In this document: positions 1-64,000 of the stretch, piece after piece
How the letters are laid out: every line of letters begins with the position of its first letter
How positions within the stretch are numbered: position 1 is the stretch's first letter
Source of the DNA: Alphaproteobacteria bacterium
GTDB taxonomy: Bacteria > Pseudomonadota > Alphaproteobacteria > Caulobacterales > Maricaulaceae
Assembly (NCBI GenBank): GCA_024742735.1
Contig: JANSXV010000004.1
Span: 62,001 to 126,000 of the forward strand
Length of the DNA stretch: 64,000 nucleotides
Reading direction: 5' to 3'
Made by a program: the position numbers and the translations under genes
Notes under the pieces: generated by a model
What the model was told of the DNA's origin: nothing
Seen by the model: the letters and a program-made list of their open reading frames with translations, nothing else
Databases searched by the model: none

Positions 1-674
1 AGCGCGGCCGGGAGACCCTGCGCCACGGACCCATGAAGCCGCGCGGTCTGACCAACGCCCATAATCCCGAAGTGAAGCCCTACGCCGTGGTTCAGCTGCG
101 CCAGGACAACGCGCTGGGCACGCTGTTCAACATGGTCGGCTTCCAGACCAAGATGAAATACGGGGCCCAGGCCGACGTCTTCAAGATGATCCCGGGTCTG
201 GAAGACGCCCGTTTCGCGCGCCTGGGCGGCATTCACCGCAACACCTTCCTGCACTCGCCAAAGCTGCTGGACGCGGTGATGCGCCTGAAGGCGCGTCCCG
301 CCCTGCGCTTCGCCGGTCAGATCACCGGCGTTGAAGGCTATGTGGAGAGCGCGGCCATGGGGCTGCTCGCCGGACGCTTCGCCGCGGCGGAGAAGCTGGG
401 CCGGGCGATGACGCCGCCCCCGCCGACCACGGCGCTGGGCGCGCTCCTGACCCACATCACCACCGGCCACGTGCCCGGCAAGAAGGGCGCCTTCCAGCCC
501 ATGAACGTCAATTTCGGCCTGTTTCCCGAGATCGACGCCCCGAAGACAGACGCTGACGGCAAGCGCCTGCGCGGCAAGGACAAGGCGGTGGCGAAGAAGA
601 AGGCGCTCACCGCCCGCGCCCTGGCCGATTGCAGCGCCTGGCTGTCCGGCGCGGTGGCCGAGGCGGCGGAATGA
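1..674 (+). CDS. trmFO: TrmFO, tRNA (uracil-54-C5) methyltransferase, 3' part
   Basis: This is the C-terminal portion of the folate- and FAD-dependent enzyme that makes ribothymidine at position 54 of tRNA. The frame is open from the window edge; codons before the first ATG (33) read [10 protein letters not shown] and continue into MKPRGLTN, matching the family's conserved GPMKPVGL region, so the ATG at 33 is internal. Further family landmarks are [16 protein letters not shown] and [11 protein letters not shown]-like segments, and a C-terminal [17 protein letters not shown] stretch. About 223 codons are present of the roughly 450-480 usual for the family. The stop overlaps the start of the next gene (ATGA), so the two are probably co-transcribed. 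Confidence 0.93.
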
Positions 675-1621
675 AACGCCGCGTACGGGGCGGTCTTCTG
701 ACCGCCGCCGTCATCGCACTTTTGGGCGCCAGCTTCGCCTGGCTCTCCGCCCCGCTGGGGTTCCCATTTGAGCTCTCCCGTCATTTCACGCCGCAGCTCG
801 CGATCGGCGCGGGCGTGCTCGCCGTCTGGTCGGCGTTCGCCCGCGCGCCGGCCCGAGGTGCGGCGGCCTGCCTTGCCGCGCTGGTCTTCGGCTGGGCATG
901 GACGGCCGCGCCTTACCGGGCTGCGGATGCCGCCTCAGGCCCCGCCACGCTCACCGTAGCGGTCTTCAATGCGCGCTATGATCCCGATGCTCTGGCGCGG
1001 TTCGCGCAATGGGCGCAGGCCGAGGGGGTAGATGTCTTGATGCTCGCCGAAGCCCACGGCCTAGATGCGCCCGCCCTCGAACAGCTGTTCGCCGCGTGGC
1101 CCCATGGCCGGCTGTCTGACGCCGAGATCGGGGCGGCCGGCTTCCGGTGGACCACGCGGTCGGCGGTGTTCTCGCGCTGGCCCGTTGAAACGACGGAGTT
1201 TGCACACAGGGCGACCGGACAATTCTCTCGCCCCGTCATTCAGCTGGTTGTCAGCCACCCGGACGGGCCAATCCAGGTCACCGGCCTTCATCCCTTCCCG
1301 CCTATGCTGCCGCGGGCCGTCGTGGAGCAGGCGGCGATATTCGACGCCGTCGCTGAGCAGGTTCCGGCGGCAGGCCGGTTCATCGTCATGGGTGATCTGA
1401 ACACCACCGTCTGGTCGCCGAACTATGCCCGTCTGCCCGGTCTGCGCGCTGGAGACCCCCGCTTCGCCTCGACCTTCCCAGCGCCGTTCGCCGTCGGCGG
1501 CATCGCCATCGACCACATCCTTGTGGGCGACGGCCTGAGCGTTGTGCATGCCCGCGTGGGACCAGATCTCGGCTCGGACCATAGGCCCGTGATCGCGGGT
1601 CTGACCCTTTCCGCGGACTAG
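671..1621 (+). CDS. Endonuclease/exonuclease/phosphatase (EEP) family membrane protein
   Basis: The ATG at 671 overlaps the trmFO TGA, which fixes the start better than upstream codons inside trmFO. The 316-residue product has about three hydrophobic segments in the first 85 residues and then an EEP (DNase I-like) domain. Visible motifs are VFNARYD, an acidic LMLAEAHG segment, a late MGDLNTT metal/catalytic motif and a terminal SDHRPV motif. The architecture (membrane-anchored EEP domain, probably facing the periplasm) is common in proteobacteria, and the substrate (nucleic acid, phosphoester or lipid head group) cannot be told from sequence. It ends convergently, overlapping the next gene's stop by four bases. 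Confidence 0.85.
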
Positions 1622-2463
1622 ATTCGCCCCGTCAAACTGCCCCAGGTCAGCCGCCACTGGCGCGCGCTCAAGGGGCGGTCGGCTGGCTCCCTGTAGGGGT
1701 CGCTCAGGGCTTTGGCGGCTTTCAGATAGCCGCGCGCGAGCCCGGCATAGCCCACGGCCGGAAAGACCTCGGCGGGCAGGCTGGAGCGGGTTCGGGTCAG
1801 CATCGCGCGGGCGTCTTCAGCCTCCCTGATCAGACCGGAAAGCGCCTGGCGGGCGGTGTCGGTCTTGCGGCCCTTGACCAGCTCCAGCTCGCTGATCCCG
1901 GCGGCCGCCAGCTCATCGGCGCTGAACGGCGGACGGCCCGCCTGGCACAGGGCCGGGAAGGCGCGGATGAGCCCGGTGAAGCCCCAGACCCGGCCCGCCG
2001 CCATGATGGCCGCGCCCGGCTCCGCGCCCAGATCCAGGTCCGGCTTCGTCAGGCGCGCCGCGATGCGCATCAGCGCCACGGCGGTGCGGTCCACATAGTC
2101 GCGCCGGTCGTCCTTCGTCGGGAACGGGCCCTCACCCAGATCGGCGGCGCGCGCTTCGACCAGGGTGATCAGATCGTCCTTCGTGGGCGCGCCCGGCGCC
2201 TCGCGCAATTCCGACAGCGCTTCATAGACGTCGTGACGGCGCACCCTGGGGGGATCGGCGAAAAGGTCCTCGACCGCTTCGCGCGCCCAGGCCAGGCGCA
2301 TCTCCCCGATCACGCCTTCGCTGACCGTGTCGGGCACCCTGGCTATCTCGTGGTAGAACGCATAGAGCGCCAGCAGCCGCCCGCGGATCTCGGGCGGGGC
2401 GAACAGGGCGGCCATGCGCCGGTCCGGATCGGCGGTCGCCAGCAGGGCGTCAAAGTCGGTCAT
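1618..2463 (-). CDS. Squalene/phytoene synthase family protein
   Basis: The 281-residue product, starting at the ATG read from 2463 (MTDFDALL), belongs to the trans-isoprenyl synthase superfamily (COG1562). Recognisable are the helix LLALYAFYHEIARVPDTVSE, DYVDRTAVALMRIAA and the AAGRVWGFTGLIRAF segment. The first aspartate-rich motif of true squalene and phytoene synthases (DxxxD) is degenerate here (H-E-I-A-R-V-x-D), as in the NDUFAF6-like branch found widely in Alphaproteobacteria. Prenyl-diphosphate condensation is therefore uncertain. It is divergent from sodB and no carotenoid or hopanoid genes are adjacent. Confidence 0.8.
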   Translation of the reverse strand: MTDFDALLATADPDRRMAALFAPPEIRGRLLALYAFYHEIARVPDTVSEGVIGEMRLAWAREAVEDLFADPPRVRRHDVYEALSELREAPGAPTKDDLITLVEARAADLGEGPFPTKDDRRDYVDRTAVALMRIAARLTKPDLDLGAEPGAAIMAAGRVWGFTGLIRAFPALCQAGRPPFSADELAAAGISELELVKGRKTDTARQALSGLIREAEDARAMLTRTRSSLPAEVFPAVGYAGLARGYLKAAKALSDPYREPADRPLSARQWRLTWGSLTGRI

Positions 2464-2620
2464 GGCAGGGATCAGGCCTTCGCGGTGTGGACAGCGCTTG
2501 CACAGAGACCATATGAAGGCGGGAGCAAACGTCCAGCCGCGCAGATCAGCTGCGCGCAGCGAGCCGATCGACATGCCGGCGTCCGCCGGCGCGACATTCA
2601 CCAGCAAGGGAGACCCCTTC

Positions 2621-3217
2621 ATGGCCTTTACTCTGCCTGACCTGCCCTACGCCAAGGACGCCCTGGCGCCGCACATCTCCGCCGACACGCTGGAGTTCCA
2701 CCACGGCAAGCACCACAAGACCTATGTGGACAAGGCCAACGCCGCGCTGCCCGGCTCCGCCTATGAAGGCCTGAGTCTGGAAGAGACGATCGCCAAGTCC
2801 TGGGCGGACAAGGACATGGGCATGTTCAACAATGCCGGCCAGATCTGGAACCACACCTTTTACTGGAACTCCATGAGCCCCAATGGCGGCGGCAAGCCCA
2901 CCGGCGAGATCGCTGACGCCATCGACCAGTCCTTCGGCTCGTTCGAGAAATTCGCCGAGGAGTTCAAGAACGCCGGCGCGACCCAGTTCGGTTCGGGCTG
3001 GGCCTGGCTGGTGAAGAACGGCGACAAGCTTGAGGTGCGCAAGACCCTCAACGCCGAGACCCCGCTGACCGAGGCAGGCGTCACCCCGCTCATCACCATG
3101 GATGTGTGGGAGCACGCCTATTATCTCGATTACCAGAACCGCCGCCCGGACTATATGGGTGCGTTCCTGGAGCACCTGATCAACTGGGACTTCGCCAACG
3201 CGAACCTGCGCGGCTAG
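2621..3217 (+). CDS. sodB: Superoxide dismutase, Fe type
   Basis: This 198-residue enzyme dismutes superoxide in the cytoplasm. The start at 2621 follows an AAGGGAG ribosome-binding site at 2606-2612; the longer open frame upstream is antisense to the neighbouring gene. Metal ligands are visible as H27 (FHHGKHHKTY), H78 (WNHTFYW), D162 and H166 (DVWEHAYYLDY). Gln74, four residues before the second histidine, is the position that distinguishes the iron type from most manganese enzymes. The gene is monocistronic, with a strong intrinsic terminator 27 bases after the stop. Confidence 0.96.
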   Translation: MAFTLPDLPYAKDALAPHISADTLEFHHGKHHKTYVDKANAALPGSAYEGLSLEETIAKSWADKDMGMFNNAGQIWNHTFYWNSMSPNGGGKPTGEIADAIDQSFGSFEKFAEEFKNAGATQFGSGWAWLVKNGDKLEVRKTLNAETPLTEAGVTPLITMDVWEHAYYLDYQNRRPDYMGAFLEHLINWDFANANLRG

Positions 3218-3244
3218 AAGCCGGTCCTGATTGAGGGCATGATG

Positions 3245-3276
3245 CGGCCGCAGCGAGCCTCGCTGCGGCCGTTTTT
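3245..3276 (+). terminator. Intrinsic terminator of sodB
   Basis: A perfect 12-bp stem (CGGCCGCAGCGA / TCGCTGCGGCCG, 3245-3256 and 3260-3271) with a three-base loop is followed directly by five T residues at 3272-3276. Confidence 0.93.
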
Positions 3277-3291
3277 CCTGGGGGGATGATC

Positions 3292-4641
3292 ATGGATCTG
3301 CTTCGTTTTGCGCCTCTGCGCGCCCTGTCCGCCGCTTCGTTGCTGGCGCTGACCCTGGCCGCCTGCGGCGAACGCGAGGCCGAAGCCCCGCCCGCGCCGC
3401 CGCCTCCCCCGCCTGCGGCCGAACCTGCGCCCGCCCCGGTCGAACCGCCCGCCTTCAGCGCGGCGGGCCTCGAGGCGATCAATGCGCGGCTTGAGCAGCT
3501 GGTGGCGAATGAGGACCGGTCGGGCGTCGTCATGATGCTGGCGCGCGATGGCGAGATCGAACATGTCGCCGCCGCCGGCTATGCCGACATCGCCGCTCAA
3601 ACCCCGATCACCGCAGACACCCCTGTGCGCATCGCCTCCATGACCAAGCCAGTGACCGCAGCAGCAATCATGATGCTGGTGGAGGACGGGGAGATCGCCC
3701 TCACCGACCCGGTCAGCGACTACATCCCCGCCTTCGCGAACGCGCGGGTCGCGACGTCCCTTCAGGTCAACGAAGAGTACGAGATCCCCACCGAGCCGCT
3801 GGCCCGGCCGATCACGATCGAGGACCTTCTCACGCACACTTCGGGCGTCGGCTATATCTTTGATTACCAGACCAATCTGGGCGCGCTCTACATCTCCGAG
3901 GACATCTACCGGGGCGGCGCGGACTATACGATGGCCGCACGCATGGAGACGCTGGCCGGCCTGCCGCTCTACTTCCAGCCCGGCGAGCGCTGGCATTACT
4001 CCTACGCCAATGACGTGCTCGGCCATGTGGTGGAGGTCGTCACCGGCGAGAGCCTCGAAGCCTTCATGGACGCGCGCATCTTCACGCCGCTCGGCATGGA
4101 CGACACGACCTTCTTCCCGGACGAAGCCCTGATGGCCCGTCTGGCGACGCTCTACACCCACGATGATCTGGGCGACATGGTGCCGGTGGAGGGCGCCGAT
4201 GACGCCGTGCGCGCCGCGCCGTTCGCAGCCGGCGGCGCCGGGCTGATCTCCACCGCGTCCGATTACATGCGCTTCGCCCAGATGCTGGCTGATGGTGGGC
4301 GGCTGGACGGCGTTCGGGTGATGAGCCAGGCGAGCGTCGACGCCATGACCACGGCTCACGTGCCGCTGGAGAAGATGCCGCAAGGCATGGCCGGCGTGGA
4401 CATGGCCTTCGGCTACTCCCTCGGCGTCATCGTGAACGGCCCGGGCGACCACCCGTTCCGGCGGGTCGGCGACTATGGCTGGGGCGGTTATTTCGACACC
4501 AGCTTCGTGGTCAGCCCGTCGACCGGCATGGTCGCGGTGATCATGGCCCAGGAACAGCCCGGCGCCTCGACCCAGGACACGACGAGCGCCCGCGACGTGT
4601 TCGACGCGCTGGCCTACGGCGCCTTGCCGACGGAGAGCTGA
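3292..4641 (+). CDS. Serine hydrolase lipoprotein, class C beta-lactamase/esterase fold
   Basis: The product has a type II signal peptide (LTLAAC lipobox) followed by a Pro/Ala-rich linker of about 30 residues and a beta-lactamase-related domain. The nucleophile motif SMTK (SxxK) and a YSYAND (YxN) motif are present, as in esterase EstB, D-aminopeptidases and class C beta-lactamases. Two ATGs (3286 and 3292) are possible; the G-run at 3280-3285 is better spaced for 3292. It is probably a membrane-anchored periplasmic hydrolase. Antibiotic hydrolysis cannot be inferred from the motifs alone, and esterase or peptidase activity is at least as likely. Confidence 0.88.
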   Translation: MDLLRFAPLRALSAASLLALTLAACGEREAEAPPAPPPPPPAAEPAPAPVEPPAFSAAGLEAINARLEQLVANEDRSGVVMMLARDGEIEHVAAAGYADIAAQTPITADTPVRIASMTKPVTAAAIMMLVEDGEIALTDPVSDYIPAFANARVATSLQVNEEYEIPTEPLARPITIEDLLTHTSGVGYIFDYQTNLGALYISEDIYRGGADYTMAARMETLAGLPLYFQPGERWHYSYANDVLGHVVEVVTGESLEAFMDARIFTPLGMDDTTFFPDEALMARLATLYTHDDLGDMVPVEGADDAVRAAPFAAGGAGLISTASDYMRFAQMLADGGRLDGVRVMSQASVDAMTTAHVPLEKMPQGMAGVDMAFGYSLGVIVNGPGDHPFRRVGDYGWGGYFDTSFVVSPSTGMVAVIMAQEQPGASTQDTTSARDVFDALAYGALPTES

Positions 4642-4652
4642 ACGCCCGCAGC

Positions 4653-5246
4653 CTACGCCGCTGCGCGCTGGCCGCCGGCTTCAGCGCGCACCGCCGCCTG
4701 TTCGGCCTCGCTCAGGAAGCCCCAGCGCGTGGCGTCGATGATGCGCACGTCGGTGATCCCGATGAAGCCCAGGATGAATTTCAGATAGGGCGTGGCGAAG
4801 TCGATCTCCGAGCCCAGCGCCGTTCCGCCGGAGGCGACGACCAGCCAGGCCGTCTTGCCGGTCACCAGGCCTTCCGGACCGTCCTCGGTGTAGCGGAAGG
4901 TGCGGCGCGCCCGGGCCACGAGGTCGATCCAGGCTTTCAGGCTGGCAGGAACAGAGAAGTTATAGACCGGAACACCGATGACGATCTGATCGGCGGCCTC
5001 CAGCTCCGCCACCAGAGCCTCGGAGGCGGCGAGGGTCAGATTCTGGTCCTCCGTGCGCTCATCCGGCGCGGTGAAGTTCGCGCCCACCCAGGGCCCGTCC
5101 ACAAACGCCGGCGCATGCTGCGCCAGATCGCGCACGACGATGTCACCCTCCGCGCCCGCCAGATCGGCGGCCAGGGTCCGTGACAGCTCCCGGCTCACCG
5201 AGCCGTCGGTGCGGGCGCTGGAATCAATGCGAAGAACACGGGTCAT
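4653..5246 (-). CDS. azoR: FMN-dependent NADH-azoreductase family protein
   Basis: A 197-residue flavodoxin-fold quinone/azo reductase. The N-terminal phosphate-binding segment (LRIDSSAR..GSVSREL) and the FMN-contacting VPVYNFSVPASLKAWID and ASGGT..GSEIDFATPYL segments match AzoR. It uses NADH to reduce quinones or azo compounds by two electrons, usually as protection against quinone stress. AGGAGAG precedes the ATG at 5246. It converges with the serine hydrolase gene, with 11 bases between the stops. Confidence 0.9.
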   Translation of the reverse strand: MTRVLRIDSSARTDGSVSRELSRTLAADLAGAEGDIVVRDLAQHAPAFVDGPWVGANFTAPDERTEDQNLTLAASEALVAELEAADQIVIGVPVYNFSVPASLKAWIDLVARARRTFRYTEDGPEGLVTGKTAWLVVASGGTALGSEIDFATPYLKFILGFIGITDVRIIDATRWGFLSEAEQAAVRAEAGGQRAAA

Positions 5247-5370
5247 GGTCTCTCTCCTTCTCGCGGCCGTGATGGGCGGCGTTGAGGGGAGAGGTAGCGA
5301 GGGGTTCCGAGCAGTTTAATCGCGGCGCCTGGAAGGTTTTTATTTCCAAAAGCGCAATGAACGCGCGCAC

Positions 5371-5528
5371 CCCCTCACCCCGGCCCTCTCCCCCGCAAGC
5401 GGGGGAGAGGGGGAGGCTTCTGGGCTGGTGTTCCGGTCAGATGAACCAAGCCTGACCTTGAAGCCAGAACCACGCAGCCGGCACTCCCTCTCCCCTTTCC
5501 AGAAGGGGGAGAGGGCCGGGGTGAGGGG
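5371..5528. repeat. 158-bp palindromic element with perfect 24-bp terminal inverted repeats
   Basis: The gap between azoR and the RusA-like gene (5247-5581) holds this element and no convincing gene. Positions 5371-5394 (beginning CCCCTCACCCCGG) are the exact reverse complement of 5505-5528. Each arm also folds on itself: CTCTCCCCC at 5386-5394 pairs with GGGGGAGAG at 5401-5409, and CCCTCTCCCC near 5485 pairs with the start of the right arm. The centre is unrelated spacer. No transposase is encoded, so it is a MITE- or REP-like non-autonomous repeat. Related arms occur in the rsmE insertion and at 25.1 kb. Confidence 0.85.
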
Positions 5529-5581
5529 GATGGGCGGCGCCGGGCTCCATGCGTCGGCGATCACGCCATGGAAAGCCGCAC

Positions 5582-5986
5582 CTAGTCCTTGATCGGCCGC
5601 GCCCGCACCTTCACCCGTGCGCGCTCGCCGGCGATCTTCTCCACGTGAAGGCGTTCGACCTGGCTGTCGTCGTGGAAGACCACGCCGGTCAGGGCGTCCA
5701 GCACGGCCTTGGCGACATTGTCCACGTCGTGGACCGGGCTGTCGGCGGTGCGCTCGATCTCGATCACGACCTCATAGGGGCCGTATTTGGGACGCACGCG
5801 CTTGAATTCAGTGCGGAAAAAGTCTCCGACCAGCGATTTGAACCGCCGGGTCTGGCTGGTCAGGGCGTCCACGCGCACATGGAGCGATCCGTTCATGTCG
5901 GCAGCCTGCACCTTGCCTCTCCCGCTCCAGTCGAGCCTGTCCCAGTCGGGCGGCGCGGGCCAGCGTTCATGATCAGCTTGATCCAT
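5582..5986 (-). CDS. RusA-family Holliday-junction resolvase-like protein
   Basis: The 134-residue product, starting at ATG 5986, shows the RusA core: [15 protein letters not shown] followed by [14 protein letters not shown], which supplies the metal-binding aspartates and the conserved lysine. RusA enzymes cut four-way junctions symmetrically. They are often prophage-borne, but chromosomal copies such as this one, outside any phage context, are frequent in Alphaproteobacteria. A longer frame extends upstream but only as antisense to fumC. The gene is divergent from fumC with about 100 bases between. Confidence 0.83.
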
Positions 5987-6086
5987 CACCGCGCGGCGCC
6001 TACACACCCGATTCGAGTTTGCCCATTGTCCGCCTCGCCAGCCCCTGCCGCAAGCGGACGGACGTTCAGAGCCCGGAGTTATCCCC

Positions 6087-7478
6087 ATGTCTGAGATGCG
6101 CGTTGAAACTGATTCCTTCGGCCCGCTGGAAGTGCCCGCCGACAAGCTGTGGGGCGCCCAGACCGCGCGCTCGCTGATGAATTTCAAGATCGGCGGCCAG
6201 ACCCAGCCCTTGCCGCTCATCCGCGCGCTCGGCGTGGTCAAGCACTGCGCAGCCAAGGCCAACATGGCGCTGGACAATATCGAAACCGAGATCGGCGAAG
6301 CCATTGCAGCGGCGGCCCTGGAAGTCGCCGAGGGCAAGCTGAACGATCACTTCCCGCTGGTGGTCTGGCAAACCGGGTCGGGCACCCAGTCGAACATGAA
6401 CGCCAACGAGGTGGTCTCCAACCGCGCCATCCAGATCCTGGGCGGCGAGGTCGGCTCGAAGGATCCGGTCCACCCCAACGACCATGTGAACCGGGCCCAG
6501 TCCTCCAACGACACCTTCCCCACCGCCATGCACATCGCAGCGGCCGAAGTCTTCAACCACGACCTGATCCCGGCGCTGCACACGCTGCGCAACGCGCTGA
6601 ATGAAAAGGCCGAAGCGTTCGCCGATATCATCAAGATCGGCCGCACCCATCTGATGGACGCCACGCCCCTGACCCTGGGTCAGGAGATGTCGGCCTGGGT
6701 CCACATGGTCGACAACGCCATCCGCCGCATCGAGGCGGCCCTGCCTGCGCTCTATGAGCTCGCCCAGGGCGGCACGGCGGTCGGAACAGGGCTGAACACC
6801 AAGATCGGCTTTGCTGAAAAATTCGCCGAAGAAGTCGCAAGCCTCACCCAGCTGCCCTTCGTCACCGCGCCGAACAAGTTCGAGGCGCTGTCCACCAAGG
6901 ACGCCATGGTGGAAGCCCACGGCGCGCTGAACTCGGCGGCCGTATCGCTGTTCAAGATCGCCAACGACACCCGGCTTCTGGGCTCCGGGCCGCGCTGCGG
7001 CATCGGCGAGCTGGCCCTGCCGGCGAACGAGCCGGGCAGCTCCATCATGCCGGGCAAGGTCAACCCGACCCAGGCCGAAGCCATGACCATGGTCTGCGCC
7101 CAGGTCATGGGCAACAACTCCGCCGTCAGCTTCGCGGGCAGCCAGGGCCATTTCCAGCTGAACGTCTTCAAGCCGATGATGAGCTGGAACGTGCTGACCA
7201 GCGCGAAGCTGCTCGCCGACGCAGCCCGCTCCTTCACCGAGAACTGCGTGGTCGGGATCGAAGCCAATGAAAAGCGCATCGCCGACATCATGGAGCGCTC
7301 GCTCATGCTGGTGACCGCGCTGGCGCCGACCATCGGCTATGACAACGCCACCAAAGTCGCCAAGACCGCCCACGAGAACGGCACGACCCTGCGCGAGGAA
7401 GCGATCCGCCTGGGCTTCGTGACGGAAGAGCAGTTCGACGAGGTCGTGCGCCCGGAGAAGATGATCGGGCCGAATTGA
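6087..7478 (+). CDS. fumC: Class II fumarate hydratase
   Basis: A 463-residue TCA-cycle enzyme interconverting fumarate and malate, of normal length. It carries the superfamily signature [11 protein letters not shown], the [14 protein letters not shown] substrate segment and the [16 protein letters not shown] segment. An unusual feature is that the last base of its stop codon is also the first base of a palindromic repeat (7478-7577), so that repeat begins exactly at the end of the reading frame. Confidence 0.97.
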
Positions 7479-7577
7479 TCCTTCGAGGCTTTCGCTGACG
7501 CGAAAGCGCCTCAGGATGAGGGCGGCGCCGTTTCACCCTCACCCTGAGGTGCGAGCCGAGGGCGCGCCTCGAAGGAT
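7478..7577. repeat. 100-bp palindromic repeat abutting fumC
   Basis: The ends are 12-bp inverted repeats: ATCCTTCGAGGC at 7478-7489 and GCCTCGAAGGAT at 7566-7577. Inside are a hairpin (GGCTTTCGC / GCGAAAGCGCC) and an inverted pair CTCAGGATGAGGG / CCCTCACCCTGAG. It is a second repeat family, distinct in sequence from the CCCTCACCCCGG and GAATTCCCGG families. It may also serve as a transcript 3' end. Confidence 0.75.
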
Positions 7578-7595
7578 CGTCGAAAGGGACGCGCC

Positions 7596-7832
7596 ATGAC
7601 CAAGCCCATCAATCTGCGCCAGGCGCGCAAGCGCAAGGCCCGCGCGGACAAGGCGAAGCAGGCCGAAGCCAACCGCATCGCCCACGGCACGCCGAAAGCG
7701 GTGCGCGATCTGGAGGCGGCGCGGCGGGACAAGCTGGCCAGACAGGTGGATGGGCACAAGCGCGAGGACCCCAATCCTGAATTCCCGGACGAGCCCGGCA
7801 CGGGCGAAGATCCGGGACCTCGCTCAAAATAG
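7596..7832 (+). CDS. DUF4169 family small protein with repeat-derived C-terminus
   Basis: The 78-residue basic protein begins after an AAAGGGA site (7582-7588). Its N-terminal 55 residues (INLRQARKRKARADKAKQAE..., then a GTPKA..RDLEAARRDK segment) match DUF4169, a small alphaproteobacterial family of unknown function that usually sits beside fumC and a ribbon-helix-helix gene, as here. The last 19 residues (NPEFPDEPGTG...) are encoded by one arm of a palindromic repeat (7778-7822), which supplies the present stop codon and probably replaced or extended the original end. Confidence 0.8.
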   Translation: MTKPINLRQARKRKARADKAKQAEANRIAHGTPKAVRDLEAARRDKLARQVDGHKREDPNPEFPDEPGTGEDPGPRSK

Positions 7833-7891
7833 AGCGCTATACTCGCAGACAGGTCCCGGCTCTGCGCGCTACGCGCTTGGCCGGGAATTCA
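7778..7891. repeat. REPIN-like paired palindrome, GAATTCCCGG family
   Basis: Two inverted units: 7778-7822 runs from TGAATTCCCGGACG to CCGGGACCTCG, and 7851-7891 runs from AGGTCCCGGCTC to GGCCGGGAATTCA. Each unit is itself a hairpin, with a spacer of 28 bases between. The same units occur at 50155-50251 and 50621-50718. The first arm lies inside the DUF4169 reading frame. Confidence 0.82.
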
Positions 7892-7913
7892 CCGATAGGG
7901 TTTTGATCCGCCC

Positions 7914-8135
7914 ATGCTTGAGAAGCGCTCCATGACGCTGGCCGGTCACGCCACTTCAGTGGCGCTTGAGCCGGAATTCTGGGCGGTGCTGGAGCGCGCC
8001 GCGCGCGAGGACGGGGTGTCCTTCGCCAGCCTCATCGCGCGCATCGACGCCCAGCGCAGCACCCGCGAACCGGAGCAGCCGCTGTCGAGCGCCTGCCGGG
8101 TCTGGGCGCTGGCGCGTGTTCAGAACTCCGGCTAG
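7914..8135 (+). CDS. Ribbon-helix-helix domain protein (RHH_4)
   Basis: The 73-residue protein matches the RHH_4 family: KRSMTLAGHATSVALEPEFW, a central ..REDGVSFASLIARID and a C-terminal LSSACRVWAL segment. The start at 7914 keeps the conserved KRS..AGH N-terminus; an ATG at 7932 would cut it off. Such proteins are presumed DNA-binding dimers, with the first strand contacting DNA. Targets are unknown. The position downstream of fumC and DUF4169 is a conserved arrangement in Alphaproteobacteria. Confidence 0.82.
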   Translation: MLEKRSMTLAGHATSVALEPEFWAVLERAAREDGVSFASLIARIDAQRSTREPEQPLSSACRVWALARVQNSG

Positions 8136-8138
8136 CCC

Positions 8139-8957
8139 TCAGTTTTCACCCAGGCTGGCCCGAACCCGCTCGGAAAAGGCTTCAAGCCGGGCCGCGTTGG
8201 CTCCAAGATCAGAGACGCCCACCCGGCTGACCGAGCGCGCATCGATGCGCGATCCGCCTTCGGTTTCGGTGACGCGAACGACCACATCGTCCTTGAATCC
8301 GAACCAGAAGGTTTCCGCTGTGCCCTCAAACATCATGGCTTCGTCCGAGGCCGTGGTGACGCGCCATCCCATCTCGCGCGCAACGCCGAGGGCGGCGCGG
8401 TAGGCGAGCGCCGGCTCAACGGCGACTTCGATGGGCTGGACATCCGGATAGGCTTCAGCCTGAACCTCCGGCAAGGGGCGCTCTGAACGCGGGTCGACCT
8501 TGGAGGCGTAGTCGACCGAGTTGGTCGCGCCGTCGACCTCCCGGCGCTCCACCATGGCCGCGCTGAACGCCGGCGGGTTGGCCGTGTCGGTGGAGATGTC
8601 GTGGATCGGCGGAATTTCGGCTGCCATCTCGCGCACCGACTGGGCGTACAGGATACCGCCGGCTCCGACCGCAATCGCCGCGACGCCCGCGATATACCCC
8701 CCGGCGCCCGGCGCATTGGCGCGCCCGAACACCAGCCGGTAGAGGATGGCCAGAACCAGCGCGACCGCGCCGAGGATCGCCGCCGCCGGCAGCACCGTGC
8801 TGGCGTTCCCGGCCACATGGCGGAACGCCTCCAGCGGCGTCCAGAAGCCGAACTTGCCGCCGAACGCGGTGATCAGGAACCAGAGCGGCACGCCGATCGC
8901 CGCCGTCGCGGCCAGTCCGATCACCAGATGGCGAAGAATTCGAAGCAGATTCATCAT
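8139..8957 (-). CDS. DUF1499 domain membrane protein
   Basis: The N-terminal half has three to four transmembrane helices (roughly residues 5-30, 48-70 and 80-105). The C-terminal half (from about 150) is a DUF1499 domain, with a TNSVDYASKVDPRSE-like entry and the RAALGVAREMGWRVTTASDE segment. DUF1499 proteins have no established biochemical role. A run of five G bases at 8966-8970 is spaced 8 bases from the ATG at 8957, favouring that start over the GTG at 8966. It ends three bases from the ribbon-helix-helix gene, facing it. Confidence 0.8.
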   Translation of the reverse strand: MMNLLRILRHLVIGLAATAAIGVPLWFLITAFGGKFGFWTPLEAFRHVAGNASTVLPAAAILGAVALVLAILYRLVFGRANAPGAGGYIAGVAAIAVGAGGILYAQSVREMAAEIPPIHDISTDTANPPAFSAAMVERREVDGATNSVDYASKVDPRSERPLPEVQAEAYPDVQPIEVAVEPALAYRAALGVAREMGWRVTTASDEAMMFEGTAETFWFGFKDDVVVRVTETEGGSRIDARSVSRVGVSDLGANAARLEAFSERVRASLGEN

Positions 8958-9015
8958 GGCGCACACCCCCGATTGCAGCCTTCACGCACCGATATAGGCC
9001 ATTCCGGCCGCAAGT

Positions 9016-9684
9016 TCACGGATAGAGGCGCGTCGTCGTCCATTGTGCATCGACACTGTTGCGCTCAAACGCCAGCCGGTCATGCAGGCGGAACGCCCGG
9101 TCGCGCCAGAACTCGATGCGCACCGGCGCGATTCGATAGCCGGTCCAGTGCTCCGGGCGCGGGATATCGCCGATATTGAACTTCGCCGCATAGCCCGCCA
9201 CAGCCTTTTCCAGCGCGAAGCGGCTCTCCAGCGGACGGGACTGTTTCGACGCCCAGGCGCCGATGCGGCTGTCCCGGGCGCGGGACTGGAAATAGGCGTC
9301 GGCGTCTTCAGCGCTGACCTGACTGACCAGCCCCCTGACCCGCACCTGACGGCGCAGGGATTTCCAGTGAAAGCACAGCGCCGCGCGCGCGTTCGCGCCT
9401 AGCTGCATTCCCTTGGCGCTCTCGGTATTGGTGTAGAAAACAAAGCCGTGCGCGTCGAAATCCTTCAGGAGCACCATACGCACGTCCGGAAAGCCGTCCG
9501 CGTCGGCGGTGGATAGCGCCATGGCGTTGGGGTCGTTGGGCTCTTTCTCCTTCGCCGCCGCCAGCCAGTCCTCGAACAGCGCGAAGGGATCTTCGCGTGT
9601 GAAGATGTCGTCGGACTTCGCCTTTTCTTCGGCCAGGTGGGCGGCCTCATCGGGGCTGGGCGGAATGACGTCCTTGCGGGCCAC
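9016..9684 (-). CDS. pdxH: Pyridoxamine/pyridoxine 5'-phosphate oxidase
   Basis: This FMN enzyme oxidises PNP or PMP to pyridoxal 5'-phosphate. The [21 protein letters not shown]-binding segment, the [14 protein letters not shown] segment and the terminal R-L-Y-P motif are all present. A GTG at 9684 preceded by AGGAGA at 8-base spacing is the best start (222 residues); a TTG at 9750 would only add a tail that is not conserved. It is divergent from the J-domain gene. Confidence 0.93.
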
Positions 9685-9774
9685 GGCGGCGGTCTCCTGA
9701 ACAGGGCTGCGTAGGGTTGCGGAGCTAAGGCGCAAGCGCGCCCCGGTCAACGTTTCGAAAACGCTTGCTCATTA

Positions 9775-10353
9775 ATGTTGAGTTTCATGAGTGCGAATCC
9801 TGAAGCGATCCTGGCCGCGTACAAGGCGTTCGGCCTGCAGGGCGATGAAGACTTCGGTGAAGTCCGCGCCCGGTTTCGCGCGCTCGTCAAACAGGTTCAT
9901 CCCGACACGGCCGGAAGCGATCCCAGGCTGGTCGGCAAGCTACAGCGGCTCCTGAAGGCCTACGAAGTGCTGCGTCTTTACGCGCCGCGCCGCCATGATC
10001 TGGAGATCACGCCGGAAGAAGCGCACAAGGGCGGTCTGCGCACGATCAAGATCGAAGACCGCGACGCCATGGTGCGCGTGCCCGTGGCGGTGAAGACCGG
10101 CGCTGTGCTCACCCCGATCGGCGACCCGAACTGGCGCGTTTACGTGCATGTTCGCGATCGCATGGTCGACGCCGACCTCAGCGCCGGCGAGGCTGAAAAG
10201 CAGCGCCGCGAACAGGCCGCTAAGGACTTCGCCGAACAGGCCGCCCGCAGGGAGTCCGAGGAGACCGCCGGGGTCCTGCGCGCCTTCTACGAGGCCTTCG
10301 TGAAGAAGAGCCCGGCCGCGCGCCTGGTCAGCTGGGCGCGCAAGGGCGCGTGA
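9775..10353 (+). CDS. J-domain (DnaJ-like) protein
   Basis: Residues roughly 10-65 form a J domain with the HPD tripeptide (QVHPDTAG) that stimulates DnaK ATPase. There is no G/F region, zinc-finger domain or C-terminal substrate-binding domain, so it is not DnaJ itself. The middle (ITPEEAHKGGLRTIKIEDRDAMVRVPV) resembles part of a DnaJ C-terminal beta domain, and the end is charged and helical. A membrane segment is not evident. It is probably a specialised Hsp70 co-chaperone; the client is unknown. Confidence 0.82.
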   Translation: MLSFMSANPEAILAAYKAFGLQGDEDFGEVRARFRALVKQVHPDTAGSDPRLVGKLQRLLKAYEVLRLYAPRRHDLEITPEEAHKGGLRTIKIEDRDAMVRVPVAVKTGAVLTPIGDPNWRVYVHVRDRMVDADLSAGEAEKQRREQAAKDFAEQAARRESEETAGVLRAFYEAFVKKSPAARLVSWARKGA

Positions 10354-10409
10354 TCAAGCCTAAGAGCAAACGTTTGCTCTACGGCTCACTCGGAATTAAA
10401 TTAATTTGC

Positions 10410-10574
10410 ATGAGACAGACTCAAATCACATCGAAAGACGTGGCTGACTTCAAGAAAGCGGCCAAGGCTTATCGAAAGCGTCACGCGCGCACGCCCGAAG
10501 AGGCCCGCAAAGAACTTGTGGCGCTAGGTGTCGTAACGCCCAAAGGCAATTTGAAGAAAGCATACGGCGGTTAA
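10410..10574 (+). CDS. Small putative antitoxin
   Basis: The 54-residue protein starts at ATG 10410, after an AT-rich stretch (AATTAAATTAATTTG) that stands out from the GC-rich surroundings. It is basic and helical and ends in a TPEEARKELVALGVVTPKGNLKKAYGG-type tail (EAR..L..LG..T..G.L...Y), a pattern I associate with small proteins encoded upstream of toxin-like genes. It lies eight bases before the next gene, which supports a two-gene operon. The antitoxin role is inferred from size, order and spacing. Confidence 0.6.
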   Translation: MRQTQITSKDVADFKKAAKAYRKRHARTPEEARKELVALGVVTPKGNLKKAYGG

Positions 10575-10582
10575 GCTGGTCG

Positions 10583-11170
10583 ATGCATGACCTGCACCAT
10601 GGTTTAGTGCTGGCGTATCATGGGTGCGACGCCAAAGTCGGTGAATCCCTGCTCTCAGGTGGGCGGTTTAAGGCGAGTGAGAACGCCTACGATTGGCTGG
10701 GTCACGGGATCTATTTCTGGGAGCAGGACCCCCGCCGAGGCTTGGAGTTCGCGGAACTGTTGGCCAAGCATCCTAGCCGTGGAGCGAAGGTGAAGACGCC
10801 CATGGTCATTGGCGCCGTACTCACCTTAGGGCGATGCCTTGATCTCACCCGGCGCAACGCGTCCGCGATCACCCGAGAAGCCTTTGACGCCCTCAACGAG
10901 CTTTTCGAGGAACACAAAGGCGCGCCAATGCCGAGCAACAGCGATGATCTTTTGCGACGCTATCTCGACTGCGCAGTGATCAACATGGTCCACCGAATGC
11001 GCGATGAGCAGGACTTACCGGCTTTTGACACCGTCCGCGGGATCTTTGAGGAAGGCGAGCCAGCTTATCCAGGGGCTGGATTTAGGGATCACACGCATAT
11101 CCAGATCGCCGTTCGCAATACGGGGTGCATACTTGGCGTCTTCCGCGTCCCTGATTCGGCATTGGAATGA
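10583..11170 (+). CDS. Putative toxin with ADP-ribosyltransferase-like features
   Basis: I do not recognise a named family with certainty. The 195-residue product starts [15 protein letters not shown] and continues [24 protein letters not shown], with a C-terminal [19 protein letters not shown]. An early YHG, then G-[IF]-Y-F within 40 residues, and a late Q before a strand resemble the H-Y-[EQ] layout of ADP-ribosyltransferase folds such as DUF3990. Codon choice and GC are lower than in the flanking genes. It follows the putative antitoxin by eight bases and ends four bases before aroC, so the pair looks like an insertion between the J-domain gene and aroC. Confidence 0.6.
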
Positions 11171-11174
11171 CCCC

Positions 11175-12266
11175 ATGTCCCACAACACCTTCGGTCATCT
11201 GTTCCGCTTCACCACCTGGGGCGAAAGCCATGGGCCGGCTCTGGGCTGCGTCGTGGATGGATGCCCGGCGGGCATCGCTCTGACCGAAGCGGACATCCAG
11301 CCCTGGCTGGACCGGCGCCGCCCCGGCCAGTCGAGACACGTCACCCAGCGCCGCGAACCCGATCAGGTGAAGATCCTGTCCGGCGTCTTTGAAGACGAGC
11401 GCACCGGCGGACCGGTCACCACCGGGGCGCCGATCTCCCTGATGATCGAGAATGTCGACCAGCGTTCAAAGGACTATTCCGATATCCGCGACACCTGGCG
11501 GCCCGGCCATGCCGATTACACCTATGACGCCAAGTACGGCGTGCGCGACTATAAGGGCGGCGGCCGGTCCAGCGCGCGGGAGACCGCCGCGCGCGTCGCC
11601 GCCGGCGGCGTGGCGCGCAAGGTGCTGGGCGACGCTGTCCAGATTCGCGCGGCCCTCATCCAGATCGGCGAGCGCAGGATTGACCGGTCCCGCTGGGACT
11701 GGGACGAAGTGCACCGCAATGACTTCTTCTGTCCGGACGCCCAGACGGCTGAACTCTGGGCGCAGGACATGGACGCCATCCGCAAGGCGGGCAGCTCGGT
11801 CGGGGCGCAGATCGAAGTCGTGGTCTCCGGCGTTCCCGCCGGCTGGGGCGCGCCGGTCTACGGCAAGCTGGATGCGGACATGGCCAGCGCCATGATGAGC
11901 ATCAACGCGGCCAAGGGCGTGGAGATCGGCGCCGGCATGCAGGCTGCGGCTCTGCGCGGCGAGGACGCGGCCGACGAGATGCGGCTGGGCGCGGACGGAC
12001 AGCCGGAATTTCTCTCCAACCATAATGGCGGGGTGCTCGGCGGCATCTCAACCGGCCAGGATCTGGTGATCCGGGTCGCCATCAAGCCCACAAGCTCCAT
12101 CCGGATCGAGCGGCGCACGCTGACCAGGCAGCTGGAGGAGACCACCGTCTCCACCAAGGGCCGCCACGACCCGTGCGTGGGCATTCGCGGCGTGCCGGTG
12201 GCCGAGGCCATGGCCGCCCTGGTGCTCGCTGATCATAAACTGCGCGCGGCGGCGCTGGAGGCGTAA
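11175..12266 (+). CDS. aroC: Chorismate synthase
   Basis: A 363-residue enzyme that converts 5-enolpyruvylshikimate-3-phosphate to chorismate with reduced FMN. Signature segments are [18 protein letters not shown] near the N-terminus, [19 protein letters not shown] in the middle and [19 protein letters not shown] near the C-terminus. The start at 11175 gives the canonical MSHNTFG; the open frame continues upstream only inside the toxin-like gene. Confidence 0.97.
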
Positions 12267-12271
12267 GCGCC

Positions 12272-13585
12272 ATGGCGTTTGCAGCACACGGCACGGTCTT
12301 CATCTGGGGCTATGGCCGCGAGGGCCGGGTGGTGCTCGATCTTGTCCGCGCTGAGGCGCCGGACCTGGCCGTCACCATCGTCGACGCCAAGCGCCCGGCC
12401 GACCTGCCCGAGGACGTCGCCTGGATCGAGGAAGACGCCCTGCCCGGCGCGGTGCGCACCGCGGACCGTCCGCTGATCGTGAAAAGCCCGGGCGTCTCGC
12501 TCTACGATATGCGCCTGGACGCCGCGTTGACGGCCGGCGCCCGGCTCACCAGCCAGACCAATCTCTATTTCGAGCGAAAGCCGGCAGGTCAGCGCGTCAT
12601 CGCCGTGACCGGCACCAAGGGCAAATCCACCACCGCCGCCCTCCTGCACCACATGCTGAAGGGCCTCAACATCTCCACCGCGCTCGCCGGCAATATCGGC
12701 GAGCCGGTGATCACAGTGAGCGGCGAGGCCGACATGGTCGTGCTGGAGCTGTCCAGCTACCAGATCGCCGATCTGGTCCACGCCCCGGACGCCTTCCTCT
12801 TCCTCAACCTCTCCAACGACCACGCCCCCTGGCACAAGGGCGTGGAGCGCTACCGCGCCGACAAGGCGCGTCTGGCGCGTCTCGATCCCAACGTGCCCGG
12901 CGTCATGAACGCGAACGAGGCGCGCCTGATCGAGTATTTCGGCCATCAGCCGAACCGGATCTGGTTCGGGACCGAAGACGGCTTCCACGCCAGCGACGGC
13001 GCGGTCTGGTTCAAGGACGAAGCCTGGGGCCCGATCCCGGCGCTGCCCGGCAAGCATAATGCGCTGAACGCCTGCGCGGCGCTGGCCATGCTGGACCATC
13101 TGGGCTTTGACGCGCGTGCCGCCTTCGCCACGCTCTCAACCTTCACCGGCCTGCCGCATCGGCTGCAGACCGTGCATGAGGCCGGCGGCATCCGCTTCGT
13201 TGATGACGGCCTCGCCACCACCCCGGAGGCGTGCATCAACGCGGTCGCCGCCTTTGCAGACCAGCCGGTCGCGCTCCTCCTCGGCGGGGAGGAGCGCGAG
13301 CAGGACTATGCCTGGCTGGCGGACAAGCTGGAGGCCTTCGACCACATCGCCGCCATCCTGACGCTGGCCGACAATGGCGAGCGGATCGTGCAGGCGCTGT
13401 CGGCCGGCCGCCATGCGGGCGTGACCCGCCACGTGCCGGAGGTCGAGGACGCCGTTCGCGAGGCTGGCGCAGCGCTGCCGGAAGGCGGCGCCGTCCTGCT
13501 CAGCCCGGCGGCGCCGCGCGGCAAGGCCTATTCAAGCTTCGCCGAACGCGGCGCGGCGTTCACGGCGGCGGCTAAGGCGCTTTAG
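12272..13585 (+). CDS. murD2: MurD-type Mur ligase, probable MurD2 (UDP-MurNAc-L-Ala:L-glutamate ligase)
   Basis: The 437-residue Mur ligase has an N-terminal Rossmann-like domain (IWGYGREGR), an ATP-binding loop TGTKGKSTT at residues 113-121, the central SSYQIADL segment and the NDHAPWHKG stretch, then a C-terminal domain beginning near PHRLQTV. It adds glutamate to UDP-MurNAc-L-Ala in peptidoglycan synthesis. It is not in a dcw cluster but faces a MurL-type gene. In Xanthomonas an adjacent MurD2 adds L-Glu and MurL epimerises it. Assignment as MurD2 rather than canonical MurD rests on this context. Confidence 0.82.
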   Translation: MAFAAHGTVFIWGYGREGRVVLDLVRAEAPDLAVTIVDAKRPADLPEDVAWIEEDALPGAVRTADRPLIVKSPGVSLYDMRLDAALTAGARLTSQTNLYFERKPAGQRVIAVTGTKGKSTTAALLHHMLKGLNISTALAGNIGEPVITVSGEADMVVLELSSYQIADLVHAPDAFLFLNLSNDHAPWHKGVERYRADKARLARLDPNVPGVMNANEARLIEYFGHQPNRIWFGTEDGFHASDGAVWFKDEAWGPIPALPGKHNALNACAALAMLDHLGFDARAAFATLSTFTGLPHRLQTVHEAGGIRFVDDGLATTPEACINAVAAFADQPVALLLGGEEREQDYAWLADKLEAFDHIAAILTLADNGERIVQALSAGRHAGVTRHVPEVEDAVREAGAALPEGGAVLLSPAAPRGKAYSSFAERGAAFTAAAKAL

Positions 13586-13595
13586 GCACTCCCGG

Positions 13596-14936
13596 TCAGG
13601 CGTCCATCACCTGCGCCACGGCCTCCGGCATGCGGTGCTCGGACCGCGCCTTCAGCGCCTCATCCCAGGCGGCATCCAGATCGGCGCGATCCCAAGTTTC
13701 GAACAGCTCGGTCTCGATCCCGGCGACCAGCGGGGCTTCGCGCCAGTCTGCCTGCTTCAGCAGATAGGCGAGCGCCGCAGCCACCTCCCGGCGCTCGCCC
13801 ACGCACTCCCACGGCTTGGCGTCGGTCAGGCCAGCGATCTCGCGCAGGAATTCCACGTTGGCCCGGTCATGGAGCGGGCGGGACTGGAACACCGCCGCAT
13901 GGCGCCCAAGGCTTAGGAAGGGCGCCAGCAGCACGGCGGTGTAGACGCACTTGGCGCACTGGCCGCACCAGCGTCGCCCCTCCTCGAGCACGGCTGGCCC
14001 CGCGAACACGAAGTTCCGGTTGCAGCTCGCGAAGATGTCCAGCGCGCCGGATCGCGCCGCCAGATAGTGGGCCGTCCACAGCTCGCTGACCGGGCGGAGG
14101 ATGGAGAAATACTCCGCCCGCGCTCCGGCCTCGCTGAACGCCGCGCGCAGGGCGTCTTCAAACTCCAGCGACTTGGAGAACTGGTGGTTCACCGGATGGC
14201 CGTTCACCTCCATTGTCGGCTCGCTCGCCGCGCGCTCATTGGCGAACACCACCCAGTCCAGCCCCTGGGCTTCCGCGTGAAGGGTCAGCAGCACCGAGTT
14301 GATCGCCGTGATCGGGATATGACCGTTCAACGCCTGCCCCGACCGGCTGATCTCGATCAGACGCGGATCGATGGTGCGCTGGATGAAGGTGAGCGGCGCC
14401 TCGCTCATGGTCTGCATGCGGGCCGCGACCTTGTCGGACAGGAACACGCTGGCGCGTTCAACAGACGCCCCGGCCTCGGCCAGGATCGAGGCCGCCACGT
14501 GGCTGTCCTTGCCTCCGCCAAAGGCGCACACGGCGCGCGGCGGGTCGTTGAGCGCAGGCCGGTCAACGAGTGCCGGAGCAGCCTCCTCCGCCTCAATCTC
14601 CAGCGCCGGGGGATAAGTCAGAGCATTGCGCACATAGAACTCGCCGAGCCCCGGCCCGCAGGTCAGTTCGGCCAGGCGCCGCGCCGCCGGCGTCAGCGCG
14701 AACGCGCACACGATCCGCCCGGCCGGGCGCGCCTTGTAGTAGCTCGTCCCCATGACGATGGCGGCGAGCTGCGCAAGGTTCCCTGAGGCTTCGCCGCCGG
14801 GCAGCTGAGGAAACGCAACCGTCTCGATGAACGCCCCGAACTCCGGATGGTCATAGGCGCAGCGCAGCATTCCCGTCCCGGCGTCCAGTTCGGGGGCGCG
14901 GATAACGAACGGGTCTGTATCGTTAGGTGAAGTCAT
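13596..14936 (-). CDS. murL: MurL-type epimerase, UDP-MurNAc-L-Ala-L-Glu to D-Glu form
   Basis: The 446-residue product begins at ATG 14936 (MTSPNDTDPF). It has a PP-loop-like ATP-binding motif, FGGGKDSHVA, with GGGKDS at residues 140-145, followed by NERAASEPT and HPVNHQFSKSLEFE, and a C-terminal CGQCAKC cysteine cluster. This combination matches MurL, which epimerises the terminal L-glutamate of UDP-MurNAc-L-Ala-L-Glu at ATP cost. It converges on the MurD-type gene with ten bases between stops. Family assignment is from memory of these motifs. Confidence 0.78.
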   Translation of the reverse strand: MTSPNDTDPFVIRAPELDAGTGMLRCAYDHPEFGAFIETVAFPQLPGGEASGNLAQLAAIVMGTSYYKARPAGRIVCAFALTPAARRLAELTCGPGLGEFYVRNALTYPPALEIEAEEAAPALVDRPALNDPPRAVCAFGGGKDSHVAASILAEAGASVERASVFLSDKVAARMQTMSEAPLTFIQRTIDPRLIEISRSGQALNGHIPITAINSVLLTLHAEAQGLDWVVFANERAASEPTMEVNGHPVNHQFSKSLEFEDALRAAFSEAGARAEYFSILRPVSELWTAHYLAARSGALDIFASCNRNFVFAGPAVLEEGRRWCGQCAKCVYTAVLLAPFLSLGRHAAVFQSRPLHDRANVEFLREIAGLTDAKPWECVGERREVAAALAYLLKQADWREAPLVAGIETELFETWDRADLDAAWDEALKARSEHRMPEAVAQVMDA

Positions 14937-15003
14937 GGCGGGCTCCGGCGAACGCTTCGAGCCTAAGGCGGTGCGCCGCGCCGGACCAGACAGACCGGCA
15001 GCC

Positions 15004-15210
15004 TCAGCGGTCCTCGCGATCCTTTCGCTGAACCCGGGCGACGGCGGTGTAGTCCAGGCCGCACAGGACAGCGAACGCCAACAGGCCGATCGCGATCGAA
15101 ACGCCGCCGGTGAAGCCAAGCGCGAAGCCGGCGAACCCTGCAATTGCCGCGGCGGCGCCATTCCTTGTCCAGCGAACGCTCACACCCCCTCGTTCAATCC
15201 GGACGCGCAT
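15004..15210 (-). CDS. Small two-helix membrane protein (putative)
   Basis: The 68-residue frame predicts two adjacent hydrophobic helices (about residues 18-35 and 38-55) and a basic tail (RVQRKDREDR). It overlaps the end of the glycosylase gene by 17 bases and precedes murL on the same strand, consistent with a translationally coupled small gene. No family is recognised and the ribosome-binding site is poor, so it could be a chance frame. Confidence 0.4.
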   Translation of the reverse strand: MRVRIERGGVSVRWTRNGAAAAIAGFAGFALGFTGGVSIAIGLLAFAVLCGLDYTAVARVQRKDREDR

Positions 15211-15799
15211 CCACCCAGCGCCACATGTAAAGCGCCAGATAGGAGCGATGCGGCGCGAAGCGCTCGGCGGTGCGTATGGTCTTGCGGCGCGGCGAGGTCA
15301 GGCGCTCCAGCGTCTTGCGGGCGGCCACATCGCCGTCCGGCCAAATGTCTTGCTCGCCGAACCAGAAGATGTTGGCCATGTCGGCGGTCCACTGTCCCAC
15401 GCCCCACAGCGAGGTCAGCTCAGCGGCGCGCTCGGCCGGCGTCAGCGCGCGCAACGCCTCGCCGTCGAGCCGCCCGTCCCGCGCCGCCTGTCCGATGGCG
15501 AGCAGCGTTTTCACCTTGGCGTTCGACAGGCCGCAGGCTCGCAGCTCGTCGGCCCGCCCCTCGCAGAACGCCTCGATCAGCGGCCCGTCGGCGCACGCCG
15601 CCTCCACCCGCCCCCAGATCGACCGCGCCGCCTTGACGCTGAGCTGCTGACCGGCGACCGCGCGGGCGAGATGCTCGGGAAAGGGCGTGTCGTTGCGCAC
15701 CGGCAGCTCCACCGGACCGAGCTGGCGAAGCGCATCATGCAGCGACGGCGACAGGTCCGGCGCAATGGCGAGGAAGCGATGGTGGATCAGGGCGGTCAT
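15194..15799 (-). CDS. DNA-3-methyladenine glycosylase 2 (AlkA-like, HhH-GPD)
   Basis: A 201-residue base-excision glycosylase that removes alkylated purines. The helix-hairpin-helix LWGVGQWTADMANIF and the following DIWPDGDVAARK, with the catalytic aspartate, are intact. An upstream helix (PEHLARAVAGQQLSVKAA) is typical of the fold. The N-terminal TBP-like domain of E. coli AlkA is missing, as in the shorter MagIII/AlkA-like enzymes. It starts at ATG 15799, near the tRNA-Leu gene. Confidence 0.9.
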   Translation of the reverse strand: MTALIHHRFLAIAPDLSPSLHDALRQLGPVELPVRNDTPFPEHLARAVAGQQLSVKAARSIWGRVEAACADGPLIEAFCEGRADELRACGLSNAKVKTLLAIGQAARDGRLDGEALRALTPAERAAELTSLWGVGQWTADMANIFWFGEQDIWPDGDVAARKTLERLTSPRRKTIRTAERFAPHRSYLALYMWRWVDARPD

Positions 15800-15890
15800 G
15801 GGCGGAGCCTAGCGGCTTTGCCGGTCGCTGTCGGCCCGGATCATGCGCTGAGGCGAACCGACGACCTGTCCCTTGCCTAACCGGTTCGAA

Positions 15891-15979
15891 TGGTGCCGGC
15901 GGCCGGACTTGAACCGGCACGGGCGTTACCGCCCAACGGATTTTAAGTCCGGTGCGTCTACCAATTCCGCCACGCCGGC
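15891..15979 (-). tRNA. tRNA-Leu (UAA)
   Basis: The 5' end is at 15979. The acceptor stem GCCGGCG pairs with CGCCGGC, the anticodon loop reads CTTAAAA (anticodon TAA), a long variable arm (GGGCGGTAACGCCC) is typical of leucine tRNA, the T arm GGTTCAAGTCC is present, and CCA is encoded at the 3' end (15891-15893). Confidence 0.95.
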
Positions 15980-16041
15980 ATGCGCGTTGGTGCTTACCCG
16001 ATACGCGATTGAGGCGGGTCCCGCCAAGACCGTACTACAGG

Positions 16042-16434
16042 CTAGTACTCCTGTGGGAAGCTGAGGACCTGAAAATCCAGCTTGTTGCGCGAAAGAACTT
16101 CCAGCAATCGGGTCGGCAACACCAACCTGCCATAGCCCCCAGGCTCAATCTCATGCCAGATACCCACACTGCATGACCCAACAGGCTGTTTCGCCGCTTC
16201 CAGCTCTTCGATCACTATACCCAGCCTATCGAGCATGAAGTCCGGTTCGGTATCTGGCCTGATCGTCCGTGACCACTCCCAGCGACGCGCGCTTAATCGG
16301 TCAATCCAGTTTCGTGGAATGAGCGGCGACTGCCTTAAAACCTGTGCGGACCAGTCACTAGTCGCAACACAGCTGACAGACACGGTCAGGCCAGGTGGGC
16401 GCCGGTCGCGATGTCCGCCCCAGCGCCCGTTCAT
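16042..16434 (-). CDS. Hypothetical protein
   Basis: A 130-residue soluble protein. I do not recognise it with confidence. The central WIDRLSARRWEWSRTI..DTEPDFMLDRL and the C-terminal LPTRLLEVLSRNKLDFQVLSFPQ segments loosely recall the layout of DUF4279-type proteins, in which a short acidic region is followed by a 'lle.l...k.d' helix. Codon use is less GC-rich than in the neighbours, which suggests acquisition or weak constraint. It lies alone between tRNA-Leu and the ClpP-like gene. Confidence 0.55.
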   Translation of the reverse strand: MNGRWGGHRDRRPPGLTVSVSCVATSDWSAQVLRQSPLIPRNWIDRLSARRWEWSRTIRPDTEPDFMLDRLGIVIEELEAAKQPVGSCSVGIWHEIEPGGYGRLVLPTRLLEVLSRNKLDFQVLSFPQEY

Positions 16435-16438
16435 CGCC

Positions 16439-17059
16439 TTACAGCTTCACCTCGTCCTGCGACTTCACGATCTTGCCGCACAGGCCGTACTTCACTGCGT
16501 CTTCGGCGCCGAGCCAGAAGTCGCGGTCGGTGTCTTTCTCGATCTTCTCCAGGGTCTGGCCCGTGGCGTCGGCGAAGATCTGGTTCAGACGCTGGCGCAT
16601 GGTGCGCATTTCGCGGACCTGGATCTCGATATCGCTGGCCATGCCGCCTGCGCCGCCGGAGGGCTGGTGCAGGAGGAAGCGGGTGTTCGGCAGGGCGTAG
16701 CGGTCTTCCTTGGCCGCGCCGACATAAATCAGCGCGCCGGCGCTCGCCACCCAGCCGGAGCCCAGCGTGATCACCCGCGGTTTGATGAACTTCATGGTGT
16801 CGTGGATCATGTCCCCGGACTCCACATGCCCGCCCGGGCTGGAGATCACCATGAGGATCGGATCATCGGACTTGGCCGCCAGGGCGAAGAGCTGGGCGCA
16901 CACGCTCTGGGCGGTCTTGTCGGAAATGCCGCCGGTCACCAGGATCGTGCGGCTTTCAAACAGCGCCTTGCCGACATAATCGCCGGGGCGTTCGGCGCCC
17001 TTCTCGTCACCATCCTCATCGTCGTTGCGGATCAGGCGGTTGTCATATGCAAATGCCAT
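16439..17059 (-). CDS. ClpP-like serine protease subunit
   Basis: The 206-residue product is a Clp-protease proteolytic subunit of the divergent type. The catalytic serine lies in [11 protein letters not shown], where canonical ClpP has G-[QM]-A-A-S-M-[GA], and the histidine is in [10 protein letters not shown]. The oxyanion strand [13 protein letters not shown] and the C-terminal [16 protein letters not shown] are conserved, so it should be active. The N-terminus ([21 protein letters not shown]) is acidic and longer than in canonical ClpP. It may be a second ClpP forming a separate or mixed complex. The start at 17059 removes a non-conserved upstream extension. Confidence 0.85.
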
Positions 17060-17196
17060 GGAGGTCGCGTCCTTGATAAAGCCAGGCCGGAACGGGAAGG
17101 GATCGCCTGCGCGAACAGGCGATCCTGTGTTGAGCAAACCCTAGGGCGGCCCGGCCCGAGCGGCAAGCGCGAGGGCCAGCCCGGCTTGACCTGCGA

Positions 17197-18864
17197 TCAC
17201 TCCCCGCGTCCGCCCCGGTTCAGGGCCGCCTGGGCGCTGGCGCTTTCAGCCAGGCGCGCCAGCTGGACGAACTCGGCGCGATAGCCGAACGGGTCCTCGC
17301 CGCGTGCGCCTTGGGCGATCTCAATGACGTCGTCATAGCCAAACTCATTGAGGAACGGATCCCCGCGCAGGAGCTGGGCGTAGCCGGCCGCGGCGACGGC
17401 GAAGCGCACCTCCGGGTCGGCCTGAGCGAACAGGCTTGTGTGGGCGTCGGTGACCGGCGCCTCGATCAGGCGGCTTTCATCCTCGCCGGGCTGCTTGTAG
17501 CGGATGCGCAGGAAGGCGAACTCGCCGTCCGGATCGCCGGCCGCGTGTTCGCTTTGATAGCGCAGCGGCTCGATCATGCGCGCCGGGCTGTCCGGCGGCG
17601 TGATCTCGTAGATGGCGGTGACGGAGTGGCCCGACCCGATCTCGCCGGCGTCCACAGCGTCATTGTTGAAGTCGGCCCGGTCCAGAGCGCGCGTCTCGTA
17701 CCCGATCAGGCGGTACTCGGCGACGCGGGCGGGATTGAACTCGACCTGGATCTTCACGTCGTTCGCGATGGGAAAAAGCGTGGAGCTGGCTTCCTCCACC
17801 AGCAGGCGGCGCGCCTCCTGGAGGGTATCCACATAGCCCGCCGTTCCGTTGCCGGCCTGGGCGATGGTCTGCATCAGCGCGTCGTTATAGTTCCCGCGCC
17901 CGAACCCCATGACCGACAGATAGATGCCGGTCTCGCGCTTACGGGCGACGAAGTCCTCCAGGCGCTCGTCCTGGGTGATCCCCACATTGAAGTCGCCGTC
18001 GGTGACCATGATCACGCGGTTGACGGCCTCCTCATCGAAATTGCGCTCGGCCATGGCGTAGGCCAGGCGCAGGCCCTCTCCGCCGGCGGTGGAGCCGCCT
18101 GCGCTCAAGGTGTCGAGCGCGGCTTCGATCCGGCCGCGCTCGGAGACCGGGGTGGGTTCCAGCACCACGCCGGAGGCGCTGGCGTAGACCACGATGGAGA
18201 TGGTGTCGTCGGGATCCATCTCGCCCATCATCATGCGCAGGCCCTGAATGGCCAGCGGCAGCTTGTCGGGCGAACTCATGGAGCCGGAGACGTCGATCAG
18301 GAACACCAGATTGGCGCGCGGCCGCTCCTCCGGGATCACGTCATAGCCCTGGATGCCGATATGCAGCAGCTGCGTATCCGGATTCCACGGATTGTCGGTG
18401 ACGGTCGTCGTCGCAGCGAACGGGGCGTCGATGCTGTCCGGCAGCGGATAGGCGTAGTCGAAATAATTGATGACTTCCTCCGGCCGGATCGCATCGGTCG
18501 GCGGCAGGACGCCGTCATTGAGATAGCTGCGCGCCACGGCGTAGCTGGCGGTGTCCACATCGACCGAGAAGGTCGAGACCGGTTCTTCGGCCACAGCGAC
18601 GACCGGGTTGGCGTCGACGTCCTCGTATTCCTCCCGGTCGATATCGCCGGGAACGGGCTGGGGCATGGGCGGAGCGACCTCCATGGCCAGCCTCGCCCCG
18701 GTGACGGTCAGGGCGTCGCCATACACCGGAGAGGCCATGGGCGGCGGGGGAGGCGGCGGGGGCGCCGGCGGCGGAGGCGGTGGCGCAATGCCGGTCTGGG
18801 ACTCACACGCGGCGAGAACTGTCAGCGCGGCGGCGGCCAGGAGGGCTTTGGTGCGAAGCGTCAT
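17197..18864 (-). CDS. Von Willebrand factor A domain lipoprotein, YfbK-like
   Basis: The 555-residue product starts at ATG 18864, after AAGGGA. It has a lipobox (VLAAC), a Pro-rich linker of some 20 residues, a VWF-associated N-terminal region (VSTFSVDVDTASYAVARSYL) and a VWA domain with an intact MIDAS (DVSGSMSS, then TDGDFN), followed by a C-terminal DUF3520-type region. The family binds divalent cations and is thought to mediate protein interactions in the envelope. Its function is unknown. A tandem Pro-rich stretch explains long spurious frames on the opposite strand. Confidence 0.86.
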   Translation of the reverse strand: MTLRTKALLAAAALTVLAACESQTGIAPPPPPPAPPPPPPPPMASPVYGDALTVTGARLAMEVAPPMPQPVPGDIDREEYEDVDANPVVAVAEEPVSTFSVDVDTASYAVARSYLNDGVLPPTDAIRPEEVINYFDYAYPLPDSIDAPFAATTTVTDNPWNPDTQLLHIGIQGYDVIPEERPRANLVFLIDVSGSMSSPDKLPLAIQGLRMMMGEMDPDDTISIVVYASASGVVLEPTPVSERGRIEAALDTLSAGGSTAGGEGLRLAYAMAERNFDEEAVNRVIMVTDGDFNVGITQDERLEDFVARKRETGIYLSVMGFGRGNYNDALMQTIAQAGNGTAGYVDTLQEARRLLVEEASSTLFPIANDVKIQVEFNPARVAEYRLIGYETRALDRADFNNDAVDAGEIGSGHSVTAIYEITPPDSPARMIEPLRYQSEHAAGDPDGEFAFLRIRYKQPGEDESRLIEAPVTDAHTSLFAQADPEVRFAVAAAGYAQLLRGDPFLNEFGYDDVIEIAQGARGEDPFGYRAEFVQLARLAESASAQAALNRGGRGE

Positions 18865-18942
18865 GGTGATGCGTCCCTTGCTAATGCCTGTCACGGGACA
18901 GGCTCAGCTCCGATTGGGGCGAAAGGACGGCCCGAACATGCG

Positions 18943-19710
18943 CTATTGCCGGCTGACAGCCTCTGTCAGGTTCTCCAACTCGACCCGCACCGTTGAGAGC
19001 GCCACTTCATCAACGCTGCGCGCCACCAGCGCCACGCCGCGCTTCAGCTCGCCGTTCCCCAGATCCTCAAACCACGGGTAGGAGCCGATCGAGACCTCCG
19101 GATGGGCCTCCTGCAGCTGGCGCAGATCTGCGGCGAGATCGCCCTCGCGCGCGTTCTCAAGCCGGACGGTGACCGAATGGGTGACTCGCCCCCGGGTCAG
19201 GCGCGGAGCGACGTCTTCCAGCATGCCGCGCGTGATCTTGGGCACGCCGGCCATGACGAAGACGTTCTCCACCTGAAAGCCCGGCGCGCCGGTGACCGGA
19301 TTATCGATCAGCACGGCGCCCTCAGGGATTCGCGCCATGCGCAGGCGGGCGTCCGTCAGCTCGGTCCCCGACTTCTCATACCAGCGCTCCAGGATCGCGC
19401 GGGCGTCCGCGCGGACGTCGATCGAGCGGTTGAACGCAGCCGCGATCGCGTCAGCGGTGATGTCGTCATGGGTCGGCCCGATCCCGCCGGTGGTGAACAC
19501 GTAGGTGCAGCGCTCCGACAGCGCCCGCACCGCCTCCACGATGGCGGCCTGCACGTCGGACACGATGCGCACTTCGCTGACATTGATCCCCAGCGGGGCG
19601 AGAAACTCCGCGATCTGCTGGACATTGATGTCCCGCGTGCGCCCGGACAGGATTTCATCCCCGATGACGACGATGCCGGCGGTGACGGCGTCGGCTGATG
19701 GCTCGCTCAT
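18943..19710 (-). CDS. CinA-like / molybdopterin-binding domain protein
   Basis: The 255-residue product has the MoCF-biosynthesis (MogA/CinA N-terminal) domain: GIVVIGDEILSGRT..DIN, TTGGIGPTHDDITADAIAAAF and NPVTGAPGFQVENVFVMAGVP. The C-terminal nicotinamide-nucleotide deamidase domain of full CinA is absent; the protein ends with a short alpha/beta tail. Stand-alone copies are often annotated as competence/damage-inducible CinA or FAD-related pyrophosphatase. It lies 84 bases from the divergent sfsA. Confidence 0.87.
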   Translation of the reverse strand: MSEPSADAVTAGIVVIGDEILSGRTRDINVQQIAEFLAPLGINVSEVRIVSDVQAAIVEAVRALSERCTYVFTTGGIGPTHDDITADAIAAAFNRSIDVRADARAILERWYEKSGTELTDARLRMARIPEGAVLIDNPVTGAPGFQVENVFVMAGVPKITRGMLEDVAPRLTRGRVTHSVTVRLENAREGDLAADLRQLQEAHPEVSIGSYPWFEDLGNGELKRGVALVARSVDEVALSTVRVELENLTEAVSRQ

Positions 19711-19793
19711 GGCTTGCTCCGATTGATGCGGCGCGCTTGCGCGCGGGTTCGGCGGGACTATGGTCCGCCCGGCCCGCCAGTCAAAGATGATCC

Positions 19794-20495
19794 ATGCGTT
19801 TTTCCGCCCCCCTCAAACCCGCCCGCCTGATCAAGCGCTACAAGCGCTTTCTCGCCGATGTGGCGCTGGATGAGGGCGGCGAGGTGACGGCCCACTGCCC
19901 CAATCCCGGCTCCATGATGGGCCTGAAAGCGCCGGGCCTGCGATGCTGGGTTTCGGTTCATGACGATCCCAGGCGCAAGCTGAAACACACGCTGGAACTG
20001 GTCGAGGCGGACGGTGCGCTGGTCGCCATGAACACACAGAATCCCAACAAGATCGCCGAGGAAGCCATTACGGCAGGCCGCATTGCGCCGCTGACCGGCT
20101 ATGCCTCCCTGCGCCGCGAAGTGAAGTATGGCGAGAACTCCCGGATCGATCTCCTGCTGGAAGACCCCGCCCGTCCGCCCTCCTGGGTCGAGGTGAAGAA
20201 CTGCCACCTCATGCGCACGCCGGGTCTCGCCGAGTTTCCCGACAGCGTCACGACGCGCGGCGCCAAGCATCTGGGTGAGCTGATCAAGCGCGTTGAAGCC
20301 GGCGACCGGGCCGTGCAGCTTTTCATCGTCCAGCGCCCGGACTGCAATCGCCTCAGCCCGGCGCGGGATCTGGACCCGGTCTACGCGCAGGCTCTGGAGG
20401 CCGCGAAGTCGGCGGGTGTCGAAATCCTGGCCTATGGCTGCCGGATCGATCTGACGGGTGTGGAGCTGGGCGCGCCCATGGAGGTGGTTCTGTGA
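19794..20495 (+). CDS. sfsA: SfsA family DNA-binding/nuclease protein
   Basis: The 233-residue product has the family's N-terminal RLIKRYKRFLADV, the HCPNPGSM(M) motif, the NTQNPN motif and SRIDLLLED..WVEVKNCHL, the PD-(D/E)XK-like core (D..E-x-K). SfsA was named for maltose-gene stimulation in E. coli and was later shown to resemble nucleases. Its stop overlaps the GTG of the next gene by four bases, implying coupling. Confidence 0.93.
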   Translation: MRFSAPLKPARLIKRYKRFLADVALDEGGEVTAHCPNPGSMMGLKAPGLRCWVSVHDDPRRKLKHTLELVEADGALVAMNTQNPNKIAEEAITAGRIAPLTGYASLRREVKYGENSRIDLLLEDPARPPSWVEVKNCHLMRTPGLAEFPDSVTTRGAKHLGELIKRVEAGDRAVQLFIVQRPDCNRLSPARDLDPVYAQALEAAKSAGVEILAYGCRIDLTGVELGAPMEVVL

Positions 20496-20983
20496 GCGGA
20501 CAGATGAGTGACGAAGGCTGGGACCTGCCCCGCCCCTTCGTGCTTCGCGTCACCGCGCAGGCTGGCGACATTGATGATTTCGGCCATGTGAACAACGCAG
20601 TCTATCTGCGCTGGGCCGACGAGACCGGCTGGGCCCACTGGGAAGCTGACGGCCACACCCGCCAGCTGTGCCGGGATCTCGATCGCGGCATGGCGATCAT
20701 GCGCACTGAAGCCGATTATCTGGGCCATGTCCGCGACGGGGAGGCGATCGACTGCGCGGTCTGGATCGCGGTCTCCGACGGCCGCCTTCGCGCGGAACGC
20801 TGGTACCAGTTCCGCCGGGTCAGCGACGGAGAGACGGTGTTCCGCGCCGTGACGAAGCTCGTCAGCTTCCAGCTCTCCACCGGAAAACCGGCCCGCATGA
20901 CCGGCGCCTTCGCCGAGCACTACGCGAAGCCGTCGCCCGATCTCGCCGGGGCGGCCGCGCGCATGACCGAAAAGTCACATTGA
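20492..20983 (+). CDS. Acyl-CoA thioesterase, hot-dog fold (4HBT)
   Basis: The 163-residue product carries the 4HBT motif AGDIDDFGHVNNAVYLRWAD, whose aspartate is the usual catalytic residue, and a later RTEADYLGHVRDGEAI strand. It probably hydrolyses acyl-CoA or hydroxybenzoyl-CoA-type thioesters; the substrate is not predictable. The GTG at 20492 overlaps the sfsA stop; ATG 20504 is an alternative. Confidence 0.88.
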   Translation: MSGQMSDEGWDLPRPFVLRVTAQAGDIDDFGHVNNAVYLRWADETGWAHWEADGHTRQLCRDLDRGMAIMRTEADYLGHVRDGEAIDCAVWIAVSDGRLRAERWYQFRRVSDGETVFRAVTKLVSFQLSTGKPARMTGAFAEHYAKPSPDLAGAAARMTEKSH

Positions 20984-21038
20984 GCAGCCGTTTTTTGGCG
21001 TATACCTCAAACCAAACTCACATTCGGGGAGGGGTCCC

Positions 21039-22637
21039 ATGCGTTTCATTCTGACCGCCGCCGTGAGCACCCTTGCGCTGTCGGCCTGCACCACTGTCGC
21101 CGCTGAAACTGAAACCGCCGCTGCACCGGTTCCGGCGGTGAGCGCCGAGGCCATCGAGGCCCATATCCGCTTCCTGGCCGACGACGCCATGGAGGGCCGG
21201 GAGGCTGGCACGCGCGGCTATGACCTGGCGGCCAACTATGTCGAGGCGCAATACCGGGCGATCGGCCTGGAGCCGGGCGGCGAGACCGGCTACCGCGCCG
21301 AGGTGCCCCTGCAGACCATGACCACCGTGCCCGAAGCGGCCGGACTTGAAATCAATGGCGAAGCCTTGACGCCGGGCGAGCATTTCATCGTGTCCGCCTC
21401 GGCGGTTCACGATGAGAGCGACATCACCGCCCCGGCCGTGTTCGTCGGTCAGGGCATCGTGGCGCCGAGCCTGGGGATCAACGCTTATGAGGGCCTGGAC
21501 GTATCGGGGAAGATCGTCGTGATGCTCGCCGGCGCGCCCGATGGTCTGGCGTCTGACGTGGCCGCGCACCTGGGTTCAACGCGCACCCGCGCCCAGTTCG
21601 CCGCCGAGGCCGGCGCCATCGGCATCATCACCATTCCCGCCGAGGGCCTGACCCGCTGGCACTTCGAGCGCCAGGTCGCTTTCGCCGGCCGGCCCTCCAT
21701 GACCACGGCGGCCGCCGACAGCTCCGCCGGGCTGCAGGCTCAGGCCGCGATCTCCAACGGCGCGGCTGAAGCCCTGTTCGCAAACGCGCCGCAGAGCTTC
21801 GAAGCGGTCCTGGACGCCGCACTGAACGGGGAGCCCCTCGCAAGCTTCGACCTGAACGCCGTGGTCCGGATCGCTCAGGCGACGACGCGGGAGATGGTGT
21901 TCGACGACAATGTCATCGGCATCCTGCCCGGGACCGACCCGGCACTGGCTGACGAGCTGGTGGTGGTCACCGCCCACCTCGACCATATCGGCATCTGCCG
22001 CATGGAGGAGGCCGAGGACCGGATCTGCAACGGCGCGCTCGATAATGCGTCGGGAACTTCGATCATGATCGAGACCGCCCGGGCGCTCGCTGAAGCCGGC
22101 GGCGCCCGCCGCCCGATCGCCTTCGTGGCGCTGGCGGCCGAAGAGAAGGGCCTGCTGGGCTCGGCGCACATCGCCGCCAACCCGCCGGCGAGCTGGCCGC
22201 AAATGGTCGCCAACATCAATCTGGACATGCCGGTGATCCGCTACCGGTTCAACGATCTGATCGGCTTCGGGGCCGAACACTCTTCGGTGGGCGACGCCGC
22301 CGATGTCGCCGTGACGGCGCGCGGCCTGACCCTGACCCCGGACCCGCTGCCCGAACAGGCGCTGTTCACACGGTCCGACCACTACAACTTCGTGCGCGAG
22401 GGCGTGCCGTCCATCTTCCTGATGACCGGCTTCGACAGCCCCGACCCGGAAGACGACGAGGGCCAGGGCTTCCTGCGCTTCCTGGGCGGGGATTATCACG
22501 CTCCCGGCGACGAAATCGATCAGGTTCTCTTCGAGGAAGGCGCCAAGTTCGCCGAGCTGAACATGGCCATCATCGAAGCGGTCGCAAACGGCGATGAAAC
22601 GCCGAGCTGGCACGCGGACAGCTTCTTCAACCAGTAA
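21039..22637 (+). CDS. M28 family zinc aminopeptidase lipoprotein with PA domain
   Basis: The 532-residue product has a lipoprotein signal (LALSAC), an insert resembling a protease-associated domain (about residues 120-220) and an M28 peptidase domain. Zinc ligands and catalytic residues are visible: TAHLDH, NGALDNASGT, ALAAEEKGLLGS, NLDMP and the final DYHAPGDE. It is probably a periplasm- or outer-membrane-anchored aminopeptidase. A GGGGAGGGG-type site precedes the ATG. A GC-rich hairpin (22667-22696) follows. Confidence 0.92.
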   Translation: MRFILTAAVSTLALSACTTVAAETETAAAPVPAVSAEAIEAHIRFLADDAMEGREAGTRGYDLAANYVEAQYRAIGLEPGGETGYRAEVPLQTMTTVPEAAGLEINGEALTPGEHFIVSASAVHDESDITAPAVFVGQGIVAPSLGINAYEGLDVSGKIVVMLAGAPDGLASDVAAHLGSTRTRAQFAAEAGAIGIITIPAEGLTRWHFERQVAFAGRPSMTTAAADSSAGLQAQAAISNGAAEALFANAPQSFEAVLDAALNGEPLASFDLNAVVRIAQATTREMVFDDNVIGILPGTDPALADELVVVTAHLDHIGICRMEEAEDRICNGALDNASGTSIMIETARALAEAGGARRPIAFVALAAEEKGLLGSAHIAANPPASWPQMVANINLDMPVIRYRFNDLIGFGAEHSSVGDAADVAVTARGLTLTPDPLPEQALFTRSDHYNFVREGVPSIFLMTGFDSPDPEDDEGQGFLRFLGGDYHAPGDEIDQVLFEEGAKFAELNMAIIEAVANGDETPSWHADSFFNQ

Positions 22638-22666
22638 GACGGGCCTGCATCGACATGAACTCGGCG

Positions 22667-22696
22667 CGGCGCGGGCGTTTCATATCGCCCGCGCCG
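22667..22696 (+). terminator. GC-rich hairpin between the M28 peptidase gene and map
   Basis: An 11-bp perfect stem (CGGCGCGGGCG / CGCCCGCGCCG) has an eight-base loop TTTCATAT. Only TGTT follows, so it is a weak candidate terminator or an RNA processing barrier. Confidence 0.5.
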
Positions 22697-22730
22697 TGTT
22701 AAAAGGCGCGTGAACGGTTTGGAGCAGGAT

Positions 22731-23564
22731 GTGACCGAGAACCTCGCCGAAGACGCCGCGCCGGTGCGCGACGGCCAGATCAAGCGCCACGGGCCGGACG
22801 GCTTTGCAGGCATGCGCAAGGCGGGCCGCATCTCGGCCGAAGCGCTGGACCTGCTGGTCGATGTGGTGAAGCCGGGCGTGACCACCAACGAGATCGACGA
22901 TCTGGTGCGCGCGCACTTCCTGAAGAATGGTGCGGTCCCGGCGACGCTCTTCTATCGCGGCTACACCAAGTCCAGCTGCACCTCGATCAATCACGTGGTC
23001 TGTCACGGCATTCCCAATGACAAGCCGCTGAAGGACGGGGATATCGTCAATATCGACGTGACCTGCATCAAGGACGGCTGGCACGGCGACACCAGTCGCA
23101 AGTATTTCGTCGGCGAGCCGCGCCGCAAGGCCGAGCGCCTGGTGGAAGTGACCTATGAAGCCATGATGCGCGGCATCGACGAGATTCGCCCTGGAAACAC
23201 GTTCGGCGATATCGGGCGGGCGATTCAGGATCACGCCGAAAGCCAGCGCTACGCCATCGTGCGCGATTTCTGCGGCCATGGTCTGGGCAAGCTGTTCCAC
23301 GATGCGCCGAACGTGCTGCACTTTGACGATCCGGGCTTCTCCACCGCCGTGCTGGAGCCGGGCATGTTCTTCACCGTCGAGCCGATGCTGAACGCGGGAA
23401 GGGCCAGCGTGAAGGTCCTCGCCGACGGCTGGACGGCGGTGACCCGCGACAAGTCCCTGTCCGCCCAGTTCGAGCATTCTGTGGGCGTGACCGAGGACGG
23501 GGTGGAGATCTTCACCAAGAGCCCGGCCGGACTGGACCATCCCCCTTACCTGCCCAAGCGCTGA
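22731..23564 (+). CDS. map: Methionine aminopeptidase, type I
   Basis: This metalloenzyme removes initiator methionine. Five metal ligands are visible in NIDVTCIKDGWHGDTSR (two aspartates), GHGLGKLFHDAPNV (histidine), FFTVEPMLN and QFEHSVGVTED (glutamates). A GTG at 22731, six bases after GGAG at 22721-22724, is the best start; a GTG at 22710 is also open. The N-terminal tail is longer than in E. coli. A short membrane-protein frame follows closely. Confidence 0.94.
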   Translation: MTENLAEDAAPVRDGQIKRHGPDGFAGMRKAGRISAEALDLLVDVVKPGVTTNEIDDLVRAHFLKNGAVPATLFYRGYTKSSCTSINHVVCHGIPNDKPLKDGDIVNIDVTCIKDGWHGDTSRKYFVGEPRRKAERLVEVTYEAMMRGIDEIRPGNTFGDIGRAIQDHAESQRYAIVRDFCGHGLGKLFHDAPNVLHFDDPGFSTAVLEPGMFFTVEPMLNAGRASVKVLADGWTAVTRDKSLSAQFEHSVGVTEDGVEIFTKSPAGLDHPPYLPKR

Positions 23565-23573
23565 GGCCGCGCT

Positions 23574-23732
23574 GTGCTGGAGCTGACGCTTCTGCTGTTG
23601 GCGGGCGCGGGCATGTTGTTCTTCCTGCTGCGCCCACGCCGCCAGGCGAGCGTGGACAAGGCCGCCGAGGCGGCGCGCCGCGCCGTCGAGGCCCGCGTAG
23701 CGAAGCGGGACACTGACGACAAGGCGCGCTGA
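23574..23732 (+). CDS. Small single-pass membrane protein (putative)
   Basis: A GTG-initiated 52-codon frame nine bases after map reads MLELTLLLLAGAGMLFFLLR, then a charged helical tail rich in Ala, Arg and Lys. One transmembrane helix with a cytoplasmic amphipathic tail is predicted. No family is recognised and no clear ribosome-binding site is seen, but the length, spacing and strongly amphipathic tail are gene-like. Confidence 0.45.
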   Translation: MLELTLLLLAGAGMLFFLLRPRRQASVDKAAEAARRAVEARVAKRDTDDKAR

Positions 23733-23795
23733 GCGCTGGACAGGGCGCCGGCGCCGTCTACCCTCCCCCGCAAAGCAAGCTATCGGAGTAGCGCC

Positions 23796-24803
23796 ATGAT
23801 CCGCGCGTGGGCCGCCAACGAAGCCGCCGGAGCCTTCGAACTCGCCGAGTATGATCCCGGCGCCATGAAGTCCGACGATGTCGAGATCGCGGTTGAAAGC
23901 TGCGGGCTCTGCCATTCCGACATGTCGCTGTATGAAGACGAATGGGGCGTGACGAAGTTCCCCTTCGTGGGCGGCCATGAAGTCGTCGGCACGATCAGCA
24001 AGGTCGGCGATGCGGTCACGACCCTGAAACCCGGCGACAAGGTCGGCGTGGGCTGGTTTTCGCGCTCCTGCCTGACCTGCAATCCGTGCATGGGCGGCGA
24101 TCACAATATGTGCCGCAGCGTCGAACAGATCGCCGTGGGCCGCTATGGCGGCTTCGCCGAAGCCGTGCGGGTCCAGGCGAGCTGGGCCAATAAGCTGCCT
24201 GAAGACCTCAAACCCGAAGACGCCGGGCCGCTGTTCTGCGGCGGCATCACGGTCTTCAATCCGCTGGTTCAGTTCGGCGTTCGCCCGACCGACAAGGTCG
24301 GCGTGATCGGCATCGGCGGGCTCGGCCACCTGGCGCTGCAATTCCTCAACGCCTGGGGCTGCGAGGTGACGGCCTTTACCTCCACCGGCGCCAAGGCCGA
24401 AGAAGCGAAACAGCTCGGCGCCCACCGCGTGGTGAACAGCCGCGATGACGAGGCTCTGAAAGCCGAAGCCGGCCGGTACGACTTCATCCTGTCCACGGTC
24501 GCCTCCGACCTGAACTGGAGCCTGTATCTCAACGCGCTCGGCCCGCGCGGGCGCCTGCACACGGTCGGCGTGCCGCCCAAGCCGATCGCCGCCCACGCGG
24601 CCCAGCTGCTGGGTAACCAGCGCTCCATCTCCGGCTCGCCGCTGGGCAGCCCGGCCACCATCCGCCAGATGCTGGACTTCTGTGCGCGCCACGCCATCAG
24701 CCCGAAGGTCGAACGCCTGCCCATGAGCAGGATCGGCGAAGCCTTCCAGAAGCTGAAGGACGGAACCCCGCGCTACCGGATTGTTCTGGATAATGATTTC
24801 TAG
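23796..24803 (+). CDS. Zinc-dependent NAD(P)-linked alcohol/aldehyde dehydrogenase (CAD/YahK type)
   Basis: A 335-residue medium-chain dehydrogenase. The catalytic zinc site is C-G-L-C-H-S-D with GGHEVVG, and the structural zinc site is the cysteine group CLTCNPCMGGDHNMC. The Rossmann loop is VGVIGIGGLGHLALQF. The family reduces aldehydes with NADPH. AGGAG-type spacing precedes the ATG at 23796. It stands alone; the physiological substrate is not predictable. Confidence 0.92.
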   Translation: MIRAWAANEAAGAFELAEYDPGAMKSDDVEIAVESCGLCHSDMSLYEDEWGVTKFPFVGGHEVVGTISKVGDAVTTLKPGDKVGVGWFSRSCLTCNPCMGGDHNMCRSVEQIAVGRYGGFAEAVRVQASWANKLPEDLKPEDAGPLFCGGITVFNPLVQFGVRPTDKVGVIGIGGLGHLALQFLNAWGCEVTAFTSTGAKAEEAKQLGAHRVVNSRDDEALKAEAGRYDFILSTVASDLNWSLYLNALGPRGRLHTVGVPPKPIAAHAAQLLGNQRSISGSPLGSPATIRQMLDFCARHAISPKVERLPMSRIGEAFQKLKDGTPRYRIVLDNDF

Positions 24804-24927
24804 GGCTGGAAGGCCCGGTTCGCCGACGGCCGGTGATCTCACGGAATCGGTGCGTTGAGTGAGATGCTCAGATCAGGCGCTCTCCATGCGTGCGACGAAC
24901 ATGTCGGACTGTTTTGGAGAGGGAGCC

Positions 24928-25110
24928 ATGGGATCGAGACGGGAAATCCTCAAAAAGCGAGCAAGATTGGTTGCATTACGCGATCGTGCCAAAGAGCGGT
25001 GCGATGAGTTAGCCAAGGCGTCGGATGAAGCTGCGTTCCAAAGTGCATGGGCTGATTGGAAGATGCTTGATGACGAATGCAGAGAGTTGTGGCGGGCAGC
25101 CAACACTTGA
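24928..25110 (+). CDS. Hypothetical small charged protein
   Basis: A 60-residue product starting at ATG 24928, preceded by GAGAGGGAG (24917-24925), which fixes this start over the longer open frame. It is helical and highly charged (SRREILKKRARLVALRDRAKERC...) and could be a coiled coil. GC and codon use are clearly lower than in the neighbours. No family is recognised. A palindromic repeat follows it immediately. Confidence 0.55.
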   Translation: MGSRREILKKRARLVALRDRAKERCDELAKASDEAAFQSAWADWKMLDDECRELWRAANT

Positions 25111-25123
25111 GAACCATGTGATG

Positions 25124-25255
25124 CCCTCCCCTTCTCCCCCTCCCAGGGGGAGAAGGTCGGGATGAGGGGGTGAGGCGAAAACGGTCACCGGCGCTGCCGA
25201 AGTAACCGCCGCACACCCCTCACCCTTACCCGCTCCCCTCCTGGAGGGGAGAGGG
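25124..25255. repeat. Palindromic repeat of the CCCTC-ACCC family
   Basis: Two hairpins flank a 70-base centre: CTTCTCCCCC at 25131-25140 pairs perfectly with GGGGGAGAAG at 25146-25155, and CTCCCCTCC at 25233-25241 pairs with GGAGGGGAG at 25243-25251. The inner ends GGGATGAGGGGGTGAGG and CACCCCTCACCC are the same motifs that form the outer ends of the 5371 element, so the unit is arranged inside-out. Confidence 0.75.
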
Positions 25256-25265
25256 AAAATCGCCC

Positions 25266-26396
25266 TCAAGCCGCCCCGAAGCGCCCCTCGATCCCGCTGA
25301 CGACCGCGTCCGCCGCATCCTCCGGCGTGAGCGCCTGGGCGTAGCGGAAGCCCTGGCCGTAATCACACCCGAGCTCGGTACACAGCTCGGCGGCGGCGGG
25401 CGTTTCGATTCCTTCGGCCACGATCGTCATGGCGTAGCTGCGCGCGATCCGGACCACGCCGGAGATGATGGTGCGGGCGGACGGATCGGTCTCGGCCAGG
25501 CGCGTGAAATACTGGTCGATCTTCACGGTGTCGAAGGGGAAGCGGTCCAGCCGCGACAGCGAGGAATACCCGGTCCCGAAATCATCGAGCACCAGCGAAA
25601 ACCCGGCCTTGCGCAGCGCCTTCATGGCCGCTTCCGCCGCGTCGGGATCGCGCATGACCTCGGTCTCGGAGATCTCCAGCTTGAAGGCGTGAGCGGGCAG
25701 ACCGGCGTTTCGAACTTCATCGATCAGGCGGTCGGCGAAGTCCGGCGCGCACAGCTCGCTCGCCGTCGCGTTGGCGGCGACGAACAGAGTCTTCGCGTCC
25801 GGCCGAGCGATGCGCCAGGCCGAGGCGTCACGCGCCGCACAGCTGCGCACCGCATCGCCGATGGCGCCGATCAGGCCATGGTCGGCCGCCACGCCCATGA
25901 ACACGTCAGGCCCCAGCGCCGACCCGTCCGGGCGCTCCCAGCGGGCCAGCGCCTCAAAGCCGGCAAGCCGCCGGTCAACCAGCGCAATGACCGGCTGGTG
26001 GTGGGCGATGACCGCCCCGTCTTTCAACGCCTGACGCAAGGCGGTCTCTAGATCGAGCGCAGCCAGGCCGCCATCCGGACTGGCGCCGGCGGGCAGGATC
26101 AGCCCCCGCCAAATCCCGCCCTCCTCCGGACCTCCGATCAGGCGCACGTAGCGCAAGCGGCCGTCCTCGCCGATCAGGCGCACACGCGCGTCGATCCGGG
26201 CAGGGTCGCTCAAGGCGGACAGAAGGCTGCGATCACCCGGCGCCGCGCAGGCGGCGAGTTCGGTGAAGCGTTGCGAAGCCTGCACCGCACCAAGGCCATG
26301 ACGGGCCGCATCGCCCTCAAGGCGCAAGGCGTCGCCGCGAACTTCGACAGCCAGCGCGCCTGCAGCCCGGGCGGCGGTATCGAAAAGATCGATCAT
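25266..26396 (-). CDS. EAL-domain cyclic-di-GMP phosphodiesterase
   Basis: The C-terminal 250 residues are a complete EAL domain: FEALARWERPDG (EALxR), the NATASEL asparagine, EISETEVM, LDDFGTGYSSL, KIDQYF, VAEGIETPA and GQGFRYA. All metal-binding and catalytic residues are present, so it should hydrolyse c-di-GMP to pGpG. The N-terminal 110 residues form a divergent sensory-type region in which I do not recognise a domain. No GGDEF domain is present. It follows a GNAT acetyltransferase gene on the same strand. Confidence 0.92.
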   Translation of the reverse strand: MIDLFDTAARAAGALAVEVRGDALRLEGDAARHGLGAVQASQRFTELAACAAPGDRSLLSALSDPARIDARVRLIGEDGRLRYVRLIGGPEEGGIWRGLILPAGASPDGGLAALDLETALRQALKDGAVIAHHQPVIALVDRRLAGFEALARWERPDGSALGPDVFMGVAADHGLIGAIGDAVRSCAARDASAWRIARPDAKTLFVAANATASELCAPDFADRLIDEVRNAGLPAHAFKLEISETEVMRDPDAAEAAMKALRKAGFSLVLDDFGTGYSSLSRLDRFPFDTVKIDQYFTRLAETDPSARTIISGVVRIARSYAMTIVAEGIETPAAAELCTELGCDYGQGFRYAQALTPEDAADAVVSGIEGRFGAA

Positions 26397-26405
26397 AAGC
26401 GGGCC

Positions 26406-26984
26406 CTAGCGGATCGGATCATCGCGCAAAATCGCGAACTTCAAATGGTCCCGCCAGGCGCCGTTGATCTTCAGATAACTCCGCGCGACGCCTTCCGGGG
26501 TGAAGCCCACCGACAGAAGCAGCTTGCGAGAGGGCTCGTTCTCCAGACGCGTCGCGGCCTCGACCCGGTTCAGGTGCAACGGCCCGAACGCATAGCCCAG
26601 CACGCGGCGGATCGCGGCGCGGCAATGGCCCTTTCGAACGTAGGGCGCGCCGATCCAGTAGCCGAGATCAGCGGCCTGAAGCACGCCGCGGCGCACATTG
26701 TTCAGATTGCACGCCCCGATCAGCACGTCATCGGCGGCACGGAAAATGAAGAAGGGGTAGCCGGTCCCGTTGTCCAGATCGGTCTGATACCGGCGCAGCC
26801 GCCGCTTGAAGGCGGTCTTGGTCAGCTCGTCATCGGCCCAGCTGGGCTCCCAGGGCTCTGTGTGGGCCCGGCTGGCGCCGCGCAGCTTGGCCCAGGCTTC
26901 GTAGTCCTCGAGCATGGGCGGGCGCAGGCGGATGCCCTCGCCCCACAGCACCAGATCCTGGCTATCGTCGCGCCACAGCGCCAT
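26406..26984 (-). CDS. GNAT N-acetyltransferase, RimJ/RimL-like
   Basis: A 192-residue acetyltransferase; the start at 26984 follows GAGGATC at about six-base spacing. The acetyl-CoA binding region is seen as LGYWIGAPYVRKGHCRAAI, followed by NRVEAATRLENEPSRKLLLSVGF, characteristic of the RimJ/RimL ribosomal-protein acetyltransferase group. The exact substrate is unknown. It is divergent from the small membrane protein gene at 27138 and probably co-transcribed with the EAL gene. Confidence 0.9.
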   Translation of the reverse strand: MALWRDDSQDLVLWGEGIRLRPPMLEDYEAWAKLRGASRAHTEPWEPSWADDELTKTAFKRRLRRYQTDLDNGTGYPFFIFRAADDVLIGACNLNNVRRGVLQAADLGYWIGAPYVRKGHCRAAIRRVLGYAFGPLHLNRVEAATRLENEPSRKLLLSVGFTPEGVARSYLKINGAWRDHLKFAILRDDPIR

Positions 26985-27087
26985 GTCCGATCCTCGTGAA
27001 AATCGCTCGGCAGTAGACTGCGCACCGCCGGAAGGTTCAAGCCGAAGGGGCGCCACGCCTATCAGGAAAAGGTTGAGTATCCGCTAT

Positions 27088-27103
27088 TGTAGCGATCGCT
27101 ACA
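27088..27103. promoter_or_regulatory. Perfect 16-bp palindromic operator, likely for TetR
   Basis: TGTAGCGATCGCTACA is its own reverse complement. It lies 35 bases before the membrane-protein start and covers the spacer of a plausible promoter (TTGTAG at 27087-27092, 17 bases, TATCAT at 27110-27115). Position and form fit a TetR-family operator. The nearest TetR gene is the convergent one at 27521-28069. Confidence 0.65.
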
Positions 27104-27137
27104 TTTTTGTATCATATGCTTCGCCAAGGAGCTCGCC

Positions 27138-27542
27138 ATGTCCCCCTCAACCACTGTCTCCGCCCTGACATTCCGCCAGATGCTGATCACCGTGGCGCTC
27201 GGCGTCGTGCTCTGGCTGGCTGCTGCGCTTTTGTTGAATGCGCTGTCTGGTACGGGTGTCCATGACGGCTTTTCGCGGGTCGTTCTATATCTGGCGATCA
27301 TTCCCGGGACCGCCCCCTTCATCGTCCTGATCGACAAGGCCGCGGGCCTCGCGGCCGGTCAGACGGGCGTGGCGGTCTCACTCGCTGTCGGTGCGGCGAC
27401 GCTGCTGGATGGCCTCGCACTGGCCTGGACGCCCGGCCTCTACGGTGGCGCGGAGCATGTGGACGTGGCTGGTTCGGCGATCCTTTGGGGCGCCGGCGTC
27501 GCGATCATGCTCGCCTTCGTCTACGATGTCTGGCGGCGCTGA
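27138..27542 (+). CDS. Four-helix membrane protein, DUF5367-like
   Basis: The 134-residue product has four predicted transmembrane helices (about residues 12-34, 47-66, 76-98 and 110-130) and the LWLAAALLLNALSG entry segment of small membrane proteins resembling DUF5367. Function is unknown. A palindromic operator precedes it and a TetR-family gene converges on it with overlapping ends (22 bases), so repression by that regulator is likely. Confidence 0.6.
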   Translation: MSPSTTVSALTFRQMLITVALGVVLWLAAALLLNALSGTGVHDGFSRVVLYLAIIPGTAPFIVLIDKAAGLAAGQTGVAVSLAVGAATLLDGLALAWTPGLYGGAEHVDVAGSAILWGAGVAIMLAFVYDVWRR

Positions 27543-28069
27543 GCCGCAGACAGGTCCAGGCCGGCGGCGTGCAGCAGAGCCATGCCGTCAAGCTGGGCGA
27601 GGACGGCGAGCGCCTCGCCGTCCCTGACGTCTTCAGGCGCATCCAGCTGGCGCGTCACCCATTCCAGGAAACGCCCGGCGATCATCGGCGCGATCCCGGC
27701 GTATGGCTGTTCGCCCCGGGCCGCCCGCGCGGCGATCTCCAGCCACAGCGTCATCACCGGGCCTTGAGCGGGGTCCAGGATGAAGGGTGCAAGGTGGCGG
27801 ACCAGAGCGTCAGATGGCAAGGGCCCCGGTGCTGCGGCGCCGTCCAGCCGATCCGCCAGCCGCGCCGCCGCCCGCTCAAGACCGGCGGCGATGGCGGCGT
27901 CCCGGGTCTCGAAATAGTAGATCAGCATCCGGTCGCTTAAGCCCGCAGCACGAGCGATCGGCCGCAAGGTGGCGGCGCTGAGACCTTCGCTCAGCAAATG
28001 GTCGGCGATCTTTTCTGCCAGCTCGGCGCGGCGCGCCGCAGCCTTGCCGGAGGCTCGGTCTTCGCTCAT
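27521..28069 (-). CDS. TetR/AcrR family transcriptional regulator
   Basis: The 182-residue product has an N-terminal helix-turn-helix (about residues 15-60: LAEKIADHLLSEGLSAATLRPIARAAGLSDRMLIYYFETRDA) and a variable helical ligand-binding region. Its start overlaps the SURF1 stop (ATGA at 28066-28069), so it may be translated from the end of the cytochrome oxidase transcript as well as from its own. Its probable operator is 27088-27103. Confidence 0.9.
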   Translation of the reverse strand: MSEDRASGKAAARRAELAEKIADHLLSEGLSAATLRPIARAAGLSDRMLIYYFETRDAAIAAGLERAAARLADRLDGAAAPGPLPSDALVRHLAPFILDPAQGPVMTLWLEIAARAARGEQPYAGIAPMIAGRFLEWVTRQLDAPEDVRDGEALAVLAQLDGMALLHAAGLDLSAAQRRQTS

Positions 28070-28776
28070 CGCCGCAGGGTAAGCCGCCCGGCCCTGACGT
28101 GGAACAGCAGGTAGACCGCGATCAGCGCGGCCGCCATGAGGAACCAGGTCACCGCATAGCCCACATGGCGCTCCGGCGGGGTCTGGGTCAGGTAGGCGGG
28201 CAGAGAGCCGTCATCGGCGGCGAGCCACCAGTCCGCATTCACATCGCCCGCGTCGAACCCCAGCGACACCGCCATGGCGCCCGCGTCGAACGCGTAGAAT
28301 TCGGACTGGCCCGGACTGTCGGCCGGCGTGAACGGGCCCCGCGGCGCGGGCGTTTCAAATCTCAGGGACTGGACGACGGACCGCTCGGCCGTGCGGCCGT
28401 CTCCACCGCGCATGGCGGTCTCGAGCGGCTCGAACGCGGTCTCGGCGAGGATCAGCGGAGCGTCGTCACAGGCGGGAACAAGGACCGGTGCGAAGATCCG
28501 CCAGCCCGGCGCGCCCTCCGGCCCGGTCCCGTACACCTTCACCGCGTCATCGCTGGGGAAGACCGTGTTCATATCGACCCGCTGGCCGGTCGCTGGCGAG
28601 CCGGCGCACAGCGTTTCCTCCAACCCGACAGGCGGCGCCTCGGCGCTCGCCTCGAACGCCGCGATCAGCTCGGCCTTCCAGGCGCGCCGGTCCAGCTGCC
28701 AGCTGCCCAGCCAGATCAGGAAGGCCAAAGCGGGCAGCGTCAGAAGCGTCAGGATGGGATAGGGGCGGAAGGTCAT
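28066..28776 (-). CDS. SURF1 family cytochrome oxidase assembly protein
   Basis: The 236-residue product has the SURF1 layout: an N-terminal membrane helix followed by LGSWQLDRRAWKAELI, a periplasmic domain containing APGWRIFAPV, and a C-terminal helix beginning HVGYAVTWFLMAAALI. SURF1 assists haem a3 insertion into subunit I. It is the last clearly oxidase-related gene of the ctaC-to-SURF1 cluster. Confidence 0.93.
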   Translation of the reverse strand: MTFRPYPILTLLTLPALAFLIWLGSWQLDRRAWKAELIAAFEASAEAPPVGLEETLCAGSPATGQRVDMNTVFPSDDAVKVYGTGPEGAPGWRIFAPVLVPACDDAPLILAETAFEPLETAMRGGDGRTAERSVVQSLRFETPAPRGPFTPADSPGQSEFYAFDAGAMAVSLGFDAGDVNADWWLAADDGSLPAYLTQTPPERHVGYAVTWFLMAAALIAVYLLFHVRAGRLTLRR

Positions 28777-28794
28777 GGCGTATTCGTTGCGCCC

Positions 28795-29172
28795 TCAGCC
28801 TTGATCGTCGTCAGGCTCGTCCAGACGCCCTTCATGGGCGGCGTGCTTGTACTGCAGCGCGTAGAGCGTCGCCTTGAAGGGCGGCAGCATGATGAGGATC
28901 AGCGCCAGCGAAACCGGGATCCACAGCACCATGTGCAGCCAGAGCGGCGGGCTGAAGGCCACTTCAGCGACCAGGGCCAGCGGCACGACGATGAAGCCGA
29001 CCGCGAACATGATGAAGACCGCCGGGCCATCGCCGGCGTCCTCGCCGCGAAAGTCCAGGCCGCAGGCTTCGCAGGTGTCTGCGATCTTCAGATAGCCGGA
29101 GAAGAGCCGCCCCTCCCCGCAGCGCGGACAGCGTCCGCGTAGTCCTGCAAGGAAGGGGCTCGGCTCGGTCAC
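28795..29172 (-). CDS. DUF983 family membrane protein
   Basis: The 125-residue product begins with a zinc-ribbon-like pair, CPRCGEG and CEACGLDF, then has two transmembrane helices (VFIMFAVGFIVVPLALV and LHMVLWIPVSLALILIM). DUF983 genes are routinely found between ctaE and SURF1 in Alphaproteobacteria. The function is not established, though oxidase biogenesis is suspected. Confidence 0.9.
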   Translation of the reverse strand: MTEPSPFLAGLRGRCPRCGEGRLFSGYLKIADTCEACGLDFRGEDAGDGPAVFIMFAVGFIVVPLALVAEVAFSPPLWLHMVLWIPVSLALILIMLPPFKATLYALQYKHAAHEGRLDEPDDDQG

Positions 29173-29175
29173 GCC

Positions 29176-30054
29176 TTACTGGAAGGCGACGTAGACGAAG
29201 ACGAACAGGAACAGCCAGACCACGTCCACGAAGTGCCAGTACCAGGCCGCCGCTTCGAAGCCGAAATGCTTCTTAGCCGAGAACCCGCCGCCTAGCAGAC
29301 GGATCAGGCAGACCGCCAGGAAGATGGTCCCGATGATCACGTGGGCCCCATGGAAACCGGTCGCCATGAAGAAGGTCGCGCCGTACAGGTTACCCGCGAA
29401 ATCGAAGTGGGCGTGGCTGTACTCGTAGGCCTGCAGGGCGGTGAAGCAGAGGCCGAGCACGACGGTCAGCGCCAGGCCCAGCTTGGCGCCCTTGCGGTCG
29501 TCATGCTGCAGCGCGTGGTGGGCCCAGGTCACGGTCGTGCCCGAGAGCAGCAGGACCATGGTGTTGATCAGCGGCAAGTGGAAGGGATCGAACGTCTCCA
29601 CACCCGGCGGCGGCCAGCTTTCCCAGCCGGTGAAGTCCGCGCCGATGGCCGGTCCGTACCATTCCGCGCCGGCGCGAACCTCATGGAACAGGGCGGCCTC
29701 GAAGAACATCCAGAACCAGGCGACGAAGAACATCACCTCCGACACGATGAACAGGATCATGCCGTAGCGCAGGCCGAGGTCCACGACCGGCGTATGATCG
29801 CCCTGGCGGCTTTCCTTGATGATGTCGCCCCACCAGCCGAACATGGTCCAGCCCACGATCAGGAAACCGATCAGCAGGATGATCGGGCTTTCTTCAGCGA
29901 GGAAGAAATAGGCCCAGCTTTCCGGGTCGGAGCTGAGGCCGGCCATGTAGACGACCAGGCCGATGGCCAGAACGAACGCGCCCAGCGATCCCGTGAAGGG
30001 CCACGGGCTCGGATCAACAAGGTGGTAGTCGTGTTTGACGGCGCCGCCAGCCAT
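29176..30054 (-). CDS. ctaE: Cytochrome c oxidase subunit III
   Basis: A 292-residue, seven-helix subunit III of the aa3 oxidase. N-terminal [34 protein letters not shown] and the C-terminal [28 protein letters not shown] match the family. Subunit III stabilises the catalytic core and aids proton uptake. It follows ctaG in the oxidase operon. Confidence 0.97.
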
Positions 30055-30155
30055 GGAAGTCTCCTGCCAGTCAGTTCAGGCTTGATGTGATGGCGGTATA
30101 GCTCCGCCCTCAAGCCGCTTCAATTCCCCATGCATCCTTGTGCGCATACGACGCG

Positions 30156-30761
30156 TCAGGATGCTTCCCCTTCGCTTGCGGACGCCTGAGCGCTCTCATA
30201 GGCGCGCTCCTCCTCGTCCGCACTCCAGAACGTGTAGGACAGGGTCACCGTCCGCACGTCGTCCAGCCGGTCTTCCTCGTCCATCAAAGGATCCATGAAG
30301 AAGATCACCGGCATATCCATTGATTCGCCCGGCTGCAGCGTCTGCTCGGTGAAGCAGAAGCATTCCAGCTTGGAGAAATACGGCCCCATCTTGAACGGGG
30401 TCACGTTGTAGCTCGCCACGCCCGTCACGGGGCGGTCCGACGTGTTCGTCGCACGGTAGAAGGCCAGCGCGGTCTCGCCGACACGCACGGTCATGGACGT
30501 CTGCAGCGGCTCGAACTCCCAGGGAAACCCGCGCGCGTTGGACGCGTCGAAGCGCACCGTCACTTCGCGGTCCAGGATCTGGGTGGAATCATACTGGGCG
30601 ATCTGCGTCGTACCGCCATAGCCGGTGACCCGGCAGAACAGGTCGTAGAGCGGGACCGCCGCATAGGCCATGCCCACCATGCCCGCCACGATGGCGGTGC
30701 AGGTCACGACGACCTTCATGTTCCGGTCCAGACGGGAGAAGACGCGGCCGATCATGATCAC
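30156..30761 (-). CDS. ctaG: Cytochrome c oxidase assembly protein CtaG (Cox11)
   Basis: A 201-residue copper chaperone that delivers copper to the CuB site. It has an N-terminal membrane anchor, AVPLYDLFCRVTGYGGTTQ, and the copper-binding KLECFCFTEQTLQPGE segment, then VIFFMDPLM. It overlaps the small upstream gene by four bases. Confidence 0.95.
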   Translation of the reverse strand: MIMIGRVFSRLDRNMKVVVTCTAIVAGMVGMAYAAVPLYDLFCRVTGYGGTTQIAQYDSTQILDREVTVRFDASNARGFPWEFEPLQTSMTVRVGETALAFYRATNTSDRPVTGVASYNVTPFKMGPYFSKLECFCFTEQTLQPGESMDMPVIFFMDPLMDEEDRLDDVRTVTLSYTFWSADEEERAYESAQASASEGEAS

Positions 30762-30961
30762 GCGCCTCCGCCGACATTGGAGATGAGACGCACAACGGTC
30801 ACCACGAAGATCAGCGCGATGAAGGCGACCAGGGCCAGCGCCGTGAAGCGCGCCCGGCGCTTGCGCGCGGCCTGCTCCTCGGCGGTCAGCTCGACCGTCT
30901 CGATGATATTGCCCTGCCCGTCGCGGAGCGGCTCATGGGCCGGATTGGTCGGCTCGGTCAT
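30758..30961 (-). CDS. CoxF-type small membrane protein
   Basis: A 67-residue protein with a hydrophilic N-terminus (ELTAEEQAARKRRAR) and one transmembrane helix (ALALVAFIALIFVVTVV). Small proteins of this form sit between ctaB and ctaG in alphaproteobacterial oxidase operons. Both ends are close-packed: four-base overlap with ctaG and four bases from ctaB. Confidence 0.78.
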   Translation of the reverse strand: MTEPTNPAHEPLRDGQGNIIETVELTAEEQAARKRRARFTALALVAFIALIFVVTVVRLISNVGGGA

Positions 30962-30965
30962 GCGA

Positions 30966-31973
30966 TCACCCGATCAGCTGCGTAAGGCTGACATGGGCGC
31001 CCGCGCCATGCTCGACCAGGAGTGCGGCGAAAAGCAGCGACAGGTGCGCGATGGAATAGGCGAACAGATCCCGCGCCGCCTTGTCGCCGGCCCGTACGGC
31101 GTAAAGCTCGTCCTCGGCGTTCGGCACGTCGCCCGCCTTGGAGCGCCAGACCTTGACCGCCAGCGCGGCGAACAGGGCCCCGCCGACGCCAGCCGCAATC
31201 GTGTAAACCACGCCGCCAAGACCAGTCAGCACCGGCCCCACGGTCGCTGCCAGGTACAGCGCGGTGTAGATCACGATCTGGAAGCGGGTGGAGGCCGCAC
31301 CCTTGGCCACCGGCATCATGGGCACCGACGCGGCCTGATAGTCGCCGGACTTGTACAGCGCCAGCGCCCAGGAATGGGGCGGCGTCCACAAAAAGATGAT
31401 GGCGAACAGGATCACCGCATCCAGGCTCACCGAGCCCGTGGCGACCGCCCAGCCGATCATGGGCGGGAAGGCCCCGGCCGCGCCGCCGATCACGATATTC
31501 TGCGGCGTCGAGCGCTTCAGCCACATGGTGTAGATCACGCAGTAGAAGAAGATCGAAAACGCCAGCAGGCCCGCCGCGACATAATTCGTCGCCAGCCCCA
31601 TGAGCAGGACCGAACCCAGGCTCATCACCCCTGCAAAGGCGTAGGCTTCGTCCTTCGGAACGCGGCCCGTCGGCACCGGACGCCGGCGCGTGCGCTTCAT
31701 CAGGGCGTCGATGTCGGAATCGTAGGCCATGTTGAACGCGCCGGCCGCGCCCGCACCCACGGCGATGGCCAGGATCGCGATCGCCGCCAGCAGCGGATTG
31801 ATCGCCACAGGCGCGGCCACATAACCGGCAAGCCCGGTGAACACGACGAGCGTCATCACCCGCGGCTTCATCAGCAGGACATAGTCCCGCCAGCCGGCGG
31901 TCGTTGAGGACGCCGCAGGCGGCGCTGAGGTTTCAGCGCCGCCCGGGCCGGAGGCTGCAGACGTGTCGGTCAC
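30966..31973 (-). CDS. ctaB: Protohaem IX farnesyltransferase (haem O synthase)
   Basis: The 335-residue UbiA-superfamily enzyme farnesylates haem b to haem o for the aa3 oxidase. It has the prenyl-diphosphate motif NMAYDSDIDALMKRT RRRPV (D-x-x-x-D) and YTMWLKRSTPQNIVIGG, plus about eight transmembrane helices. The N-terminal 25 residues are an Ala/Ser-rich extension. It is in the oxidase operon. Confidence 0.96.
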   Translation of the reverse strand: MTDTSAASGPGGAETSAPPAASSTTAGWRDYVLLMKPRVMTLVVFTGLAGYVAAPVAINPLLAAIAILAIAVGAGAAGAFNMAYDSDIDALMKRTRRRPVPTGRVPKDEAYAFAGVMSLGSVLLMGLATNYVAAGLLAFSIFFYCVIYTMWLKRSTPQNIVIGGAAGAFPPMIGWAVATGSVSLDAVILFAIIFLWTPPHSWALALYKSGDYQAASVPMMPVAKGAASTRFQIVIYTALYLAATVGPVLTGLGGVVYTIAAGVGGALFAALAVKVWRSKAGDVPNAEDELYAVRAGDKAARDLFAYSIAHLSLLFAALLVEHGAGAHVSLTQLIG

Positions 31974-32000
31974 GACGTCTCCGTTGGTTCGGCGAACCGC

Positions 32001-33641
<1,641 letters not shown>

Positions 33642-34514
33642 TTACTGGGCGGCGGCCACGCGGGTGCCACCGCGCAGCGCGTCATAGTGGGCGACCAGAA
33701 CTTCCGGCGCCGAATAGGGATCTTCGTTGGCGGCTTCGACCCAGGCGTCGAACACGTCCTGGGGAACCACGTGAACCTCGATGGGCATGAAGGCGTGACG
33801 CACGCCGCACAGCTCCGAACACTGGCCGTAATAGATGCCCGGCTCGTCCACGCGGAACCAGGTCTCGTTCAGGCGGCCGGGGATGGCATCCATCTTGATG
33901 CCGAAGGCGGGCATGGCCCAGTTGTGGATCACGTCAGCCGCCGTGACTTCGACCCGCACCGTTGCCCCGGCCGGCACCACGACCGGCAGGTCGGTCGTCA
34001 GATTGCGGTGCGCTTCAAACGGGTGAGCGGCGATGTCCTCGTCCGCGACCATGTTGGAGAAATACTCGAACCCGCCATGGTCGGGATACTCATAGCCCCA
34101 GTTCCACTGATAGCCGGTCGTCTTGATGGTGAAGTCGCTCTCCGGGATCGTGTCCTGGTAATAGAGCAGCTGGAAGGACGGCACGGCGATGATGATCAGG
34201 ATCACGATCGGCGCGGCGGTCCAGACCACTTCAACCAGCGTGTTGTGGCTGAACTTCGAGGGGGTCGGGTTGGATTTCGCGTTGTAGCGCACGATCACCC
34301 AGACCAGCAGGCCCAGCACCAGCAGCGAAATCGCCGTGATGATCCACAGCAGCATGTTGTGGAACCAGGTGATGTTCTCCATCACCGGCGTGGCGGCGGC
34401 CTGGAAACCCATTTCGCCATCGACGGGCACGCCCATGACAGGCGCTGCGGCGACCGATCCGGTCGTCATCACGAACAAGACGCTGAGTGCGCCGAGTACA
34501 GCCGAGAAACGCAT
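33642..34514 (-). CDS. ctaC: Cytochrome c oxidase subunit II
   Basis: The 290-residue subunit has a cleavable signal, two transmembrane helices and a periplasmic cupredoxin domain with the CuA motif YYGQCSELCGVRHAFMPI. GYQWNWGYEYPDHGG is the electron-entry loop. There is no fused cytochrome c domain. It is the first gene of the oxidase operon; the 228-base region upstream (34515-34742), shared with the divergent TPR gene, should hold its promoter, though no clear motif was assigned. Confidence 0.97.
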   Translation of the reverse strand: MRFSAVLGALSVLFVMTTGSVAAAPVMGVPVDGEMGFQAAATPVMENITWFHNMLLWIITAISLLVLGLLVWVIVRYNAKSNPTPSKFSHNTLVEVVWTAAPIVILIIIAVPSFQLLYYQDTIPESDFTIKTTGYQWNWGYEYPDHGGFEYFSNMVADEDIAAHPFEAHRNLTTDLPVVVPAGATVRVEVTAADVIHNWAMPAFGIKMDAIPGRLNETWFRVDEPGIYYGQCSELCGVRHAFMPIEVHVVPQDVFDAWVEAANEDPYSAPEVLVAHYDALRGGTRVAAAQ

Positions 34515-34742
34515 AGCTCCCCCGAGGAACGAGATTTGTCTGTCAGGGACCGCCGATTCATGCCGGCGGCCTGCTCAAGCGCGGCGGAATATAGGGCCAC
34601 CCCTCCACGCTGTCAGGGCGATATAAGCGCCTTTTTGTCGCAAGGCTTCCGGTTTTTTCACCCGGCTGCAGTCGCGCCAAGCTGGTGAGCGGCGCACCGG
34701 TTTGCTAATCAGTTTCAGAGACTTTGCACGAGGGAGGCGGAC

Positions 34743-35357
34743 ATGAGTCGGTCAGCGGCAGTGAAATGGCTGAAAATCAGCGCCTTAGCGGCGTCCGCGG
34801 CGCTGTCCGGCGCCGCTGCGAGCGCCCAGACGCCGCCCTCTCCCGCGCTCGAGCGGCCCGCGATCGCGTCCGCGCTTGAGGAGTGCGAGACCGGCGCCCG
34901 CGAAGGCGTGCTGACCGGCCGGGCGCTGGGCGCCTGCGACGTGGCGCTGCGCTCCGACGATCTGTCCGACACGATTCGCGCCCGGGTGCTGGTCAATCGC
35001 GGCGTCATCGCCCTGAAGCGCAATGAGGCCGGCCCGGCCCGCGGCGATCTGGAACAGGCGGTCAGCCTCGCGCCGGATCTCGCCGAAGCCTGGCTCTCGC
35101 TGTCGGCGGCGCGCATCAAGGCGCGTGACCTGTCCGGCGCGATCGAAGCGGCGAACCGGGCGCTGGAGCTGAATGTCAGCGCCCCGGCGCTCGCCCACTT
35201 CAATATCGCCATAGCTCAAGAGACCGCCGGGCGCTTTGATCCGGCCTATGAGGCCTATGTGCGCGCCGCTGAGCTGGCCCCTGACAACGCGCTCATCCAG
35301 GCCCAGCCCGCGCGCTTCCTGCGCCATCAGGCGCCGACGGCGCAGCCGGCGGGGTGA
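34743..35357 (+). CDS. Secreted tetratricopeptide-repeat protein
   Basis: A 204-residue product with a signal peptide (cleavage near ASAQ) and at least three TPR units in the second half (ARVLVNRGVIALKRNE.., AEAWLSLSAARIKARD.., ALAHFNIAIAQETAGR..). It is presumably a periplasmic scaffold. A GGGAGG site precedes the ATG. It is divergent from ctaC. Confidence 0.85.
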   Translation: MSRSAAVKWLKISALAASAALSGAAASAQTPPSPALERPAIASALEECETGAREGVLTGRALGACDVALRSDDLSDTIRARVLVNRGVIALKRNEAGPARGDLEQAVSLAPDLAEAWLSLSAARIKARDLSGAIEAANRALELNVSAPALAHFNIAIAQETAGRFDPAYEAYVRAAELAPDNALIQAQPARFLRHQAPTAQPAG

Positions 35358-35424
35358 GTGCGGTCCTCGCACCGGCGGCCGTGAGCGCCTAAATCTGAGT
35401 GAGACGCCGCCAAAAGGACCTGTC

Positions 35425-36837
35425 ATGACCGCTGATCCGTTCGCCGCTTTTGAATTCGACGCCGATGACGCCGCTTCCGTTCTCGGCGAAGCGCTGACCG
35501 GCGCCGATGACGGCGAGCTGTTTCTGGAGACCAGCGCGTCGGAAAGCCTGTCCTTTGACGATGGCCGGCTGAAAATCGCCAATTTCGACACCGAGCGCGG
35601 CTTCGGCCTGCGCGGCGTGTTCGGGCCCCGCACAGGCTTCGCGCATTCCTCTGACCCCAGCCTCGCCGCCCTGCGCCGGGCCGGTGAAACCGCCAGCGCG
35701 GCGCGCAAGGGCGCCGACGCGGTCATGGCGCCCGCTCCGCCACGCACGAATTCAATCCTCTATGACGATGTCGACGTGATCGGCTCGCCCGGCTTTGAAG
35801 CCAAGGCGAAACTGCTGGGCGAGATCGACGCCTATCTGCGCGCCAGGGACCCTGAAGTCGTGCAGGTCGCGGCCTCGCTTTCGGCCTCGCGCCGGGTGAT
35901 CGGGATCGTGCGCGCCGATGGCGACATGCGCTCTGAAGTGCGCCCGCTTGTGCGCCTGAACGTGTCGGTCACCTGCGAGCGTCAGGGCCGCCGGGAGACC
36001 GGCTCGGCCGGCGCGGGCGGCCGTGCGGCGTTCGAAACCTGGCTGGCGCCGGACGCCTGGAAAGGCCTCGCCGACGAGGCGCTTCGGGTGGCCAAGGTCA
36101 ATCTGGAAGCCGTCGATGCGCCGGCGGGCGAATGGGATCTGGTGCTTGGCCCCGGCTGGCCGGCTGTCCTGCTGCATGAAGCGGTCGGCCATGGCCTTGA
36201 GGGCGATTTCAACCGCAAGGGCCAGAGCGCCTTTTCAGGCCGGGTCGGCGAACAGGTCGCCGCGAAGGGCGTGACCATCGTTGATGACGGCGCCATGCCG
36301 GACCGGCGCGGTTCTCTGTCCTTTGATGATGAAGGCACGCCCACGGGCCGCACGGTCCTGATCGAGGACGGCGTGCTGAAAGGCTATATGCAGGACCGCC
36401 AGAACGCCCGGCTCATGGGTGTCGAACCGACCGGCAATGGCCGGCGCGAAAGCTATGCCCACCCGCCCATGCCGCGCATGACCAATACGATCATGGAATC
36501 CGGCTCCACCGATCCTGACGAAATACTGGCCGGCCTGAAGGACGGCATCTACGCGGTCAATTTCGGCGGCGGTCAGGTGGACATCACCTCGGGTAAGTTC
36601 GTGTTCCGCTGCACCGAGGCCTACCGGGTGCGCGGCGGCAAGGTCGAAGAACCCATCAAGGGCGCCACCCTGATCGGCGACGGGCCCACCGCCCTGACCA
36701 AGATCAGCCAGATCGGAAACGACATGAAGCTCGATCCGGGCGTGGGCACCTGCGGCAAGGCCGGACAGGGCGTGCCCGTTGGCGTCGGCCAGCCGACCTT
36801 GCGCGTGGACGGCTTGACGGTCGGCGGGGCGGGGTGA
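35425..36837 (+). CDS. tldD: TldD metalloprotease subunit
   Basis: The 470-residue product carries the TldD zinc motif HEAVGHGLEGD, absent from TldE/PmbA, and the NGRRESYAHPPMPRMTNTIME and GGGQVDITSGKFVF segments. With TldE it forms a protease that cleaves unfolded or modified peptides. AAAGGA (35413-35418) fixes the start at 35425. No tldE is present in this window. Confidence 0.95.
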   Translation: MTADPFAAFEFDADDAASVLGEALTGADDGELFLETSASESLSFDDGRLKIANFDTERGFGLRGVFGPRTGFAHSSDPSLAALRRAGETASAARKGADAVMAPAPPRTNSILYDDVDVIGSPGFEAKAKLLGEIDAYLRARDPEVVQVAASLSASRRVIGIVRADGDMRSEVRPLVRLNVSVTCERQGRRETGSAGAGGRAAFETWLAPDAWKGLADEALRVAKVNLEAVDAPAGEWDLVLGPGWPAVLLHEAVGHGLEGDFNRKGQSAFSGRVGEQVAAKGVTIVDDGAMPDRRGSLSFDDEGTPTGRTVLIEDGVLKGYMQDRQNARLMGVEPTGNGRRESYAHPPMPRMTNTIMESGSTDPDEILAGLKDGIYAVNFGGGQVDITSGKFVFRCTEAYRVRGGKVEEPIKGATLIGDGPTALTKISQIGNDMKLDPGVGTCGKAGQGVPVGVGQPTLRVDGLTVGGAG

Positions 36838-36934
36838 CTTCAGGCCCGTTCGCAGGCGCGTCATCACGGACATGTGAAGCGGGTGACTGAAGTTAAACCT
36901 GCCATCACGCTCTTTGGCGCTATTGTGCCTCGCC

Positions 36935-39010
36935 ATGAAATACCAGTTGATTTGCAATGCCTTGGCGGCCTGCGCTGTGAGTGCGTTCACCGCCGCTGAC
37001 GTGTCTGCGCAGACTCGCCCGTCCGACCTCGAGGCCTCCGCCGAGAGCGCGGTGCTGGTGTTCGCGCCGGGCTTCTTCGCTGATTACAACCCGCAGACCG
37101 CCCGGGACATGATCGCGCGCGTGCCAGGCTTTTCGATCTCTGCAGGCGGCGGCGGCCGCGGCCTGGCGGGCAATCTGGGCAATGTGCTGATCGACGGGCG
37201 CCGGCCAAGCTCGAAGAACGGCGTGGGCGCCCTGCTCTCGCGGATTCCGGCGGCCAATGTCGAGCGCATCGAGCTGATTCGCGAGCCGGTCCCCGGAATC
37301 GACATGGCCGGACAGGACCAGGTCGTGAACCTGATCACCGATCGGTCCGCCGGCTGGGCCGGGGCCTGGAGCGGACGGCTGCGCGTCTTTGAAAGCGGCC
37401 GCATCACGCCGGCCGGAGAGGTGAGCGCCACCCGCACCGCGCCGCGGAGCACGCTGACGCTGTCCGTCAACCTGTCCAGCCATGGCGATGGCTCGGATCG
37501 CGAACGCATCGAGACCGATGCGGCCGGCGCCGCCATCCAGCGCCTGACCGACCGGGTCCAGGACAGCTTCTACGATCTCACGCCGTCGCTGGCATGGCGG
37601 CGTGACTTTGACGCAGGCCACGCCCTGCGCCTCGACGCGCGGGTCTGGACCTGGCGGCACAGCTTCAATCGCGGAACGCTGGTGTTCGACGACACAGATC
37701 TCCTGAGCGCGTACGAGACCGGTCAGGGCGAGACGCTGGCGTACGGCGGCGAGGCGACCGTCGACTACGATCATGTTCTCAGCGAGACCTGGACCGTAAA
37801 GCTGACCGCGCTGCAGCGGCTGACCAGGGATGACGGCGAAGATCTGTTCAAGGATTTCGACGCGGCCGGCGCGTTCGGCGGCGCGATCTCCCTGCTGGAG
37901 ACCGAAAGTGAGGGCGAGACTGTCCTGCGCATCGAAGCCCGCCGCAGCGCGGGCGATCAGGCCGCCTGGGTCTACTCGGCCGAAGGCGCATACAACTTTC
38001 TTGAAGGTGATCTGGACCTGTTCGAGGACACAGGCGCTGGTCTGGTGGAGATCATCCTGCCGGTCAGCGACACGCGCGTGGAGGAACATCGCGTCGATCT
38101 GGCGGCCCGCAGGATCTGGGCGCCCGCACCGGACTGGTCGCTGGAAGGGGGCCTGACCGTGGAGTTCTCGCGCATCGCACAGACCGGCGATGCGGAGAAA
38201 GAGCGCATGTTCACCTATCTCAAGCCGGAGCTGACCGCGACCTGGACCGTGTCGGAGCGCGACCAGCTGCGCTTCACAGCAGAGCGAGACGTCGGCCAGC
38301 TCTCCTTCGGCGACTTCATTTCGAGCGTGAATGTGACCGACGACACCAGCCAGCTCGGCAATCCAGAGCTTGAGCCCGAGCGCACCTGGCGGATCCAGGC
38401 CGACTGGGAGCGCCGCTTCGCCGAGACCGGCGTCATCACCCTTCTCCTGCGCCATGAGTGGGTCGAGGGCGTCGAGGACCTGGCGCCGGTCGGCGGCCTG
38501 TTCGATGGCCCCGGCAATCTGGCTGATGGCCGGCGGTGGCGCATCCAGGGAGGGTTCACCGCCCCGCTCGACCGGATCGGCTTCGCGGGCGGAGAGCTGT
38601 CGGCCTCTGCCATGTATCGCGATACCCGGGTCGATGATCCGGTCACCGGCGAGCCGCGCCGTTTCCGGGGCGACGAGGACTGGCGAGCCAGCTTCGACTT
38701 TCGCCAGGACTTGCCGGAAGCGGGCTTCGCATGGGGCGTGGACTACTCCGTCCAGGGCGCTGAGGATTTCTACCGGATCGACACGTTCGACCGGGTCACC
38801 CCGCCCCGCGGCGATCTGGACGTCTTCGCCGAGACCCGCCGCTTCGCGGGCCTGACCGCGCGGATCGGAGCGGACCTCAATCTCGGCCAGCAGGACCGCC
38901 GGCGGCTGATCTGGCCGGTCAGCCGGGACGCCGGCGACCCGGACCGCATCGAGACGCGAACAGTGGATTTCGACAGCCGCTTCTATGTGGAGCTGAACGG
39001 CGTGTTCTGA
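36935..39010 (+). CDS. TonB-dependent receptor-like outer membrane protein
   Basis: The 691-residue product has a signal peptide (ending near VSAQ), a plug domain (about residues 35-140: ARDMIARVPGFSISAG.., NVLIDGRRPSSK.., IPAANVERIELIREPVPG) and a long beta-barrel region with alternating aromatic strands, ending in a terminal phenylalanine (YVELNGVF). The ATG at 36935 is preferred to an earlier frame start. The substrate is unknown; no adjacent uptake genes are seen. It resembles receptors of the outer-membrane beta-barrel (OMP_b-brl_3) type. Confidence 0.85.
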   Translation: MKYQLICNALAACAVSAFTAADVSAQTRPSDLEASAESAVLVFAPGFFADYNPQTARDMIARVPGFSISAGGGGRGLAGNLGNVLIDGRRPSSKNGVGALLSRIPAANVERIELIREPVPGIDMAGQDQVVNLITDRSAGWAGAWSGRLRVFESGRITPAGEVSATRTAPRSTLTLSVNLSSHGDGSDRERIETDAAGAAIQRLTDRVQDSFYDLTPSLAWRRDFDAGHALRLDARVWTWRHSFNRGTLVFDDTDLLSAYETGQGETLAYGGEATVDYDHVLSETWTVKLTALQRLTRDDGEDLFKDFDAAGAFGGAISLLETESEGETVLRIEARRSAGDQAAWVYSAEGAYNFLEGDLDLFEDTGAGLVEIILPVSDTRVEEHRVDLAARRIWAPAPDWSLEGGLTVEFSRIAQTGDAEKERMFTYLKPELTATWTVSERDQLRFTAERDVGQLSFGDFISSVNVTDDTSQLGNPELEPERTWRIQADWERRFAETGVITLLLRHEWVEGVEDLAPVGGLFDGPGNLADGRRWRIQGGFTAPLDRIGFAGGELSASAMYRDTRVDDPVTGEPRRFRGDEDWRASFDFRQDLPEAGFAWGVDYSVQGAEDFYRIDTFDRVTPPRGDLDVFAETRRFAGLTARIGADLNLGQQDRRRLIWPVSRDAGDPDRIETRTVDFDSRFYVELNGVF

Positions 39011-39054
39011 TCGCGACCCGCCAGACTCGATCTGATGCGGGCTCAAAGGCCCGG

Positions 39055-40197
39055 CTATCTTATGCCGCGCCGGGTCGTCAGATAGGTCGCAAAGCTGCCC
39101 AGCCAGTGACTTCCCGAATAGTGCTCATCGGAGACCGCCGCGATGCCGGCCTCCTGATGCAGCGCGGCGCTGGCGCTCAGGGCGGCGCGCCGGGCGTCAT
39201 CCTGCGGCAGGCCGGACGCAATCCCTTCGAGCGCCCAGGCGCGCGACAGGTTAACGCCATCCAGATGCACCAGGTGGCCGTCGGTGGGGTCGAGCACGAC
39301 GCCCGGCTCCAGCCAGTCCGCCGATCCGTCGACCGGGATCTGGGGCAGGAAGGCGCTGAGCCAGCCGGCGAACTCGGTCTCGTCCAGGACCCGCCGCATC
39401 AGATCGGCTTCCATCAGGCACGGCGACAGGAAGTCGGACCCTGACGGCTCATAGCTGAGCGGGCAGTCGACGTCCTCCAGGTGGAACGCAAGGACCTTCC
39501 CGGTGATCAGGGCTTCAAGCTCTGCGTTCCCGACCGTGCGCGCATAGTCGAGCATCAGACCGAAGGCGAATGCGGTCTGGGCGTGGACGCCGGAACGGAT
39601 CGGATAGGCCAGATTCGGCAGCCAGGCCTCGATCTGCACGACGATCGCCTCCTCAAGCGGACGCAGCGTTTCGCGCCACTCCGCCTGCAGCGGCTCCTCG
39701 CTCTCGTGCAGCTCCGCGACGAGTTGCAGATACCAGGCGATGCCGTAAGGGCGCTCGAAAGAAGCCCGTCCCGGCGCCGTATAATAGGCGAGCTCACCAG
39801 CCATGTTTTCGGCGGTGAAGCTCCGGGACAGCGCCGCTTCGATCGCCGCACGCATCGGCGTTTCCGGATCGGTCTTGAGAATCCGGGTCAGCAGCCAGTG
39901 GCCATGGACCGAGGAATGCCAGTCAAAGCAGCCATAAAACGCCGGGTAGAGCTCACGCGGCGTCCGGGCGTCCTCGTCTCCAGTCAGAACATGAGACACC
40001 TTGTTGGGATAAGGCTGATGCACGCAGCTCAACGCCAGAACTGCAAAGCGGTCATTGACCACGCCGGGCCGCGGCTCAGGCCAGGCAGGGCTTCGACCCT
40101 CGTCGGTTTCGGTCATGGTGGGTTCCTGCGGCTGAGGTCCGCACCCGGCCAGCGCGAGCAGGCCGGCCCCGATGAGGATGATGACAGGCTTGATCAC
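39055..40197 (-). CDS. DUF2891 family lipoprotein
   Basis: The 380-residue product has a lipobox (LLALAGC) and the DUF2891 hallmarks YPAFYGCFDWHSSVHGHWLL and RPYGIAWYLQL, with a C-terminal HYSGSHWLGSFATYL. The all-helical repeats suggest an (alpha/alpha)6 barrel, as in glycan-active enzymes, but the activity is unknown. It lies ten bases downstream of the POT transporter, implying co-transcription and a nutritional role. Confidence 0.87.
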   Translation of the reverse strand: MIKPVIILIGAGLLALAGCGPQPQEPTMTETDEGRSPAWPEPRPGVVNDRFAVLALSCVHQPYPNKVSHVLTGDEDARTPRELYPAFYGCFDWHSSVHGHWLLTRILKTDPETPMRAAIEAALSRSFTAENMAGELAYYTAPGRASFERPYGIAWYLQLVAELHESEEPLQAEWRETLRPLEEAIVVQIEAWLPNLAYPIRSGVHAQTAFAFGLMLDYARTVGNAELEALITGKVLAFHLEDVDCPLSYEPSGSDFLSPCLMEADLMRRVLDETEFAGWLSAFLPQIPVDGSADWLEPGVVLDPTDGHLVHLDGVNLSRAWALEGIASGLPQDDARRAALSASAALHQEAGIAAVSDEHYSGSHWLGSFATYLTTRRGIR

Positions 40198-40206
40198 TGG
40201 ACCCTC

Positions 40207-42015
40207 CTAAGGCGCGCCGCTGGAGCGATCCATGGACGGGCCGCCGGCCTCTGTATCTTCGGGATGCGGCTCCATGTCCTTCGCCGCCGAGCCCATGAGC
40301 TTCTTGATGAGCGGCGAGATCGCCAGCATGACCACGGCGATGCCCATGGCCGTCATGCCGACATTGGAATAGACCGCCGCATACGTCGCCTTGGCCGCCT
40401 CAGGATCGGTGAGCTGGCCGCCGATGGTCTCCGCCCCCGTGGTCGAAGCGATGACGCCGGCCAGATAATTCGACAGTCCGGAGAACAGGAACCAGGCGCC
40501 CATGGTCATGCCGACCACCCTGGCCGGCGCCAGCTTGGTCACCGCCGACAAGCCCACCGGCGAGAGCATCAGCTCGCCCATGGTGTGAATCCAGTAGATC
40601 AGGAAGATGAAGTAGACCGCGATCAGCCCGCTCCCGGCGACCGAAATGCCGCCGACCAGCGCGTAGAAGCCCAGTCCGGCCATGAAGACCCCGATGGCGA
40701 ACTTCACCGGCGTGGACGGGTTCAGCCGGCGCTTGGCCAGCGTCACCCAGAGCCAGGCGAGGATCGGCGCGAAAATAATGATGAAGCCGGCGTTCAGGCT
40801 CTGGAATACCGGAGCCGGCACGCTCCATCCGAACATGGTGCGATCCACCAGCCGGTCAGTGAACAGGTTGAGGGAGGAGCCCGCCTGTTCGAACAGCGCC
40901 CAGAACGGGATTTGCGCGAGGATGAAATAGAGCGCGGCGAACATCTGGCCGCGCTCCTCACCCTTGGTCTGGAACAGTGCGTAGCCGGCCATGAACAGCA
41001 GCATGATCAGGCCCAGCGGACCGACGACGCCGCCGAAATAATCCGGCAGGGTGACCGCAATGAATGCGACCGCGATGATGACGAGGCCCGCCAGATAACA
41101 GGCCAGTTCCACATTGATCGGGCCAAGGACCGGCTTCTTGAGCTTCTCCGGATCAGGCGGCGCGGCCTTCCCCTCCAGCCAGTGCTGGAAGAACAGGAAG
41201 GTCAGAAGTCCCGCCAGCATGCCGATCCCGGCCAGACCGAACCCGTACTTCCAGCCATAGGCGATGCCGATCCAGCCCACGGTGACGGAGGACAGGAACG
41301 AACCCAGATTGATCCCCATGTAAAACAGGGTGAAGCCGGAATCCCGGCGTGGATCGCCCAGCTCGTAGAGTTCGCCGACGATGGTGGAGATGTTGGCTTT
41401 CAGATAGCCCACCCCGGCGATGATCAGCGCCAGCGCCAGGTAGAGGATGTTCACATAGAGCTGCTGCTGCTCGACCCGGGTCTCGATTCCGGTCCAGTCC
41501 AGTTCGGCCGGCAGGCCCACGGCGGCTGGATCTTCAAGCGCGAGGATCTCGCCGGACTGCTGGAAACTCGCGACGGACCGCCCACGCTCTGAGATCACGA
41601 GCTGGGACGCGTCGCCGCCCCGACCGTCGAGCGTGATTTCGTACTGTGCGCCCTCATACTCGAACACTTCCCGTGAGCCCGCGCCCTCGAACGCCATGAG
41701 GCCGTGACCGAGCACCAGAAGGATCGCCCCGTAGGTGACCGCCTTTCGCTGTCCCAGATACCGGTCGGCGAGCGTGCCGCCGATGATCGTCATCACATAC
41801 ACAAGAGCGGTGTAGGCGCCGTAGATCAGCGTGGATTGCTGGTCAGAGAACAGGAAGTGCTGGGTCAGGTAGATCACCAGCAGGCCGCGCATGCCGTAAT
41901 AGGAAAAGCGCTCCCACATCTCGGTCAGGAACAGGATCGCCAATCCCTTGGGATGGCCGAAAAAGCTGGTGTCTCGAAGACCTCTTGGACGCGCGTCCGC
42001 GCTCACATCCGACAT
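40207..42015 (-). CDS. Proton-dependent oligopeptide (POT/PTR2) transporter
   Basis: The 602-residue MFS protein has the PTR2 signatures FLTEMWERFSYYGMRGLLVIYL and FTLFYMGINLGSFLSS. An insertion of about 80 residues (from about 110 to 190, after helix 3) carries no helix and should face the periplasm, and the C-terminus is acidic. The start at 42015 follows AGGGGAG. It imports di- or tripeptides with protons. Co-transcription with the DUF2891 gene is likely. Confidence 0.93.
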   Translation of the reverse strand: MSDVSADARPRGLRDTSFFGHPKGLAILFLTEMWERFSYYGMRGLLVIYLTQHFLFSDQQSTLIYGAYTALVYVMTIIGGTLADRYLGQRKAVTYGAILLVLGHGLMAFEGAGSREVFEYEGAQYEITLDGRGGDASQLVISERGRSVASFQQSGEILALEDPAAVGLPAELDWTGIETRVEQQQLYVNILYLALALIIAGVGYLKANISTIVGELYELGDPRRDSGFTLFYMGINLGSFLSSVTVGWIGIAYGWKYGFGLAGIGMLAGLLTFLFFQHWLEGKAAPPDPEKLKKPVLGPINVELACYLAGLVIIAVAFIAVTLPDYFGGVVGPLGLIMLLFMAGYALFQTKGEERGQMFAALYFILAQIPFWALFEQAGSSLNLFTDRLVDRTMFGWSVPAPVFQSLNAGFIIIFAPILAWLWVTLAKRRLNPSTPVKFAIGVFMAGLGFYALVGGISVAGSGLIAVYFIFLIYWIHTMGELMLSPVGLSAVTKLAPARVVGMTMGAWFLFSGLSNYLAGVIASTTGAETIGGQLTDPEAAKATYAAVYSNVGMTAMGIAVVMLAISPLIKKLMGSAAKDMEPHPEDTEAGGPSMDRSSGAP

Positions 42016-42180
42016 GATCGAACTCCCCTGCGCCGCTTGTGAGGTCACGACGCGAAACCAACAAAATAATGAGGGGCAATCCATCACGCGGAGCGCCGGG
42101 GCGCAAGGCTTCGGCTCTGTAGGTTGGAAGGCGGCTGCGGCGTGGTCCATCCTGCCGGCTGCAAGACAGGAGCGACGCCC

Positions 42181-42606
42181 ATGGCGCAGACCCGCATCAC
42201 CGTGGAGACCCGCGGCCCCGGCCTCTACGATTTCACCCGTTCAGCATTGGACTTCGTTCGCCGGAACAGTAGCGGTGCGGACGGCCTGTTGACCTGTTTC
42301 GTACGCCACACCTCGGCGTCGCTGATCATTCAGGAGAACGCCGACCCGGACGTGCTCGCTGACCTGTCGGAGTTCTTCTCACGCCTGGCGCCGGCAGGAC
42401 ATCACCCTTCCATGGGCTGGCTTCGTCACACCACTGAGGGCCCTGACGACATGCCGGCCCACATCAAGGCGGCTTTGACCGCCTCGAGCGTTGCAATTCC
42501 CGTGACCGGCGGGCGTCTGGCGCTGGGAACCTGGCAGGGGCTCTACCTGTTCGAACATCGCGACGCGCCGCATGAGCGCGAGATCGTGCTTCACCTGTCG
42601 CCTTGA
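42181..42606 (+). CDS. YjbQ (UPF0047) family protein
   Basis: The 141-residue product has the family segments FVRHTSASLIIQENADPDVL, the HPSMGWLRHTTEGPDDMPAHIK metal-site region and the terminal LGTWQGLYLFEHRD. YjbQ-type proteins have a weak thiamine-phosphate synthase activity in vitro; the native role is unsettled. The gene is divergent from the POT transporter. Confidence 0.92.
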   Translation: MAQTRITVETRGPGLYDFTRSALDFVRRNSSGADGLLTCFVRHTSASLIIQENADPDVLADLSEFFSRLAPAGHHPSMGWLRHTTEGPDDMPAHIKAALTASSVAIPVTGGRLALGTWQGLYLFEHRDAPHEREIVLHLSP

Positions 42607-42610
42607 AGCT

Positions 42611-43537
42611 TCAGCTTGCGCCCTGACGCCGGCGGCGGAGCATGGCCCGGATCGAGCGAATAACGAGCCAGAGCACCGGCACTCCGACCACAAGCCAGGG
42701 CGCAAGCGCTGCGATCAGCAGGATCAATGCGCCGACGCTTTCGGCGAACACATCGCCGACATCGCGCAGCGCGGCGGTGATCGGATTGAACTGTCCAGGC
42801 TCGACGAAGTCGCGGCGCGCCTGATACCGCAGCGACAGGGTCGAGGTGTCGACTCGCTGGCGCAGGGCCGCGAGCACGCTGGCCTGGGAGTCCAGCTGCT
42901 CCTGGACGCGGGCGAGCTCGCGCTCGACCTGGAGCAATTCGCCCAGATCGCCTTCGCGGGTCTCAAGCAGGGCCTGCAGCCGGTCTCGCAGCGTGGTTCG
43001 GGCGGCCAGGCGCGCTTCAGCGTCCACAATTCGCGCTGTCAGGTCCTCCACGCTGGTCGTGTCGGACAGAATGCGGCCTCCGGCATCCTCTGTCTCGCCC
43101 GGAAGGCCTGCGCGGAACGCGTCGAGCCAGTCAGGCGCCGCGCGCAGCTCAAGCATGGCCGACGCGCGAGGCCCGTCAGGATCGTTGACCTGAGCGGAAA
43201 TGATCTGGCAGGCCTGCGGCCCCGCTTCACGGCAAGCGCTTGCGTGCCGTCCATGAAGATCCGCGATCGCCTCGGCTGGCGCCTCCAGACCCATGGCGTA
43301 GCGATAGGCCAGCAGCACGAGCGGCTCGCCCTGCCCGGCCCCGGCGCCGCCTGGCTCCTGCACGCGGTCAGCGCCGGTGAACGCTTCTTGCTGTCTGACG
43401 GCGTCACCGGGCATGGCGTCATACTCGACCGCCTCCGGCGGCGCCGCGCCGGTCATTTCGCCGGGCTCGATACCGCACGCCGCCAGAGCCAGACTCCCCG
43501 CCAGCAGTACGCCTGAAATCCGCATCAGCCTGATCAC
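42611..43537 (-). CDS. DUF4349 family lipoprotein
   Basis: A lipoprotein (LALAAC) of 308 residues. The DUF4349 core is seen as a coiled-coil segment (DLTARIVDAEARLAARTTLRDRLQALLETREGDLGELLQVERELARVQEQLD) flanked by beta strands, followed by a C-terminal membrane helix (ILLIAALAPWLVVGVPVLWLV). Of several possible starts, a GTG at 43537 preceded by GGAGG is best. The role is unknown; probably envelope. Confidence 0.85.
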   Translation of the reverse strand: MIRLMRISGVLLAGSLALAACGIEPGEMTGAAPPEAVEYDAMPGDAVRQQEAFTGADRVQEPGGAGAGQGEPLVLLAYRYAMGLEAPAEAIADLHGRHASACREAGPQACQIISAQVNDPDGPRASAMLELRAAPDWLDAFRAGLPGETEDAGGRILSDTTSVEDLTARIVDAEARLAARTTLRDRLQALLETREGDLGELLQVERELARVQEQLDSQASVLAALRQRVDTSTLSLRYQARRDFVEPGQFNPITAALRDVGDVFAESVGALILLIAALAPWLVVGVPVLWLVIRSIRAMLRRRRQGAS

Positions 43538-43691
43538 GCCCGCCTCCATCGATTTCGTCCCCATGACAGCATGCAAACCTGCCGGTGCGGCGAAAAGACG
43601 GCGGATGCGCGCGCCAGCCGGTTTGATAGGCTGTGTGCCTGTTCGCCGGCGTGATTCGTGTTCATCCGGCCCAACCCATGGAGAGCCCGCC

Positions 43692-43988
43692 ATGTCTGAC
43701 GCGCCCGTCGGCTCGAAAGCCAATCCCAGCCAGTATGACTGCTATCCTGATCTGGCTGAGGACGAACCCTATTTCGTGATCCGCGCCCACGACCCGTTGT
43801 CCAGCGCTCTGGTGGAGCTGCACGCCTATATCGGCGCGGGCCAGTCCGGCGCAGCCCATAACAAGCTGGCTGAAATCATGGAGCTGACCCGCGACCGCGC
43901 CCCGCGCCCGGCCGGCAGCCCGAAATACCGCGAAACTTTCGCCATCTCCCAGTCCATGGAGAAATGGCGCGGCAATAACGGGCTCTAG
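43692..43988 (+). CDS. Conserved small hypothetical protein
   Basis: The 98-residue product begins at ATG 43692, after GGAGAG (43680-43685); longer upstream frame is antisense to the DUF4349 gene. It is soluble, with a conserved-looking core PYFVIRAHDPLSSALVELHAYIGAG and C-terminal YRETFAISQSMEKWRG. No domain is recognised. It converges with rnhA, with three bases between stops. Confidence 0.65.
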   Translation: MSDAPVGSKANPSQYDCYPDLAEDEPYFVIRAHDPLSSALVELHAYIGAGQSGAAHNKLAEIMELTRDRAPRPAGSPKYRETFAISQSMEKWRGNNGL

Positions 43989-43991
43989 GCT

Positions 43992-44435
43992 CTAGTCCGG
44001 ATCGAGTGTCGAGATGGCGTTGCGGGCCAGCTGGTCCGCGCGCTCGTTCTCCGCGTGGCCGGCGTGGCCCTTGACCCATTCCCAGGTGATCTCGTGGCGC
44101 CGGGCGGCGTCGTCCAGGCGCCGCCACAGGTCCTCATTCTTCACCGGCTTTTTCGCGGCGGTCTTCCAGCCATTCTTCTTCCAGCCGTGGATCCACTTGG
44201 TCACGCCGTCCTTCACATAGACGCTGTCAGTGACGAGGCGCACTTTGGAAGGCCGCTTCAGCGCCTCCAGCGCTTGAATGGCGGCCATGAGCTCCATGCG
44301 GTTGTTGGTCGTCTCGGCTTCCGCGCCCGAGAGCTCTTTCTCTTGACCGGCATACTCAAGCACCGCGCCCCAACCGCCCGGGCCCGGATTGCCGGAGCAG
44401 GCGCCGTCGGTGTGGATGGTGACGAGTTTGGACAT
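43992..44435 (-). CDS. rnhA: Ribonuclease HI
   Basis: The 147-residue enzyme cleaves RNA in RNA:DNA hybrids. The four catalytic acids are visible: D near residue 9 ([15 protein letters not shown]), E in [11 protein letters not shown] in VTDSVYVK and D in [10 protein letters not shown]. It follows the DUF1801 gene by seven bases. Confidence 0.96.
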
Positions 44436-44442
44436 TCAGGCT

Positions 44443-44871
44443 TCAGCTCGGTTTGACGGGCCACTTTGCGGAGAGGTCCTTCAAGCCGGTTTCGATGAGC
44501 TCGGCCAGCACCTGCAGGTCGATATCAGCCAGCTTTTTCACATAAAGACAGCTCTTGCCCTTGGAATGCTTGCCCAGGCGCTCCAGGACCGGCGCATAAT
44601 CCGCGTAACCCGGCAGAATGTAGATCGAGTGCTGGGCTTTTCGCGGGCTGAAGCCGGTGGCGAACATGTCGCCCTCCCGGCCGCTGTCATACACATAGTG
44701 ATACGAGCCGTAGCCGATCATGGACGGCCCCCACATGACCGGATTGAAGCCGGTGACCTTGCGGAACAGCGCGTCCAGCTCGCGCGCCTCCTCCCGCTTT
44801 CGCTCCGGCTCCACGGCGGCGAGGAAGTCCTCGACGGCGACTTCGGTGGGCTTGGTCTTGTTCTCACTCAT
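44443..44871 (-). CDS. DUF1801 family protein
   Basis: The 142-residue product has the DUF1801 segments SVEDFLAAV-like, NPVMWGPSMIGYGSYHYVYDSG, GFSPRKAQHSIYILPGY and LERLGKHSKGKSCLYVKKLADID. The family folds like a YdhG-type domain. The molecular role is unknown, though iron-sulphur or copper homeostasis has been suggested for relatives. It is probably co-transcribed with rnhA. Confidence 0.92.
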   Translation of the reverse strand: MSENKTKPTEVAVEDFLAAVEPERKREEARELDALFRKVTGFNPVMWGPSMIGYGSYHYVYDSGREGDMFATGFSPRKAQHSIYILPGYADYAPVLERLGKHSKGKSCLYVKKLADIDLQVLAELIETGLKDLSAKWPVKPS

Positions 44872-44892
44872 GGCGGGCCTCCCTGAAGGCCT

Positions 44893-45543
44893 TCAAGCCT
44901 GCCGGAAACGCCACACCTTCGCCAGCGCCACGTCCCGGTCCTCCAGATCACGGCTCACCTCGGCGCGGTAGCGGGCGAGAATCTCGAGCTTGTCCTTGGG
45001 CAGGAACCAGCGCCCCGGATCCCCGATCAGCACAATCGCGCCCCGCGCCGCAAGCCCTTCCAGCCAGGCGCCGATGCGCGCCCCGCCCTCGCCTTCGTAG
45101 AAGACATCGCCGGCCAGCACGACGTCCCATCCGCCGTCCTGTCCGACCAGATCGGCTTCTTCGGCGGCTATCTGCACACCGTTCAGCGCTGCGTTCGCCC
45201 GGGCGGCATGCACGGCGAGGGGGTCGATTTCGCTGGCCTCGACACGGGCCGCGCCGGCCTTTGCCGCCGCGATCCCGGCGATGGCGCAGCCGCAGGCGAA
45301 ATCGAGCACGGTTCTGCCGGCGACCAGGTCCGGATGATCCAGCACATGGCGCGCCAACGCCTGCCCGCCTGCCCAGGCGAAGGCCCAGAAGGGCGGCGGC
45401 AGGCCCGCCTGCCCCAGCGCCTCTTCGGTCTCGCGCCAGATTTCGACGGTGTCGCAGGCCAGGTGAAAGCGTAGCTCCGGGACCAGCGGTGCGGTCTGGA
45501 TACGGGTGGCGTCGCGAAGCACGACGTCAGGCGACAAACTCAC
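44893..45543 (-). CDS. Class I methyltransferase, lysine-methyltransferase (ETFB-KMT/METTL20) type
   Basis: The 216-residue product has a SAM-binding motif VLDFACGCAIAGIAAAKAGA and the D-V-V-L-A-G-D-V-F-Y post-II motif. The order FWAFAWAGGQALARHVLDHP, then the glycine-rich motif, matches the METTL20-like family, which methylates lysines of the beta subunit of electron-transfer flavoprotein. The GTG at 45543 overlaps the msrB stop by four bases. Confidence 0.8.
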   Translation of the reverse strand: MSLSPDVVLRDATRIQTAPLVPELRFHLACDTVEIWRETEEALGQAGLPPPFWAFAWAGGQALARHVLDHPDLVAGRTVLDFACGCAIAGIAAAKAGAARVEASEIDPLAVHAARANAALNGVQIAAEEADLVGQDGGWDVVLAGDVFYEGEGGARIGAWLEGLAARGAIVLIGDPGRWFLPKDKLEILARYRAEVSRDLEDRDVALAKVWRFRQA

Positions 45544-46088
45544 GCCGCGTCCGGATGCGGCACGAAGTCCAGCGCGACGCCGTTATTGCACCAGCGCTGA
45601 CCGGTCGGGCGGGGGCCGTCCTCGAAGACATGGCCCTGATGGCCGCCGCAGCGCGCGCAGTGATACTCGGTGCGCGGCGTCCAGAGGCGATAATCCGCCT
45701 TGGTGTCCAGCGCGCCTTCGATCGGCGCCCAGAAGCTGGGCCAGCCGGTGCCGCTTTCATACTTGGTCTCAGAGGTGAAGAGCGGCAGGGCGCAGCCGGC
45801 GCACACGAAGATGCCGCGGCGGTGTTCGTCGTTCAGGGGGCTCGTCCCGGCGCGCTCGGTGCCTTCCCGGCGCAGGATGCGGAACTCTTCCTCGGTGAGG
45901 CGCTCGCGCCACCAGTCCTCGGTCTGGGCGGAGAAGTCGATGGTTTCAGCACCCCACGGCGTGATGCGCGGATCGTCGAACAGGGGAACGCCCTGGACCC
46001 CGTCGCCATCCTGCGCCCCGGCGGAGGGCCCGCAGGCGGCGACGGCGAAGCCGGAGGCCAGAAACAGGCGGCGGTCGAGAGTGCTCAT
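45540..46088 (-). CDS. msrB: Exported peptide-methionine (R)-S-oxide reductase
   Basis: The 182-residue product reduces methionine-R-sulphoxide. It has zinc cysteine pairs (CAGC and CARC), a GTGWPSFWAP substrate loop, HCARCGGHQGHVF and the catalytic RWCNNGVALDF. An N-terminal DRRLFLASGFAVAACG combines a twin-arginine-like motif with a lipobox, so it is probably exported and lipidated. The start at 46088 is preceded by AGGAGA. It is coupled to the methyltransferase gene. Confidence 0.92.
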   Translation of the reverse strand: MSTLDRRLFLASGFAVAACGPSAGAQDGDGVQGVPLFDDPRITPWGAETIDFSAQTEDWWRERLTEEEFRILRREGTERAGTSPLNDEHRRGIFVCAGCALPLFTSETKYESGTGWPSFWAPIEGALDTKADYRLWTPRTEYHCARCGGHQGHVFEDGPRPTGQRWCNNGVALDFVPHPDAA

Positions 46089-46172
46089 GGCGGGTCTCCT
46101 TGCTCGGGTCCCTTGGTCTGACATGAGAGTTATGCCGCGCGCGATCAAACACCAGTCACGCTGTGGTGAGCG

Positions 46173-47105
46173 CTAAAGCCCGCCCAGCATGAAGGCGCCG
46201 ACCAGCAACAGCCCCGCCGTGCGGTTCGCCTTGAAGCGCTTCAGGCAATCGGCGCCGTCCTCCGGATCGAAGCCGCCCGCCTGCCAGACCAGATGCGCGG
46301 CGAACAGCGCAAAGCCCAGCGCGAACATCAGACCGGCTCCTGCGAAGACGCCTGCGGCGCCAGCCAGCACCGCCGCCGCGGCGTAGGATATCGCCACGCC
46401 GGTGCGCACATGCGCCCCCAGAGCCCGGGCCGAGGACTTCACCCCGATCAGGGCGTCGTCTTCCTTGTCCTGGCAGGCGTAGATCGTGTCATAGCCGACG
46501 GTCCAGAACAGGCTGGCCACGTACAGAAGGACGATCTGAGGCGCGAAGGGCGTGCCCAGGGCCGTCGCCCCGGCGACCGGAACGCCCCAGTTGAACGTGA
46601 GGCCCAGCCAGGCCTGAGGCCACCAGGTAATCCGCTTCATGAAGGGATAGGCCGCCACCAGCAGCAGAGCCGCCAGCGCGGTCAGGATCGCCGGAACCGG
46701 CAGCTGCACCAGCACCGCCAGGCCGACCAGGCACTGCGCCGTGAGAAACACCCAGGCGGATTTCAGCCCCACCGTTCCCGCCGCCAGCGGCCGGTCGGCG
46801 GTGCGGGCGACCTGCGCGTCCAGATCGCGGTCGACGATGTCGTTATAGGTGCAGCCCGCCCCGCGCATGGCCACCGCGCCGACGGCGAACAGCAGGGCGT
46901 AATAGAGGTCGCCCCAGCCGAGCCCGGTCCCGACATTGGCCGCCGCCAGTGCGAACCAGCACGGCAGGGCCAGCAGCCAGAAGCCCACAGGCCGGTCATA
47001 GCGGGCCAGGCGCAGATAGGGCCGGATCGCACGCGGCGCCCTGTCCACCCAGGTGGTCGGGAGGGAATCGGCCACGCGCCGGTCGTCTGAATAGGGGTTC
47101 GCCAT
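46173..47105 (-). CDS. ubiA: 4-hydroxybenzoate polyprenyltransferase
   Basis: The 310-residue membrane enzyme attaches the polyprenyl tail to 4-hydroxybenzoate in ubiquinone biosynthesis. The two aspartate motifs are CTYNDIVDRDLDAQVART RPL-type (NDxxDxxxD) and YACQDKEDDALIGVKS. Eight helices are predicted. It is divergent from rsmE, with 79 bases between the starts. Confidence 0.94.
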   Translation of the reverse strand: MANPYSDDRRVADSLPTTWVDRAPRAIRPYLRLARYDRPVGFWLLALPCWFALAAANVGTGLGWGDLYYALLFAVGAVAMRGAGCTYNDIVDRDLDAQVARTADRPLAAGTVGLKSAWVFLTAQCLVGLAVLVQLPVPAILTALAALLLVAAYPFMKRITWWPQAWLGLTFNWGVPVAGATALGTPFAPQIVLLYVASLFWTVGYDTIYACQDKEDDALIGVKSSARALGAHVRTGVAISYAAAAVLAGAAGVFAGAGLMFALGFALFAAHLVWQAGGFDPEDGADCLKRFKANRTAGLLLVGAFMLGGL

Positions 47106-47184
47106 GCGCGAACAGATAGCGCGCCGCGCCGCTCGCGTGAACACGCCTTGGCGGCGCACCGCCCAGCCGTCTAGAACACCGCCC

Positions 47185-48660
47185 ATGACCGTTGAGCCGC
47201 GCCTCTATCTCGACATGGCCTTCCAGCCCGGCGCTGAACTGGCGCTGGACAAGGACGCCTCGCACTATCTGGTGACCGTGATGCGGCGAAAGGCCGGGGA
47301 CGGCGTGCGCGTGTTCAACGGCCGGGACGGGGAATGGCGCGCCGAAGTTGCTGAGGCCAACAAGCGCGGCGCGGTGCTGCGCTTGAGTGACCAGACCCGG
47401 CCCCAGCGCACCGCGCCGGACATGGCGCTCTACTTCGCCCCGGTGAAGAAGGCGCGCACCGACTTCATCGTGGAGAAAGCGACCGAGCTGGGCGTTTCCT
47501 CCATCACCCCGGTGATGACCGCGCGCACCATGGCCGAGCGCGTGCGCACCGACCGGCTGCAGGCCATCGTGCGCGAAGCGTCCGAGCAGACCGAGCGCCT
47601 GGACCTGCCGGCGGTGAACGAACCCATCGCCCTGACCCAGCTTCTGAAATCCTGGGATACCGAGCGCCGCCTGATCTTCGCCGACGAAGCCGGAGAGGAC
47701 GAGGACGCGCCCTGGGGCGGTGAAAGCGGGCGGGCCAGGCCGATCGCTGAGGCGCTGGCGGCCTTCGCGCACCCCACCCCGCGTTCCGCCCTCGGATCAA
47801 TCCACCGGATTGATCCTCTGGGCTTCACCCCCTCAAGGGGAGGGAGTGAGGCGGCGCACGCTTTCGACATCACCGGCTACGACGAGGCCCGCTTCACCGT
47901 CTCCAAAGACGGCCGATATGTAGAAGACCGCGCCGCCGCTCCTCCCTCCCCCTCGGGGGAGGGCCGGGGTGGGGGGCGGCCGACGCCGAATGCGCGGGCG
48001 CTCGCCCAGGCCAAACGCATGCGCGGCGAACCCACAGAAGCGGAGCGCCGCCTCTGGTCCATCCTGAAGTCGTTGAAGGAACCCGGCTTCCACTTTCGCC
48101 GTCAGGCCGCCATCGGTCCTTACGTGGCGGACTTCGCCTGCCTGTCGAAGCGTCTGGTGGTGGAGGCCGATGGCGGCGGGCATGGCGGAATGCGCGATCT
48201 GGCGCGCGACGCCTGGCTGGAGACGAACGGGTATCGGGTCCTAAGGTTCTGGAACAACGAGATCGTGGAGAATCCTCAGGGGGTTGGAGAGGCGGTGCTC
48301 GCTGCGCTCGCCCACCCCACCCCGGCCCTCCCCTCGAGGGGAGGGGGAAGCACCGCCGCTCTGAACAAGTCCGGACACGACGCCGACCGTTCCACCGTCT
48401 CAATAGACGGCGAATATAGCGAAGATCACGCCGACGCTCCTCCCTACCCCTCGGGGGAGGGCCGGGGTGGGGGGCGAACGTACCAGAAATGGGCCCTTCT
48501 CATCGGCCCGGAAGGCGGGTTCGCGCCGGAGGAGCGCCAGCTTCTGCGCAGCCAGCCCTTCGTGGTTCCGGTCAGCCTCGGCCCGCGCATCCTGCGCGCG
48601 GACACCGCCGTCGCCGCCGCCCTGTCGGTGTGGCAGGCGATGCTGGGTGACTGGGGCTGA
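47185..48660 (+). CDS. rsmE: RsmE 16S rRNA m3U1498 methyltransferase with in-frame DUF559 nuclease insertion
   Basis: The gene is 491 codons; RsmE is normally about 240-250. The N-terminal 194 residues are ordinary (PUA domain, then the first part of the SPOUT domain, VKKARTDFIVEKATELGV and REASEQTERLDLPAV), ending at EALAAF. The C-terminal 58 residues resume with KWALLIGPEGGFAPEE and end with SLGPRILRADTAVAAAL, the SAM-binding knot. Between them about 237 codons (47767-48477) encode two repeat-derived peptides and a DUF559 domain (about 48010-48312). The reading frame is intact throughout and no stop codon occurs. The insertion falls in the loop just before the knot. Whether the fusion folds, is processed, or is inactive is unknown. 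Confidence 0.88.
   Translation: MTVEPRLYLDMAFQPGAELALDKDASHYLVTVMRRKAGDGVRVFNGRDGEWRAEVAEANKRGAVLRLSDQTRPQRTAPDMALYFAPVKKARTDFIVEKATELGVSSITPVMTARTMAERVRTDRLQAIVREASEQTERLDLPAVNEPIALTQLLKSWDTERRLIFADEAGEDEDAPWGGESGRARPIAEALAAFAHPTPRSALGSIHRIDPLGFTPSRGGSEAAHAFDITGYDEARFTVSKDGRYVEDRAAAPPSPSGEGRGGGRPTPNARALAQAKRMRGEPTEAERRLWSILKSLKEPGFHFRRQAAIGPYVADFACLSKRLVVEADGGGHGGMRDLARDAWLETNGYRVLRFWNNEIVENPQGVGEAVLAALAHPTPALPSRGGGSTAALNKSGHDADRSTVSIDGEYSEDHADAPPYPSGEGRGGGRTYQKWALLIGPEGGFAPEERQLLRSQPFVVPVSLGPRILRADTAVAAALSVWQAMLGDWG
47772..47974. repeat. Left palindromic unit of the rsmE element, with nested hairpin
   Basis: Ends are CCCCACCCC (47772-47780) and GGGGAGGGCCGGGGTGGGG (47956-47974). It contains a perfect 10-bp hairpin GGATCAATCC / GGATTGATCC (47794-47803 and 47807-47816) inside about 45 extra bases compared with the right unit, and an inner hairpin around CCGTCT..AGACGG near 47900. 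Confidence 0.75.
48315..48472. repeat. Right palindromic unit of the rsmE element (158 bp)
   Basis: Perfect 19-bp terminal inverted repeats CCCCACCCCGGCCCTCCCC (48315-48333) and GGGGAGGGCCGGGGTGGGG (48454-48472). A 20-bp palindrome lies at 48326-48345 and an inner CCGTCT..AGACGG hairpin near 48396. Its length, 158 bases, equals that of the element at 5371-5528, whose ends are related in sequence. Confidence 0.8.
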
Positions 48661-48759
48661 CGTCTCACGGCCTTGTGAAGCGTAGAAAGCCTGTCTGCTT
48701 GCCGCAGCCCCTCGCCTCCCCTAACTGTGCGGCGGATTGAATGAACAGGGACGTCACTG

Positions 48760-50133
48760 ATGAGCGGGACATACAATCAGGGCGGCGAAGGCCCGCGCAT
48801 CGAGACCAAGGCCCAGCTGATCGGCCATCTGGCCTCCGGCGAGAAGCCGGCCGACAAATTCCGCATCGGCACCGAGCACGAGAAGTTCGGCTTCACCAAA
48901 GACGGTCACAACCCCCTGCCCTATGACGGCGACGGGCCCACCGTGCGCAAGATGCTGGAAGGCCTGACCCGGTTCGGCTGGGAGCCGATCGAGGAGAACG
49001 GCCAGCCCGTGGCGCTGAAACGCCAGGGCGGGTCCATCACGCTGGAGCCCGGCGGCCAGTTCGAGCTGTCCGGCGCGCCGCTGGAGGATCTGCACCAGAC
49101 CTGCCGGGAGGTGAACGGACATCTGCGCGAGGTGCGCGAGGTCGCCGACGAGATCGGTGCGGGCTTCCTGGGGCTTGGCTTCTCGCCGAAATGGTCCCTG
49201 GAAGAGACGCCCCTCATGCCCAAGGACCGCTACCAGATCATGAAGGCCTACATGCCGAAAGTCGGCGGTCTGGGCCATCAGATGATGTTCCGCTCCTGCA
49301 CCGTGCAGACCAATCTGGATTTCAGCTCCGAAGCCGACATGGTCAGGAAGATGCGCGTCTCCCTGGCGCTGCAGCCGGTGGCCACGGCCCTGTTCGCCAA
49401 CTCCCCCTTCAAGGATGGCGGGCTGCACGGATACCTGTCCTACCGCGCCCATGTGTGGACCGATGTGGACCAGGACCGCACCGGCGACCTGCCCTTCGTG
49501 TTCGAGGAGGGCTATGGCTATGAGCAATACGTGGACTGGGCCCTCGATGCGCCCATGTATTTCGTCAAGCGCGAGGGGCGCTTCATCGACGCCTCCGGCC
49601 AGAGCTTCCGCGACTTTCTGGAAGGCAAGCTGCCCGCCCTGCCCGGCGAAATCCCGGCGATGAGCGATTGGGAGGACCACCTCTCCACCCTCTTCCCCGA
49701 AGTGCGCCTGAAAACCTTCATCGAACAGCGCGGCGCCGACGGCGGCCCGTGGAACCGCCTGTGCGCTCTGCCCGCCCTGTGGGTCGGCCTGCTCTATGAC
49801 GAAGACGCGCTCAACGCGGCCTGGGACTACGTCAAGGACTGGACCGCCGCCGAGCGCGCCCAGCTACGCCGCGACGCCGCCAAACACGCCCTGAAAACCC
49901 CGTTCCGCGACCGCACGCTGCAGGACGTCGCCAAGGACATCCTCGCGCTCGCCCGCGGCGGCCTGAAACGCCGCGCCCGCCTCAACGCCCACGGCGAACA
50001 CGAAGCCCTGTTCCTGGATGATCTTGATGAGATCGCGAAGACGGGGATTTCAGCGGCGGAGCGGCTGATCGAGCGGTATAAGGGTGCGTGGGGCGAGAGC
50101 GTGGAGCCGGTGTTTGTCGAGGCGGCTTATTAG
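48760..50133 (+). CDS. gshA: Glutamate-cysteine ligase, plant/alphaproteobacterial type
   Basis: The 457-residue enzyme makes gamma-glutamylcysteine, the first step of glutathione synthesis. FRIGTEHEKFGF, LEPGGQFELSGAPL, MMFRSCTVQTNLDFSSEADM and LFANSPFKDG are typical of the family shared by plants and Alphaproteobacteria and distinct from E. coli GshA. The start at 48760 gives a normal N-terminus. It follows rsmE by 99 bases, a common alphaproteobacterial adjacency. Confidence 0.95.
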   Translation: MSGTYNQGGEGPRIETKAQLIGHLASGEKPADKFRIGTEHEKFGFTKDGHNPLPYDGDGPTVRKMLEGLTRFGWEPIEENGQPVALKRQGGSITLEPGGQFELSGAPLEDLHQTCREVNGHLREVREVADEIGAGFLGLGFSPKWSLEETPLMPKDRYQIMKAYMPKVGGLGHQMMFRSCTVQTNLDFSSEADMVRKMRVSLALQPVATALFANSPFKDGGLHGYLSYRAHVWTDVDQDRTGDLPFVFEEGYGYEQYVDWALDAPMYFVKREGRFIDASGQSFRDFLEGKLPALPGEIPAMSDWEDHLSTLFPEVRLKTFIEQRGADGGPWNRLCALPALWVGLLYDEDALNAAWDYVKDWTAAERAQLRRDAAKHALKTPFRDRTLQDVAKDILALARGGLKRRARLNAHGEHEALFLDDLDEIAKTGISAAERLIERYKGAWGESVEPVFVEAAY

Positions 50134-50154
50134 ATCCTCCAACCGCCCTCTCCC

Positions 50155-50251
50155 TGAATTCCCGGCCAAGCGCAGCGCAGAGCCGGGACCTCGATAATCG
50201 CTTTGCACGAGGCCCCGGCTCGGCGCCCTTACGGGCTTGGCCGGGGTTTCA
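50155..50251. repeat. REPIN-like paired palindrome downstream of the GIY-YIG gene
   Basis: A forward unit (50155-50193, TGAATTCCCGGCC to GCCGGGACCTCG) and an inverted unit (50208-50251, CGAGGCCCCGGCTC to GGCCGGGGTTTCA) are separated by 14 bases. Each forms a hairpin. Same family as 7778-7891 and 50621-50718. Confidence 0.82.
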
Positions 50252-50261
50252 GGGTTGATTT

Positions 50262-50567
50262 TCAATAGGTCGCCGGCCCGCAGATTTCTTCATAGAGGTC
50301 ACGCCAGTCGGGGTTCTCTTTCTCGACCAGCGCAATTTTCCATTCACGCCGCCAGCGCTTCATCCGGCGCTCCTGGGCCGCAGCTTCGGTGACGTCCTCG
50401 CAGGGCGCGAGCCACACGAGGCGATGGCAGTTGTACTTCCAAACAAAGCCGCGCGTGGCGCCGGTGCGATGCTCCCACATGCGCCGGCAGAAATTCTCAT
50501 TCGTCATGCCGAGATAGAGCACGCCTCGAGGTTTGTTCGTGAGGATGTAAAGGTAGGCGCGTGCCAT
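50262..50567 (-). CDS. GIY-YIG nuclease domain protein
   Basis: The 101-residue protein starts at ATG 50567, after GGGAGAA. It is a minimal GIY-YIG domain: AYLYILTN and GVLYLGMTNE form the two-strand motif, RRMWEHR supplies the arginine, and the ERRMKRWRREWKIALVE helix the glutamate. This small type (ending in NPDWRDLYEEI) is abundant in multiple copies in Alphaproteobacteria, and its function is not established. It stands between two REPIN-like repeats, 10 bases before one and 53 bases after the other, with no other gene in the interval. Confidence 0.9.
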   Translation of the reverse strand: MARAYLYILTNKPRGVLYLGMTNENFCRRMWEHRTGATRGFVWKYNCHRLVWLAPCEDVTEAAAQERRMKRWRREWKIALVEKENPDWRDLYEEICGPATY

Positions 50568-50620
50568 GAATTCTCCCGAAAGGAGAATGTGGGATGACGC
50601 TTCTCGTAGCAAGTCCTGAG

Positions 50621-50718
50621 GGAGGTCCCGGCTCGGCGCGCTTCGCGCTTGGCCGGGAATTCAATATATCTCAGTGAGTTGAATTCCCGGACGAGCGAAG
50701 TGAAGATCCGGGACCTCC
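50621..50718. repeat. REPIN-like paired palindrome upstream of the GIY-YIG gene
   Basis: Inverted unit 50621-50664 (GGAGGTCCCGGCTCGG to GGCCGGGAATTCAA) and forward unit 50679-50718 (TTGAATTCCCGGACG to CCGGGACCTCC). The order is inside-out relative to the downstream copy, so two like-oriented units flank the GIY-YIG gene directly. Confidence 0.82.
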
Positions 50719-50731
50719 GTCAGGATAAGGC

Positions 50732-51595
50732 TCAACGCAGAACCAAAGTCCCCCACCCCTCAATCACCCCGCGCTCTTTCAGGCTCATCCCCTCCGCCTC
50801 ATAGGCCGCGGCCACCTTGCCGGCCTGCTCCTCCAGCAGGCCCGACAGCACAACGGTTCCGCCCGCGTTCAGGCGCGCCGCCACTTGCGGCGCCAGCTCG
50901 ATCAGCGGGCCGGCGAGGATGTTGGCGATGATGAGGTCGAACGTTCGGCCTTCGAACACAGCGTGGTCGAAGCCGTCGGCGGTTTCGGCCAGAAATTCGG
51001 TCTGGTTCTTCTGCGCGTTGACGAGGGTTTCCTCCACGCTGACCGGGTCGATGTCGGTGGCCAGGATCTCCGCGTCCGGCCAGAGCTTGCGCGCGGCGAT
51101 GGCGAGGAGCCCTGTGCCGGTGCCCAGGTCGAGGATGGTCGCAGGGGTGAGGCCGGAGGCTTCGAGCGCGTCGAGCGCCTTTAAACAGCCCAGCGTCGTG
51201 CCGTGATGGCCGGTGCCGAAGGCGGGGCCGGCTTCGATCTCCAGCCCGATATGATGGGGTTTGAGATCGTCCTTCGTGTGGGCGCCGTAGACGAGAAATC
51301 GCCCGGCCTCCTGGCTCGGCAGGCCCTTCAGGCTCATGGCGATCCAGTCTTCTTCCGGCAGGGGCATGAAGACCGGCTCCAGCGCCGCGCCCGTCAGCTC
51401 CGCCCACGCCAGGAAGGCGTCCTCGTCGATGCGGTCGGCGAACAGCACCTCGAGGGAGCCGTGGGTCGGATCGCCGTCCGCCTCGAACACCGACCAGCTG
51501 AGCGCCGGGGCGGGGTCGGCCTCCTCCAGACGCGCGCGGGCGGCGTGCAGCGGCTGGATCGGACCGCGCACGGTCAGGCGCCAGAGCGTGGACAT
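50732..51595 (-). CDS. prmA: Ribosomal protein L11 methyltransferase
   Basis: The 287-residue enzyme methylates L11. The AFGTGHHGTTLGCL motif, LDLGTGTGLLAIAA SAM-binding motif and NILAGPLIELAPQV (N-P-P-Y-like) are present. The ribosomal target is inferred from the family. It lies 12 bases downstream of tyrS, so co-transcription is likely. Confidence 0.94.
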   Translation of the reverse strand: MSTLWRLTVRGPIQPLHAARARLEEADPAPALSWSVFEADGDPTHGSLEVLFADRIDEDAFLAWAELTGAALEPVFMPLPEEDWIAMSLKGLPSQEAGRFLVYGAHTKDDLKPHHIGLEIEAGPAFGTGHHGTTLGCLKALDALEASGLTPATILDLGTGTGLLAIAARKLWPDAEILATDIDPVSVEETLVNAQKNQTEFLAETADGFDHAVFEGRTFDLIIANILAGPLIELAPQVAARLNAGGTVVLSGLLEEQAGKVAAAYEAEGMSLKERGVIEGWGTLVLR

Positions 51596-51607
51596 GGTCT
51601 GATTTCC

Positions 51608-52894
51608 TTACACGAAGCGCACGAGGAAGCGCTTGGCCTTGCCAACGGACAGGATGGCCGCGCCCGCGCCGGCGCGGTGTTCAGCCACGTCGGCGGCCTC
51701 GTCCTGCACCTTCTGGCCGTTGATGGCCACGGCGTTCTGTTTCAGCAGGCGGCGCGCCTCACCCTTGGAGGCGCAGGCCGGGTTGTCGCCAGCGACCAGC
51801 GCGTCGATGAGGGTCAGCGGCTCAGACGCCGGCGCGTCCACCGTCGGCACGGCGCGGGCGAGCACGTCGATCAGCGCCGCTGACAGGGTTTCCGCCTTGC
51901 CGCGGAAGATCACGCCGCTGGCCTCCTCGGCCAGGCGCGCCTGATCGGCGCCGTGGACGCGGGCGGTCAAGAGCTCGGCCAGGGCCTGTTGCGGGCGGCG
52001 CTCATGGGCGGGGGCCTGCGCCAGTTCGGCCAGATAGCCCAGCTCGATATCGGTCAGCTGTTTGAGGAATTTCGGCGCGTCCGCGTCGGCGGTGTTCAGC
52101 CAGAACTGATAGAACTCGTAGGGGCTGGTCGCGTCGGGATTGAGCCAGATCGCGCCCTTCTCGCTCTTGCCGTACTTCTTGCCTTCCGAATTCGTCAGCA
52201 GCGGATAGGTCAGGGCGTGGCCCTGCACCCCGTCCATGCGGCGCAACAGGTCCACCCCGCCGACGATATTGCCCCACTGGTCCGAGCCGCCCATCTGGAC
52301 GGTGCAGTTATATTTGCGCGCCAGGTGGACGAAATCGAAGCCCTGCAGGAGCTGGTAGGAGAACTCGGTATAGCTGATGCCCTGCTCGCGGTTCTCGATG
52401 CGGGTCTTCACCGAGTCCTTCTGCAGCATGGCGTTCACGGAAAAGAACTTGCCCACATCGCGCAGGAACTCGATGGCGCTCATTTCGCGGAACCAGTCGG
52501 CATTGTTCACGATGATCGGGTCGGGCCCGTCAGTGCGCGCGAAGAACGCCTCCATCTGGGCGCGCTGACTGGCGATATTGGCTTCCACGGCTTCAGCAGC
52601 CTGCAGGTCGCGCTCGGAGTCCTTGCCGGAGGGATCGCCGATCATGCCGGTGGCCCCGCCCAGCAGCAGGATGATCTGCCCGCCGCGGCGGCGATAGCGA
52701 TCCAGGCCCAGCAGCGGGATCATGTTGCCCGCATGCAGGTTCGGCGCGCTGGGGTCGGTGCCCACATAGATGGACGGCTTGTCCCGGGTCAGGAGGGCGT
52801 CGCTCAGCTCGGGCGTCTTCTGGTGAACCAGATCGCGCGCCTCAAGGTCGGCGATGAAGGGTGTGGCGCTGGGGTCGGCGAGAACGTGGCTCAT
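51608..52894 (-). CDS. tyrS: Tyrosyl-tRNA synthetase
   Basis: The 428-residue class I synthetase has the HIGH-type motif HAGN (APNLHAGNMIPL) and the KMSKS-type KYGKSEKGA, plus GGATGMIGDPSGK and QMGGSDQWGNI. A C-terminal S4-like domain is present (ACASKGEARRLLKQNAVAINGQKV). The ATG at 52894 is used; an upstream start at 52915 is possible. Confidence 0.96.
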   Translation of the reverse strand: MSHVLADPSATPFIADLEARDLVHQKTPELSDALLTRDKPSIYVGTDPSAPNLHAGNMIPLLGLDRYRRRGGQIILLLGGATGMIGDPSGKDSERDLQAAEAVEANIASQRAQMEAFFARTDGPDPIIVNNADWFREMSAIEFLRDVGKFFSVNAMLQKDSVKTRIENREQGISYTEFSYQLLQGFDFVHLARKYNCTVQMGGSDQWGNIVGGVDLLRRMDGVQGHALTYPLLTNSEGKKYGKSEKGAIWLNPDATSPYEFYQFWLNTADADAPKFLKQLTDIELGYLAELAQAPAHERRPQQALAELLTARVHGADQARLAEEASGVIFRGKAETLSAALIDVLARAVPTVDAPASEPLTLIDALVAGDNPACASKGEARRLLKQNAVAINGQKVQDEAADVAEHRAGAGAAILSVGKAKRFLVRFV

Positions 52895-53042
52895 GGGTGG
52901 GGCTCTATTGAACAATCAGGCAGAGGCGCCGGGATTAGCCCTGGCGGCATTGCTTTGCAACGCGGCGCAGATGCATCCACAGTAAACCCGCGCGCATCAA
53001 CACTGTGAGCGTCACGGATCAGCGGCGGCCTTGGGGGGTCTG

Positions 53043-54293
53043 ATGAAATTCGTCCTGAAATTGCTCGGCGGTCTCGCCGCCCTCATCGTCCTTGCGATCA
53101 CTGGGTTGATCGCATGGCCCTTCATTCCCGTGGTTCAGGACCGGTTCGGCGGCGCGGAGCACCTGGCCTGGCTGGAAGAGCACCGCACCGAAATCGACCT
53201 GGCCGCCTCCGACCCCGGCTTTGATTTCGGACCGGACGTGCACGAGGCCCGATTCGTCATACTCACCGAAATCCACGGCTTTCGCGCCGTGCAGGCGCTG
53301 GATCTGGCGCTGGTGGAGCATTTCGCCGAGGCCGGCCCGGCGCGGACCTATCTGGCCGAGCTGGGACCAGGCCAGGCGCTGGCCTTCAACACCATGATCT
53401 CCGGCGGGGACGAAGCGCCCGCCCGGGCTGTCTTCGACGCCTGGGCCGAAACGACCGCCCAGTGGGCAAATCAGGAATTCTTTCGGAAGCTGGAACGACT
53501 CCGCGACCTGAATGCGTCCCTGCCGGAGGACCGGCGCATCTGGTTCGTCGGCGTGGACGCGCCGTTCGACCGGGACCAGCTGGCGCCTCTGGTCGCGCCG
53601 GGACCGGATGCAGAGCCGGGTTTTGACAGTTTCGCGGCCGTTCAGGCGGTCAACGCCCAGCTCGGCCGGGCGGCGCTCGAGCGTGAAAGCAACAATCGCT
53701 ATACCCACATCCTGGCCAATATCGAACTGCTCGACAGCCTGGACCCGGAGCGCGCCTTCTACGGCCTGTGGGGTCTGTTCCATGGCAGCAAGACCACGGT
53801 CAACGGCGCCGAACCGCTGGCCCTGCGGCTGAACCGTGAGGGCGGGGTGTTCCAGGATGAGGTCGCCACGCTCACGACCCTGTGCGTCGACGGATGCCTG
53901 AACATGATGCCGGCCCAGGCCCTGCCAGGCTTTCTGCACGGCGAAGGCGACCCGGACTACATCTACATCCCGAACAATTTCGACGAAGTGATGCTCGCGC
54001 GGCTTCGCGGGATCAACCAAGTCAAGGCGGCCATGGGCGAGGCGGACATCGCGGCATTCCGGGTGGACGGCGACGGGAGCCCCTACGCCTCCGGCCAGCG
54101 CCTGTCGGGTGTGAGCGGCTATCTCATGGCCCTGCAGGGCTGGGAATATGGCGGGCCCGCTGCGGAAGTGACCGACCATTTCATCGTGATGCGTAACTCG
54201 GCCGGCCTGACGCCGTGGAACGGGACGGTCCACGACGTCACAGGAAGAGCGGGAGAAACCGGTCTGGAGTCCGTTTCGGCGCGGCTGCAATAA
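53043..54293 (+). CDS. Membrane-anchored hypothetical protein, erythromycin-esterase/TIKI-like
   Basis: The 416-residue product has an N-terminal transmembrane helix (about residues 5-28) and a soluble domain with VILTEIHGFRAVQALDLALVEHFAE followed by YLAELGPGQALAFN, FVGVDAPFD and LWGLFHGSKTTV. A polar E-x-H-G motif followed by an E in the next strand resembles the EreA-ChaN-TIKI superfamily, but this is a distant guess. A G-run (53033-53038) precedes ATG 53043. It is divergent from tyrS. Confidence 0.55.
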   Translation: MKFVLKLLGGLAALIVLAITGLIAWPFIPVVQDRFGGAEHLAWLEEHRTEIDLAASDPGFDFGPDVHEARFVILTEIHGFRAVQALDLALVEHFAEAGPARTYLAELGPGQALAFNTMISGGDEAPARAVFDAWAETTAQWANQEFFRKLERLRDLNASLPEDRRIWFVGVDAPFDRDQLAPLVAPGPDAEPGFDSFAAVQAVNAQLGRAALERESNNRYTHILANIELLDSLDPERAFYGLWGLFHGSKTTVNGAEPLALRLNREGGVFQDEVATLTTLCVDGCLNMMPAQALPGFLHGEGDPDYIYIPNNFDEVMLARLRGINQVKAAMGEADIAAFRVDGDGSPYASGQRLSGVSGYLMALQGWEYGGPAAEVTDHFIVMRNSAGLTPWNGTVHDVTGRAGETGLESVSARLQ

Positions 54294-54368
54294 AGACCGC
54301 CCTCAATACGCTGGTGCGCGCCCTCAGGCTTGCTAGCATGCGCTGCAGCATTGGCGTGGAGGGATTCG

Positions 54369-55199
54369 ATGCGTGAGCCGGTCAGCATCTCGGCGGTGTC
54401 GGCGCTGGCCGAAGCCAATCCCGCCTTCGTGGAGGCGAGCTGGTTCATGCCCGGCGCCGGCAAGACCGGCGCGCAGGTCTATCACGACCGGCGCATCCCC
54501 GGCGCGGTCTTCTTCGACATCGACTCCATCTGCGATCCCACGTCCGGCCTGCCCCACATGGCGCCGGGCTCGGCGGTGTTCGCGCGCTGGCTGTCCCAGA
54601 ACGGGCTGACAGGTTCGGAGCGCTTCGTCGTCTATGACCAGAACGGCTATGCGGCCTCGGCCCGGGTGTGGTGGACGCTGCGCCGCTTCGGCTGCGACGC
54701 GCGTATTCTCGACGGCGGCCTGGAGGCCTGGCGCAAGGCCGGCGGAGAGATCGAGGACGGCATGGTCCCTCCGCGCGCCAGGGCGTTCGAGCGCGGCGCG
54801 CGCCTGATCCGCGACGACGCGGTGAACTGGGCCGATGTGCTCCACCACGTGAACACAGGCGACGCCCTGATCGTGGACGCCCGCAGCGAGGGCCGGTTCA
54901 AAGGAGCCGAGCCGGAACCACGCGAAGGTCTGTCGTCCGGGCGCATTCCCGGCTCCATCAACCTGCCCTTCCAGAGGGTGATCGGCGCGGACGGCAAGCT
55001 GCTGTCCGAAGACAAGCTGGACGGCGTCCTGCCCAAGGCCGATCGCGACCGCCGCATCATCACCACGTGCGGCTCCGGCGTGACCGCGGCGATCCTCTAC
55101 GCCGCCTTCATCAAGGGCGGCTTCCGCGATGTGCGCCTCTATGACGGCAGCTGGAGCGAATGGGGCGCGCGCAACGACCTGCCCATCGAGACCGGGTGA
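54369..55199 (+). CDS. sseA: Thiosulphate/3-mercaptopyruvate sulphurtransferase
   Basis: The 276-residue protein has two rhodanese domains. The N-terminal inactive one contains HIPGAVFFDID-like segments (RRIPGAVFFDIDSICD), and the C-terminal one has SGRIPGSINLPF and the active-site loop TTCGSGVTA with cysteine at residue 234. CGSGVTA is of the 3-mercaptopyruvate type. ATG 54369 gives a normal N-terminus. Confidence 0.92.
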   Translation: MREPVSISAVSALAEANPAFVEASWFMPGAGKTGAQVYHDRRIPGAVFFDIDSICDPTSGLPHMAPGSAVFARWLSQNGLTGSERFVVYDQNGYAASARVWWTLRRFGCDARILDGGLEAWRKAGGEIEDGMVPPRARAFERGARLIRDDAVNWADVLHHVNTGDALIVDARSEGRFKGAEPEPREGLSSGRIPGSINLPFQRVIGADGKLLSEDKLDGVLPKADRDRRIITTCGSGVTAAILYAAFIKGGFRDVRLYDGSWSEWGARNDLPIETG

Positions 55200-55282
55200 G
55201 CCTGCCCGCTTCCCCTCGCGCCAAACCGCGCTAGCTTGGCGGCGAACGCTGTTTACCACCGACGCATAGGGGAGGGCTGACC

Positions 55283-56245
55283 ATGGCGGGACTGGACATT
55301 CTTAAAGGGCGGATGAGCGTGCCGGTTATCGCGGCGCCGCTCTTTATCATCTCCAACCCCAAGCTGGTGATCGCCCAGTGCAAGGCCGGCGTAGTGGGCT
55401 CCTTCCCCTCGCTCAACGCCCGCCCGGTCAGCCAGCTCGATGAATGGCTGGACGAGATCACGTCCGAGCTGGACAGCTACAACGCCGCCAACCCGGACAA
55501 GCCCGCCGCGCCGTTCGCGGTGAACCAGATCGTCCACCGCTCCAATGACCGGCTGGAGCAGGACCTGGCGCTGTGTGAGAAGTACAAGGTTCCCCTGGTG
55601 ATCACCTCGCTGGGCGCCCGGGTGGAGCTCAATGACGCGGTGCACAGCTGGGGCGGCAAGACGCTTCACGACATCATCAACATCAAGTTCGCCCACAAGG
55701 CGCTGGAAAAAGGCGCGGACGGCCTGATCCCGGTCTGCGCGGGCGCCGGCGGTCACGCCGGCAAGCTGTCGCCATTTGCGCTGGTCGCGGAAATCCGCGA
55801 ATTCTTCGACGGCCCCATCGCCCTGTCCGGCTCCATCTCCACCGGCGGCGGCGTGCTGGCCGCCCAGGCCATCGGCGCGGACTACGCCTATATCGGCTCG
55901 GCCTTCATCGCTACGGAAGAAGCCCGCGCCAGCGAGGAATACAAGCAGGGCGTCGTGAAGGGCAAAGCCGAGGACATCGTCTATTCCAGCCTCTTCACCG
56001 GCGTGTCCGGCAATTATCTGCGCGAAAGCATCGAGAACGCCGGTCTCGACCCGGACAACCTGCCCGAAAGCGATCCGTCCGCCATGAATTTCGGGTCCGG
56101 CGGCAACACCGACGCGAAAGCCTGGAAGGACATCTGGGGCTGCGGCCAGGGCATCGGTTCCATCAAGGCCGTGCAGAGCGCCGGGGCCTATGTGCACCAG
56201 CTCCAGGCCGAGTATGAAGCGGCGAAGGCGCGGATCATGGGGTGA
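55283..56245 (+). CDS. Nitronate monooxygenase family flavoprotein
   Basis: A 320-residue FMN-dependent TIM-barrel enzyme. VIAAPLFIISNPKLVIAQCKAGVVGSFP, the GAGGHAGKLSPFALVAEIR FMN-phosphate segment and SGSISTGGGVLAAQAIGADYAYIGSAF are typical. The family oxidises alkyl nitronates or related compounds. Its stop overlaps the next gene's GTG. Confidence 0.92.
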   Translation: MAGLDILKGRMSVPVIAAPLFIISNPKLVIAQCKAGVVGSFPSLNARPVSQLDEWLDEITSELDSYNAANPDKPAAPFAVNQIVHRSNDRLEQDLALCEKYKVPLVITSLGARVELNDAVHSWGGKTLHDIINIKFAHKALEKGADGLIPVCAGAGGHAGKLSPFALVAEIREFFDGPIALSGSISTGGGVLAAQAIGADYAYIGSAFIATEEARASEEYKQGVVKGKAEDIVYSSLFTGVSGNYLRESIENAGLDPDNLPESDPSAMNFGSGGNTDAKAWKDIWGCGQGIGSIKAVQSAGAYVHQLQAEYEAAKARIMG

Positions 56246-57039
56246 AGCCGCCTGCCCGCCCTTCCGACCTGGTCCGCGCCGCCTTTGTTCTGACCGGGGC
56301 GGTCGCCCAGGTGGCTTTGGGCTCCCTGCCCTTCATCCTGGGCTGGAGCATGACCATCGCCGACCGGTCGGCGGAGGCGGAGACGCTGCTGACCCCGGCC
56401 GGGTATGCCTTCTCCATCTGGAGCGTGCTGTTCCTGGGCTGTGCGATCTACGCCGCGGTTCACGCCGTCGCCCTGACCAGCCCGGCCATGCGGCGCTCGG
56501 GCTGGTTCGCCGGCGCGGCCTTCTGGCTCAACGCCGCCTGGGAAAGCTGGGTCCCGGCCTTCGGGATCGAAGCGGTCTCCCTGATCATCATCCTGGGATG
56601 CTGGGCGGCGTGCCTGGCCTTCATTCTGACCGAGACGCGGTCCCAGCAGGTCAGCCTGCCCGGCCGGGCCGTGCGCCTGCCGCTCTATGCTCTGGGCGGC
56701 TGGCTGAACGCTGCGGCGGCGGTCAACTTCCTGTCCGTCATGCAGGTTTATGACGCGCCGTTTCTCGGCTCCGGCGAGGACGCGGCGGCCCTCGCCGTTC
56801 TCATCGGCGCGCTCGTCCTGGCGGCGGGCGTCATCCTGCGCACGGGCTCTGTCTCCTACGCGCTCGCCGTCGGCTGGGCGCTCATGGGGATCATCAGCCG
56901 CCTCACCGGCGCCGGCGCCGACACTGCGGTCACCGAGGTCTCAAACCTGGCCCTGTATTACGCCCTGCCCACCCTCGTCCTGCTCGGCTGGACCGGTCGG
57001 GGCTTTGTGGCCATGGGGTCCCGGTTCAGGCCGCGCTGA
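56242..57039 (+). CDS. TspO-related tryptophan-rich membrane protein
   Basis: The 265-residue product begins at a GTG overlapping the previous stop. Around eight transmembrane helices are predicted, including LTPAGYAFSIWSVLFLGCAIYA, the form found in the tryptophan-rich sensory protein/TspO-related group. Tryptophans line several helices (WSVLF, AAWESWVPAF). True TspO has five helices, so this is the longer relative; the ligand is unknown. It converges with the dienelactone hydrolase gene. Confidence 0.7.
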   Translation: MKPPARPSDLVRAAFVLTGAVAQVALGSLPFILGWSMTIADRSAEAETLLTPAGYAFSIWSVLFLGCAIYAAVHAVALTSPAMRRSGWFAGAAFWLNAAWESWVPAFGIEAVSLIIILGCWAACLAFILTETRSQQVSLPGRAVRLPLYALGGWLNAAAAVNFLSVMQVYDAPFLGSGEDAAALAVLIGALVLAAGVILRTGSVSYALAVGWALMGIISRLTGAGADTAVTEVSNLALYYALPTLVLLGWTGRGFVAMGSRFRPR

Positions 57040-57109
57040 TCACGAGCGGCGGCGGCAGAGCCGGGTCCGCAGCGTTCCCCGGCCCTTGAGCAAAGGCGGG
57101 ATCCCGCCT

Positions 57110-57997
57110 TCAGTTCAGTACTTCGTTGAAGAATGCCGTCGTGCGGCTCCAGGCCAGCTCCGCCGCCGCTTCATCATACCGTGGCGTCGTGTCGTTGTGG
57201 AAGCCGTGGCCGACCCCGTCATAGAAGTGTGCGGTATAGGACTTGCCGTGGGCGTCCAGCGCTTCGCGATAAGCCGGCCAACCCTCATTGATGCGCGGGT
57301 CGTTCTCGGCGTAGTGCAGAAGAAGCGGGGCCTGGATCGCTGGCGCCTGCTCAGCCGGAGCCTGGCGGCCGTAGAACGGGACGGCTCCGGCCAGATCGGG
57401 GAAGGCGACCGCCATGGCGTTGCAGACCCCGCCGCCGTAACAGAACCCGACACACGCCACCCTGCCGTTGACAGCCTCGTCCCGCTGGAGGTGATCCTTG
57501 GCGGCGAAGAAGTCATTGAGCAGCTTCACGGGATCGACCGTGCGCTGCAGCGTACGGCCGTCATCATCATTGCCTGGATAACCGCCGACGCTCGTCAGGC
57601 CATCGGGGGCGAGAGCGACATAGCCGGCCTTGGCGACCCGGCGCGCGACATCCTCGATATAGGGATTGAGGCCGCGGTTCTCGTGAACGACCACGACGCC
57701 GCCCACCGGCGCCTCAAGCCCGGCCGGCGCTACACGATAGGCGCGCACCGAGCCATGACCGTCCGGCGAGGGATAGGTCACGTATTCTGGGTGGATGTCC
57801 GGATCGGTGAAGGATACCTGGTCGGCGAGCGCATAGTCCGGGCTCATGACCTCCAGCAGCGCCGCCGCGGTCAGGCCGCCGACCGTGAACTTCGCGGCGC
57901 GCTCGAAAAACTGCCGCTTCGAAATCACGTCATGGGCGTAGAAGTCGTAAAGCTCGATCAGCTCCGCCGGAAAGTCTTTCGCCGTCAGCCGGGTCAT
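57110..57997 (-). CDS. Dienelactone hydrolase family protein
   Basis: The 295-residue alpha/beta hydrolase has a catalytic triad of cysteine (GFCYGGGVCN), aspartate (YAENDPRIN) and histidine (GVGHGFHND). Its N-terminal 55 residues contain a helix (FFERAAKFTVGGLTAAALLEV) that resembles a Tat-type signal without a clear twin arginine. The family cleaves dienelactones and other cyclic esters; the substrate is unknown here. Confidence 0.9.
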   Translation of the reverse strand: MTRLTAKDFPAELIELYDFYAHDVISKRQFFERAAKFTVGGLTAAALLEVMSPDYALADQVSFTDPDIHPEYVTYPSPDGHGSVRAYRVAPAGLEAPVGGVVVVHENRGLNPYIEDVARRVAKAGYVALAPDGLTSVGGYPGNDDDGRTLQRTVDPVKLLNDFFAAKDHLQRDEAVNGRVACVGFCYGGGVCNAMAVAFPDLAGAVPFYGRQAPAEQAPAIQAPLLLHYAENDPRINEGWPAYREALDAHGKSYTAHFYDGVGHGFHNDTTPRYDEAAAELAWSRTTAFFNEVLN

Positions 57998-58055
57998 CGG
58001 ACCGCCTCCCCTCCTGTTTATGGATCAGATAGTGCGCCGGGGGCCGGCAGCGAGG

Positions 58056-59444
58056 CTAATCCTCCTCCGGCGCGGCCAGGGCGCGCGGCGTTTCGTCGAC
58101 CTGGTCGGGGCCCTCCAGCGCCTTGGTCTGGCCGTTGAGCTCGGCCATCTTACGTGCGCTGACCAGCACGCGGCCCTCCAGCGAGGCGACGGCCTTGTTG
58201 TAATTTCCCGTGGCGCTGCGAAGGCCTGAACCCACCCGGCCCAGATGGTCCGCGAACGTGCCCAGCCGGTCGTAGAGCTCCGCGCCCAGCGCCGCGATGG
58301 TCTTGGCGTTGGCTTCCAGCTTTTCCTGAGTGAAGCCGTAGGCTACCGCCTTGGCCAGCGCGAGCAGCGTGGCGGGCGTGGTGATGATCACATTGGCCTT
58401 GATGGCTTCATCGAACAGGTTGGGATCCTGCTCGATGGCGGCGGAGTAAAAGCTCTCGCCGGGGATGAACAGCGCCACGAAGTCGATGGCGCCGTCCACG
58501 GCCGAGGCATACTCCTTCTTGGACAGCTGGCGCACATGGGTGCGCACCTGGGCGGCGTGGCGGCGCAGGGCGTCGGCGCGGGTCGCCTCGTCGGTCGCTT
58601 CCACCGCGTCGAGATAGGCGGTCAGGGCCACCTTGGAGTCGATCACGAAACGGCCCCCGCCCGGCAGGTTCACGACGAAGTCGGGACGCAGCGCGTCACC
58701 CTCGCTGGAGCGGGTCTGGAACTGGGCGTCGTAATCGATGTTCTTGGTCAGGCCCGCCAGCTCCAGGATGTTCTCCACCGTGCGCTCGCCCCACTGGCCG
58801 CGCGTGGTGGATTTGCGCTGCAGGGCGTTCACCAGCTTCGCGGTCTCGCCCTGTTGCCGGTTCAGGCCTTCGGACAGAGCCCGGATCTGCTCGCCCAGCT
58901 CGGATTTGTGGGTGACGCGTTCCTTTTCGATGGCCTCGACCTGGGCCTTGAACTGGTCCAGGCGCTCGCGGATCGGATCGACCAGCGTCTTCACCCCGCC
59001 CTCGGCCTTTTCCTGCTGGGCCTTGAAGGTCTGCTGCGCCTGCTCCATCAGCTTCTTCGTGGAGGCGTCCAGCGCCTCGCCGGCCAGCGCCTTGAACCGG
59101 TCCTGCATCTCCTGGGACAGGGCGGTCAGGCGCTTGCGCTCAGCCTCCACCGCCTCGCCGCGTTCGCGCATCTGGGCGGTCAGCGCGGCGATCTTGCGCT
59201 CGGCTTCATCGCGCATGGTGCGTTCGGAGGCGAGTTCAGCCTTCAGCTCGTCCACCCGCTCCGCCCGTGCGAGCGCCGACATGCGTGAGCCCTCGCTTTC
59301 CGACAGCGCCTGACGTGCGGCGTCCAGCTCAGCGCGCAATCCGTCATTGGCCTTGAAGGCGCGCTGCATCACCACGGCGAACAGCACCGCCAGGACAAGG
59401 ACAGCGCCGCCTCCGGCGATCAGGGCGAGGGTCTGAAGATCCAT
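58056..59444 (-). CDS. rmuC: DNA recombination protein RmuC
   Basis: The 462-residue product has an N-terminal transmembrane helix, a long coiled-coil (residues 25-210) and a RmuC nuclease-like domain with ALQRKSTTRGQWGERTVENIL, RPDFVVNLPGGGRFVIDSKVAL and LFIPGESFYSAA. RmuC limits inversions and is placed in the PD-(D/E)XK superfamily (D..D-x-K here). It acts on DNA from the membrane side. Confidence 0.95.
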   Translation of the reverse strand: MDLQTLALIAGGGAVLVLAVLFAVVMQRAFKANDGLRAELDAARQALSESEGSRMSALARAERVDELKAELASERTMRDEAERKIAALTAQMRERGEAVEAERKRLTALSQEMQDRFKALAGEALDASTKKLMEQAQQTFKAQQEKAEGGVKTLVDPIRERLDQFKAQVEAIEKERVTHKSELGEQIRALSEGLNRQQGETAKLVNALQRKSTTRGQWGERTVENILELAGLTKNIDYDAQFQTRSSEGDALRPDFVVNLPGGGRFVIDSKVALTAYLDAVEATDEATRADALRRHAAQVRTHVRQLSKKEYASAVDGAIDFVALFIPGESFYSAAIEQDPNLFDEAIKANVIITTPATLLALAKAVAYGFTQEKLEANAKTIAALGAELYDRLGTFADHLGRVGSGLRSATGNYNKAVASLEGRVLVSARKMAELNGQTKALEGPDQVDETPRALAAPEED

Positions 59445-59548
59445 GGAGATGACTCACGACTGGGACGGAACGAAACAGGACCTTAGCGGATTCGCATCCG
59501 GCGCGCGCCTTGCATCGCAGCGCTCAAAAACGCTTCGGGAGGTTTTTC

Positions 59549-60679
59549 ATGCGCCTGATTGAGACACCGCTTCGCGCGCTGGGACAGCGCGACCGGGAGA
59601 CCTGGCGTGCGCTGGCCGCCCCGAACGGCCGGCTGACCAGCCCCTACCTTCTGCCTGAATTTGCTGACCTGATCGATGCAGAGCGCGGCGATGTCCGCGT
59701 CATTATCGCCGAGGAGAACAGCGCGCCCGTGGGCTATTTCGCCTGCCACCGCGCCGATGGCGGGGTCGTGCGACCGGTCGGCGCGCCGCTCTCGGACTAT
59801 CAGGGATTCGTCGCCGCGCCGGGCGTGTCCATCCATCCACACGCGCTTCTGGATGCGGCAGGCGCCAGCGCGCTGGTCTATGACAACTGGACCGGAGCTG
59901 CGCCCGGACGCACTCGGGAACGCGCCGGCTCGGCTGTCATCGATCTTTCGGCCGGAGCGGCCGCGTGGTTGGAGACCCGAAAGGGCCTGCACAAGAGCCA
60001 TTTCAAGAAGATCGCCCAGCGCAAGCGCAAGGCCCAACGCGAGTTCGGCGAGGTCCGCATCGTCTTCGGCGACCCGCTCGGCGAGCGCTACGCCGCCCTG
60101 AAAGCCTGGAAAAGCGCCCAGTATCGCGCCAGCGGTCTGGTCGACCTGTTCTCCGTACGCTGGATCGACGGCGTGCTGAGCCAGACGGCGGCCCGCGCCT
60201 TCGGTCCCTTCCGGGGCCTGACCGCCTCGCTCTATCTGGGCGAGGAGCTGGCGGCGGTCGAGATGGGGCTCGCGGCCGGCGGGGTCTATCACTCCTGGTT
60301 CCCGGCCTATGACCCGCGCTTCGCATGCGTGTCGCCTGGACTTCTGCTGCTGCACGGCATCATCGAAGCGGCTGAGAAACTTGGCGTGTCCCGCATTGAT
60401 CTCGGCAAGGGCGAGCAGGCCTACAAGGCGTACTACACCGATTACGAAATCCCGCTCAGCGCCGGCCGCGCGCTGGCGCCGGGCATGGCCGCCGCACGCA
60501 TTGCGGGCTGGGAGATCGCCGAAGCCGCCGGCGCGGTTCTGCCCGGTCCGCTCGCCGCCGCGCCCCTGAAGCTGCGCCGGCGCTGGTCCCAGACCGCCTC
60601 GATCGAAACCGATTTCGGACCGCGCCTGAAGCGCTTCGCCGAAGCGTTCGCGGCCGCTCCAAAGCGGCTGGCCGTCTGA
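59549..60679 (+). CDS. GNAT-fold acyltransferase, CelD/BcsL-like
   Basis: A 376-residue product starting at ATG 59549, after GGGAGG. The C-terminal half resembles GNAT_acetyltr_6 (CelD/BcsL) with LHKSHFKKIAQRKRKAQREFGE and LLLHGIIEAAEKLGVSRIDLGKGEQAYKAYYTDYE. Relatives are associated with extracellular polysaccharide synthesis. The acyl substrate is unknown. It is the only such gene in the window. Confidence 0.82.
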   Translation: MRLIETPLRALGQRDRETWRALAAPNGRLTSPYLLPEFADLIDAERGDVRVIIAEENSAPVGYFACHRADGGVVRPVGAPLSDYQGFVAAPGVSIHPHALLDAAGASALVYDNWTGAAPGRTRERAGSAVIDLSAGAAAWLETRKGLHKSHFKKIAQRKRKAQREFGEVRIVFGDPLGERYAALKAWKSAQYRASGLVDLFSVRWIDGVLSQTAARAFGPFRGLTASLYLGEELAAVEMGLAAGGVYHSWFPAYDPRFACVSPGLLLLHGIIEAAEKLGVSRIDLGKGEQAYKAYYTDYEIPLSAGRALAPGMAAARIAGWEIAEAAGAVLPGPLAAAPLKLRRRWSQTASIETDFGPRLKRFAEAFAAAPKRLAV

Positions 60680-60768
60680 ACGATCAAAAATCACCGTGAT
60701 GTGAGTTTCGTTCTCCCATCGCGGCACTATCTAGATGCCCGTCAGAAGTTTCAGACGGGAGACCCGCC

Positions 60769-61923
60769 ATGATCCGCCTCGCCTCCTTGAGCACGGCCGC
60801 CCTGATCGCCGCCGCGCCGGCTTTCGCCCAGGACGCCATCGAGTCCGAACAGGAAAGCTTCACCGTCGAGGTGGTCGCCGACGGCTTCGCCCACCCCTGG
60901 GCCATCACCTTCCTGCCGTCCGGCGAAATGCTGGTCACAGAGCGTGAAGGCGGCCTTCGCGTCATCGAGGCGGACGGAACCCTGCGTGAAACGCCAGTCA
61001 GCGGCCTGCCTGGCGACCTGATCGCCATCCGCCAGGGCGGGCTTCTGGACATCGCGCTGAGCCCGGATTTCGCGGAGGATCGGCTGGTCTATTTCAGCTA
61101 TTCCGAAGGGACCGAGGAGGCCAACCGCACGGCGCTGGCCCGCGGCCGGTTGAGCGAGGACCTGTCGGCGCTCACCGATGTCGAGGACATCTTCATCGTC
61201 AATTTCGACAAGCGCTCCGGCTTTCATTTCGGCGGGCGCATCCTTTTCAACCCGGACGGCACGCTGTTCCTCACGCTCGGCGACGGCGGGCGCTATCAGG
61301 ACGAGGCCCAGAACCCGGAAAACCATCTGGGCACGGTCGTGCGCCTGAACCCGGACGGATCCATCCCGGCGGACAACCCGGCGATCAACGGCGCAGCACC
61401 GGGCGTGTTCACCTTCGGCCACCGCAATGTGCAAGGCATCGGCCGGCACCCGGAGACCGGGTCGGTCTGGACCCATGAGCACGGCGCGCGCGGCGGGGAC
61501 GAGCTGAACATCCTGATCCCCGGAACCAATTACGGCTGGCCGGAGATCACCTACGGCATCAATTACCGCGGCACGCTGATCACAGATGAGCGCGAACGCG
61601 AGGGGATGGCCCAGCCGCTGTGGTACTGGAACCCCTCCATCGCACCGTCGGGCATGGCCTTCTATGACGGGAACATGTTCGAGGCCTGGTCCGGCGACCT
61701 GTTCGTCTCGGCCCTGGTCCAGATGAAGCTGGTGCGCCTTGAGATGGATGGCGACCGGGTGATTTCGACCGAAGATCTTCTGGCGGACCGCAATGAGCGC
61801 TATCGCGATGTGCGCGTGGGACCGGACGGCGCGCTTTACGTGCTGGTGGACGCGCCCGACGGCGCAGTGCTGCGCCTGGAACACGCGCCGACCCCGCGAG
61901 AAGAGGAGTTCGAAGGTCAGTAG
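60769..61923 (+). CDS. PQQ-dependent sugar dehydrogenase (glucose/sorbosone family)
   Basis: The 384-residue product has a signal peptide ending at AFAQD, then a six-bladed beta-propeller of the soluble aldose-dehydrogenase type: HPWAITFLPSGEMLVTEREG, FHFGGRILFNPDGTLFLTLGDGG, FGHRNVQG, WTHEHGARGGDELN and the final LYVLVDAPDGAV. PQQ- and calcium-binding positions are likely conserved. It oxidises aldoses in the periplasm. A terminator lies about 100 bases downstream. Confidence 0.9.
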   Translation: MIRLASLSTAALIAAAPAFAQDAIESEQESFTVEVVADGFAHPWAITFLPSGEMLVTEREGGLRVIEADGTLRETPVSGLPGDLIAIRQGGLLDIALSPDFAEDRLVYFSYSEGTEEANRTALARGRLSEDLSALTDVEDIFIVNFDKRSGFHFGGRILFNPDGTLFLTLGDGGRYQDEAQNPENHLGTVVRLNPDGSIPADNPAINGAAPGVFTFGHRNVQGIGRHPETGSVWTHEHGARGGDELNILIPGTNYGWPEITYGINYRGTLITDEREREGMAQPLWYWNPSIAPSGMAFYDGNMFEAWSGDLFVSALVQMKLVRLEMDGDRVISTEDLLADRNERYRDVRVGPDGALYVLVDAPDGAVLRLEHAPTPREEEFEGQ

Positions 61924-61926
61924 CCC

Positions 61927-62016
61927 TATCCCGGCTGAGCGAAGCGAACGCCGGGACCTCCTCCCGCCGGTCCTCGAACAGGTCCCGGATCGCCATTTGG
62001 GCGTCCAGGACAGGGA
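61927..62016. repeat. Degenerate REPIN-like repeat
   Basis: TATCCCGGCTGAGCGAAGCG to CGGGACCTCC (61927-61962) and an inverted, shortened AGGTCCCGGATCGCC to GTCCAGGACA unit resemble the GAATTCCCGG family at 7.8 and 50 kb, but with diverged outer ends. Confidence 0.55.
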
Positions 62017-62025
62017 CCCAACAAA

Positions 62026-62062
62026 AAACGCCCCGGCGGATGCGCGCCGGGGCGTTTCTTTT
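62026..62062. terminator. Bidirectional intrinsic terminator
   Basis: A 13-bp perfect stem (AAACGCCCCGGCG / CGCCGGGGCGTTT) with a six-base loop has an A-run on its left and a T-rich run on its right. It can end transcripts from both the sugar dehydrogenase gene (+) and ctrA (-). Confidence 0.92.
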
Positions 62063-62082
62063 TCAGGCGTCAGGCGGAGCGA

Positions 62083-62784
62083 TTAAGCGCTCGCGGCCTT
62101 CTGCTCTTCGACCGGGTCACGCAGCACATAGCCGCGGCCCCAGACGGTTTCGATGTGATTGTCGCCATTGGTGGCGGCGGAAAGCTTCTTGCGCAGCTTG
62201 CAGATGAAGACGTCGATGATCTTCAGCTCCGGCTCGTCCATGCCGCCATAGAGATGGTTCAGGAACATCTCCTTGGTGAGCGTCGTTCCCTTGCGCAGGG
62301 AGAGCAGCTCCAGCATCTGGTATTCCTTGCCGGTCAGGTGCACGCGCTGACCGTTCACCTCGACCGTCTTGGCGTCGAGATTCACCGCAATGTCGCCGGT
62401 CTTGATGATGGACTGGCTGTGACCCTTGGAGCGGCGCACCACGGCGTGGATGCGCGCGATCAGCTCTTCCTTGTGGAAGGGCTTGGTCATGTAATCGTCC
62501 GCCCCAGTGCCCAGGCCCCGGACCTTGTTGTCGATGTCGGCGTTGCCCGAAAGGATCATGACCGGCGTGTCGACCTTGGCCACGCGCAGGCTTTTCAGCA
62601 CGTCGAAGCCCGGCATGTCAGGCAGAATGAGGTCCAGAAGGATCAGGTCGTAATCGTACAGCTTGCCGAGATCGACGCCCTCTTCACCGTAATCGGTGAC
62701 ATAGACGTTGAAGCCCTCCGACTTCAGCATCAGCTCGATACCCTGCGCCGTGGCGCGATCGTCTTCAATCAGCAGAACCCGCAT
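62083..62784 (-). CDS. ctrA: Cell-cycle master response regulator CtrA
   Basis: The 233-residue OmpR-type regulator has a receiver domain with D51 as phosphoacceptor ([13 protein letters not shown]), the ADDYMTKPF lysine and a C-terminal winged helix ([25 protein letters not shown]). The near-identical N-terminus [20 protein letters not shown] marks it as CtrA. The C-terminus ends in K-A-A-S-A, alanine-rich like the Caulobacter CtrA proteolysis signal. ATG 62784 follows GGGAGGGGAA. CtrA controls replication, division and flagellar genes in this group. Confidence 0.97.
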
Positions 62785-62811
62785 CGGTTCCCCTCCCAAG
62801 GCGGCCATTAC

Positions 62812-62922
62812 GAATCAAGTCGATCCGAGTGACGCTGTCAGCGTTAACCTTATTCGCACTGTGACGCGACAATTCCTTAGGAGAAGTTAACGAGGGTTTG
62901 ACTCGCAGGGTGGAATCGAGTC
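62812..62922. promoter_or_regulatory. GANTC cluster and candidate CtrA box upstream of ctrA
   Basis: GANTC sites occur at 62812-62816, 62900-62904, 62913-62917 and 62918-62922. A TTAA-N7-TTGA sequence at 62887-62901 is one base from the CtrA consensus TTAA-N7-TTAA. CcrM methylation at GANTC and CtrA autoregulation control the Caulobacter ctrA promoters, so a similar arrangement is likely. Confidence 0.65.
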
Positions 62923-62977
62923 CGCCCGCGCCGCTTCTGGCGCAGGCGGCAAGAATTCCAACAGGTTAACGAAAAGC

Positions 62978-64000
62978 TTATTCCGCCGCCTGCAACAGCT
63001 CCGGCGCCAGCGCGCCCAGCAGCGCGGCCCACTTTTCCCCGGATTCCTGTTTGCGGCCATCATAGAGAATGCGGTCCTCATAGCCGGTGATCCACAGGGC
63101 GTCCGGGTTGCGCCGGGCGATGACGATATCGCTCTGGCGATCCTCGAACGGGGTGCGGTGCAGGCGGAACACGACAACGCCTTCGGCCAGCGCCTGGCCC
63201 AGCTCGCCGCCGATGGCGCGCAGGCGTTCATCGCCTTGTGTGACGGAGACCAGCTCCATCTTGCCGGCCTCGGTGGACAGGGCGAAGCGCGAACGCTCGA
63301 TGCCGGAAAGGCCGTGCTGGCTTTCAGCGTGAAGTTTCCAGGCGGTCTCCACCGGCACGGCGAAGGCGCGGTGACCCTCGATCTCGCGGCACTGGAAGAA
63401 GTAGTGATTGTTCACGCCCATGCGCTTGAGCTCGCGCTGCATGAGGCGCAGCACATCCGCGTCGTCATTGACGGAGTCGATGATCGGCGTCTGGTTCTCC
63501 AGGGTCACGAAGGGCCGCGAGCGCAGCTTCTGCGCCGCGCTTTCCACCAGCGGATTGCGCAGGAAACGGCCCGCCTCGTCGGTGACGTACTCGCCCGCCT
63601 CATTGAGGCGCAGGAACTCATCAGGGTGGGTGAAATGGACCATGAAGGCGATGAGCACCTGAGGGTGCAGCTCGTGGAACAGGTCCAGCATCTGGAAGAA
63701 ATTATCGTCGAAGCGCTCGGGATAGAAGGCCATCTCCTTGGTCCCGATGCGGATCACCTCCAACCCGGCCTCGGCCAGCGCGTTGAGATAGTCGAAAAGG
63801 TTGCGGTTCGACAGCACCATGGGATCGCCGCCGGACAGAAGCGCTTCACGCACTTTGGGCTTGTCGGTGATCACGTCGGCATCGACCTGGGCGTTGTGGC
63901 CTTTGATGTAGTCGGTGATCTCGTGGATCGAAGCGGTGTCCTTCTCGGTCTTGCCGGTCAGGAAATCGGACCGGTAGCAGTACCGGCACCAGCTTGAGCA
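62978..64000 (-). CDS. KamA-family radical SAM protein (lysine 2,3-aminomutase-like), 5' end missing
   Basis: The frame is open to the window edge. From the edge it reads C-S-S-W-C-R-Y-C-Y-R, the CxxxCxxC cluster motif of radical-SAM enzymes, followed by ALLSGGDPMVLSNRN (the GGDP motif of the KamA family), RIGTKEMAFYP and a C-terminal half including HYFFQCREIEGHRAFAVP. About 341 codons are present; the N-terminus is outside. Whether it acts on free lysine, a protein lysine (EpmB-like) or another amino acid cannot be told. It shares its 193-base upstream side with ctrA. Confidence 0.85.
   Translation of the reverse strand, partial: CSSWCRYCYRSDFLTGKTEKDTASIHEITDYIKGHNAQVDADVITDKPKVREALLSGGDPMVLSNRNLFDYLNALAEAGLEVIRIGTKEMAFYPERFDDNFFQMLDLFHELHPQVLIAFMVHFTHPDEFLRLNEAGEYVTDEAGRFLRNPLVESAAQKLRSRPFVTLENQTPIIDSVNDDADVLRLMQRELKRMGVNNHYFFQCREIEGHRAFAVPVETAWKLHAESQHGLSGIERSRFALSTEAGKMELVSVTQGDERLRAIGGELGQALAEGVVVFRLHRTPFEDRQSDIVIARRNPDALWITGYEDRILYDGRKQESGEKWAALLGALAPELLQAAE

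Follow-up and report, generated by a model that had tools for sequence, protein, structure and literature searches.

A DUF559 nuclease bracketed by REPIN-like repeats and read in frame within rsmE, and DUF559 as a candidate mobiliser of palindromic repeats in Alphaproteobacteria

The window, that is, the whole stretch of 64,000 nt analysed here, carries an rsmE gene whose frame is lengthened by a DUF559 nuclease region and two REPIN-like repeats (Table 1). The encoded protein matches NCBIfam NF008696, 16S rRNA (uracil1498-N3)-methyltransferase, with 325.6 bits against a cut-off of 234, and it has the PUA and SPOUT domains and the conserved GPEGG and LGPRILRADTA motifs of RsmE. In Pfam, PUA_4 matches residues 21-67, Methyltrans_RNA matches in two stretches, the better of which is 79-172, and DUF559 (PF04480) matches residues 273-375 (E 4.3e-32 for the whole protein). 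A sequence-only reading had proposed a single open frame of 491 codons in which a DUF559 domain was inserted in the loop before the SAM-binding knot, with both RsmE halves conserved. These proposals are borne out, and LLIGPEGGF and the C-terminal half are both present. One RsmE copy was found in this genome, and its two search matches are the two halves of the same gene.

Table 1. Features of the interrupted rsmE gene (positions in the window)
Feature	Positions	Strand	Residues	Basis or remark
rsmE	47185..48660	+		491 codons, single open frame with insert; ORF, Pfam and NCBIfam evidence
RsmE N-terminal half (PUA and first part of SPOUT domain)	47185..47766	+	1-194	
In-frame insert, 711 nt	47767..48477	+	195-431	absent from nine genomes of the genus
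REPIN-like repeat copy 1	47767..47979	+	195-265	repeat comparison
DUF559 nuclease region	47980..48309	+	266-375	Pfam, conserved residues, Foldseek
REPIN-like repeat copy 2	48310..48477	+	376-431	repeat comparison, genome matches
RsmE C-terminal half and stop codon	48478..48660	+		GPEGGF at 48505-48522

The junctions were located by comparison with relatives that lack the insert, as the sequence-only reading had advised. An uninterrupted RsmE, 243-260 aa long, occurs in nine genomes of the genus, and the insert is therefore put at about 237 codons. The N-terminal half ends with EALAAF at 47766 and the C-terminal half starts with TYQKWALLIGPEGGF at 48478, with 237 extra residues between them, the exact edges being a choice within a few codons. 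An assembly join had been named as an alternative, and this was rejected because nuclease and repeat lie in the same loop in G006, G095 and G011, which were assembled separately. An intron or intein was also rejected: an Rfam search of 46900-48900 gave no match at E ≤ 1, so no group I or II intron match, and no intein (Hint) domain was among the Pfam matches of the 491-codon protein. A known defence gene was likewise rejected, as PADLOC gave no match at E ≤ 0.01 for either nuclease, DUF559 or GIY-YIG.

The nuclease region has the conserved D, E-x-D-G-x-x-H and R residues of DUF559, and D316, E327, D329 and H333 are retained in all four fused copies. DUF559 and MTES_1575 were the only Pfam families matched in the insert, with no HUH tyrosine transposase domain matched there. 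In an AF2 model of the fused protein (mean pLDDT 74) the RsmE parts are confident, with block means of 83-97 for residues 1-170 and 53-80 for residues 171-200. Most DUF559 blocks lie at 78-89, with block 331-340, which includes the conserved H333, low at 53. The linker blocks have means of 31-54, and the repeat-encoded linkers look disordered in the model. With the whole model as query, Foldseek returned RsmE 4j3c (E 6.8e-20), DUF559 3hrl (E 4.3e-6) and the homing endonuclease I-Bth0305I 3r3p (E 1.5e-4, target TM 0.71). The last match agrees with the earlier placement of DUF559 in a fold group that includes the EDxHD homing endonucleases.

Selection was gauged from dN/dS by the Nei-Gojobori method (own script) in pairs of fused rsmE genes. 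The most reliable ratio is that of G006/G011, which is 0.12 for DUF559 and 0.12 for the RsmE N-terminal half. For G000/G095, G000/G006 and G095/G006, respectively, the ratios are 0.09, 0.17 and 0.15 for DUF559, 0.37, 0.52 and 0.36 for the RsmE N-terminal half, and 0.65, 0.49 and 0.68 for the second repeat, the synonymous divergence of DUF559 in these three pairs being 1.5-1.7, which is near saturation and higher than the 0.64-0.70 of the RsmE N-terminal half. The ratios indicate that the nuclease domain is under purifying selection while fused and that the repeat-encoded linkers evolve more loosely.

These results bear on the options that had been offered for the expression of the gene. Removal of the insert from the RNA, as an intron, or from the protein, by proteolysis of the linkers, would restore a normal RsmE, and linkers predicted to be disordered would allow such proteolysis. 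However, the Rfam and Pfam searches described above speak against an intron or intein, the frame is intact in G000, G095 and G006, and there is coding constraint on DUF559 in the rsmE frame. Removal is therefore very unlikely. A tolerated loop insertion fits best among the options, and RNA-level removal has no support.

The palindromic DNA that had been noticed on both sides of the nuclease is real and consists of two copies of one repeat, which lie in direct orientation and are 80% identical over 120 nt. A 26-base repeat end occurs twice in the window, compared with 0.00 times by chance in 100 shuffles. When copy 2 was searched against the 3.23 Mb genome, at least 80 matches were obtained, which were grouped by hand into the two rsmE copies and 26 places elsewhere (of 63 first-look candidates, 40 were scored). 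Among 20 places looked at, 17 have one inverted pair of ends in the orientation of the window, 95-158 nt long, two have one pair in the opposite orientation (82-83 nt), and one has two pairs. Thus, the repeat has the form of a REPIN, namely two inverted palindromic ends close together, in many copies in the genome. No GTAG or CGTC tag was found beside the hairpin, and by eye the ends read CACCCCACCCCGGCCCTCCCC / GGGGAGGGCCGGGGTGGGG. The folding energy of three single repeat arms is no better than that of shuffles (z -0.7 to 0.5), so the REPIN assignment rests on repetition and bracketing rather than on folding. The left arm of copy 1 also contains a nested 23-nt palindrome at about 47794-47816, and the stretch that includes it (47766-47850) is the sole one to stand out in DNA folding (z -4.0). 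The palindromes are therefore a dispersed, REPIN-like family, which goes beyond the earlier reading. The only other DUF559 gene of the genome is likewise bracketed by related palindromes.

The repeats are read in frame in a second housekeeping gene. One REPIN of this genome is in the frame of glyS, whose product matches Pfam tRNA_synt_2f (E 1.6e-119). When GlyS was aligned over 12 genomes, two loops were found that contain a REPIN or another repeat-like stretch in some species but are short in others, and such loops occur in several species of the genus (L010:1503-1654, genome C13; L331, L335, L336); the repeat-like stretches other than this REPIN were assigned to repeat families by eye. As with the palindromic elements of Rickettsia, a palindromic repeat is thus read in frame in several housekeeping genes, here rsmE and glyS.

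Presence and absence in relatives, a comparison that had also been recommended, revealed empty, filled, repeat-only and scarred rsmE alleles. RsmE was recovered from 14 of the 15 genomes of the genus, and nine of the 14 are empty. G014 (319 aa) and G008 (344 aa) have repeats only in the rsmE loop. In G008 the inner end of the first repeat runs straight into the last part of the DUF559 region; this looks like a deletion of the nuclease that kept the frame and left a scar. Nuclease and repeat are found in the same loop in three other genomes, in two of them in one open frame. G006, whose coordinates and sequence identify it with MAG RI_41 (L089), has an RsmE of 460 aa in which the first repeat is reduced to a remnant. 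G095, from another genus, has nuclease and repeats in one frame of 529 codons, and in G011 the nuclease is in frame with the N-terminal half and is followed by a run of N that hides whether the frame is whole. In the family as a whole an rsmE match was obtained in 127 of 137 genomes, and G096 has a repeat-like remnant in the loop. The REPIN family of the window is present in all five insert-bearing members of the genus, with 12 to 76 matches each, and among the nine empty genomes five have zero matches and four have 1 to 21.

Purifying selection on the fused domain could also mean that RsmE has recruited DUF559 as a functional component, for instance for a nuclease activity linked to RNA or the ribosome. 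The accessible text of one study describes other alphaproteobacterial SPOUT methyltransferases with fused DUF559 or GIY-YIG domains (PMC1829167). However, most genomes of the genus (9/14) are empty, the domain has been lost in close relatives, once by the apparent in-frame deletion in G008, and the repeat-encoded linker is under looser constraint. Recruitment therefore seems improbable.

A further explanation is that DUF559 is a homing endonuclease specific for rsmE, which cuts empty alleles and is copied into them as an intein-less homing gene. The distribution has some features of homing: the same loop is filled in two genera, the spread is patchy and needs four state changes among the hosts on the RsmE tree (29 rows), and the four rsmE-borne DUF559 domains form a single clade among 44 rows (support 100/98). 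However, the DUF559 domains have diverged about as much as the RsmE proteins that host them, with pairwise identities (RsmE/DUF559) of 72/74, 65/68, 65/64, 72/67, 72/65 and 92/94%, and so a recent spread from one species to another is not indicated. Moreover, the same loop holds a nuclease-free REPIN in G014 or a remnant in G096, and glyS holds repeats too. Recent homing into rsmE was accordingly set aside as unsupported, and rsmE-specific homing in general is judged to be quite unlikely. One old insertion with several losses would fit the divergence better than recent transfer.

The association of DUF559 with palindromes extends well beyond rsmE: elsewhere in the class, too, DUF559 genes often have such repeats on both sides. 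Flanks of 500 nt on the left and right match each other with at least 35 bits at 22 of 40 DUF559 loci of the family, which were picked by hand, one per genome, out of 49 genomes with matches, compared with 1 of 583 positions of the same geometry in the same loci. This bracket is absent at the remaining 18 of the 40. By the same measure, flank matches occur at 18/29 DUF559, 16/30 GIY-YIG and 0/28 RidA loci and at 15/27 loci of a class-wide DUF559 sample. These samples are best-scoring matches rather than random ones, the 29 DUF559 loci overlap the 40 family loci (L165-L194 and L195-L234), and RidA was the only other gene family that served as a control. Incomplete loci were left out (1/30 DUF559, 2/30 RidA, 3/30 class DUF559 and, below, 1/20 new GIY-YIG). 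GC-rich hairpins, with a stem of at least 8 bp within 150 nt and scored independently of repeat matching, flank 35 of 70 DUF559 genes on both sides, a count in which the three incomplete class loci were kept, compared with 0.4% of 815 positions.

The palindromes near DUF559 belong to a recognizable type that contains a run of C. At least one such C-run palindrome lies within 300 nt of 27/29 and 26/27 DUF559 genes in the family and class samples, and 18/29 and 13/27 of these loci have them on both sides. They are near 0/30 GIY-YIG and 0/28 RidA genes at this distance. The rules for C-run and CGTC palindromes were written after these earlier loci and fixed before 40 further loci were fetched. 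C-run palindromes then bracketed 16 of the 20 new DUF559 loci, which had been picked by hand without view of the flanks, 13 of them from genomes in which another DUF559 locus had already been seen, and with the palindromes of G147, G172 and G182 already known before the choice. Among the new loci from genomes not sampled before, 5/7 are bracketed. The other four of the 20 have no C-run palindrome on either side. By comparison, both-sided C-run palindromes occur at 0/19 new GIY-YIG loci (1/19 has one on one side) and at 0/700 control positions, which were drawn from family loci L195-L234 and not from class loci; any-sided C-run palindromes occur at 15/700 and any-sided CGTC palindromes at 8/700 of these positions.

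In addition, the nuclease and the repeats co-occur across genomes. In a class-wide set of 193 genomes, 33 of the 47 with a DUF559 match at E < 1e-10 (taken as strong) have at least four perfect C-run palindromes, as do 5 of the other 146, among which 15 genomes whose matches are all weaker (E 1e-10 to 1e-3) were counted; Fisher's test gives 6.5e-21 with relatedness uncorrected. In 19 families with both states, palindromes are more numerous on the DUF559 side in 17, fewer in one and equal in one, although neither this within-family sign test nor Fisher's test removes all relatedness. A control pattern read backward scored 0 in 179/193 genomes, with a maximum of 7. Exceptions exist on both sides, namely 14/47 strong-DUF559 genomes with fewer than four palindromes and 5/146 others with at least four. 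Within the genus, G009 has 8 REPIN matches but no DUF559 match. For a large part of the sampled loci and genomes, DUF559 nevertheless resembles a RAYT in that the enzyme gene is flanked by, and co-occurs with, its REPs. Since the nuclease is accompanied by such repeats in related bacteria, it is a candidate for the enzyme that spreads them.

The same association could arise if DUF559 were a passenger or a homing-type parasite for which multicopy REPs are safe places to land, with the REPs being moved by a RAYT in trans or by recombination. The fold match to a homing endonuclease (3r3p) is compatible with a parasite. So are direct duplications around DUF559 of 60 nt at 100% identity in L212 and 85 nt at 99% in L215, each of which holds one REP and adjoining sequence, as if the gene and one REP had entered a resident REP; they hint at insertion with target duplication. 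However, at least four C-run palindromes are found in only 5/146 genomes without a strong DUF559 match. DUF559 and GIY-YIG adjoin different REP classes, and whole REPIN copies, not two halves of one, flank the gene in the window. A passenger or parasite therefore appears unlikely, with a chance of perhaps one in four.

The second REP class concerns the GIY-YIG nucleases. CGTC-type hairpins are near 11/30 GIY-YIG genes, compared with 1/29 and 0/27 DUF559 and 0/28 RidA genes, and among the new loci CGTC palindromes lie on any side of 8/19 GIY-YIG and 0/20 DUF559 genes. The weaker evidence for this pairing thus suggests that a link of GIY-YIG with CGTC-type REPs is present, in fewer than half of the genes. 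The window itself has a standalone GIY-YIG gene at 50262-50612 on the minus strand (PF01541, E 9.6e-10). A different palindromic repeat lies on both sides of it (the flanks match with 49 bits; core CCCGGCCAAGCGC) and fails the strict CGTC rule.

The closest parallel among known systems is that of REPINs and RAYTs (REPtrons), where, in the accessible text of the sources, multicopy inverted palindrome pairs occur together with the gene of a small enzyme, which has these repeats on its flanks (PMC3116915, PMC3733652). In contrast, the enzyme here is a Vsr/EDxHD-type DUF559 and not a HUH tyrosine transposase, the ends of the window's repeat lack a GTAG tag by eye, and a housekeeping gene contains the whole unit within its frame. 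Rickettsia palindromic elements (RPE) and intragenic GTAG and CGTC REPs are described, in the portions available, as lying in frame in housekeeping genes and encoding extra peptide (PMC10969869, PMC3733652). The insert in rsmE differs from them in its repeat class, in its hosts, which are relatives of Oceanicaulis, and in carrying a nuclease gene. The fused SPOUT methyltransferases bll5746 and an E. litoralis protein also join DUF559 or GIY-YIG to an RNA methyltransferase in Alphaproteobacteria, but as far as the accessible text goes those fusions are terminal and belong to another SPOUT group, whereas the rsmE case is internal with repeats on both sides (PMC1829167). Hence, DUF559 fused in SPOUT enzymes and in-frame palindromes are, according to the same portions of these sources, already in print (PMC1829167; PMC10969869, PMC3733652). 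The homing endonuclease I-Bth0305I shares the fold of the catalytic domain (3r3p), but the rsmE insert is bracketed by multicopy repeats, with no intron or intein found and no sign of recent homing. Finally, Caulobacter VsrA (CCNA_02930) has a Vsr-like DUF559 domain and is, in the accessible text, proposed as a mismatch-repair nuclease; this would be another role for DUF559 and speaks against the mobiliser reading (PMC12907096).

From the observed anatomy, the intact frame, the alleles of relatives, the selection and the bracketing in the class samples, we infer mobilisation. It seems moderately probable that rsmE holds a mobile REPIN-DUF559-REPIN unit, in an old insertion expressed as a single fused protein, and that DUF559 is what spreads C-run REPs, together with its own gene, in the manner of REPs and RAYTs. 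The Vsr/EDxHD-type nuclease would cut at or near REP hairpins, and host repair would finish the copying. The action of DUF559 on C-run REPs would parallel that proposed for RAYTs on GTAG REPs, and cleavage of REP single strands by RAYT is reported in the available part of PMC3733652. A unit may have landed in a permissive surface loop of rsmE with the frame kept, giving a single protein in which the nuclease would hang on two disordered, repeat-encoded linkers and RsmE would still fold and work. The insertion is probably old and may have been lost repeatedly, once leaving the in-frame scar. The dispersal of the repeats, the bracketing of DUF559 and the nuclease-free repeats in the rsmE loop and in glyS therefore make a REP with its own nuclease the close analogue, rather than a homing endonuclease that chose rsmE.

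CGTC REPs, which occur mostly in alpha-Proteobacteria, appear to lack a dedicated transposase, according to the part of PMC3733652 that is accessible. The pairing of nuclease family with REP class offers two concrete candidate enzymes for the spread of REPs that have no RAYT. With slightly less than an even chance, DUF559 and standalone GIY-YIG nucleases may be the missing REP mobilisers of Alphaproteobacteria, for C-run and CGTC-type REPs respectively, with bare repeats and the nuclease unit passing in frame through RsmE and GlyS. Literature searches on REPs, palindromes, DUF559, Vsr and homing endonucleases found no link of DUF559 or GIY-YIG to REPs in titles among the matches listed, subscription journals being thinly covered. 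In the rsmE case itself, a knotted methyltransferase has taken up 237 residues that include a nuclease domain under constraint, and relatives show the allele empty, filled and scarred.

Several other DUF559 loci have suggestive neighbourhoods. In L220, L226 and L228, from G003 (Oceanicaulis HTCC2633), G001 and G013 (Oceanicaulis MMSF_3324), a DUF559 gene is found some 1.7-2.1 kb past rsmE, close to the place that the GIY-YIG gene occupies in the window; the gene between rsmE and DUF559 is presumably glutamate-cysteine-ligase-like. (The names rest on contig coordinates, as does that of G004, Oceanicaulis BBD 1991-10.) In L214, L215 and L216, from three genomes in two genera, DUF559 lies beside the same-looking gene, which we take to be gatB, and this may be a recurrent landing site. 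In the class sample, G145 has 10 DUF559 matches and 77 C-run palindromes, and three of its near-full-domain DUF559 matches are part of open frames 390-748 codons long, possibly further cases of in-frame fusion.
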